34,091 nucleotides of DNA, from assembly GCF_009695635.1 (NCBI RefSeq), contig NZ_VUNN01000023.1, positions 1-34,091 of the forward strand, written 5' to 3'. Each line of letters begins with the position of its first letter. Position 1 is the first letter of the stretch. Source of the DNA: Bullifex porci (lineage in GTDB: Bacteria; Spirochaetota; Spirochaetia; Sphaerochaetales; Sphaerochaetaceae). This document shows positions 1 to 34,091 of the stretch, in pieces. The notes beneath the pieces were generated by a model. That model was not told where the DNA came from. It was given only the letters and a program-made list of their open reading frames with translations, and searched no databases. A program made the translations under genes and the position numbers.

Positions 1-298
1 AGGAAAGCACTTTAGTATGGTTTGTATGTTTTCCCTTTTCATTTGACTTTTTCTGTCCATTTTCAGCTGACTCTTTTTGTCCTTTTTCAACTGACTCTTT
101 TTGTCCTTTTTCAACTGACTCTGACATGGGGAGGGGATTTGCAAAGGCCGCCGTAAAACCGTCCGCAAGATGCAGGAGCTTTCCCGACAGGTCGGCACCG
201 GCGGCCAGCCGGTACGCCTGCCCGCATTTTCCGAACAGGTACACAAAAATCAGATACGGGAGATTGAGGATCACCAGCTTTTTCACATCAGGCTTCAT
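1..298 (-). pseudogene. VirD4/TraG (PcfC-like) coupling protein, N-terminal part fused to repeat peptide
   Basis: The reading frame starts at 298 in an ATGA overlap with the end of pcfB and is open to the window edge. About the first 57 residues (MKPDVKKLVILNLPY..., then a GKCGQAYRLA stretch) match my recollection of the N-terminus of conjugative coupling ATPases of Tn1549-like elements, including the first membrane segment. After a Pro-Leu-Pro at about codon 56 the protein runs into low-complexity ESVEKGQK repeats instead of the second membrane segment and NTPase domain. I infer that the original gene was cut near position 126 by a rearrangement or deletion. Whether another protein follows beyond the left edge cannot be seen. 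An assembly chimera is the main alternative. Confidence 0.6.
20..122. repeat. 24-bp tandem repeat
   Basis: Two perfect 24-bp units (68-91 and 92-115) follow a diverged unit (44-67) and a more degenerate one (20-43); a partial unit ends at 122. Read on the minus strand the unit encodes an octapeptide of the form ESVEKGQK, in frame with the coupling-protein start at 298. The repeat is AT-rich and begins where similarity to VirD4/TraG proteins stops. Confidence 0.9.
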
Positions 299-771
299 CG
301 TTCCAGCCCCCTTTCCCTGATTTTCTCCTTGGCCCGCTGCTTGGTCTGCTCCGCTGTCTTTTGCTTCATGGCAGACAGCACCTTGCGGATGGAGGGCCGC
401 TGCTCCTTGGAGAGTGTCTTTGCCGTAAACTCCCTGAACGCCTGTTCCAGATTGTCCGCATCCTTGGATTTGAAGATCACGACGTAGTGGGGCGGCTGGG
501 TGGTCTTATCCTTTCGCAAGGCAAAATCCACGCCGTATTTCTTGGCACAGGGCTTGAATGCGCCAATGTTGGCCTCGGTGATCTCAATGTTGGAGAGGGC
601 CGCCCCATGCTTTTTGAGCTGCTTTAGGCTCTGCTGGCCGTGGTGCAGCGTGGTCTTGCCTTTGGCCCGGTGCTGCAAATACTTTTTCAGCGCCGCTTGC
701 AGCACCTGGGCCGTGAGCTTGCCCGTTTTCATGGACAGGGCAATGGTTTTCTGATCGACTTCTTCCTGCAA
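295..771 (-). CDS. pcfB: PcfB-family conjugation accessory protein
   Basis: A 158-residue protein of the PcfB (DUF3801) family. It begins MQEEVDQKTIALSMKTGKLT and is rich in Lys, Gln and Ala, with a basic coiled C-terminus, as is usual for this family. PcfB proteins are encoded just before the VirD4-type coupling ATPase in Gram-positive conjugative elements and are thought to work with relaxosome or coupling functions in the cytoplasm. Here the stop codon overlaps the coupling-protein start (ATGA, 295-298), so the two were translationally coupled. High GC and GC-rich codons contrast with the AT-rich chromosome from 2321 on and mark it as foreign. Intact in length, but stranded in an element remnant, so probably without function. 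Confidence 0.8.
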   Translation of the reverse strand: MQEEVDQKTIALSMKTGKLTAQVLQAALKKYLQHRAKGKTTLHHGQQSLKQLKKHGAALSNIEITEANIGAFKPCAKKYGVDFALRKDKTTQPPHYVVIFKSKDADNLEQAFREFTAKTLSKEQRPSIRKVLSAMKQKTAEQTKQRAKEKIRERGLER

Positions 772-865
772 TAAGCATCCCTCCTTGTCAAAAAGTCAAA
801 AATGGCGTCTAAGGTGGAACCACCAGACGCCGCAGGTAACAACGGTTCAAAGCGCCTCCTTTTCC

Positions 866-2065
866 TCACAGGCTTTCATCCGGCGAACAGGAATAGTCCG
901 GCAGGCCGGATTTTGGTTTGCCCCAATCCGGCTGCGCCATATCGTGCGCCACAAGGGACGTGTAGTAGTTACTAATGGTGCTGGGGGCATTGAACAGCAT
1001 AGCCCGTAAATACTGCTTGATGTTGCGGACTTTCGTGGTGTTCTCCCGCAGGCAGTCAAAGACAAAGCGGATATGTTCACTGTTCAGCTTCATAAACTTG
1101 GACTTCACCAGCTCGGCGGGGTAATCATCCCCGGCAATACGGATGGTCTTGCGGGAGGTACAGACGGTTTCCAGCATCAGGTCAACGATCTCGTCAAGCT
1201 GCTCCCGGTCAATGGAACTGTCCTGAATGAGATAGTCATATTCGATATTCTCCAAAAGGATTTCCCGATAAATCTGTACTGCCGCATCCTTTCCTGTTCC
1301 TTTCCGTTCCGGCTGTGCAGCCGCCGCTTCGTCCTCCACAGGGGCAGGGGTCAGGGATGGGAAAGGAATGGAATCGGTACTTTGTCCATCTGTATTTATT
1401 TTTTCTTTTCTTGGTAAGTTAGTTCTTTGTATCTCTTTATTTAATTGCGTTGGATTTCCCGACGCCGGATTATCCGATGTCGGGTTATCCGATGTTGGAT
1501 TTTCCAACACCGGGTTTTCCAATACCGGCTTAGCCAACACTGGCTGCTCGTAAATGGTATAGACCATATCGGCCATTTTGCCCTTTGCGTCACGGCCCTG
1601 CTCCCGCCTGATATATCCGGCCCGTTCCAGCTCCCACACCGCCGTCCTGATGGCGTCAATGCTTTCCCGGTTGATAAGGGACAGGCCCTTTAGGGTGTAG
1701 TCCCAATCCTCCGGCAAGGACAGCATTTGTGACAGCAGGCCCTTGGCTTTCAGGGACAGGGCTTTGTTCCGTAGGTGGTGGTTGGACATCACCGTATAGC
1801 CTTTGTTCTTCTCCACGCGGAATACTGCCATATCGTTGTCAGCTCCTTTCACTGTGAATTTGACCGCAGCAAAAGCGGTCAGCTTGCCCGGCTGATAGGG
1901 ACACTCTGCATACACGCAGTATTGATATTTCCAATCCGGGCGATAGAAGCGGCAACTGCCGCAATCCTCCGGCGCGTTCGCCCCGCCGCCGTCGTAGTGA
2001 TCGAAACCGGGCTTTTCCTGCATCAGCCGTTCAAAGGCCCGGTCTTGGCCGGAAGTAAAGTACAT
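866..2065 (-). CDS. DUF6017-type replication-initiator-like protein of a conjugative element
   Basis: A 399-residue protein. I place the start at 2065 (ATG, MYFTSGQDR) because AAAGGAGG lies at the right distance; the frame is open further upstream without support. The first 60 residues hold a Cys-rich segment (CGSCRFYRP, CVYAECPY). Next comes a winged-helix segment (NHHLRNKALSLKAKGLLSQM, then SLINRESIDAIRTAVWELE) typical of RepA_N-like initiators. A degenerate NPTSD/NPVLE pentapeptide linker follows, and a C-terminal domain (about 265-385) resembles DUF6017, including ELVKSKFMKLNSEHIRFV. Such proteins sit upstream of pcfB and virD4 in Tn1549-like elements. The role in replication or control of the excised element is inferred from family and context. 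GC-rich, unlike the host. Confidence 0.75.
   Translation of the reverse strand: MYFTSGQDRAFERLMQEKPGFDHYDGGGANAPEDCGSCRFYRPDWKYQYCVYAECPYQPGKLTAFAAVKFTVKGADNDMAVFRVEKNKGYTVMSNHHLRNKALSLKAKGLLSQMLSLPEDWDYTLKGLSLINRESIDAIRTAVWELERAGYIRREQGRDAKGKMADMVYTIYEQPVLAKPVLENPVLENPTSDNPTSDNPASGNPTQLNKEIQRTNLPRKEKINTDGQSTDSIPFPSLTPAPVEDEAAAAQPERKGTGKDAAVQIYREILLENIEYDYLIQDSSIDREQLDEIVDLMLETVCTSRKTIRIAGDDYPAELVKSKFMKLNSEHIRFVFDCLRENTTKVRNIKQYLRAMLFNAPSTISNYYTSLVAHDMAQPDWGKPKSGLPDYSCSPDESL
1450..1545 (-). repeat. 15-bp degenerate repeats coding a pentapeptide linker
   Basis: Successive 15-bp units encode NPTSD, NPTSD, NPASG and, before them, NPVLE, KPVLA-like units. They form a flexible linker between the winged-helix part and the C-terminal domain of the initiator-like protein. 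Copy number is likely to vary between related elements. Confidence 0.7.
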
Positions 2066-2095
2066 AGCGTCGCCTCCTTTCTGAATTTGGGCATG

Positions 2096-2129
2096 AAAAA
2101 AGCCGCAGACTTTTTTCAAAATCTGCGGC
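2096..2129 (-). terminator. Rho-independent terminator/attenuator upstream of initiator-like gene
   Basis: On the minus strand GCCGCAGA (2129-2122) pairs with TCTGCGGC (2109-2102) and is followed by a run of T (2101-2096). It lies 31 bases before the start at 2065, so it could attenuate transcription into that gene or end an upstream element transcript. Confidence 0.7.
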
Positions 2130-2142
2130 AAAGCCTATGAGA

Positions 2143-2170
2143 AAAGGACACCGTTCTCACGATGTCCTTT
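2143..2170. repeat. Inverted repeat in element leader
   Basis: AAAGGACA (2143-2150) and TGTCCTTT (2163-2170) form a perfect 8-bp stem with a 12-base loop, just upstream of the terminator-like hairpin. Possibly part of the same attenuator leader. Confidence 0.5.
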
Positions 2171-2183
2171 CCATTCTGAATAT

Positions 2184-2312
2184 TCAATTTTTTGTGTTCC
2201 CACACTCCATATCAATGACTACCGAAACGGTGATATAGTCCTCAATACGCTTATTACGGAATTTATCGCCCTCTGCGTCAAACACCACATGACGGGAAAA
2301 GTGCCTGAATCT
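2184..2312 (-). pseudogene. C-terminal fragment of an element protein at the junction with rlmD
   Basis: An open frame ending with TGA at 2184 reads ...FSRHVVFDAEGDKFRNK, then RIEDYITVSVVIDMECG. The codon use and GC are those of the conjugative element rather than the chromosome. It has no start before it meets the rlmD stop codon region (2321), so it is a tail cut at the element/chromosome junction, somewhere around 2296-2320. I do not recognise the family. Confidence 0.45.
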
Positions 2313-2320
2313 AAGGATTT

Positions 2321-3475
2321 CTACAAGGTTTCTCTTTGTAGCAACACTATTGTCTCCACATGATTTGATCTAGGGAACATATCAATTGGCTGAGAACCAT
2401 ATACCTCATATGGACCAAACTTCAATAAGTATTTTATATCTCTATTTTGGGTATGAGGGTTGCAAGAGATATAAACAATATTTTTAGCACCTAGCTTGAT
2501 CAAGGATGATAAAAATCTCTCATCAGAGCCCGCTCTAGGTGGATCTAAAAATGCAATATCAAAGCTTTCCTTTCTCTTAGCTGCTTCCTTACAATAAACT
2601 GAAGCATCTGCAGTTACAAAAGAAATGTTTTCAATATTATTTAGCTTTGCATTTTCCTTTGCATCCTCAACAGCTTTACCATTTAGCTCTACACAAACAA
2701 CCTCTTTAGCCTTTTTAGCGGCTACTAATCCAATAGTTCCAGTTCCTGAATAAGCATCTAAAACTCTTTCATTACCTGTTAGTCTTGCCATTTTAACTGC
2801 AATTTTATATAAAACCTCAGTTTGCTTAGAATTAATTTGGTAAAAGGATGCAGAAGATAATCTAATCTTTAAGCCACAAAGCTCATCATTAATATAACCA
2901 TTTCCATATAATACTTTTATAGGAGCATCTTGATTAATAACCATAGAATCATCTCTATCATTTACTTGATAGGTTATAGTTTTTATCTCAGGATGCATCT
3001 GCTTAAGAGCGTTAACAAACTCCTTTGAGGAAGGAAATTCATCACGTCCAAAGACTAAAAATACTAATACTTCACCTGATATATGCCCACGTCTAAGTAG
3101 GATATAGCGAATATTTCCACTCTTTAAATCCTCATCATAAGGCTTTATTTTATATGTCTTTAAAAGTCTTCGAATAGAGCGAAGAATCTCTGAAGCACCC
3201 TCAAACTCTAATGCGCAATCCTTTACAGGAACTATACGATGGGAATTCTTCTGATAAAGCCCTGTACAAATATCACCTTTTCTATCATATCCAACTACTG
3301 CTTGTACCTTATCACGATAGCGAGTAGTCTCAGAACCTATTATTGAGGCTACTGGACCAAAGCCCTTTAAATTTCTACATACAACACGGGTCTTTTCAGC
3401 AAGCTCCTCCTCATAGGAGCCTACGAAATCACAACCACCACAATAAGGAGCAAGAGGACAAGTCTTATCTTTCAT
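2321..3475 (-). CDS. rlmD: 23S rRNA (uracil-5-)-methyltransferase, RlmD/RumA family
   Basis: A 384-residue SAM-dependent enzyme that methylates C5 of a uridine in 23S rRNA. The N-terminal [4Fe-4S] ligands are visible: Cys6, Cys12, Cys15 (CPLAPYCGGC) and Cys87. The SAM loop DAYSGTGTIGL lies near residue 240, the DPPRAG motif near 310, and the catalytic Cys in ISCNP near 335; the C-terminus has the conserved HVET. There is no N-terminal TRAM domain, so the protein is shorter than E. coli RlmD. It overlaps the end of the flavodoxin gene by 11 bases and is the last gene of a five-gene minus-strand operon. The 3' end of rumA-type genes is a known integration site for some streptococcal ICEs, which fits the element remnant next door. 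Whether it modifies U1939, U747 or both cannot be told. Confidence 0.9.
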   Translation of the reverse strand: MKDKTCPLAPYCGGCDFVGSYEEELAEKTRVVCRNLKGFGPVASIIGSETTRYRDKVQAVVGYDRKGDICTGLYQKNSHRIVPVKDCALEFEGASEILRSIRRLLKTYKIKPYDEDLKSGNIRYILLRRGHISGEVLVFLVFGRDEFPSSKEFVNALKQMHPEIKTITYQVNDRDDSMVINQDAPIKVLYGNGYINDELCGLKIRLSSASFYQINSKQTEVLYKIAVKMARLTGNERVLDAYSGTGTIGLVAAKKAKEVVCVELNGKAVEDAKENAKLNNIENISFVTADASVYCKEAAKRKESFDIAFLDPPRAGSDERFLSSLIKLGAKNIVYISCNPHTQNRDIKYLLKFGPYEVYGSQPIDMFPRSNHVETIVLLQRETL

Positions 3476-3965
3476 TTAAATAATCCTTTATAAGTGCATC
3501 ACAATAAGAAAAATCAACAAAGGAACCACCAACATTAAGTCTTCTTAAGGTTTCTTCCTCATCTGCACTTCGCACAACCTTCTTTTCAAGAGAGCTCTTA
3601 ACCATCTTTAAAATACTCTTCTTTAGAAAGTTGAGCTTAGAATAATCTAAGCCACCAGGCACATAATATATTTGCTCTGCGTCAATATGATTTTCCTTTG
3701 CTAATTGGTTAATTACCTCACTAGAAGGAGGAACTATTCCACAAGCAAGGACCCTAATTTTCCTTTGGTCGACTTCATTTCTTATATCTGTAAGCTCTGT
3801 GATATTACCACCAAATACAGAAGAACAGAATATGATATTATCATTTTTATTTAGCCCGCTACCCTTTTTGTACTCTATTGCTTGGAGCTTTAATTTATCT
3901 GCAATATAATCTGCATATTGCTTTGTGAATCCTGTTCTAGAAACATAAAGTAACTTAACATCCAT
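3465..3965 (-). CDS. Flavodoxin-domain protein
   Basis: A 166-residue protein starting MDVKLLYVSRTGFTKQYADY. The pattern hydrophobic strand then S-R-T-G-F-T-K is the FMN phosphate-binding loop of flavodoxins. FCSSVFGGNI fits the second FMN-contacting loop, and LACGIVPPS the fourth strand. It belongs with Flavodoxin_5/HemG-like proteins; the C-terminal 45 residues carry a KVV..EEETLRRLN tail resembling the tail of the broken paralogue at 10063-10573. It overlaps rlmD (11 bases) and shares one base with mlrC, so it is translationally coupled. Likely a low-potential electron carrier or FMN reductase; the partner is unknown. Confidence 0.75.
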   Translation of the reverse strand: MDVKLLYVSRTGFTKQYADYIADKLKLQAIEYKKGSGLNKNDNIIFCSSVFGGNITELTDIRNEVDQRKIRVLACGIVPPSSEVINQLAKENHIDAEQIYYVPGGLDYSKLNFLKKSILKMVKSSLEKKVVRSADEEETLRRLNVGGSFVDFSYCDALIKDYLNER

Positions 3966-5419
3966 TATAAAATTTCCTTTACCTCTACCATGGCATCCTT
4001 ATCGAGAGGATAAAAAGGACGAGGAAGCTTTTTATACTCTAATCTTTCAAAAAGCTCATTTGAGCTTCCATCTGTTAAAGCTAAAATTGATTTATTAGCT
4101 ATAGCCTTTAGCTCAGGCTCTAGATATCCTAGCTTAACTACTATAACTCTTCTGTCCTTAGCAACTACTCCTAAAGATTCCATCATTTCAACTTCATAAC
4201 ACCCCATATGTGCAGATGTTACGACTACATCAACTCCTTTTATTCTAATTAATGCTATACGCTTATTATTATATGAAGGGCAAAGAGCTATTACCTTACC
4301 TTCAAATTCAATTGGCTTACTCTTTATATTATCAAACTTTGCACCAAGATAGCCTTTAATGCTTGAATCCTTACCACTATTAAAAGCTAAATCTACAACC
4401 TCAGGATCATAAAATGCTTGATAAATTAAAGGTGGTTTTAGAGTAGTAAGATAATTATCAGCTAATATTCTTCTTAAAAAATTAGTTACATCACCACTTG
4501 AGCCCGCAGTTGGGTTATCTCCACTATCAGATATAATAATAGGAAAGGATTTTTGAGAAATATATTCCTTACATTTTGCTAATGCCTCAAGCTCCTCATA
4601 GGCTTCACAGCAAAATTTAAAATCATCCTTGTATTTACAAAATGTATTAGCTATATCAAGAGCAATAGAGGCTGCATGGCTCTTTGAAATAGCAGATACA
4701 CATAGAGCTGTAACTCCATTTTCCTCAACATCTGCCCAAGGGAAGCCCATAAAAAGAGAAACAGACTCAGCTTCCTTTTCTCTTTCTCTAACCTTAGCCA
4801 TAATACTCTTCATCGGTTCAGTAGAGGTTTCACTCTTTTCACCAGCGATTAGCATAGGAATGCGAAAAGCACTCATATATAGTCTTTTATTATTTATGAG
4901 CTTTATAAGTAGGTTTGCTGCAGCAATACCTGTTTCAATAGTATCTGTATGAGGTGCACACTTATAACCAACTACACCATCAATTAAAGCTAGTAGCTCC
5001 TCTGTTATTGTCGCATGCATATCTAAGGAAGCAGTAATTGGAGTGTGTGGACAAAGCAATCTAATTTGCTTTAAAAGATCACTTTCAGCCTTACCAATTT
5101 CTTTAACTCTCATCGAACCATGAAGAGCTAGGCAAATGCCATCGACAGGCAAAGTCTCTTTAAGAGAGGTAAGGAATTCCTCTCTTAAATTTAAGTATAC
5201 ATTTTTATCCCATTCACCATTAGGAACAGCTCTAGCATGTAGAGAGGAAACAACCTCGAAGCCCTTATCTCTTAAAGCTTTATTAATACCATAGAGGCTA
5301 TCCTCTCTCATACACTCCTGTAGCTGCTCCCCTCTACGAACTAATATATCCTCAATTGTGGTAACAATTGGATTAAAGGTATCTGACTCATGGTGAAAGC
5401 CACCTGTAAATATCTTCAT
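3965..5419 (-). CDS. MlrC-like M81-family metallopeptidase
   Basis: 484 residues, full length for the M81/MlrC family. The start at 5419 overlaps the cutC stop by one base (TGATG); a TTG one codon earlier is possible. Family marks: N-terminal GGFHHESDTFNP, LALHGSMRVKE with the expected acidic and His residues, SLDMHATITEEL, CAPHTDTIETG, and in the C-terminal domain SDSGDNPTAGSSGD. The name-giving MlrC of Sphingomonas opens peptide products of microcystin, but most homologues sit in bacteria that never meet that toxin, and their natural substrates are unknown. The neighbours (ATC hydrolase-like, CutC, flavodoxin) suggest metabolism of a small amide or amino-acid derivative; that is inference. 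Confidence 0.85.
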   Translation of the reverse strand: MKIFTGGFHHESDTFNPIVTTIEDILVRRGEQLQECMREDSLYGINKALRDKGFEVVSSLHARAVPNGEWDKNVYLNLREEFLTSLKETLPVDGICLALHGSMRVKEIGKAESDLLKQIRLLCPHTPITASLDMHATITEELLALIDGVVGYKCAPHTDTIETGIAAANLLIKLINNKRLYMSAFRIPMLIAGEKSETSTEPMKSIMAKVREREKEAESVSLFMGFPWADVEENGVTALCVSAISKSHAASIALDIANTFCKYKDDFKFCCEAYEELEALAKCKEYISQKSFPIIISDSGDNPTAGSSGDVTNFLRRILADNYLTTLKPPLIYQAFYDPEVVDLAFNSGKDSSIKGYLGAKFDNIKSKPIEFEGKVIALCPSYNNKRIALIRIKGVDVVVTSAHMGCYEVEMMESLGVVAKDRRVIVVKLGYLEPELKAIANKSILALTDGSSNELFERLEYKKLPRPFYPLDKDAMVEVKEIL

Positions 5420-6162
5420 CAAAGAGTACCCATTACATCAGATACTCTACTTGAGGAGGTATGAGTAATAGTAAACTCACTTTGTCTCAACAAGCCACCC
5501 ATATATATGTGTCCTGGATGGAACTTCATCTTACTTGTCGTCTCATATGGAAGATAAATATGATATTCCTTTGCCTTAATTTTAGCTCTTAATTTTGGAA
5601 AGTTTCTCTCTGTAATACCACACCCTGGCATTACGATTATTCTATCTCCAGCAATTTGTACAAGCTCCTCAAGTAAATCATCACCCTCAGGAACTGTAGC
5701 CTCTTGGCCACTTGTAAGAACTCTATCAACACCAAGCTCTATCAACTCTTCAAGGCTCTTATATGGGTCACGAGTCATATCAAAGGCTCTGTGGAAGGTA
5801 ACAGCTAATGGACGAGCTAGCTCAATTATCTCCTTAGAGCGCTTTACATCAATATCTCCCTCTGGAGTTAATATTCCAAAGACAATTCCATTTATTCCTG
5901 TTTCTTTAAAGGCTTTTATATCCTCCTTCATTACTTCAAACTCTTCATCTGAGTAACAAAAGTCACCACCACGAGGTCTTATCATGGCATTTATCTTAAT
6001 ATTACTTTTCTTTAATGCAGTTTTTACAGTTCCAATTGTAGGAGTTAACCCTCCTTCAAATAAATCACTACAAAGCTCTACTCTATCAGCACCACCCTTC
6101 TCAGCTGCAATAACAGACTCAACTGACTCAAGACATATCTCTATAATAGGTCTATCAACCAT
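5419..6162 (-). CDS. cutC: CutC family protein
   Basis: 247 residues forming a single TIM-barrel, with the family start IEICLESVESVIAAEKGGAD, the RVELCSDLFEGGLTPT segment, MIRPRGGDFCYSD and TFHRAFD. CutC was named for copper homeostasis in E. coli, but that assignment has been questioned and the enzymatic role is unsettled. The gene lies 11 bases after the ATC hydrolase-like gene and overlaps mlrC by one base. A GGGGGA tract before the ATG serves as ribosome binding site. Identification is firm; function is not. Confidence 0.9.
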   Translation of the reverse strand: MVDRPIIEICLESVESVIAAEKGGADRVELCSDLFEGGLTPTIGTVKTALKKSNIKINAMIRPRGGDFCYSDEEFEVMKEDIKAFKETGINGIVFGILTPEGDIDVKRSKEIIELARPLAVTFHRAFDMTRDPYKSLEELIELGVDRVLTSGQEATVPEGDDLLEELVQIAGDRIIVMPGCGITERNFPKLRAKIKAKEYHIYLPYETTSKMKFHPGHIYMGGLLRQSEFTITHTSSSRVSDVMGTL

Positions 6163-6173
6163 AATTCCCCCAA

Positions 6174-6668
6174 CTATTTATTATTTTTATGATACCTTAA
6201 TGCACAAATATCATCACCCTTAGCAATACACTTTGGAAGATCAAGGACTGCACCATACTCCTCACCTATTCCATGATCCCCACACATTGCAATATCACAA
6301 AGTCTTGCAATTTCCTCATCTGAGCAGCCCTGCTTCTGCCAAGCCTTTACAAGAGGACAGTAGTGGAAATCGATATTCAACTCATCATCTGTACTCTTTT
6401 TAATATCCATCTCAAAGACCATTTGAGCAGGCTTTGAGAAAAGAGTTTTTTTAAGTCCCTTCAAAGAATCTGTCTTACCCTTCTTAACGAGGTTCTTACC
6501 CTGATAAAGCCCGCAACGTTTAACAGCTGCTGGAGCAAAGTCCTCCCACTTTAAGCCCTTCTTACCAGCCTCATCACAAAGTAAATAGAGCCAAAGTGCT
6601 CTATGCTCTAATAATTCTCTAATTGCAACAATTAATGGATTCTTACTTTTCGCTTCATTTTTAATCAT
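6174..6668 (-). CDS. L-2-amino-thiazoline-4-carboxylate hydrolase-like protein
   Basis: 164 residues resembling the ATC hydrolase family (PF14196): the C-terminal part has FHYCPLVKAWQKQGCSDEE, then LCDIAMCGDHG and LDLPKCIAKGDDICALRY, with conserved Cys and His. ATC hydrolase opens 2-aminothiazoline-4-carboxylate to N-carbamoyl-cysteine; many gut homologues are annotated so without biochemistry. First gene of the minus-strand operon that runs to rlmD. No Shine-Dalgarno is visible before the ATG at 6668, and a TATACT box ends seven bases before it, so the mRNA may be leaderless. Family call moderately sure; substrate unknown. Confidence 0.7.
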   Translation of the reverse strand: MIKNEAKSKNPLIVAIRELLEHRALWLYLLCDEAGKKGLKWEDFAPAAVKRCGLYQGKNLVKKGKTDSLKGLKKTLFSKPAQMVFEMDIKKSTDDELNIDFHYCPLVKAWQKQGCSDEEIARLCDIAMCGDHGIGEEYGAVLDLPKCIAKGDDICALRYHKNNK

Positions 6669-6754
6669 GTATGCTAGTATACCTTGTTTTTAGCGACAAA
6701 GTTAAAAAAATACTATAAACTTGATATATCTTGAATTAAGGGAAGGTAAATTAT

Positions 6755-7948
6755 ATGGCAAGAACAACAGGCGTTGTATCTAGGGGTATTAGATGCCCAA
6801 TAATCAAGCAGGGTGATGACCTAATTACTATTGTAAAGGATAGTGTTCTAGAAGCAGTAAAGGAAGAAAACATTAAGGTTAGAGACAGAGATATCGTAGG
6901 TGTTACAGAGGCAGTTGTTGCAAGAACACAAGGAAATTATTGCTCCTGTGATGATATTGCAAAGGATGTAAAGGCAAAATTTGGTGATAGTACTATCGGA
7001 CTAATTTTCCCAATCCTTTCAAGAAATAGATTCTCTCTTATCCTAAAGGGTATCGCTAGAGGCGCAAAAAAGATTGTGTTGATGCTCAGCTATCCATCAG
7101 ATGAGGTTGGTAACCACCTAGTTTCACTTGATCAGGTAGATGAGGAAGGCATTAACCCATACAGTGATGTACTAACAGAAGAGGAATATAGAAAGCACTT
7201 CGGATATCAAAAGCATGAGTTTACAGGTGTTGACTATGTCGAATTCTATAAAGAGCTCATTACAAATGAAGATTGTGAAGCAGAAATTATCTTTGCTAAC
7301 AATGCACTCAGAATTCTAGATAAAACAGATGCAGTAATTTGTGCTGATATCCACACAAGAGCAAGAAGTAAAAGATTATTAAAGAAAGCTGGGGCAAGAA
7401 TAGTTCTTGGGCTTGATGAATTAATGAATAAGAGTGTTGATGGCTCAGGGTATAACGCTGAATTTGGTCTCCTTGGTTCAAATAAAGCAACAGAAAATAC
7501 TCTAAAGCTATTTCCAAGAGATGCACAAGTATTTGCTGAAGGCCTTTCAAAGGCATTATCAGAGGCAACAGGTAAAAACGTTGAAGCTCTTGTTTATGGT
7601 GATGGTGCATTTAAGGATCCTCAAGGAAAGATTTGGGAGCTTGCAGACCCTGTTGTTTCTCCAGGCTTTACAGCAGGCTTATTAGGACTTCCTAATGAAG
7701 TAAAGCTTAAGTACCTTGCAGATAATGACTTTGCTCAGCTTAAGGGTGAAGAATTAAAGGCTGCAATGAAGGACTTCATCGCACACAAAAACTCAGACCT
7801 TAAGGGTCAAATGGTAAGCCAAGGAACAACTCCTAGAAAGATTACTGATTTAATTGGTTCTCTTTGTGACCTTACTAGTGGTAGTGGTGATAAAGGAACT
7901 CCAGTTATCTTTATTCAAGGATACTTCGACACCTATGCAGATGAATAA
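6755..7948 (+). CDS. CofE-like coenzyme F420-0:L-glutamate ligase family protein
   Basis: 397 residues. The N-terminal part (GIRCPIIKQGDDL, DRDIVGVTEAVVARTQG) and the central motifs (IIFANNALRILDKTDAVICA, YGDGAFKDP) are those of the F420_ligase fold. It is much longer than archaeal CofE (about 250 residues). A GGGAAGG ribosome site precedes the ATG, and a strong terminator follows. Nothing else in this window belongs to F420 synthesis, and most bacteria with this long form have no F420. It probably joins glutamate or another amino acid to a different acid; this is inference. Transcribed divergently from the cutC/mlrC operon with an 86-base gap. Confidence 0.8.
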   Translation: MARTTGVVSRGIRCPIIKQGDDLITIVKDSVLEAVKEENIKVRDRDIVGVTEAVVARTQGNYCSCDDIAKDVKAKFGDSTIGLIFPILSRNRFSLILKGIARGAKKIVLMLSYPSDEVGNHLVSLDQVDEEGINPYSDVLTEEEYRKHFGYQKHEFTGVDYVEFYKELITNEDCEAEIIFANNALRILDKTDAVICADIHTRARSKRLLKKAGARIVLGLDELMNKSVDGSGYNAEFGLLGSNKATENTLKLFPRDAQVFAEGLSKALSEATGKNVEALVYGDGAFKDPQGKIWELADPVVSPGFTAGLLGLPNEVKLKYLADNDFAQLKGEELKAAMKDFIAHKNSDLKGQMVSQGTTPRKITDLIGSLCDLTSGSGDKGTPVIFIQGYFDTYADE

Positions 7949-7968
7949 TTAATTCATTCTAAGTTATT

Positions 7969-7994
7969 CCCTAGGATTTCCTAGGGATTTTTTT
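7969..7994 (+). terminator. Rho-independent terminator
   Basis: CCCTAGG (7969-7975), loop ATTT, CCTAGGG (7980-7986), then a T run to 7994. Ends the CofE-like gene. Confidence 0.9.
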
Positions 7995-8023
7995 GTCTTC
8001 AGCTATTATTGATTTACAGTTTC

Positions 8024-8172
8024 TTACATAAGTGTGTAAAGAGTTGCATTCAAAACAAATACTGCCGCTATAATATAAAGAACTGGATCAATTAGGTGTG
8101 CTCTTTTTCGTAATACCATTACAACTACATAAGAAACTACTCCCAACATAACCCCAGTTGTGATGGAAGATT
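8024..8172 (-). pseudogene. C-terminal tail of an NCS2-type permease
   Basis: About 48 residues (SSITTGVMLGVVSYVVVMVL..., then DPVLYIIAAVFVLN) ending in TAA at 8024. They resemble the last two membrane segments of AzgA/PbuG-like nucleobase permeases, which share an S-I-x-T/N-G start and a final AAxFV segment. The frame is cut at about 8172, where a GC-rich IS-like patch begins. No other part of the permease is found in the window. The family call rests on short similarity. Confidence 0.5.
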
Positions 8173-8400
8173 TGACGTACTCCCACGGGCAAGCCCATGG
8201 GAATCTGGTCATGGTAACGACGATTGCGTCCCGAAGGATGTCTTACACCGTCTCTGGCCCACGAGACCCGTCCGGCCTCGCCTTATGATCTAGGCGTCCT
8301 TCGCCTGTTCCATTCGATTCATGATACGCTTCGCTTTCTTTGTGTACTTTGCCAAAACCCTTTTCCTCCTTAAGAAAAAGTCTAGGATTTTGTCCGCAGT
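8173..8400 (-). mobile_element. Decayed IS200/IS605-type right end with candidate omegaRNA segment
   Basis: A GC-rich patch sits between two AT-rich gene remnants. Its end carries an imperfect hairpin, CCCACGGGC (8182-8190) against GCCCATGGG (8193-8201) with one A.C mismatch. Just outside is a GTACGTCAAAT-like terminus read on the minus strand. This is the look of IS200/IS605 right ends, where the omegaRNA of TnpB is encoded. Just inside are further stem-prone segments (GAGACGGTG, CCTTCGGGACG). No tnpA or tnpB is recognisable. The patch has cut the permease remnant and abuts the STAS remnant. Alternative: another GC-rich insertion with a terminal hairpin. Confidence 0.4.
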
Positions 8401-8660
8401 CCCAAATACTTCATTGATTGTTTCGTTAACATTGAAAATCGTCATCTTGCCCTGTTTATTCTAACCTTTTCAGCAGCTAAAAGAACACGTAGACCAGTAG
8501 AGGAGAGATACTCTAGATCTTTAAAATCTAGATTAAGCACTGTAATTCCATTCAAGGATGATTTGAATTCTGCCTATAGCTTTGGAGAAGTTGTTGTATC
8601 CAATCTTCCAGATAGCATTACGTTCAGTGTACTTCCATTTAAAGTCTTTTGAATTGTCAT
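8401..8660 (-). pseudogene. Anti-sigma-factor antagonist (STAS domain), degraded
   Basis: From an ATG at 8660 with AAGGAGATA upstream, the frame reads MTIQKTLNGSTLNVMLSGRL, DTTTSPKL, then TAG where STAS proteins have an acidic residue. It continues with LNLDFKDLEYLSSTGLRVLL, containing the Ser of the usual phosphorylation site. A one-base loss in the A run at 8455-8457 then shifts the frame, and the shifted frame continues the domain as GKMTIFNVNETINEVFG, ending where the GC-rich patch begins. So the gene has a nonsense codon, a frameshift and a lost C-terminus. SpoIIAA/RsbV-like proteins normally release a partner anti-sigma factor; none is seen here. Confidence 0.75.
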
Positions 8661-8806
8661 AATAAATATCTCCTTATTAGATTAGTTTTATTAAGCAACT
8701 TAGCTTCAAAATAGAGTGTATTACTCTTATCTCTCTACCTATCAAGCAAGCTTTCACTTTTTGTTCCATCACCTAAAATTCAAAGCATGGCACCCATGTG
8801 AATCAA

Positions 8807-8917
8807 TTAACACATGCCTCTTTCTCTGCTTTTTGAAAATTCATTGGCACTCTCTATTTTCATATGCTTAGTACCATGTGGCGTAAAAAAAATATGTATT
8901 GCTTTCGTAATACCCAT
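8807..8917 (-). pseudogene. Short ORF with good ribosome site, possible flavodoxin/ferredoxin remnant
   Basis: ACAGGAGAATATAAA precedes an ATG at 8917; the frame gives 36 residues beginning MGITKAIHIFFTPHGTK before TAA at 8807. The start resembles EFR1-type ferredoxin-flavodoxins, which often begin with x-A-I-x-x-F-F-S-P-T-G. Downstream the frames are full of stops. The good ribosome site suggests a former or very small gene. Low certainty on family. Confidence 0.3.
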
Positions 8918-8960
8918 TTTATATTCTCCTGTATTATTAATCTTCGAATTCAAGTCCTTA

Positions 8961-9153
8961 TCAGATTATTCCATGATCTCTTGCTAGATTCTTGATGCTC
9001 CTGTCATAGGTTGCTTCCGCTTCTTTAGAAAAAGAAGCACCCTGGAACACCCTCATTGTTATCACGATGATGTGCAACACAGGCGCAGCATTTTCCATGT
9101 CGTGGACAGTCATAGGTACATGGACAGGATCTTTTGTTATCACAAGTACTCAT
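8961..9153 (-). pseudogene. DUF6485-like Cys-rich small protein, frameshifted
   Basis: GGAGGAATAATTA precedes an ATG at 9153. The first frame reads MSTCDNKRSCPCTYDCPRHG, then KCCACVAHHRDNNEG and VPGCFF: Cys-rich, with the CPRHGKCC signature I associate with DUF6485 proteins. It then hits a stop. Removing one base from the A5 run at 9029-9033 restores GCFFSKEAEATYDRSIKNL and a normal end at 8961. The Cys pattern suggests metal or Fe-S binding; the function is unknown. Either a real one-base insertion or a homopolymer sequencing error. Confidence 0.6.
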
Positions 9154-9400
9154 TAATTATTCCTCCAACCATAATGTTAGAAAATATAAAGTCGAATGAT
9201 TATATCAACTATCTCTTAAAAAAAAAGTCATACATTGCTGATTTGGTATCTTTTTTTGCAGAATTGGTATGAACATAGTGATTATTGCCTTATTTTAAAA
9301 GTAGATTATTACTAATTAAAGCTGATTCTCTTAATCTGAACATTTGTATTATCTAGCAATTGATATTGTAAATAATTAATACTTTTGAACTACTGCAATT
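9154..9400. other. AT-rich intergenic stretch
   Basis: Apart from the ribosome site of the DUF6485-like gene at its left edge, no frame, hairpin or repeat that I can support. Contains several A/T homopolymers. Confidence 0.6.
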
Positions 9401-9448
9401 AAAAAAAAGAGCAACCGTTTCATCAGCCAGTGCTGTGAGAACGATTGC
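9401..9448 (-). terminator. Rho-independent terminator of the tRNA transcript
   Basis: Read on the minus strand, GCAATCGTT (9448-9440) pairs with AACGGTTGC (9419-9411) over nine pairs including one G-U, followed by a run of eight T (9408-9401). A small CAGC/GCTG stem can form in the 20-base loop. Confidence 0.75.
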
Positions 9449-9521
9449 ATATTGTTCGATGGTCTGGAGACCAGCTCCCATTGGATACATTTGCTATCTC
9501 AATGGTCCAGTTACATCTATT
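9449..9521 (-). ncRNA. Structured trailer between initiator tRNA and terminator
   Basis: A 73-base segment lying between the tRNA and its terminator. CCATTG+GATA (9478-9487) pairs with TATC+CAATGG (9495-9505) with a one-base bulge, and TGGTCT/AGACCA forms a second hairpin (9460-9473). Minus-strand translation also gives a coding-looking stretch (MGAGLQTIEQYAIVLTALAD) that runs through the terminator stem. The segment may therefore be a decayed gene tail rather than an RNA. Both readings are kept open. Confidence 0.35.
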
Positions 9522-9594
9522 TAGCAGGGGTAGGACTCGAACCTACGACCCCTGGGTTATGAGCCCGATGAGCTGCCAACTGCTCTACCCTGCG
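9522..9594 (-). tRNA. Initiator tRNA-fMet (CAT)
   Basis: A 73-base cloverleaf on the minus strand with anticodon CAT. Initiator marks: the 1-72 pair is open (C1 opposite U72) and the anticodon stem has three consecutive G-C pairs (GGG-CTCATAA-CCC). The T arm is GTAGG-TTCGAGT-CCTAC and the D stem GAGC/GCTC. The 28-42 pair is a C.A mismatch, which is unusual. CCA is not encoded. A TTGACA promoter ends eight bases upstream and a terminator follows 74 bases downstream. Confidence 0.9.
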
Positions 9595-9608
9595 ATGAAT
9601 TCTTATTA

Positions 9609-9637
9609 AAGTTAATCAAAAAGGTAGTTATTGTCAA
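9609..9637 (-). promoter_or_regulatory. Sigma-70-type promoter of tRNA-fMet
   Basis: TTGACA (9637-9632, minus strand), a 17-base spacer, then TAACTT (9614-9609). Predicted start near 9602, eight bases before the mature tRNA 5' end. Confidence 0.75.
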
Positions 9638-9691
9638 CACTAAAACTATGAAATTTTTATAATATTTTTTATCCTCTTACTATATAAATAA

Positions 9692-10066
9692 TTATATTCC
9701 TTGAAGAAGTGCATTTCTTACAGCCGCTCTAATTACCTTTGATGATAATGTTGCGCCAGAGACAATATCAACCTCACTTGTATTATTTTTTATCATCTCA
9801 GGAATCATTTCTTCAGCTTTTTCGCCCTTACCATTTTCATGTCTTAAAAGAGCTATATCAACAATCCTTTTATCTTTTACAGTGACATTAACCTCAACAC
9901 TTACTAATGGAGCTACTTCCTTACCAAAGTAAACACCATCCTTAACATCGTTAATATCGATTATAGGTCTGCTATCAATACTCTTTACAGCATTATTCGC
10001 TATTACTTGGCAAGAGATAACCATAAAAAAAATAAAGATAATAAGTGCAATTAATAGCTTTTTCAT
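9692..10066 (-). CDS. FMN-binding domain protein, membrane-anchored
   Basis: 124 residues. An N-terminal hydrophobic segment (about 3-18, LLIALIIFIFFMVIS) ends in a Cys, so it is an uncleaved anchor or a lipoprotein signal. The rest is one FMN_bind domain like that of RnfG/NqrC, with SGATLSS at 103-109, the motif whose Thr carries covalent FMN in Rnf/Nqr proteins. Covalent attachment in this stand-alone form is inferred and would need an ApbE-type transferase, not seen here. The start overlaps the flavodoxin end by four bases, so the two were made together and may pass electrons from a cytosolic flavodoxin to a flavin outside the membrane. Confidence 0.8.
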   Translation of the reverse strand: MKKLLIALIIFIFFMVISCQVIANNAVKSIDSRPIIDINDVKDGVYFGKEVAPLVSVEVNVTVKDKRIVDIALLRHENGKGEKAEEMIPEMIKNNTSEVDIVSGATLSSKVIRAAVRNALLQGI

Positions 10067-10573
10067 ATTCTATTATCCTTAATGTATTTCAAGATATCAT
10101 TGAGGTTAGAGCTATCTACTCTATCACCACCCTCGTTTAGTAGCTTTAGCATATCTCTATCATCCTCATTTAGTGTTCCCTTATCTGTTATTTGTTTAGT
10201 TAATACATTCTTCATTAGCTTCATAATAAGCTTATCAATTCCTTTAAGCTCAGAAAGATAGAATGCACCCTGTAAAGTAAATAAAGGGATAGTAGAAGCT
10301 ATTTCATTTGCTTTTCTTATTCTTTCAATTCCCTCACCTGTTTTACTCATTCCTACTGCACAAATTATTTTTAAAGCAAAGTTACTTTTCAGCCTTTTTT
10401 AAGTCCATAATACTATCGGCTCTGACATATCCTAAATAAATAACGTTACTACCTTGCTTTAAGCTTGCTACTGCGTCCTTTAGCTTATAAGCCCTTAAGC
10501 TCAATTTTTCTGCAAGAAGCTTTGCATACCTCTTGGTGCTTCCATGCTTTGATACATATACTATAGCGTCCAT
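10063..10573 (-). pseudogene. Flavodoxin-domain protein with one-base frameshift
   Basis: The ATG at 10573 follows AAGGAG at good spacing. The first frame reads MDAIVYVSKHGSTKRYAKLL (FMN phosphate loop S-K-H-G-S-T-K) and stops at 10382. Taking one base out of the A6/T6 run at 10395-10400 joins it to the second frame as DLKRLKSNFALKIICAVGMS, which runs on to 10063 and resembles the C-terminal half of the flavodoxin at 3465-3965. The whole would be about 169 residues, normal for the family. A -1 slip on A_AAA_AAG would meet a stop at once, so programmed -1 frameshifting does not rescue it. A real lesion, an RNA-polymerase slippage site or a read error are all possible. Confidence 0.75.
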
Positions 10574-10584
10574 AATCACTCCTT

Positions 10585-10631
10585 GGCTAATAACTATTAG
10601 CCATAGTAAGCTAATGCTTATTAGCTGTCAA
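10585..10631 (-). promoter_or_regulatory. Promoter with two palindromic operators for the flavodoxin/FMN operon
   Basis: Minus strand: TTGACA (10631-10626), a 17-base spacer, TACTAT (10608-10603). The spacer is covered by an 18-bp palindrome (10609-10626, AGCTAATGCTTATTAGCT on +). A second, 10585-10602 (GGCTAATAACTATTAGCC on +), covers the predicted start near 10596. The two share the pattern GCTAAT-N4-ATTAGC within a position or two. This is the layout of a repressor closing a promoter from two sites. The TetR-family gene at 12490 is the nearest candidate regulator; MarR-type is also possible. Confidence 0.75.
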
Positions 10632-10706
10632 TATAATAGGAAAAATGTATTAAAAAAGAGATATAACTATCTTTTTGAGTCTTTGCTAAACGTATATTAT
10701 TTATTC

Positions 10707-11339
10707 ATGCAAACCATTAATAATTACTTATCAAATAGAAAATATCCTGGAAGAACAGTAATTGCTGGAAACACAAAGGATGGAAAGCTTTTTATGGCTT
10801 ACCTACTCCAGGGGAGAAGTGAAAATAGTAGGAATAGAGTTTTAGTTAAAAAAGATAATGCTATCGAAACAGCTCCTAAGGATGAAAGTAAGGTTCAAAA
10901 CAGAGATCTAATAATTTATAAGGCTCTACTTGAGGATGATGAATATATATACCTAACTAACGGAGACCATGGGGAAAGTATTATGAAAGCAGGTGATATC
11001 GAAAAAGGTCTTTTAGAGAGAACCTTTGAAGAGGATCCTCCTATAAATACTCCAAGGCTTGGTGTCATATATAAAAAAAGAGAAAAAGTATTTAACTTCT
11101 TTATCATCAAAAAGGATGAAGATAAAACATTACGTATCATTTGGAGCTACCCAGCGGTAGCAGAGGTAGCACATATTATCCACACCTATGAAGAGGATTT
11201 ATCATCCTTTAAGGATAATCCTGTAATGGTTAAGCTTGAGGATACTAATGAGATTCTAGGTGCATTTGACAATGATAATACAGTTGCTTGCATGATAAAA
11301 TTAGATGATGATGTAAAAATCTTTAACAGGGGTGAGTAA
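10707..11339 (+). CDS. PurO-like IMP cyclohydrolase
   Basis: 210 residues from the ATG at 10707 (MQTINNYLSNRKYPGRTVIA); the frame is open further upstream, but that part overlaps the opposing promoter and has no similarity. The N-terminus with NRKYPGRTVIAGN and the LLQGRSENSRNRV segment is that of the IMP_cyclohydrolase (PurO) family, which closes FAICAR to IMP, the last step of purine synthesis. The next gene, one base downstream, is the matching AICAR transformylase. No ribosome site precedes the ATG, and TATTAT (10695-10700) ends seven bases before it, so the mRNA may be leaderless. Confidence 0.85.
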   Translation: MQTINNYLSNRKYPGRTVIAGNTKDGKLFMAYLLQGRSENSRNRVLVKKDNAIETAPKDESKVQNRDLIIYKALLEDDEYIYLTNGDHGESIMKAGDIEKGLLERTFEEDPPINTPRLGVIYKKREKVFNFFIIKKDEDKTLRIIWSYPAVAEVAHIIHTYEEDLSSFKDNPVMVKLEDTNEILGAFDNDNTVACMIKLDDDVKIFNRGE

Positions 11340-12509
11340 ATGGAAGAGATATTATTAAAATATGGAATTAACCCTAACCAAAAGGTAGCATCGATATCTG
11401 CTCAGGATAAGCTTCCTGTAAAGGTACTCAATGGAAGAGCTGGATACATTAATTTCCTCGATGCACTCAATGGTTATCAATTAGTAAAAGAATTAAAGCA
11501 GGCAACAGGGTATCCTGCAGCAACCTCATTTAAGCATGTTTCTCCTGCAGGAGCAGCTATAGCTATTCCTTTGAGTGAGAAGGAAAGGAAAATGTACTTT
11601 GTAAGTGAAAAAACAAAGCTTTCCCCTTTAGCAACAGCATATGTTAGAGCAAGAGGTGCAGATAGAATGAGCTCCTTTGGGGATTTTATCTCGCTCTCAG
11701 ATGTTTGTGATGTTTCAACTGCAAAGATAATATCAAGAGAGGTATCTGATGGAATTATTGCTCCAGGCTATGAGAGCGAAGCTCTTGAAATATTAAAAGC
11801 TAAAAAGAAGGGTGCATATACAGTTATAGAAATTGATAGCCAATATGAACCATGTGTACAGGATGAAAGAACTATATATGGAGTTACCTTTAAGCAAGAT
11901 AGAAACAACTACATCCCTACCTTTGAGGAGCTTGATAATATAAAGAGTAAAAATAAGAATTTGCCAGAAGGTGCAAAGCTAGATTTAATTGTTGCTCTAG
12001 TTGCTTTAAAGTATACTCAATCAAACTCTGTTATCTATGCTTATCATGGACAAACAATCGGTGTTGGTGCAGGTCAGCAATCTAGACTTCACTGTACTAG
12101 ACTTGCAGGTGATAAGGCAGATAGATGGAATTTAAGACAAAGCGATAGAGTTTTAAATCTCCCATTTAAGAGTGAACTCACTAGAAATGAAAAGGATAAT
12201 GTAATTGAACAATATCTTTCTGATAATCCTGAAATAGATATGTGTGAAAGCTGGCAGGAGCACTTCACAAAAGAGGTTAAGCCTTTTACAAGAGAAGAAA
12301 AGAAGGAGTATCTAAAGAGTATTAGTGGTATTTCTCTTGCATCAGATGCATTCTTCCCATTTAAGGATAATATCCTTCGTGCAGCCTTCTCAGGTGTTGA
12401 TTACATCGTAGAGCCAGGCGGCTCCTTAAGAGATGATGAGGTTATTTCCTGTGTAGATGAATTAAATAAGGTTTTAGTCTTTAATAAAACTAGACTTTTC
12501 CACCACTAA
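11340..12509 (+). CDS. purH: AICAR formyltransferase, stand-alone PurH-like
   Basis: 389 residues. The protein is the AICARFT domain of PurH without the N-terminal IMP cyclohydrolase domain. Family segments: FKHVSPAGAAIA (the catalytic Lys-His), SPLATAYVRARGADRMSSFG, VIYAYHGQTIGVGAGQQSR, HCTRLAGDKAD, ASDAFFPFKDNI and the C-terminal IVEPGGSLRDDE. It transfers the formyl group of 10-formyl-THF to AICAR. GGGGTGAG in the end of the purO-like gene acts as ribosome site, and the two stop/start codons abut, so they are one operon that splits what is usually a bifunctional enzyme. The 3' end overlaps the convergent tetR gene by 20 bases. Confidence 0.95.
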   Translation: MEEILLKYGINPNQKVASISAQDKLPVKVLNGRAGYINFLDALNGYQLVKELKQATGYPAATSFKHVSPAGAAIAIPLSEKERKMYFVSEKTKLSPLATAYVRARGADRMSSFGDFISLSDVCDVSTAKIISREVSDGIIAPGYESEALEILKAKKKGAYTVIEIDSQYEPCVQDERTIYGVTFKQDRNNYIPTFEELDNIKSKNKNLPEGAKLDLIVALVALKYTQSNSVIYAYHGQTIGVGAGQQSRLHCTRLAGDKADRWNLRQSDRVLNLPFKSELTRNEKDNVIEQYLSDNPEIDMCESWQEHFTKEVKPFTREEKKEYLKSISGISLASDAFFPFKDNILRAAFSGVDYIVEPGGSLRDDEVISCVDELNKVLVFNKTRLFHH

Positions 12510-13053
12510 ATCTTATTAACGCATCTTGAACTGAACCATGGATTATCGTATGAAGCTTACTAACTATCATATGATAATCCTCTTCCATATTATTATCTAA
12601 CCACTTACAAAGAGTTCCAACACATCCAAAGGTATAGAAATTAATTAGAAAATTCTTTTCATCCTCTTTAACACATATATTAGAAAACTCTGAATCAACA
12701 ATTCTTGAAATAATAGAATAAATTATGTTTTGAAAGAAATTTATTAAATTATCTCTAAAAATAGAGTGGTACATTTTAATTACTAATAATCTGTTTTCAA
12801 CAGCATAGCAGCACGCTCTCTCTAGCCCTATTTCCCAATTGTTAAGCTTATCGTAGGAGTTAAAGAGCTTCTTTCCCTCACTTTCAAGTATCCATTCTGT
12901 CATGCTATATACATCTCGAAAGTGGTAGTAGAAGGTATGACGTGATACTCCAGCTAGAGAAGATATATCTTGAACATTAATCTTTGAAATACTTTTATCT
13001 TGGATAAGTGCTTTAAATGCATTAGCTATAGCCAGCTTTGTATCATCGACCAT
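12490..13053 (-). CDS. TetR-family transcriptional regulator
   Basis: 187 residues. The N-terminal helix-turn-helix (about 8-52: KLAIANAFKALIQDKSISKI, then VQDISSLAGVSRHTFYYHFR) is classic TetR. The C-terminal part resembles the DhaS/TetR_C_7 type, with a helical ligand domain rich in aromatic residues. GGAGGAG precedes the ATG. Targets are not known; the twin palindromes at 10585-10626 are the best sites nearby, and the 13286-13349 inverted repeat lies just upstream of its own promoter region. Any transcript of purH that fails to stop would run antisense through this whole gene. Confidence 0.85.
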   Translation of the reverse strand: MVDDTKLAIANAFKALIQDKSISKINVQDISSLAGVSRHTFYYHFRDVYSMTEWILESEGKKLFNSYDKLNNWEIGLERACCYAVENRLLVIKMYHSIFRDNLINFFQNIIYSIISRIVDSEFSNICVKEDEKNFLINFYTFGCVGTLCKWLDNNMEEDYHMIVSKLHTIIHGSVQDALIRFSGGKV

Positions 13054-13219
13054 ATTCTCCTCCGCTTAATTAAATATTAACATATTTTTTCTCCTAATCT
13101 ACTACATATAATCAACATAAAAAGCTAACAAATTCTACAACTTTATTTTTTATGATTTATAACATCCACACGAATACTTCCTTTATAATATTTATGTGGC
13201 TTTCCCCTCATTTTTATCC
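13054..13219. other. Intergenic region upstream of tetR
   Basis: AT-rich, holding the tetR ribosome site and presumably its promoter. A TATAAT at 13184-13189 on the + strand lacks a good -35. No coding frame. Confidence 0.5.
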
Positions 13220-13249
13220 GCTGCCTTTATTCTGAGGCAGCATTTTTTT
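13220..13249 (+). terminator. Rho-independent terminator on + strand beyond tetR
   Basis: GCTGCC (13220-13225), a ten-base loop, GGCAGC (13236-13241), then ATTTTTTT. It is oriented to stop rightward transcripts, the nearest of which is purO-purH ending at 12509. It shields the hsp20 promoter from read-through. Confidence 0.85.
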
Positions 13250-13285
13250 ACCCCTTTGATTCGCTTTTTACCCAAGTTTTTCTAC

Positions 13286-13349
13286 TTTTGAGCCAAAATG
13301 ATTCAAAAAATGTATCAAAATAACTCCACTGTATCATTTTGACTCAAAA
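13286..13349. promoter_or_regulatory. 17-bp inverted repeat upstream of the hsp20 sigma-54 promoter
   Basis: TTTTGAGCCAAAATGAT (13286-13302) and ATCATTTTGACTCAAAA (13333-13349) are inverted with one mismatch and a 30-base gap that itself repeats TCAAAA. It lies about 75-135 bases upstream of the -24 element, the usual place for an upstream activator site of a sigma-54 enhancer-binding protein. It is not a CIRCE element. Confidence 0.6.
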
Positions 13350-13420
13350 TGGGTGTTATAAAATAACTTAAAAAGCTTATCAAAATTATTAAATCCTTAT
13401 ATTTAAATAACTTATAAAAG

Positions 13421-13437
13421 TTGGCATCAATGTTGCA
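13421..13437 (+). promoter_or_regulatory. Sigma-54 (-24/-12) promoter of the hsp20 operon
   Basis: TTGGCATCAATGTTGCA: TGGCAT, five bases, TTGCA, with the invariant GG and GC exactly ten bases apart. It matches the sigma-54 consensus TGGCAC-N5-TTGC at all but one position. Predicted start near 13447, 34 bases before the first hsp20 ATG. Confidence 0.8.
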
Positions 13438-13480
13438 ATATATTTGGCATAACAAAAAGAAAATATAAGGAGGCCACAAA

Positions 13481-13876
13481 ATGGCAGATAGAAAATATAA
13501 TAACAACTCTTACAACGATATCTTTAACACACTCTTTAGTGTATCAAAGTTCCCACCAGTAGATATCTATGAAAATGATAAAGGTTATGTAATCACAGCA
13601 GAGCTTGCTGGATATGATGAAGATAAGATTAACATCTTTGCTGAAAAGCATGTTCTACACATAGCATCTGATGAGCATGAGAATGCAAAAGAGCATAGTG
13701 ATAGAAAGTACTTAATTAAGGAGCGCTCAGTAAAGTCCTTTGAAAGAAGCTTTACACTTCCTGAGGATGCAAATGAAGAAAACATTACTGCATCCTATAA
13801 GATGGGTATCTTAAGTGTCTTTATTCCAAAGATGCCAAAGGTAGAGCCTAAGAAGATTGAAGTAAAGATTAACTAA
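13481..13876 (+). CDS. Hsp20/alpha-crystallin small heat-shock protein
   Basis: 131 residues. An alpha-crystallin domain runs from about 25 to 125: FPPVDIYENDKGYVITAELA, GYDEDKINIFAEKHVLHIA, FERSFTLPEDANEENITASY, then KMGILSVFIPK with the G-I-L/V motif, and a C-terminal EPKKIEVKIN tail serving as the I-x-V anchor. It holds unfolded proteins in the cytoplasm without ATP. AAGGAGG precedes the ATG. First of two tandem hsp20 genes 13 bases apart, under the sigma-54 promoter, which is unusual for a chaperone gene. Confidence 0.95.
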   Translation: MADRKYNNNSYNDIFNTLFSVSKFPPVDIYENDKGYVITAELAGYDEDKINIFAEKHVLHIASDEHENAKEHSDRKYLIKERSVKSFERSFTLPEDANEENITASYKMGILSVFIPKMPKVEPKKIEVKIN

Positions 13877-13889
13877 GGAGGAGAAAACG

Positions 13890-14291
13890 ATGAGATATTA
13901 TTACGACCCAATCGATACAATATTTAATGACTTATTTGACACTTGGACAGGTAGTGGCAGAAAGTATCCTAGTGTAGATGTATATGAGACTAAGGATGCA
14001 TATATTATAGAAGCTGAAGTAGCTGGCTATGATAATGATAAGATAAATCTAAGTGTAGATAAGCACATCCTCACAATTAGTAGTGAAGAGGTTAAGAAGG
14101 AGCTTAAAGAAGGAACTAGCAAGATAGCAGAAGAGATAAAGCTTCCTGCTTTTGAAAGAAGCTTCTCACTTCCTGATGGCACAGATGAAGAAAAGATTAG
14201 TGCCGACTATAAGAATGGTATTCTTCTAATTACTCTTCCTAAGCTTGAAAAGGCTATAGCTAAGAGAATAGAAGTAAAGATAAATAAATAA
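13890..14291 (+). CDS. Hsp20/alpha-crystallin small heat-shock protein, second copy
   Basis: 133 residues, paralogous to the gene before it: YPSVDVYETKDAYIIEAEVA, GYDNDKINLSVDKHILTISS, FERSFSLPDGTDEEKISADY, KNGILLITLPK, and the tail RIEVKINK. The N-terminal arm differs (MRYYYDPIDTIFNDLFDTW), and this arm usually sets partner and substrate choice, so the two may form mixed oligomers. AAGGAGG lies at good spacing. A terminator follows 27 bases downstream, closing a two-gene operon. Confidence 0.95.
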   Translation: MRYYYDPIDTIFNDLFDTWTGSGRKYPSVDVYETKDAYIIEAEVAGYDNDKINLSVDKHILTISSEEVKKELKEGTSKIAEEIKLPAFERSFSLPDGTDEEKISADYKNGILLITLPKLEKAIAKRIEVKINK

Positions 14292-14317
14292 ATTGGATAA
14301 CGCTTCACACATCCAAG

Positions 14318-14345
14318 GGACAGATCTTAAGGTCTGTCCTTTTTT
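14318..14345 (+). terminator. Rho-independent terminator of the hsp20 operon
   Basis: GGACAGA (14318-14324), loop, TCTGTCC (14333-14339), then TTTTTT. Confidence 0.9.
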
Positions 14346-14379
14346 GTTTTCTTGAGATATATTTATTTAGAGGTTTACT

Positions 14380-15051
14380 ATGGATGCAAATTTAAAAAAG
14401 ATAGTTGATATTCGTATAAAAACAGTAATTAGAGCTCTAGAAGCAAATAATTATGTAGCTCGCTTTGTTGAGTCTAAGGAAGATGCACTCAAGCTAGTTG
14501 ATCAGATAATTCCAGAGGGAGTATTAACTGCAACAGGAGGCTCTGCAACACTTAATGAGTGTGGAATAATTGACCTTCTAAAGAAGAAAACTAATTATGC
14601 AGATAGAAATGCTCAAACAACACCAGAAGGAAGAAGAGAGGCTGAGCTTGCAGCCTATAGAGCAAACTTCTATTTAGCTAGTGCAAATGCAGTTACTGAG
14701 CATGGTGAGATTTATCAGGTTGACGGAAACTCAAATAGAATTTCAGCACTTGCTTATGGCCCTGAAAGGGTAATCCTTGTTGTTGGTAAAAATAAAATCG
14801 TTAAGGATTTAAGAAGTGCTGTTGAAAGAGTAAAGCGATATGCAGCACCTGCTAATGCAACTAGATTTGGTAAAGGATGTTTTTGTGAAAAGGCAGGACA
14901 CTGCATTCAAAAGGATTTCGATGAGAACCATTTAATGTGTGCAGCTCACTGTGGTGAAGACACTATTTGTCGTAACACCTTAATTATGTCTAAGCAAAAG
15001 AGCAATGAGAGAATTACTGTAATCATAGTTGGAGAGGATCTTGGCTATTAA
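14380..15051 (+). CDS. LUD-domain (LutC-like) protein
   Basis: 223 residues of the LUD/DUF162 family: ALEANNYVARFVESKEDALK, TATGGSATLNECGI, SANAVTEHGEIYQVDGNSNR and ALAYGPERVILVVGKNKI. In LutABC this fold helps oxidise lactate, but here no lutA or lutB lies near and many single LUD proteins have no assigned role. The C-terminal part carries six Cys (167, 169, 175, 187, 191, 197) with the pattern GCFCEKAGHC...CAAHCGEDTIC, which could bind a metal or Fe-S cluster and is not in classical LutC. GAGGT precedes the ATG. The end overlaps the AlkD-like gene. Confidence 0.8.
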   Translation: MDANLKKIVDIRIKTVIRALEANNYVARFVESKEDALKLVDQIIPEGVLTATGGSATLNECGIIDLLKKKTNYADRNAQTTPEGRREAELAAYRANFYLASANAVTEHGEIYQVDGNSNRISALAYGPERVILVVGKNKIVKDLRSAVERVKRYAAPANATRFGKGCFCEKAGHCIQKDFDENHLMCAAHCGEDTICRNTLIMSKQKSNERITVIIVGEDLGY

Positions 15052-15688
15052 AATCGATTGGTCAATCTATCCAGATAGAGAAAGAAAAGCAAAATTTACT
15101 CAAAAGCTTACTCCAGAGTCTCCCTATAAAAGCGCTGGAGTAAGTGTTATTGAGGTTAAGAAATTAGCAAAAACAATTAATGATGATGACATCGAATTAA
15201 ATTACCTAGAGGATGTATTACTTAAGGGTATAATTATTGCATCAAGAAAAGAAAGCTTTGCTGAAAAGAGAAAAAAGCTTGAAGCCTTTTACCCTCTTTT
15301 TATCTCATGGATGGCTACAGACTCTGTTGCTCCAACACTATATATCCCCCAAAAAGATAAAAAGGAAGCATATAGATACTTTATCAAGCTGACAGAGGAT
15401 AAGGACCCTATGACATCACGCTTTGCATTTGTTGTTTTAATGGGTCATTTTTTAACCGAAGAGTCAATTGATGAAATAATGAATAAGGCTATAGCAATTA
15501 AAACAGATAGTTATCTACTTAAAATGGGTATAGCATGGCTTACCTCTAGCTGTTACATTCATTATCCTGAAAAAACTAGTAAATATTTCTCTTTACTTGA
15601 TAAAGAAATATCAAAGATGGCAAAACAAAAATGTAGAGACTCAAGACGAGTTAGTCCAGAGGCTAAGAAAAGCCTAAATAATCTGTAA
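15041..15688 (+). CDS. AlkD-like DNA alkylation repair / HEAT-repeat protein
   Basis: 215 residues if the TTG at 15041 is used (GAGAGGA just before it); a TTG at 15029 is in the same frame. The protein is all-helical with Arg/Lys-rich surfaces and segments like KSAGVSVIEVKKLAKTI, TSRFAFVVLMGHFLTEESI, YLLKMGIAWLTSSCYIHYPE. This is the pattern of the AlkD family, whose HEAT-like repeats wrap alkylated DNA and remove N3/N7-alkyl purines. The Trp and Asp near the expected positions are suggestive, but I cannot confirm the full catalytic set. The start overlaps the LUD gene by 11 bases, so it is translationally coupled. Confidence 0.7.
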   Translation: MAIKIDWSIYPDRERKAKFTQKLTPESPYKSAGVSVIEVKKLAKTINDDDIELNYLEDVLLKGIIIASRKESFAEKRKKLEAFYPLFISWMATDSVAPTLYIPQKDKKEAYRYFIKLTEDKDPMTSRFAFVVLMGHFLTEESIDEIMNKAIAIKTDSYLLKMGIAWLTSSCYIHYPEKTSKYFSLLDKEISKMAKQKCRDSRRVSPEAKKSLNNL

Positions 15689-15734
15689 AATAGTAGTTGA
15701 AATTAAAATATGCTTTGTGCTATTGATAGTGTCC

Positions 15735-16091
15735 ATGAAGATTCTCATACAAATAGCAATTGTTTTTTCACTCTGTCTAGCAGGTGAAGCTATTTCAACC
15801 CTGATTCCATTTCCGGTCCCAGCCTCGATTATAGCATTAATCCTACTTCTAATTTTACTCTTAACTGGAGTTATAAAGGTTGACCATATTAAGGAAAAAA
15901 GTGATTTTCTTCTTTCTAATATGGCTTTTTTCTTTGTACCAGCGGGAGTAAAGGTTATCGAACACTTTGATACAGTAAAAAGTGTATGGCTTGCTATCGT
16001 TGTAATTGGAATAGTAACTACAGTTATTGTTTTCCTAGCTACAGCCCTAACAGTTAAGCTTATTTTAAAAGTAACAGGAGGTAAAAAATGA
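15735..16091 (+). CDS. lrgA: LrgA/CidA family membrane protein
   Basis: 118 residues from ATG 15735 (MKILIQIAIVFSLCLAGEAI), a start that matches the family; the upstream in-frame TTG has less support. Four membrane segments with the family motif FPVPASIIALILLLILLLTG and SDFLLSNMAFFFVPAGVKVI. LrgA/CidA proteins were described as holin-like and linked to autolysis in staphylococci; later work ties LrgAB-type pairs to pyruvate or glycolate transport. The pyruvate-linked oad operon nearby makes the transport role attractive, though this is inference. Four-base overlap with lrgB. Confidence 0.9.
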   Translation: MKILIQIAIVFSLCLAGEAISTLIPFPVPASIIALILLLILLLTGVIKVDHIKEKSDFLLSNMAFFFVPAGVKVIEHFDTVKSVWLAIVVIGIVTTVIVFLATALTVKLILKVTGGKK

Positions 16092-16780
16092 AGGAAGTAG
16101 TCTTTTCATCTCCTTTCTTTGGTATTTCAATTTCAATATTCGCATTTGCAATTGGAACAGTTATAAATAAGAAGACTAAGATAGCTCTATTAAATCCGCT
16201 ACTAATTAGCTACGTAATTATTATAGCCTTCATGGTTATCTTTGATATCCCACTTGAGTGGTACAATAATGGTGGAGATTTTATAAATTTATTCTTAACT
16301 CCAGCAACTGCTGTATTGGCTCTAACTATTTATAGACAAAGGGATTTAATAAAAAAGAACTTTATTACTATTACAATAGCAACATTTGTAGGCTCTCTTA
16401 CATCTATAATATCTGTTGTAGCACTTTGTAAGCTCTTTGCACTCTCAGATACTTTAACCTACTCTCTAATTCCAAAGAGCATAACAACGCCTATGGCTAT
16501 TGCTGTTAGCTCATCTTTAGGAGGGATACAATCTATAACTGTATTAACAGTAATAATTACTGGAATTTCAGGTAATATTTTAGCGCCTCTTTTGATAAAG
16601 CTATTTAAGGTAGATGACCCGTTAGTACAGGGAGTAGCTCTTGGAACTAGCTCTCACGCTATTGGAACTAGTAAGGCTGTAGAGCTTGGTGAAATTCAAG
16701 GTGCAGTATCATCTGTATCTCTAACCTTTACTGGGATAATTACTGTTGTTTTATCTCTTTTCGTCACCTACTTTATTTAA
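16088..16780 (+). CDS. lrgB: LrgB/CidB family membrane protein
   Basis: 230 residues, full length. About eight membrane segments; conserved stretches YNNGGDFINLFLTPATAVLA, PKSITTPMAIAVSSSLGG and GTSSHAIGTSKAVELGE, all signatures of LrgB/YohK. It partners LrgA in the cytoplasmic membrane. AGGAGGT in the lrgA end is its ribosome site. The last 30 bases overlap the convergent yitT gene, and no terminator is visible between them. Confidence 0.95.
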   Translation: MKEVVFSSPFFGISISIFAFAIGTVINKKTKIALLNPLLISYVIIIAFMVIFDIPLEWYNNGGDFINLFLTPATAVLALTIYRQRDLIKKNFITITIATFVGSLTSIISVVALCKLFALSDTLTYSLIPKSITTPMAIAVSSSLGGIQSITVLTVIITGISGNILAPLLIKLFKVDDPLVQGVALGTSSHAIGTSKAVELGEIQGAVSSVSLTFTGIITVVLSLFVTYFI

Positions 16781-17653
16781 TGGTACAAAGCCATTTCCAA
16801 GAACCTGGTATGCATCGTTGATAAACATAAAGGCCGTTGGATCTTCCTCGTGAACGATTTTTTCAAGAGTAATAAGCTGATTATTGTGTACTACAACCAT
16901 CAACATATTTCTTTCCTTCGATGTATAAATTCCAGTACCTCTAAACAGAGTTCCACCGTGGTGGAGCTCTGTAATAACTCTTCTAGAAATATCAGGACAT
17001 CGTTCATTTGAAAATATAAAGGCAGTCTTTGCAAGACTAGTTCCTACCTTTACAACCATTAGGTTTATCATCGTACCTGAGATATACATTGCAATAAATG
17101 CCATCAAGGTATTTCTAAGTCCGAAGAAAATAGTACCAGTTAATACTACTGAGATATTCATCAAAAATTCGATACTACCAACTGCAAATGGTGTATGCTT
17201 AGCCACTATCTGAGCTAGGATATCTGTACCACCACAGTTTGAGCCCGCTCTCATTACAATACCTATTCCACCACCAACTAAAACACCATATGCTACAGCT
17301 GATAGCAATACATTTACTGAATCTGAATAGTCTAGAAAGCCTTGATAATGAGTTAATCCTCCAATAAAGGATACCCATAGAGAAAGGAGTGTTGAGCCTA
17401 CAAATACTCTTAAGCCATAGACAGAGCCAAAGACCTTCATACCAATAAAAAATAGAGGTATGTTAATACACATCATTACGATACCGGGATCTAAACCAAG
17501 GCTATAGTACAAAATTGTACCTATACCAGTAACTCCACCGCCTGTTAGCTTTGCAGGGTTAGAAAAAAGTGCTATGCCACATGCTGCGACAAAAGTTCCA
17601 AACACAATTCTGAGATAATCATATAAGACTCTCAAATGGTTTCTATTACTCAT
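16751..17653 (-). CDS. YitT/DUF2179 family membrane protein
   Basis: 300 residues from ATG 17653 (MSNRNHLRVLYDYLRIVFGT); the frame is open to 17692 without support, and no clear ribosome site is seen for any start. Five membrane segments in the N-terminal 200 residues, with the family marks NPAKLTGGGVTGIGTIL, YGVLVGGGIGIVMRAGSNCG and GGTDILAQIV. A DUF2179 domain follows at about 215-290 (GTGIYTSKERNMLMVVVHNN, EDPTAFMFINDAYQVLGNGF). Members are widespread and their transported substrate is not known. Convergent with lrgB and divergent from oadG. Confidence 0.9.
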   Translation of the reverse strand: MSNRNHLRVLYDYLRIVFGTFVAACGIALFSNPAKLTGGGVTGIGTILYYSLGLDPGIVMMCINIPLFFIGMKVFGSVYGLRVFVGSTLLSLWVSFIGGLTHYQGFLDYSDSVNVLLSAVAYGVLVGGGIGIVMRAGSNCGGTDILAQIVAKHTPFAVGSIEFLMNISVVLTGTIFFGLRNTLMAFIAMYISGTMINLMVVKVGTSLAKTAFIFSNERCPDISRRVITELHHGGTLFRGTGIYTSKERNMLMVVVHNNQLITLEKIVHEEDPTAFMFINDAYQVLGNGFVPLNKVGDEKR

Positions 17654-17800
17654 AACGAGATAAATTATGAGCATGTAAAAGTAATTTTGCAACTACTATT
17701 TTTGACCTCTAATAGTTGAAATATCAATACGTTATGCGATATAGTTTTCAATGGATATTCTTATAGCAAAAATAAAAATATATTATAGGAGAAAGCTTAC

Positions 17801-18082
17801 ATGTTAGCACTGTTAGCGAATTTGCCAAAGGAAGTACTTGTCAAGCAGATTCAAGATGGTTTAGTCCTTCTTGTACTCGGTATGGGCACAGTATTCGTCT
17901 TTTTGACTATTCTCATTTTCACAACAAAGCTTTTGAGTAAGGTATGTGCACGCTTTGTTCCAGCAAAGCCAGCTACCCCTGCTCCTAAAAAAAGCACTGC
18001 CGCACCACAGAATTCAGGTGTAAACAAGGATGCCGAAGTAGCAGCAGCTATTGCAGCCGCTTACGCGCGTTCAAACAACTAA
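17801..18082 (+). CDS. oadG: Na+-pumping decarboxylase gamma subunit
   Basis: 93 residues. One membrane helix (about 19-41, LVLLVLGMGTVFVFLTILIF), a Pro/Ala/Lys-rich linker, and a short C-terminal helix with EVAAAIAAAYA, a common end of OadG/MmdC-type subunits. The gamma chain anchors the biotin-bearing alpha subunit to the membrane beta subunit and helps assembly. AGGAGAAAG precedes the ATG. First gene of an oadG-oadA-oadB operon whose codon use is more C-ending (CTC, ATC, AAC) than the surrounding genes, as expected for high expression. Confidence 0.9.
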   Translation: MLALLANLPKEVLVKQIQDGLVLLVLGMGTVFVFLTILIFTTKLLSKVCARFVPAKPATPAPKKSTAAPQNSGVNKDAEVAAAIAAAYARSNN

Positions 18083-18100
18083 AAACCAAAGGATTTACAA

Positions 18101-20197
18101 ATGGCTAAGAAGAAAATTAATTTCATGTGTACAGCATTCCGTGACGGTTTCCAGTCTGTTTACGGTGCGAGAGTTTTCACAAAGGATTTCATGCCAGCTG
18201 TTGCAGCTGCAAGAGAAGCAGGTATCACACACTTTGAAGCAGGTGGTGGAGCACGTTTCCAGGCTCTCTATTTCTATACAAACGAAGATGCTTTCAAGAT
18301 GATGGATGAGTTCAGAGAAGTAGCAGGTCCAGATGCTAACCTACAAACTCTTTCAAGAGGTGTAAACGTTGTAGGTCTTGACTCACAGCCAAGAGACATC
18401 ATCAAGCTCCATGCTCAGATGTTCAAGAAGCATGGTATGACAACAATCAGAAACTTCGATGCTCTCAACGATGTAAACAACCTCATCGACTCTGGTAAAG
18501 CAATCCACGATGCAGGCTTAAAGCACGAAGTAACAGTTACAATGATGAGCCTTCCAGATAGCTATCATGCAGCTGCTCATAACCCAGAATTCTATGAGAA
18601 GATTCTCCGCCAGATTCTTGATGCAGGTATTCCATTTGATTCTCTCTGTTTCAAGGATGCTTCTGGTACATCAACACCTAAGAATGTTTATGAGACAATT
18701 AAGAGAGCTAGAAAGCTCCTCGGACCAAACATGAACATCGTATTCCACTCACACGAGACAGCAGGTGTTTCAATTCAGCAATATATGTCAGCTATCGAAG
18801 CTGGTGCTACTCAGGTTGACCTTTCAATGAGCCCATGTTCAGGTGGTACATGTCAGCCAGACATTCTCACAATGTGGCACGCTTTAAGAGGTACAGATTA
18901 TGACCTCGGTATCGATGTAAATAAGGTACAGGAAGCTGAAAGAGTATTCGAGAACTGCATGAAGGATTACTTCCTCCCACCAGAGGCAACAAAGGTTAAT
19001 CCAAACATCCCATTCTTCCCACTCCCAGGTGGTGCTCTTACAGCTAATACTCAGATGCTCCGTGATAACAACCTCATGGATAAGTATCCTCAGATTGTTG
19101 AAGCAATGGGTGATGTTGTTAAGAAGGGTGGTTTCGGTACATCTGTAACTCCTGTTTCTCAGTTCTATTTCCAGCAGGCATTCAACAACGTAATGTTTGG
19201 ACCATGGAAGAAGATTGCTGAAGGCTATGGTAAGATGGTACTTGGTTACTTCGGTAAGACTCCAGTTGAACCAGATGCAGAGGTTATTAAGGCAGCAGCT
19301 GAGCAGCTCAAGCTTGAGCCAACAACAGAAAAGGTTGTAGACCTCAACGACAAGAACCCAAGCAAGGGTAGAGAAGCAGCTATCAAGATGCTTAAGGAAG
19401 CTAACCTTGAAGAGAGTGAAGAGAACATCTTCATTGCAGCTAGCTGTAAGGAAAAGGGTATCCTCTACCTCACAGGTAAGGCAAAGGTTAATGGCGTTAG
19501 AAAGGTTGAAAAGGAAGCTCCTAAGGCAGCAGCTCCAGCAGCTAAGAATACATCTGGCGAATATACAGTTACAGTTAATGGTACAGCTTATGGCGTTAAG
19601 CTCAATGGTGGTAACGTTGTTGTTAATGGTGTTTCTTACCCTCTCTCAATTGCAGATGGTATTAAGGCAGCAGCTCCAGCAGCACAGGTAGTTGTAACAG
19701 GTTCACAGGATGTAGCAGCTCCAATGCCAGGCCTCATCTTAAAGATGAATGTTAAGGTTGGCGATGAAGTTAAGAAGAACCAGGAAATCGCAGTAATGGA
19801 AGCTATGAAGATGGAAAACCCAATCTATGCTCCATGTGATGGTAAGGTAACAGCTATCAAGGCTAACCAGGGTGACCAGCTCCAGGCAGGAGATGTAATT
19901 CTCTCAATTGGCGGCACACAGGTTGTTCAGGCAGCTCCAGCAGCAGCTCCTGCAGCTCCAGCTCCAAGTGCAGCACCAGCAGGTGGTACAGAAGTTAAGG
20001 CACCAATGCCAGGCCTTATCCTCAAGCTCAATGTTAAGAAGGGCGACCAGGTTAAGAAGAACGATGAGATCGCAGTAATGGAAGCTATGAAGATGGAAAA
20101 CCCAATCTACGCTCCATGTGATGGCGTTGTATCAGATATCTCAGTCAACCAGGGTGATCAGCTCCAGGCTGATGACACTATCATGGTTATCGCTTAA
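18101..20197 (+). CDS. oadA: Oxaloacetate decarboxylase / pyruvate carboxylase-type alpha subunit with two biotinyl domains
   Basis: 698 residues. A carboxyltransferase TIM barrel (about 1-280: CTAFRDGFQSVYGAR, FEAGGGARFQ, CFKDASGTSTPKN, FHSHETAGVS) is followed by the PYC_OADA helical domain (about 280-460). Then come two biotinyl domains in a row, each with EAMKMENPIYAPCDG. The biotin lysines are Lys570 and Lys664, and an Ala/Pro linker joins the domains. Normal OadA or PycB has one such domain and about 590-610 residues. The DNA of the two copies is nearly identical around the biotin site, so the duplication is recent or kept alike by conversion. It moves CO2 from oxaloacetate (or a related acid) to biotin for OadB. 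Confidence 0.92.
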   Translation: MAKKKINFMCTAFRDGFQSVYGARVFTKDFMPAVAAAREAGITHFEAGGGARFQALYFYTNEDAFKMMDEFREVAGPDANLQTLSRGVNVVGLDSQPRDIIKLHAQMFKKHGMTTIRNFDALNDVNNLIDSGKAIHDAGLKHEVTVTMMSLPDSYHAAAHNPEFYEKILRQILDAGIPFDSLCFKDASGTSTPKNVYETIKRARKLLGPNMNIVFHSHETAGVSIQQYMSAIEAGATQVDLSMSPCSGGTCQPDILTMWHALRGTDYDLGIDVNKVQEAERVFENCMKDYFLPPEATKVNPNIPFFPLPGGALTANTQMLRDNNLMDKYPQIVEAMGDVVKKGGFGTSVTPVSQFYFQQAFNNVMFGPWKKIAEGYGKMVLGYFGKTPVEPDAEVIKAAAEQLKLEPTTEKVVDLNDKNPSKGREAAIKMLKEANLEESEENIFIAASCKEKGILYLTGKAKVNGVRKVEKEAPKAAAPAAKNTSGEYTVTVNGTAYGVKLNGGNVVVNGVSYPLSIADGIKAAAPAAQVVVTGSQDVAAPMPGLILKMNVKVGDEVKKNQEIAVMEAMKMENPIYAPCDGKVTAIKANQGDQLQAGDVILSIGGTQVVQAAPAAAPAAPAPSAAPAGGTEVKAPMPGLILKLNVKKGDQVKKNDEIAVMEAMKMENPIYAPCDGVVSDISVNQGDQLQADDTIMVIA

Positions 20198-20207
20198 GGA
20201 GTGATAG

Positions 20208-21410
20208 ATGAGTAGTATTCTCAATGGATTAGTTGAGCTAGCAAAATCTACAGGTATTTATGGTTTTCTCCAGTCAGGTGGCTGGGGAAATGCTGTAATG
20301 ATTCTTGTTGGCTTCTTCCTCTTTTATCTTGCTATTAAGAAGGGCTTTGAGCCACTTCTCTTAGTTCCTATTGCAATGGGATGTGTACTTTCAAACATTC
20401 CATTCGCATATATCGCTGGTAATCCAGACCCAACTAATGGTGCAATCGGATTTATCCAGATTCTCTACAATGCAGGTATTGAATCAGGTCTCTTCCCTGT
20501 ACTCATCTTCATGGGTGTTGGTGCAATGACAGACTTTGGACCACTTATTGCTAACCCAAGAACACTTCTTCTTGGTGCAGCAGCTCAGCTTGGTATCTTC
20601 TCTGCTCTTATCGGTGCTTTATTCCTTTCATTTATTCCAGGAATTAACTTCGACCTCAATGTAGCAGCAAGTATTGGTATCATTGGTGGTGCAGATGGTC
20701 CTACAGCAATCTATGTAACTAGATATCTTGCTCCAGATTATCTTGGATCTATCGCAGTTGCAGCTTATTCCTACATGGCTCTTGTTCCAATCATTCAGCC
20801 ACCTATAATGAAGGCTTTAACAACTGAAAAGGAAAGAAAGATTAGAATGCAGCAGCTCAGACCAGTATCTAAGGTTGAGAAGATTATCTTCCCTATCTCA
20901 GTACTCACAGTTTGTGCTCTTCTTCTCCCATCAGCTTGTCCTCTTATCGGTGCTCTTATGTTTGGTAACCTTTGTAAGGAATGTGGAGTTGTAAACAGAC
21001 TCTCAGACACAATGCAGAATGCTCTTATGAACATTGTTACAATTTGTCTTGGTCTTTCTGTTGGTTCTAAGATGGCTGCTGAGAAGTTCCTTAACCTTGA
21101 AACTCTCGGTATCCTTCTCCTTGGTATGGTTGCATTTGGTATTGGTACAGCAGGTGGTGTCTTACTTGCAAAGCTTATGAACAAGCTTTCACCAAAGCGC
21201 CCTATCAACCCACTCATTGGTGCAGCTGGTGTATCAGCAGTTCCAATGGCTGCTCGTGTAGCAAGTAAGGTTGGTCAGGAAGCTGACCCTCAGAACTTCC
21301 TCTTGATGCACGCTATGGGACCAAACGTATCTGGCGTTATCGGTTCTGCAGTTGCAGCAGGTGTATTAATGAAGGTAGTACCTATTCTTACATCTGGCCT
21401 CTTAGGTTAA
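20208..21410 (+). CDS. oadB: Na+-pumping decarboxylase beta subunit
   Basis: 400 residues, full length. A polytopic membrane protein with the conserved [20 protein letters not shown] region containing the functional Asp and GGADGP loop, then [19 protein letters not shown] and [19 protein letters not shown]. It decarboxylates carboxybiotin and couples this to Na+ export, conserving energy in anaerobes. AAGGAGTG before the ATG, 11 bases after oadA, and a strong terminator after it show it closes the operon. Confidence 0.95.
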
Positions 21411-21430
21411 TAAAATTAAAAACCCAAAAG

Positions 21431-21455
21431 CTCACTCTTCGGAGTGAGTTTTTTT
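21431..21455 (+). terminator. Rho-independent terminator of the oad operon
   Basis: CTCACTC (21431-21437), a TTCG tetraloop, GAGTGAG (21442-21448), then seven T. Confidence 0.95.
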
Positions 21456-21519
21456 ATCTAAATTAAAGCATAGAATTTAATCATTCTTTTAATCTTTAAC
21501 AGATAATTTTTTATTCAAC

Positions 21520-21533
21520 GAATATCGATATTC
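21520..21533. promoter_or_regulatory. Perfect 14-bp palindrome upstream of pyk
   Basis: GAATATCGATATTC lies 11 bases before the apparent TTG start of pyruvate kinase, inside any promoter for that gene. It may be an operator. No ribosome site is seen between it and the TTG. Confidence 0.45.
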
Positions 21534-21543
21534 TGTTTATATT

Positions 21544-22968
21544 TTGGCCATAAGAAAGACTAAAATTATTTGTACAATAGGTCCTGTTGTAGAGAGCGAG
21601 GAAAAGATAAAAGCTTTGATTAGTGCAGGTATGGATGCTGCACGCTTTAACTTCTCACATGGAAGTCATGAGGAGCATAAAGCTCGAATCGATTTAATAA
21701 AGAAGGTATCAAAGGAGATGAATGCTCCTATAGCATTAATCCTCGATACCAAGGGTCCAGAAATTAGAGTCTGTGACTTTGCAGAAAAGAAGGTAGAATT
21801 AGTTGAAGGTCAGACCTTCACACTATATAAGGATCCAACACATATAGGAGATGTCAATGGTGTTGGTATTACCTACCCTTACCTATCTGAGGATGTAAAG
21901 CCAGGAACAACTATTTTAATTGATGACGGCTTAATTTCAATAACAGTCACAGATATCGTTAATGGTGATAAGGTTTGTCAGGTTGAAAAAGGTGGTAAGG
22001 TATCATCTAAGAAATCAATTAACAATTCTGGAGTAGATGTAGACCAAGTATTCATTAGCGAAAAGGATAGAAGTGATATTATCTTTGGTATTGAACAGGA
22101 TATTGACTTCATAGCTGCATCCTTTGTAAGAAACTAAGACGATGTGAAGAAGCTAAGAAAGCTACTTAATGTTCATGGTGGTCAGAAGGTTCAAATCATT
22201 GCAAAGATCGAAAATGGTTCAGGTATAGACAACCTTGATTCAATCCTAGAAATTGCTGATGGCGTTATGATCGCACGTGGTGATATGGGTGTAGAGGTTC
22301 CATTTGATCATCTTCCTTCTATTCAGAAGAACATAATTAAAAAGTGCTATAAGAAGGGAAGAATCATTATTACAGCTACTCAAATGCTTGAATCAATGAC
22401 TGAGCATCCACGACCAACAAGAGCAGAGGTATCTGACGTAGCAAATGCAATCTACGATGGAACTACCGCGATAATGCTCTCTGGAGAGACAGCTGCAGGT
22501 AAGTACCCTATTGAAGCTATAAAGGCTATGTCTAAGATTGCTGAATACACAGAGAACCAAATTAACTACCAGGATAGATATTTGGTAAATAATCTTAGCC
22601 TTAAGCAGGATATTCTTAATACTATTACAAGTGCATCTGTTGAAGCATCATTCTTCCTAAAGGCTAAAGCTATTGTAGTAGCTACAGTATCAGGATATAC
22701 AGCTCACATTGCATCATACTACCGTCCATCTGTACCAATCATTGCATCATGTACAGATGAAAAGGCAACAAAGCAATTAAAGCTTGACTACGGTGTTTAT
22801 CCATATCATGTTGATTTAACAAACGATAGAGACGTAATGAGAACACAAGCACTTCAAATTGCTAGAGCATCTAAGGTAGTAGAGAAAGGTGATTTAGTTG
22901 TTCTTATCTGTGGCTCCTTAAACTCAGGAACTAGTACCTCTGATACTATGATTATTGCTGAAGCATAA
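21544..22968 (+). pseudogene. pyk: Pyruvate kinase interrupted by an in-frame TAA
   Basis: Two parts in the same frame make a normal-length enzyme of about 474 codons. The first (from TTG 21544) has RKTKIICTIGPVVESEEKI, ARFNFSHGSHEEH, ILDTKGPEIRV and ends FVRN. Codon 198 (22135-22137) is TAA, and the frame goes on at once with DDVKKLRKLL, VQIIAKIENGSGIDNLDSI, ADGVMIARGDMGVEVP, ITATQMLESMTEHPRPTRAE and the C-terminal domain. Related enzymes have a sense codon at this place. A TTG or GTG restart at 22144 would make only part of the enzyme. The start also lacks a ribosome site. Either a recent nonsense mutation, a read error, or suppressed. Confidence 0.85.
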
Positions 22969-22987
22969 TTACTTAAAACTTTGAATG

Positions 22988-23020
22988 TGGTAGCAGTTAA
23001 TAAAATTGCTACCATTTTTA
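22988..23020 (+). terminator. Rho-independent terminator of pyk
   Basis: TGGTAGCA (22988-22995), loop, TGCTACCA (23007-23014), then T5A. Confidence 0.85.
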
Positions 23021-23061
23021 TTTAATTCTCTATATTTAAACAAAATACTATAAATTATATA

Positions 23062-23125
23062 CTTTGAAGTTACTTCAAAGAGTGTTTAAAGTAACTCTGA
23101 AGTAGACTTTGAATTAAGTTCAAAG
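23062..23125. repeat. Three 19-bp palindromic units at 22-23 bp spacing
   Basis: CTTTGAAGTTACTTCAAAG (23062-23080) is a perfect 9+1+9 palindrome. CTTTGAATTAAGTTCAAAG (23107-23125) has 7-bp arms and the same ends. Between them GTTTAAAGTAACTCTGAAG (23084-23102) is a diverged unit, closest to the first on the opposite strand. Starts are 22 and 23 bases apart, about two helical turns, so proteins bound to all three would lie on one face of the DNA. Confidence 0.7.
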
Positions 23126-23406
23126 AAAGATATATGTATTTATAATAAATTGTTGAAAACAAATATTTAAAGCTGTATATGAACAATATGCTACAAAAAA
23201 TTAGTTAGAAATATAGCCAGCTTGCTTCTATTCTAATGCCTCTATAATAGTTCAACCACTAATTAAGGGAGGATTAATACTTAGCAAGAAGAATAAGGGA
23301 AGTACATATCTAATTGCAAATACAGAGAAAGTAAAGCTCAAATAATGTTCACATTTTAATTAGATTGTGAGTTATCTTTCTTAATTAATAATTGTAATTT
23401 TTAACT
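23126..23406 (+). pseudogene. AT-rich region with a possible winged-helix protein tail
   Basis: A frame ending at 23345 reads VQPLIKGGLILSKKNKGSTY, then LIANTEKVKLK. This resembles the wing and end of a winged-helix domain as found at the end of Fic or AlbA-like proteins. Upstream the frame is closed by a stop near 23217 and no start is seen. The rest of the region has no supported frame or terminator. Low certainty. Confidence 0.25.
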
Positions 23407-24336
23407 ATGCTTTTTCTTATCATTTTTATAGCTATTTTCTTAATTATAAATTGGACTCGCCCCTTCTATTCAGATAGAAACAAAGAGATACTAGTTAGCG
23501 ATGAATCAAAGTGCTTTAGTGAGGATGCTAAAAGTATTATCTATAATAAAAATAGAGCAGAAGCAGTACTACTCATTCATGGCTTTCCAACTACTCCTAA
23601 GATGTACACATATGCAGCAAAGCGCTTAGATGAAGCAGGCTATGATGCATACGCACCTCTTATCCCTACCTTTGGTAGTAACATTAAGGATTTTGAAAAA
23701 ACTAATTATACACAGTGGTTTACTTTTATATGCTCCTACTATGAGGACTTAAGAAAGAAATATAAAAAGCTATATGTACTTGGAATTTCAATGGGTGGTG
23801 CAATGACACTCGATATAGGAGAAAAATATTCAAATACACCACTAGCTCCAGATAGAATAATTGCGATTAGCTCTCCTGTTGCTTATAACAATATAAGATT
23901 TGGAATTTATACAAATCTTTCTGCAATGCTTGCCCCTACAGCAGCTCTTTTTATTAAAAATATCAATGCTAGAATTGTTTATTCCCGTCCTGAATCTAAT
24001 GACGGTAATGAGGATTGGAATGGATATGGAGGAACCTTTATCAAGCAAGGCTTATCACTTGCAGCTGCCTTTGACCGTATAAGACATAATCTAAAAAGAA
24101 TAGCTGTCCCAATGTATGTAATGCATGACAAAAATGACCAAACAGTCCCATTTAAAAATCTTGCAGTAATTGAGATGTACTGTCATGATTATATATATGT
24201 AAAAAGAGAAGTTGAGATGAAGGGTGATTTCAAGCACTCTCACCATAGTCTTTTAATGTACCACTCGGTACAAAAGGAATATATGGATGACATCATAAGC
24301 TTCCTTAGAGGTAGTTATGACAGGAAAGAGAAATGA
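23407..24336 (+). CDS. Membrane-anchored alpha/beta hydrolase (Est30-like carboxylesterase)
   Basis: 309 residues. A hydrophobic N-terminus (2-15) looks like an uncleaved anchor. The oxyanion loop HGFP (58-61), nucleophile elbow G-I-S-M-G-G with Ser128, an Asp at 244 in HDKNDQTVP, and His279/280 in the KHSHHSLLM loop make a complete triad of the carboxylesterase/monoglyceride-lipase type. Likely cleaves a short or medium-chain ester; the substrate is unknown. No ribosome site is visible before ATG 23407. The end overlaps the dCMP deaminase start by 20 bases, so the two are coupled. Confidence 0.85.
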
Positions 24337-24796
24337 TTATATTAGCTGGGATGAGTATTTTATGGGAATCGCAGTACTATCATCTAAAAGATCAAAGGAT
24401 CCTAATACTCAGGTAGGTGCTTGTATTGTAAATGACCAAAAAATAATCGTCGGTGTTGGATATAATGGTTTCCCAATAGGATGTGATGACGATAAATTAC
24501 CTTGGGACCGCGAAGGTGATTGGTGTGATACTAAATACCCTTATGTATGTCATGCAGAGCTAAATGCAATTTTAAACTCCCATGGAAATTTACATGGAGC
24601 AACACTCTATGTTGCCCTCTTTCCTTGCAATGAGTGTGCTAAAGCAATAATACAATCAGGGATAAAGAGAGTTGTTTATTTATCAGATAAATATCGTGAT
24701 AGCGATAGCAGCAAAGCCAGCAGAAGAATGTTCGATGATGCAGGTGTACGCTATGAGCATTTTGAATCTGATAAGGAAATTGTAATAAAATTTTGA
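24317..24796 (+). CDS. Deoxycytidylate (dCMP) deaminase
   Basis: 159 residues, full length for ComEB-type dCMP deaminases. Zinc ligands and the proton shuttle are visible: His79 and Glu81 in CHAELNAIL, Cys104 and Cys107 in [10 protein letters not shown]-terminal [20 protein letters not shown] and NTQVGACIV, with [12 protein letters not shown], fit dNMP binding. It converts dCMP to dUMP for thymidylate synthesis in the cytoplasm. It overlaps the hydrolase gene by 20 bases. No terminator is evident after it. Confidence 0.95.
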
Positions 24797-24856
24797 TTAT
24801 ATATTTTGATATATAATGGAGAATTACAAAACGCTCAAACTAATGATTGAAATTAT

Positions 24857-24885
24857 TTGACAAACACATTTTTTAATGGAACAAT
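24857..24885 (+). promoter_or_regulatory. Sigma-70-type promoter of xdh
   Basis: TTGACA (24857-24862), a 17-base spacer, AACAAT (24880-24885). Predicted start near 24891, just before the structured leader. Confidence 0.7.
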
Positions 24886-24891
24886 TTAACT

Positions 24892-24998
24892 GCATTGGTA
24901 TCACAGACCGCTGTTAAGACACAACAGAAGCTAAGCGACCATGCAAAAACAATATCGGGGAAAAAGGTGGGCCGGAGTAGTGTTTTTGCTGTCTGTGA
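24892..24998 (+). ncRNA. Three-way-junction leader of xdh, candidate riboswitch
   Basis: Three nested helices can form. P1: TCACAGAC (24901-24908) with GTCTGTGA (24991-24998). P2: CGCTGTT (24909-24915) with AAC...AGCG (ending 24937), starting directly on P1. P3: GCAAAAACA (24943-24951) with TGTTTTTGC (24981-24989), nine perfect pairs, one base from P1. The likely TTG start (24986-24988) lies in P3 and the GGAG ribosome site (24974-24977) in its loop. An alternative helix, GCATTGGT (24892-24899) with ACCATGC (24938-24944), excludes P3 at its base, giving a switch. The P2 arm faintly recalls 5S rRNA (ACAGAAG.TAAGC). No riboswitch class that I know matches. Confidence 0.6.
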
Positions 24999-27532
24999 AT
25001 TCAAAGGAATATTGTTCAAACGAAGATAAAAAGCTCCTAACATTTTTACGTGATGATCTTCATCTAACTGGAACCAAGGATGGTTGTTCTGAGGGTGCCT
25101 GTGGTGCTTGTACTATAATAGTCGATGGAAAAGCGACTAGAGCATGTGTATTTACACTCTCAAAATTACAAGGAAAGAAGATAACAACAATTGAAGGATT
25201 AACTCAAAGAGAAAGAGAGGTTTACTCCTATTGCTTTGGTAAGTGTGGTGCTGTTCAATGTGGATATTGCATACCAGGTATGGTAATGAGTGCAAAGGCC
25301 CTATTGGATGTTAATCTAAATCCTACTAGAGAGGATGTAAAGAAGGCTATAAGAGGCAATATCTGTCGCTGCACAGGATATGTGAAAATAGAAAATGCAA
25401 TTCTGCTTGCAGCCGATTACTTTAGAAATAATAGAGAAGTTGTTTTTGATAACTCAGATGGTTCTTTAGGCTCCTCCTTTATGAGAGTTGATGCTATTGC
25501 AAAGACTCTTGGTGAAGGAATATATGTTGATGACATCACACTAAAGGATATGTGCTATGCAAAGGCTGTTAGAGCAAAATATCCAAGAGCAAGAGTTAAA
25601 AAAATTGATGCTTCAAAGGCTTTAAATGATCCAAGATGTATCGCTGTTATCACAGCAGATGATGTGCCATACAATAGACATGGACACTTAAAGAAGGATT
25701 GGCCTGTATTAATAAAGGAAGGAGAGCTTACTCACTATATTGGTGATGCAATTTGCTTAGTAGTAACAGATCAAAAGAACGCACTAGAGGAGCTATGCTC
25801 CTTAGTTGAGGTAGAATATGATATTCTTCCTGGAGTATATGATGTTCATGAGGCTATAAAGGATGAAATATTAGTTCATGAGGGTGAATCAAATCTCATG
25901 CGTAAGGAGCATATCATAAGGGGAAATGCGCATGAGGCTCTAGAAAGATCAAAATATAAGGTTCATGAGACCTTCACTACTCCACATACTGAGCATGCCT
26001 TTATGGAGATGGAAGCGGCTATTGCTTGTTGGGATGATAAGGAAGGAATTACCCTCTTTACAGGCTCACAGAGTGTATATGATGAATTACATGAGATAAC
26101 TAAGATCTTAAATCTTCCTGAGGATAAGGTTCATTGTATTAGCCAGCTAGTAGGTGGTGGCTTTGGTGGAAAGGAAGATATGTCTGTACAGCACCATGCT
26201 GCTTTAGCTACATATATTACACATCGCCCTGTTAAGGTAAAGCTTACAAGAAAGGAAAGCTTAGAGATACATCCAAAGCGCCATCCTATGGAAATGGAAT
26301 TAACTCTAGGGTGTGATGAAAATGGTTATTTAACTGGACTTGAGTGTACAATACTTGCCGATACAGGAGCTTATGCCTCATTAGGAGGACCGGTATTACA
26401 AAGAGCATGTACACATGCAGCAGGTCCATATAACTATCAAAATATTGATATCACAGGTATCGCTCTATATACAAACAATGTTCCATCAGGAGCCTTCAGA
26501 GGCTTTGGTGTTACACAATCATGCTTTGCTATCGAAAGTGCAATTAATAAGCTTTGTAAGCTAATTAATATGGATCCATTTGAGTTTAGAATGCAAAATG
26601 CTCTAAAGCCAGGAGACACAATGCCTAATGGGCAAATAGCATCAGAGGATACAGGTATCATAGAGTGTCTTGAAAAAATAAAGCCATATTATGATATGTA
26701 TCCAACAGCAGGAATTGCTTGTGCCCTCAAGAATAGTGGTGTTGGAGTTGGTGTTCCTGATACAGGAAGGTGTATCCTATCTATTGAGAATAATATAGTA
26801 CACATTAGAACCTCTGCAGCGTGTATGGGACAAGGCTTAGCAACTGTAGTACTACAAATCTGTATTGAGACAACTAAGCTTCCTGCCTCTCAATTTATTG
26901 TAGAAGCTCCTGATACCAGAAGAACTCCTAACAGTGGTACATCTACAGCCTCTAGACAAACTGCATTTACAGGCGAAGCAACTAGAAGAGCTGCCGAGAA
27001 GCTAAAAGCTGCATTAGAAGGCTCAAAGCTAGAGGATTTAGAAGGTCAAGAGTTCTATGGTGAGTTCTGCTATGAAACAGATCCAATAACAAGTACAAAG
27101 CCACATCCTATTTCACATCTAGCATATAGCTACTCAGCTCAGCTTGTCGTCCTTGATGATAGTGGTAAGGTAGAGAGAGTTATCGCTGTTTGTGATGCAG
27201 GCAAGGTAATAAACCAGCTTTCTATCGAAGGACAAATTGAAGGTGGAGTTGTAATGGGTCTAGGATATGCTCTTACAGAAAACTTTATTAGTGAGCAAGG
27301 GTATGTTAAGAGTAAATATGGAACTCTAGGGCTATTAAGAGCAACAGATATTCCTGAAATAGAGGTTGAGCTAGTACATGCAAAGGGCTATGGTATGGCA
27401 GCTTATGGTGCGAAGGGTGTTGGAGAGCTCTGTACTATCCCGACTGCTCCTGCAGTAGCACATGCATACTACAAGAGAGATGGAATATTTAGAACAGCAT
27501 TACCACTTGAAAAGACTGCTTATCGCAAATAA
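24986..27532 (+). CDS. Xanthine dehydrogenase family, likely selenium-dependent, fused 2Fe-2S and Mo domains
   Basis: 848 residues from TTG 24986, chosen because GGAG lies eight bases before it and the protein then starts like its relatives; the ATG at 24941 would put a folded leader into the protein. Two [2Fe-2S] clusters: Cys34, 39, 42, 54 (DGCSEGACGAC) and Cys92, 95, 127, 129 (QCGYC, NICRC). The Mo domain follows, with GGGFGGKEDMS, SGAFRGFGVTQ, TPNSGTSTASRQ and the catalytic Glu in GAKGVGELC. There is no FAD domain, and the layout and length fit the selenium-dependent xanthine dehydrogenases that carry labile Se on Mo. It oxidises a purine or similar heterocycle; the electron partner is not encoded here. 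Its 3' end overlaps rnd by 13 bases, convergently. Confidence 0.88.
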   Translation: MLSVNSKEYCSNEDKKLLTFLRDDLHLTGTKDGCSEGACGACTIIVDGKATRACVFTLSKLQGKKITTIEGLTQREREVYSYCFGKCGAVQCGYCIPGMVMSAKALLDVNLNPTREDVKKAIRGNICRCTGYVKIENAILLAADYFRNNREVVFDNSDGSLGSSFMRVDAIAKTLGEGIYVDDITLKDMCYAKAVRAKYPRARVKKIDASKALNDPRCIAVITADDVPYNRHGHLKKDWPVLIKEGELTHYIGDAICLVVTDQKNALEELCSLVEVEYDILPGVYDVHEAIKDEILVHEGESNLMRKEHIIRGNAHEALERSKYKVHETFTTPHTEHAFMEMEAAIACWDDKEGITLFTGSQSVYDELHEITKILNLPEDKVHCISQLVGGGFGGKEDMSVQHHAALATYITHRPVKVKLTRKESLEIHPKRHPMEMELTLGCDENGYLTGLECTILADTGAYASLGGPVLQRACTHAAGPYNYQNIDITGIALYTNNVPSGAFRGFGVTQSCFAIESAINKLCKLINMDPFEFRMQNALKPGDTMPNGQIASEDTGIIECLEKIKPYYDMYPTAGIACALKNSGVGVGVPDTGRCILSIENNIVHIRTSAACMGQGLATVVLQICIETTKLPASQFIVEAPDTRRTPNSGTSTASRQTAFTGEATRRAAEKLKAALEGSKLEDLEGQEFYGEFCYETDPITSTKPHPISHLAYSYSAQLVVLDDSGKVERVIAVCDAGKVINQLSIEGQIEGGVVMGLGYALTENFISEQGYVKSKYGTLGLLRATDIPEIEVELVHAKGYGMAAYGAKGVGELCTIPTAPAVAHAYYKRDGIFRTALPLEKTAYRK

Positions 27533-28380
27533 GCACGTTCAAAGGCCTTCTTAAGAGAGTCATTTAAATATGATTTAAAGCGAGGAGAGATAGGTCCTAC
27601 GATAGAGTAAACCTCGTCAAGGGACCTTGGACATTTCTTTGCTAGCTCAACTATTTTATGCTTATCTAAAACCATATAAGCAGGAACATTAAAGCGCTTA
27701 GCAACTACATCTCTAGCGATAAAGTATTCCTTTAAAGCATTCCTTTGTTCTTTATTTAGCTCTCTAGGTGAGCAAAGCTTACTCCAAGGAGGAGAAATTT
27801 TTGGTTTCTTACAGGCAGAGTGTAATAAAAACTCAGCTTCCTTATTAACACCCTTCTCCTCTACTGCTATTAAAAGAACTCTCTTTAGCTCTAATAAATA
27901 CTCAACATCAGATAGTGCATATTCTATCTGCTCATCTGTTAGAGGTCTTTTTAGCCAATTAGTTTGTTGAAGCTTCTTTTTATCAACACTATCCTTATTA
28001 AGCTTTAAAAACTCCTCCTCTAATGAGATTAAGTTCCCCATAAAGCCTAAAGCCTTAGCTAAGGCTCTTACATCAAAGACATTATTAATTGTAATTCCAT
28101 AAACCTTAAATATTAGGGAGTTATCACTTTGGACATCAAACCAAACCTTTTGAATATCACTAGTAAAGAAAGCTACTACTGCTTTTTCACTTACAGCCTT
28201 ACTTCTAGGATCTATGATATAAAAGTCTTTGCCATCGAAGATTTGGATTAAGCAAAGATGCTCTCCATATATATGCAGGTTAAACTCGCCCTCTAAATCA
28301 ACAGCAATAGGTGAGCTTGGGTTTAAAGAGGAGATAAAGGAAAGAATCTTTTCATCACTATCAAGAGATACATATTTCAT
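27520..28380 (-). CDS. rnd: Ribonuclease D (DEDDy exonuclease plus HRDC)
   Basis: 286 residues, shorter than E. coli RNase D (about 375) because only one HRDC domain is present. Exonuclease residues: Asp28 and Glu30 (VDLEGEF), Asp86 (FDVQSDNS), Tyr154 and Asp158 (YALSDVEYL), the DEDDy set. The HRDC domain runs from about 210 to 280 (LNKEQRNALKEYFIARDVVA, LAKKCPRSLDEVY). It trims 3' ends of tRNA and other small RNAs. The ATG overlaps the stop of the dprA-like gene (ATGA), last in a panE-dprA-rnd operon. Confidence 0.9.
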   Translation of the reverse strand: MKYVSLDSDEKILSFISSLNPSSPIAVDLEGEFNLHIYGEHLCLIQIFDGKDFYIIDPRSKAVSEKAVVAFFTSDIQKVWFDVQSDNSLIFKVYGITINNVFDVRALAKALGFMGNLISLEEEFLKLNKDSVDKKKLQQTNWLKRPLTDEQIEYALSDVEYLLELKRVLLIAVEEKGVNKEAEFLLHSACKKPKISPPWSKLCSPRELNKEQRNALKEYFIARDVVAKRFNVPAYMVLDKHKIVELAKKCPRSLDEVYSIVGPISPRFKSYLNDSLKKAFERAYLR

Positions 28381-29306
28381 AGGTCAAACAACTCCAGCTG
28401 ATCCTCATCCTTCTTTTTCTTCTCTCTCTTTTTAGGTGGTAATATAGCTCTTTTTAAATCACCCTTTCTCTTTAATTGAGTAATTTTTGGATTTTGAGAA
28501 AGCCTTTGAGCATACGTATATATTGGATTACTAATAAAGGACTCATAAACAATGACCTTACCCTTTTGCTCAATAAAGCTCTCAGCTTGAGCAAATAAAG
28601 GTCCGCCATCCTTTTCTTCAATTAAAACAAAGTGGTCAGCAATTGATGATAGAAGTCTATTTCTTAATACTGCATACCATTTCTCTGTCTTTGCACTTGG
28701 AGCAAATTGAGTAACTAATAGTCCATTTGAATTAGCTATCTTCACCATTAATTCCTTACCACTTTCTGGTACTGCAACATGTAAAGGAGAAGATAGTACT
28801 AGGATCGTTGGAACTCCATTTGAAAGTGCATATGATGCTGAGAAGTGGTCAAGGCCAACATCTAAGGTAGTTACTAGAGTCGCACCTGCATTTAATAATT
28901 CATGAACCGCATTTACTGCATTATTCTTTCCATCATCACTAGGTACTCTTAAGCCTCGTAAAGCAACCTTATTAGTTGAAAGTAAATCCTTATTACCTAC
29001 TAAATATAGAAAATGCACATCTGAATTAATTAGTGCCTTAGGCCAAAGAGGATCGGTTTCAGATATGATTGAGAAATCAAAACGATAAGAGGAAAAGCTA
29101 TTTCTAATTCTATAGTAGGTCTCACTAATTAAATATGAATCAAAGCCAGTAACCTCTATTAATTGTGACATTATCTCAGGAAGGGTTCGAGTAATATCGG
29201 CCTTTAGTGCTACCATGTTATACATTAAAAAGGCTTTATTCTCATCCTTTTTTGAAAGAGCATATAAAGTCTCATATAGTAATGCCTCATTTTCATTTCT
29301 TCGCAT
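28377..29306 (-). CDS. DprA/Smf-like Rossmann-fold protein
   Basis: 309 residues from ATG 29306, chosen for GGAGG nine bases before it; the frame is open a little further. The middle has the DprA pattern: YPxxL-like DPLWPKALIN, then VALRGLRVPSDDGKNNA in place of the usual VAIVGTRxPS, AGATLVTTLDVGLDHFSASY and LSNGVPTILVLSSPL. DprA loads RecA on incoming single-stranded DNA; distant copies occur in phage-defence loci and in bacteria without known competence. The altered GLR motif and a Lys-rich tail (PPKKREKKKKDE) mark it as a divergent member, so its role is uncertain. Coupled to rnd. Confidence 0.65.
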   Translation of the reverse strand: MRRNENEALLYETLYALSKKDENKAFLMYNMVALKADITRTLPEIMSQLIEVTGFDSYLISETYYRIRNSFSSYRFDFSIISETDPLWPKALINSDVHFLYLVGNKDLLSTNKVALRGLRVPSDDGKNNAVNAVHELLNAGATLVTTLDVGLDHFSASYALSNGVPTILVLSSPLHVAVPESGKELMVKIANSNGLLVTQFAPSAKTEKWYAVLRNRLLSSIADHFVLIEEKDGGPLFAQAESFIEQKGKVIVYESFISNPIYTYAQRLSQNPKITQLKRKGDLKRAILPPKKREKKKKDEDQLELFDL

Positions 29307-30183
29307 AGCTCTTTGCCTCCACCAAGAGATAAAGAAGATCACAAACAGGTGTGCTTATTTTATGCTTTTTTCCAAGAGTAGATACACAGTAAGTAAAATA
29401 TCTATTTTCAGTCATGCGTTTATTCTCGATATCCTGTAATAGAGATGTCTTTCCATCATCCTTAAAGGCTTTAATTGTATCTATAGCTCTTTGACCATCC
29501 TTTGCTGTTAAATTAACGCCCTCTGCATTAGCAACCTCGATTACCTCATCTATTGTTTTTTGAGCAGCCATTAAGAGCATTTGGTTATCATACATTTTTC
29601 TATATGTAGTCTCTAAGATTCCAGAAAGTGAGTTAAAGGCACAATTTAACATAAACTTCCACCAAATCTCTTTAATAATGTTATCACTAACCTGATATGT
29701 AACATTACACATATCAAATAGAGAAATAACCTTTTCTAGCTCCTCTGTTTTAGTTCCATTTTTTTCACCAAGGAATATAATACCACCATTTTCTGAATAG
29801 CAATTAATAATATTGCCATCTCTATTACTTGAAAGAGAGGTAATGAAGGAATAAATAACATGTGCATTAGGAAAAGCTTCTTCAAGATGCTTTTCACTCT
29901 CAACACCATTTAGTAGAGACATAATTATAGTATTATCTCTTACATGCTCTCTTATCTCAGAAATTGCATTATCAAGATCAAAGTTCTTACAAGCTAGAAT
30001 TATTAAATCTGCTTTATCACCTTTTTTAGCAAGAGGAATTTGATAATGAAGGCCATTAACAATAATACCCTTATATTCTTCTGCTCTCTTATCATCCATA
30101 ATTAAATATAGCTCAGAGGCTTTAGTTAAACGTGTACAAAGTGGAGCACCTACTGCACCTGCTCCCAAAAGCATTACTTTCAT
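29293..30183 (-). CDS. panE: 2-dehydropantoate 2-reductase
   Basis: 296 residues from ATG 30183 (MKVMLLGAGAVGAPLC, the NADPH loop GxGxxG); the frame upstream to 30234 overlaps a terminator and is not used. The C-terminal ApbA domain has KEIWWKFMLNCAFNSLSGIL with the catalytic Lys and Asn, and SLLQDIENKRMTE. It reduces ketopantoate to pantoate in CoA synthesis. No panB or panC is near, so it may act on another 2-keto acid. TATAAT (30193-30188) ends four bases before the ATG and no ribosome site is seen. It overlaps the dprA-like gene by 14 bases. Confidence 0.85.
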   Translation of the reverse strand: MKVMLLGAGAVGAPLCTRLTKASELYLIMDDKRAEEYKGIIVNGLHYQIPLAKKGDKADLIILACKNFDLDNAISEIREHVRDNTIIMSLLNGVESEKHLEEAFPNAHVIYSFITSLSSNRDGNIINCYSENGGIIFLGEKNGTKTEELEKVISLFDMCNVTYQVSDNIIKEIWWKFMLNCAFNSLSGILETTYRKMYDNQMLLMAAQKTIDEVIEVANAEGVNLTAKDGQRAIDTIKAFKDDGKTSLLQDIENKRMTENRYFTYCVSTLGKKHKISTPVCDLLYLLVEAKSYAKK

Positions 30184-30200
30184 AAGGATTATATTAATAC

Positions 30201-30232
30201 AAAAAAAGAGGAGATAGAATAAACTTCTCCTC
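30201..30232 (-). terminator. Rho-independent terminator after the nif/HTH operon
   Basis: Minus strand: GAGGAGA (30232-30226), an 11-base loop, TCTCCTC (30214-30208), then seven T (30207-30201). Confidence 0.9.
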
Positions 30233-30239
30233 ATAGCTT

Positions 30240-30551
30240 TTATTTTTTAATCTCTACGACGTGTGCTTCTAACAGTATATCAGGGTATCGCGATAAAATA
30301 TCAAATACTCTGCAAGCTAAAGGAGAAGGAATTGTCCTTTTATTCTCCCAGGAAACAACAGTCGAAAGACTTACTCCCAATGCTTCAGCAAATAAAGATT
30401 GCGATAACTGAAGCTGCTTTCTCAGCTTCTTAATCTCACTACTACTCCAAGCTTTAGGCTTTTCAATCGATACTATTTTATATCTTTTATCAACAGTACC
30501 ACGCTTTGGATATAGAGCATCCTTTATCTCATCCTTATAGACACTGAGCAT
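30240..30551 (-). CDS. Small helix-turn-helix (XRE-type) protein
   Basis: 103 residues. The C-terminal two thirds hold an XRE fold: SSSEIKKLRKQLQLSQSLFA, EALGVSLSTVVSWENKRTIP, PLACRVFDILSRYP. This resembles HigA/MqsA-type antitoxins and single-domain regulators. The N-terminal 35 residues (KRGTVDKRYKIVSIEKPKAW) are a flexible arm as in some antitoxins. It follows nifU by two bases and is closed by a terminator, so it is the third gene of the nifS-nifU operon. No toxin lies beside it. It might regulate the Fe-S operon, though it has no Cys for a cluster and is not of the IscR (Rrf2) type. Confidence 0.8.
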   Translation of the reverse strand: MLSVYKDEIKDALYPKRGTVDKRYKIVSIEKPKAWSSSEIKKLRKQLQLSQSLFAEALGVSLSTVVSWENKRTIPSPLACRVFDILSRYPDILLEAHVVEIKK

Positions 30552-30553
30552 TA

Positions 30554-31162
30554 TTATTTACCATAGATATGTAATAGCTCATCTAAGGTTTCCTTAATTT
30601 GAGCTCTACACTTTCCACATGCAGTAGAAGCACCAGTAAGACTTTGAAGCTCCTCAAAGGTTTTAACCTTATCACTCTTAACAAGCTCCTCAATTTGAAC
30701 GTCTGTAACACCCTTACACTCACAAATAATCTTTGCTGTATGAGCTTTAAATGGATTCTCACGTCCATTCTTTTCAAGGTAATCATCGATAGCAGCACGA
30801 AGAGCCTTATCACCAAGAACAGAACAATGGAACTTATGCTCAGGAAGACCACCAAGAGCCTTTGTAATTACATCTGGTGTTAAGTGATATGCTTCCTCTA
30901 AAGTCATTCCAATAGCAAGCTCACTCATCATAGAGGTTGAGGCAATAGCACTTGCACAGCCATATGTTAACCATCTGAGATCAGAGATTTTATCATCCTT
31001 AACCTTTATTCCAACTCTCATCTGGTCACCACAGGCAAGAGAGCCTACCTCTCCTACTCCATCAGGATTAAACTCTTCCTTCTCATTCCAGAGGTTTCTT
31101 GGATTCATAAAATGATCCTTAACCACATCCGTATATACCCATTGAGACATAAAACTACTCAT
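30554..31162 (-). CDS. nifU: NifU-like Fe-S scaffold (IscU domain plus BFD-like [2Fe-2S] domain)
   Basis: 202 residues. The IscU part (about 8-130) has the three scaffold Cys: Cys44 (SLACGDQ), Cys69 (YGCAS), Cys113 (KFHCSVLG). Then a BFD-like domain has Cys147, Cys149 (CEC), Cys182 and Cys185 (ACGKC), a permanent [2Fe-2S] site. The third, Nfu-type domain of classical NifU is absent. It takes sulfur from the cysteine desulfurase encoded just upstream and builds clusters for client proteins. The ATG overlaps the nifS stop by one base; a second ATG is at 31150. Confidence 0.9.
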   Translation of the reverse strand: MSSFMSQWVYTDVVKDHFMNPRNLWNEKEEFNPDGVGEVGSLACGDQMRVGIKVKDDKISDLRWLTYGCASAIASTSMMSELAIGMTLEEAYHLTPDVITKALGGLPEHKFHCSVLGDKALRAAIDDYLEKNGRENPFKAHTAKIICECKGVTDVQIEELVKSDKVKTFEELQSLTGASTACGKCRAQIKETLDELLHIYGK

Positions 31163-32331
31163 TATTTAAATTCCTTTCTAGTAGACATCCTTCTAACTTT
31201 TTCAATTATAGAAGGGAGCTTTTCTAATGTATAATCAACATCCTCTACAGTGTTGTACCTTCCTAGAGAAAATCTAATTGATCCATGGGCTAGCTCAACA
31301 TCTAAGCCCGAAGCTAGGAGTACATAGCTTGGCTCTAAAGAACCAGTTGCACAAGCACTTCCAGTTGAGACCTCTATACCCTCCATATCAAGGTAAAGCA
31401 AAATTGATTCACCCTCTGCATTTGGGAATGATACATTTAAGGTTCCTGGTAGGAAATCTGTTGGATGGCCATTAATTACTACATGGTCAATTCTTTCTTC
31501 AATACCCTTTCTAAGACGCTCTCTTAAAGCAAGAAGCTTATCATGCTCCTCTTGAAGGCCCTCTCTAGCTAGCTTAGCGGCCTCTCCAAGTCCTATAATA
31601 TTTAAAGTATTGTATGTACCTGCTCTATAACCCTTTTCCTGGTGTCCACCATGAACAAAAGGAGTTATTGGAGCATTCTTAGCAACATATAGAACACCAA
31701 TTCCCTTTGGACCATAGAACTTATGACCAGAAAGAGAGAGGTAATCAACATTGCAATCTCTGATCGAAACTTTAATCTTACCGATTGCTTGAGTTGCATC
31801 GCTATGGAAATATGCACCACACTCATGTGCAAGCCTTCCAATTTCCTTTATATCTTGAATAGTACCTGTTTCATTGTTACCCCACATAACGGAAACGAGA
31901 GCAACATCATCACCAAGCATGCTCTTTAATACATCGAGCTTAACCTTACCATAGACATCAACAGGTGCTTCATCTATCTTATAGCCCTTTTTCTTGAGAT
32001 ACTTTACTTCTTCAATAATTGAAGGGTGTTCGATAGTAGTTGTTATAATTCTATTTCTTTTACTTCCATCATCAATTAAATCTCTGAAGGTTGAAAAAAT
32101 AGTATTATTCGATTCCGATGCCCCTGAAGTAAAGTAAACACAACTCTTATCTCCGTCTATAAGAGCTGCTACCTCCTCACGGGCCCATTCTATAGCGCTT
32201 GCTGCATCACGACCACAGCTATGCATACTAGATGCATTACCATATAGTGATTCATTATCACGCATTATTTGTGCAACTTCACTAGCCATCTGTGTTGTTG
32301 CATTATTATCGAGATATACGATCCTATCCAT
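31162..32331 (-). CDS. nifS: Cysteine desulfurase, NifS/IscS family
   Basis: 389 residues from ATG 32331 (MDRIVYLDNNATTQMASEVA) with GAGGTC as ribosome site. PLP enzyme marks: HSDATQAIGKI, the Schiff-base Lys in SLSGHKFYGPKG, and the active-site Cys in the loop STGSACATGSLEPS. The short loop places it in group I (NifS/IscS). It makes alanine and a persulfide for NifU. No nitrogenase gene is here, so this is the general Fe-S pathway, as in Helicobacter and many anaerobes. First gene of nifS-nifU-HTH. Confidence 0.95.
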   Translation of the reverse strand: MDRIVYLDNNATTQMASEVAQIMRDNESLYGNASSMHSCGRDAASAIEWAREEVAALIDGDKSCVYFTSGASESNNTIFSTFRDLIDDGSKRNRIITTTIEHPSIIEEVKYLKKKGYKIDEAPVDVYGKVKLDVLKSMLGDDVALVSVMWGNNETGTIQDIKEIGRLAHECGAYFHSDATQAIGKIKVSIRDCNVDYLSLSGHKFYGPKGIGVLYVAKNAPITPFVHGGHQEKGYRAGTYNTLNIIGLGEAAKLAREGLQEEHDKLLALRERLRKGIEERIDHVVINGHPTDFLPGTLNVSFPNAEGESILLYLDMEGIEVSTGSACATGSLEPSYVLLASGLDVELAHGSIRFSLGRYNTVEDVDYTLEKLPSIIEKVRRMSTRKEFK

Positions 32332-32423
32332 ATTTGACCTCACTAGTAAATTAACTTTAATAGCGGTCATAGTCAAGCGACAAAATAGTAATATATAGAA
32401 ATAGAAAGTATGTTATCTTCTTT

Positions 32424-32610
32424 TAATAAAAAGAATTCTGCTCATCACATATTTTATGGTGAGCAGAAGACTTGTATTATGGATAAAAAGAAAATATTAA
32501 TATGACTCCTTAAGACTTGGGTTGATAGTTAAGATAGCTAGCTGAACAGGACGGTTTAAGCTCTTAAACTCCTCACTTTGAATAAATCTTTGAAGTACTA
32601 ATCTTGCATC
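32424..32610. repeat. 187-bp direct repeat, copy 1
   Basis: Near-identical (about ten differences by eye) to 33779-33965 in the same orientation. Copy 1 spans the terminator and the C-terminal two thirds of the 55-residue small gene. Confidence 0.9.
32427..32466 (-). terminator. Terminator after the small-gene cluster
   Basis: Minus strand: CTGCTCA (32466-32460) pairs with TGAGCAG (32444-32438), with further CAT/ATG pairs inside, followed by AATTCTTTTT. Present in both copies of the 187-bp repeat. Confidence 0.65.
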
Positions 32611-32664
32611 TCTTCTTCTTTCTGCTGCTACCTTTCTTCCAGGTCTAGCTTTAACTGTACTCAT
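32497..32664 (-). CDS. Small basic PGRK protein, 55 residues
   Basis: MSTVKARPGRKVAAERRRDA then RLVLQRFIQSEEFKSLNRPV, ending in TINPSLKESY. GGAGG precedes the ATG. The N-terminal 20 residues are strongly basic; the rest is helical. It is a paralogue of the 69-residue protein at 32796, sharing PGRK(V/I)AAE(R/K)RR, an EF-rich middle, and VQ.A(I/L)L.I.P.LKE. A copy without the N-terminus lies at 33852-33965. I do not recognise the family. The basic front could bind nucleic acid; that is a guess. Overlooked by length-filtered gene finding. Confidence 0.7.
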   Translation of the reverse strand: MSTVKARPGRKVAAERRRDARLVLQRFIQSEEFKSLNRPVQLAILTINPSLKESY

Positions 32665-32674
32665 AAATTCCTCC

Positions 32675-32809
32675 TCAAACTAACATAAGAATAATAAAAA
32701 CCATTCCAGCTATTGCCATTAGACTTATTAGGGAATCTATTTTCATATCCCTTCTATCTTCAGCTAAGGCAAGCTCAAAATCTTCAGCAGTAAATTCAAC
32801 ATACTTCAT
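32675..32809 (-). CDS. Small single-pass membrane protein, 44 residues
   Basis: MKYVEFTAEDFELALAEDRR, then DMKIDSLISLMAIAG and MVFIILMLV. An acidic cytosolic front is followed by one membrane helix to the end. AAGGAGG lies before the ATG, and the start overlaps the stop of the 69-residue gene, so translation is coupled. Its own stop precedes the ribosome site of the 55-residue gene. Lying between two paralogues in one operon, it is probably part of their function. No known family. Confidence 0.65.
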   Translation of the reverse strand: MKYVEFTAEDFELALAEDRRDMKIDSLISLMAIAGMVFIILMLV

Positions 32810-33005
32810 GTAAAGCCTCCTTATTTTTAAATGAAAAAATGCGTCTTTCCTTCAAAGCTGGTGCTATAACTAAAAGTGCCTCTTGAACATCGTGAGGTAG
32901 ATAATAGAAATCACCATCCTCGATAAACTCTTGTAGGATTTCTTTTGCTATCCTTCTTTTCTCTGCAGCAATCTTCCTACCTGGTCTTTTTATTACATCT
33001 CTCAT
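32796..33005 (-). CDS. Small basic PGRK protein, 69 residues
   Basis: MRDVIKRPGRKIAAEKRRIA then KEILQEFIEDGDFYYLPHDV, QEALLVIAPALKERRIFSF. It is similar over its first 50 residues to the 55-residue protein at 32497. GGGAGG precedes the ATG, but six of its upstream bases pair with a complementary segment (33015-33020 with 33036-33041). First gene of a three-gene cluster with the membrane peptide and the paralogue. Function unknown; a small regulator, antitoxin or phage-like protein are all possible. Confidence 0.7.
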   Translation of the reverse strand: MRDVIKRPGRKIAAEKRRIAKEILQEFIEDGDFYYLPHDVQEALLVIAPALKERRIFSFKNKEALHEVC

Positions 33006-33014
33006 CTTTTTCCT

Positions 33015-33061
33015 CCCGTCATAGCTAAAGAATACGACGGGTAGTACGACATATAGTGTCG
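33015..33061 (-). promoter_or_regulatory. Two hairpins in the leader of the small-gene cluster
   Basis: CCCGTC (33015-33020) and GACGGG (33036-33041) can pair; on the minus-strand mRNA the GACGGG side of the 33015-33020 arm runs straight into the AGGA of the ribosome site. Just upstream CGACA/TGTCG (33047-33061) forms a second small hairpin. Together they could limit translation of the 69-residue gene. Confidence 0.45.
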
Positions 33062-33144
33062 CAGTAATAAGAATATTTTTTAATTTTTATGCAATATTTA
33101 AGTTAGCTAAGGCTTGATAGTGTTTTTTTATATTCTGATTAGTA

Positions 33145-33418
33145 TCATGCAAGTAAATCAGCGTGTGTTCCAGTTCTCGACAAAAATATAAGTAGCTCGT
33201 CATTATCTATACGATACACAAGCAACCAGTCAGGCTGGATGTGGCATTCTCTGAAGCCAATGTAGTCACCAGTAAATGCATGATCTCTCTTTTTTAGGAA
33301 GTTGTTCCTGGCTTGCAAGTGTATCGATTACTTCATTTAAAAGATTGAGATTGTATCCACGTTTTTAAGCAGGTTTTAAATCCTCCTTAAAATGATTGGA
33401 TAGAACAATCTCAAGCAT
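33145..33418 (-). pseudogene. YafQ-type RelE-superfamily toxin, inactivated
   Basis: The ATG at 33418 overlaps the antitoxin end. The frame reads MLEIVLSNHFKEDLKPA, TAA (33365-33367), then KRGYNLNLLNEVIDTLASQE. After the T6 run at 33290-33295 one extra base shifts the frame; the shifted frame gives RDHAFTGDYIGFRECHIQPD and WLLVYRIDNDELLIFLSRTG, then THADLLA and a stop at 33145. These are the classic YafQ motifs, including H-I-Q-P-D-W-L-L-V-Y-R. So the toxin has a nonsense codon and a frameshift while the antitoxin stays open. Intact YafQ cleaves mRNA on the ribosome. Confidence 0.85.
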
Positions 33419-33692
33419 CCTCGAGAACCTCATTCAATGCATCCTTAAAGGAAGCGTATCTTTTATACTTTTCTGGATGATTTTTCATTTTGTAGTATTC
33501 ATTCATTGCTGCTATAGTTTGTGCATTTGGATTAACTCTTGTTACTTCAAAAGGTAATCCTTGAACACGAAGTGCCTGTTTCAAAAATAGAGTAACAGCA
33601 CTTGAAAGATCGAGCCCTAGATCATTAAAGAGTTCTATTGATGCTTTCTTTAACTCGGGATCAAGGCTTAGATTTGTACTAGATTTAGACAT
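33411..33692 (-). CDS. dinJ: RelB/DinJ-family antitoxin
   Basis: 93 residues from ATG 33692 (MSKSSTNLSLDPELKKASIE), chosen because GAAGG lies six bases before it; a second in-frame start is at 33710. The ribbon-helix-helix part (NLSLDPELKKASIELFNDLG, LDLSSAVTLFLKQALRVQGL) and PFEVTRVNPNAQT are typical of DinJ. It would bind and block YafQ and repress its own promoter. The neighbouring toxin is broken, so this is an orphan antitoxin, possibly kept to counter a toxin elsewhere or simply not yet lost. Confidence 0.9.
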   Translation of the reverse strand: MSKSSTNLSLDPELKKASIELFNDLGLDLSSAVTLFLKQALRVQGLPFEVTRVNPNAQTIAAMNEYYKMKNHPEKYKRYASFKDALNEVLEDA

Positions 33693-33778
33693 AATGCACC
33701 TTCGTTTCATAATAAATACAGAGTATTACACACCTAAATTCAATATTTTATACGTATAATATGTTACAACCTATATTG

Positions 33779-33965
33779 TAATAAAAAGAATTCTGCTCAT
33801 CACTCATTTTATGGTGAGCAGAAGACCTGTATTATGGATAAAAAGAAAATATTAATATGGCTCCTTAAAACTTGAGTTGATAGTTAGGATGGCTAGCTGA
33901 ACAGGACGGTTTAAGCTCTTAAACTCCTCACTTTGAATAAATCTTTGAAGTACTAATCTTGCATC
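33779..33965. repeat. 187-bp direct repeat, copy 2
   Basis: Repeats 32424-32610 with about ten base changes. It carries the terminator hairpin (33793-33821) and the C-terminal 37 codons of the 55-residue gene, and stops abruptly at GCATC (33965). Confidence 0.9.
33852..33965 (-). pseudogene. Truncated copy of the 55-residue PGRK gene
   Basis: Reads DARLVLQRFIQSEEFKSLNR, PVQLAILTINSSFKEPY and the same stop as the intact copy, but lacks the basic N-terminal 18 codons and the ribosome site. The changes that distinguish it include substitutions in the last residues. Confidence 0.75.
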
Positions 33966-33994
33966 GTAAACGTAATTTCACCGCTTATTTATTT

Positions 33995-34022
33995 AAAAAG
34001 GACAGCTCTTTAAACTGTCCTT
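33995..34022 (-). terminator. Rho-independent terminator for a gene beyond the right edge
   Basis: Minus strand: AAGGACAG (34022-34015) pairs with CTGTCCTT (34005-33998), followed by T5. No coding frame lies between it and the window end. Confidence 0.7.
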
Positions 34023-34091
34023 ATGAATAAAAGATTTAATTGTTTAAATACCAACTTAATGGTTACAACCTCTGAGAACATAAGGCTCTGT

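Follow-up and report, generated by a model that had tools for sequence, protein, structure and literature searches.

A covarying hairpin at the start of selenium-dependent xanthine dehydrogenase mRNAs in Sphaerochaetaceae as a candidate for an apparently undescribed riboswitch family

We analysed a window of 34,091 nucleotides from Bullifex porci (assembly GCF_009695635.1, contig NZ_VUNN01000023.1, positions 1-34,091, forward strand), in which the gene xdh occupies 24980-27532 on the forward strand. Its product scores 1295.8 bits against the TIGR03311 profile, above the cut-off of 830.45, which identifies it as a selenium-dependent xanthine dehydrogenase (Se-XDH). By homology the start codon is the GTG at 24980 (VFLLSVN), with which the relatives G010 and G003 are concordant, and the TTG at 24986 is an alternative; the first ATG of the open reading frame found by six-frame translation, at 24941, falls within the 3' arm of the conserved helix P1 described below. 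GTG or TTG also starts xdh in 22 of 50 leaders that carry this motif. Farther upstream in the window, a tRNA gene on the reverse strand (9522-9594) is the sole match at Rfam gathering level.

A sigma-70-like promoter precedes xdh on the forward strand (24857-24885), with a -35 box TTGACA at 24857-24862, a 17-nt spacer and a -10 box AACAAT at 24880-24885, just where the original prediction had placed one in front of a structured leader. From the promoter's end at 24885, transcription is predicted to start at about 24892, upstream of position 24910; a start mapped downstream of 24910 had been named as evidence against that leader. Of the 50 nonredundant homologous leaders, 38 have a comparable promoter at the corresponding spacing, compared with 0.7 expected from shuffles, and this near-fixed spacing predicts that the first transcribed base coincides with the 5' arm of P1 or lies no more than a few bases from it.

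The conserved element of this leader is a hairpin at about 24892-24944 that begins at the predicted transcription start, and a DNA search of relatives likewise showed conservation to be limited to a short block (about 24888-24949) instead of extending over all 107 nt of the original prediction. On the forward strand, P1 is formed by a 5' arm at 24892-24899 (GCAU, the bulged U24896, and GGU) and a 3' arm at 24938-24944 (ACC, AUGC), both supported by covariation. Inside it lies an internal loop, the presumed ligand pocket, whose 5' side is AUCAC at 24900-24904 (ATCAC in 47 and AACAC in three of the 50 nonredundant leaders). A closing step follows, in which AG at 24905-24906 pairs with CU at 24931-24932 (A24905-U24932 and G24906-C24931), and this CU together with AAGCG, the 3' side of the loop, makes up a nearly invariant segment at 24931-24937 with the consensus CU(A, C or U)AGCG. 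The hairpin is capped by P2 at 24911-24927, also supported by covariation, in which CUGUU (24911-24915) and AACAG (24923-24927) enclose the loop AAGACAC. Generalized over the homologues, the motif consists of a covarying P1 of about 6-8 base pairs with an inner block of the GGY/RCC type, an almost invariant symmetric 5x5 internal loop of AUCAC opposite (A, C or U)AGCG, an RG/CU closing step and a freely variable P2, and the pocket is barely altered while the insert at P2 ranges from 5 to 71 nt.

The original prediction had described a different structure, a three-way junction spanning 24892-24998, and the hairpin shares bases with it. Its three helices are indeed those of the minimum-energy fold of that interval: a long first helix (24901-24908/24991-24998), which excludes the conserved hairpin; a second, CGCU/AGCG (24909-24912/24934-24937); and a third (24943-24951/24981-24989), an alternative hairpin of this species that overlaps the 3' arm of the conserved P1. 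The placement of the start codon inside the third helix also holds, since this hairpin encloses and occludes the start of xdh. The helices therefore exist as a predicted fold, but signs of selection on them are lacking. The fold energy is unremarkable against dinucleotide shuffles (z = -1.18; 26 of 200 shuffles fold at least as well), a 6-nt downstream complement to the 5' arm of the long helix occurs in four of 50 nonredundant homologous leaders compared with 1.6 expected, and a hairpin resembling the third helix is present in G010 but absent in the close relative G003. Moreover, the bases of the junction covary in the other, shorter fold. We therefore reject the junction as the conserved fold, and that it is itself the functional aptamer is scarcely credible, even though it is the window's minimum-energy structure.

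Covariation in the short hairpin was assessed in the 50 nonredundant leaders, with double-sided changes counted on alignment A4. The three pairs of the inner P1 block can form in 50, 50 and 49 of the 50 leaders, with GC, AT, GT and TA all found at one position. Alignment A4 contains 69 double-sided changes, compared with 28.5 after column shuffling, a control inflated by the relatedness of the sequences, and with at most 24 in slid registers. Since many of the sequences are related and shuffles are generous, the firmer controls are the slid registers and permutation across divergent representatives. The outer P1 scores 9.68, compared with 5.48 (sd 0.46) when the 3' flanks are permuted among species, and P2 scores 11.78, compared with 8.41 (sd 0.44) in its control. 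The flanks of P1 differ between species yet remain complementary, as in the window (GCAU.GGU/ACCAUGC) and in the relative G011 (AGCCUU.GGU/GCC.G.AAGGCU). In the closing step, homologues show A-U, G-U and U-A alternatives (U-A in one leader, with CACUG/CAAAG), and whether A or G stands there depends on whether the neighbouring base is A or instead C or U (Fisher P = 9e-6). The conserved hairpin cannot be explained by chance. The covariation whose absence from homologous leaders would have spoken against a conserved structure is present, and the 5' leader of xdh contains a structured RNA supported by covariation, as looked for in a riboswitch.

The same data indicate on which nucleic acid the motif acts. 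A position directly 3' of the promoter would suit a DNA operator bound by a transcription factor between +1 and +55. However, the commonest innermost P1 pair among the 50 leaders is G-U, the two arms of P1 change in concert, and the conserved halves are separated by an insert of anywhere from 5 to 71 bp. Together these features argue that the motif acts as RNA and not as a DNA site, and they leave the operator a highly improbable explanation.

The motif is widespread in one family. Ten of 16 genomes of the genus contain the core pattern CACAGACCGCTG-N-CAGAAGCTAAGCG, and their copies align unambiguously in the core. A covariance-model search, a type of check proposed with the original prediction, recovered homologous motifs in 48 of 139 Sphaerochaetaceae genomes (model R1). 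The next gene downstream is xdh, 28-138 nt away, in 45 of 46 loci, the remaining one being cut by a contig end. Inspection of leaders added 34 more divergent copies upstream of xdh, which brings the total, counted from leader tables, to about 80-82 of the 139 genomes in some ten genera, and a second model (R2) recovered all 45 representatives on which it was tested, including types outside its training. At high confidence there is at most one copy per genome, and the window's genome has a single one, on xdh.

Beyond the family, an exact-pattern scan of 84,980 species, with the patterns of the divergent forms left out, returned 20 spirochaete records of Sphaerochaetaceae type and three from Alphaproteobacteria. 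We judged the latter three to be chance matches; one of them (L094) has neither P1 and P2 stems nor xdh. When 393 genomes of the phylum were scanned with a covariance model, confident matches came solely from Sphaerochaetaceae, and those weak matches elsewhere that we inspected resembled chance. Se-XDH leaders inspected from other spirochaete families did not contain the motif, and in these scans it was found on no gene but xdh and in no family but Sphaerochaetaceae. Within the family, Se-XDH genes occur without the motif in genera g5 and g10, in part of g31 and in several genera with small genomes; in all these groups taken together, the promoter often lies nearly at the start codon.

The divergent copies vary mainly outside the pocket. 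Genus g31 has a minimal type of about 37 nt, GGAUUGGUAUCACGGCCAGUGGCUUAGCGGCCAAACC; three leaders (L116-L118) almost lack P2; two (L149 and L151) have a P1 of GCG.U.UGU/ACA.CGC; and in five (L152, L156, L157, L160 and L164) P2 is lengthened by an insert of about 70 nt. This insert looks structured and shared by different genera, and it might serve either as a second sensor or as an arm that stabilises the structure. Two of the same leaders, L156 and L157 from genus g37, hold in the spacer between motif and xdh a second copy of TATCACA together with TTGTGATA, which could pair with either copy. It is possible that this arrangement acts as a decoy or as a switch partner for the pocket strand.

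Neither the window's element nor the divergent copies match any family in Rfam 15, even at permissive thresholds (E up to 5-10). The scan covered the Moco, purine, NMT1/xanthine and 5S models, which bears out the earlier statement that the leader could be matched to no known class. Specifically, the resemblance to 5S rRNA suggested by GAAGCUAAGC was discarded, as there is no Rfam 5S match and divergent copies such as GGCUUAGCGG do not retain it. RNAs of the purine class fold into three-way junctions held by loop-loop contacts. The xdh motif, in contrast, consists of one hairpin interrupted by an internal loop and has no Rfam match, and its likeness to the xanthine variants of the guanine class lies in the proposed ligand, those variants having purine ligands, xanthine among them (PMC9295807). 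A parallel can also be drawn with NMT1, a xanthine riboswitch reported in Proteobacteria (PMC7373994): both are small hairpins in which P1 and P2 flank a conserved internal loop, both sit on genes of purine oxidation or transport, and NMT1 is thought to act on translation (PMC7373994, PMC8266621). The published NMT1 core, however, is GAAGCG opposite CCGGAAAU (PMC8266621), whereas the xdh motif has AUCAC opposite HAGCG; given these different residues and the missing Rfam match, we do not consider it a member of NMT1. Another comparison is the NAD+-II riboswitch (pnuC motif), which likewise has conserved internal-bulge nucleotides between two stems, lies near the ribosome-binding site and is associated with one gene type (PMC8632094, PMC7749635), but it is found on other genes, the Rfam match is again missing, and we saw no conserved pseudoknot with the ribosome-binding site in the xdh motif. 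A literature search, with subscription journals and supplements mostly outside its reach, found no report of such a motif, and the main texts of two genome-wide discovery papers (PMC11109978, PMC8632094) do not mention it.

Since a covariation-conserved leader on a selenium-dependent xdh without a catalogued match points to an undescribed riboswitch for a signal linked to purine breakdown, we regard the first 55 nt or so of the xdh mRNA as probably forming an undescribed type of cis-acting regulatory RNA, with a riboswitch aptamer as its likeliest identity. The hairpin is a well-supported cis-regulatory RNA family, apparently undescribed, and a good riboswitch candidate. Of the unknown xdh riboswitch originally proposed, what has endured is the uncatalogued, structured and covarying leader, while its first and third helices and the junction as described have not.

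Regarding the mechanism, the motif lies 0-100 nt from the ribosome-binding site and no terminator was seen at the xdh leader element, which together suggest that the element would control translation initiation of xdh. We propose that a small molecule binds the internal loop and thereby closes P1, a helix predicted to be metastable without ligand in most of the 50 leaders, as expected of a switch. In the window, the rival junction fold is 8.4 kcal/mol better than the aptamer fold. It sequesters UCACAGAC of the pocket and places the start codon inside a closed hairpin, which makes it a reasonable unbound, low-expression state in this species. On these folding predictions, the three-way junction may be a ligand-free alternative state of this species rather than the conserved structure, with its long helix and start-codon hairpin holding expression of xdh low. 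We lean slightly towards ligand binding switching xdh on.

No general rule for the expression platform emerged from the leaders. With the aptamer imposed on the fold, predicted accessibility increases in 14 of the 50 leaders and decreases in five, a split that is not decisive. As an anti-Shine-Dalgarno sequence, the 3' arm of P1 looked persuasive in two leaders (L022 and L037), but over the 50 leaders its complementarity to the Shine-Dalgarno region is no better than that of permuted sequences (P = 0.45), and this candidate was set aside. Complementarity between the pocket or core and the start codon reaches P = 0.025 over the 50 leaders, a marginal value that is confounded by shared ancestry. 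About ten leaders have an exact CTGTG that ends in the start codon and is complementary to the CACAG of the pocket strand; as this sequence is shared by descent, we retain it as no more than a lead.

The leaders show no common secondary-structure switch in their platform, which would also fit a leader bound by protein, in which a regulator or XDH itself would recognise the invariant loop and control translation. Protein sites, too, are typically compact hairpins whose internal loop does not vary, confined to one gene and one family. No candidate regulator was identified, however, and ten loop bases kept invariant despite about 50% divergence of XDH would exceed what most protein sites need. 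We therefore consider a protein ligand quite unlikely and favour a small molecule.

As to the identity of this molecule, an oxidised purine related to XDH (xanthine, hypoxanthine or urate) is the most economical guess. The original prediction had suggested a purine, molybdenum cofactor or selenium-linked signal, of which the purine is plausible; molybdenum and selenium are less economical, given a motif present once per genome and on xdh only. A riboswitch of the same anatomy that senses the molybdenum cofactor, molybdate or labile selenium would suit an enzyme that is a selenium-dependent molybdenum hydroxylase (TIGR03311) in a genome that also has the selenium-cofactor gene YqeC, and it would recall the Moco riboswitch candidates, which regulate genes of molybdenum enzymes (PMC2408646). 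Against this, one would expect to find a sensor of cofactors on further molybdenum or selenium genes as well, no copy of the motif matches any Rfam Moco riboswitch model, and YqeC, the one selenium-cofactor gene located in this genome, lies at a different locus from xdh. Since the motif is on xdh alone, we favour a purine specific to XDH and regard a cofactor ligand as unlikely.

The fullest version of our preferred reading, which we advance as a tentative proposal, is a new class of oxidised-purine riboswitch, unrelated to NMT1 and the guanine class and with aptamers as small as about 37 nt (the minimal type of g31), that would activate the selenium-dependent breakdown of purines in spirochaetes, both host-associated and environmental. 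To our knowledge, few riboswitches have been described in this phylum. It is uncommon for an orphan candidate to combine strong covariation with one clear gene association, and such candidates can be tested directly; enzymes of the Se-XDH type, moreover, have been implicated in the anaerobic breakdown of purines and urate. If xanthine, hypoxanthine or urate is sensed, the motif would represent a riboswitch for purine catabolites that is separate from both NMT1 and the guanine class, and, should the riboswitch reading be true, its versions of 37-60 nt would offer small natural aptamers for structural work and sensors.

Two further observations accompany these results. Two Sphaerochaeta-type genomes (G112 and G129) each carry a second TIGR03311 gene whose leader (L159 and L162) is without the motif, and these Se-XDH paralogues may be regulated differently. 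Elsewhere in the window, a pyruvate kinase gene on the forward strand (21544-22968) is interrupted in frame by the stop codon TAA at 22135-22137 (FVRN*DDVKKL), which may be a sequencing error, a recent pseudogene or a true break; its two halves match positions 1-200 of the PK barrel and positions 205-328 plus PK_C.
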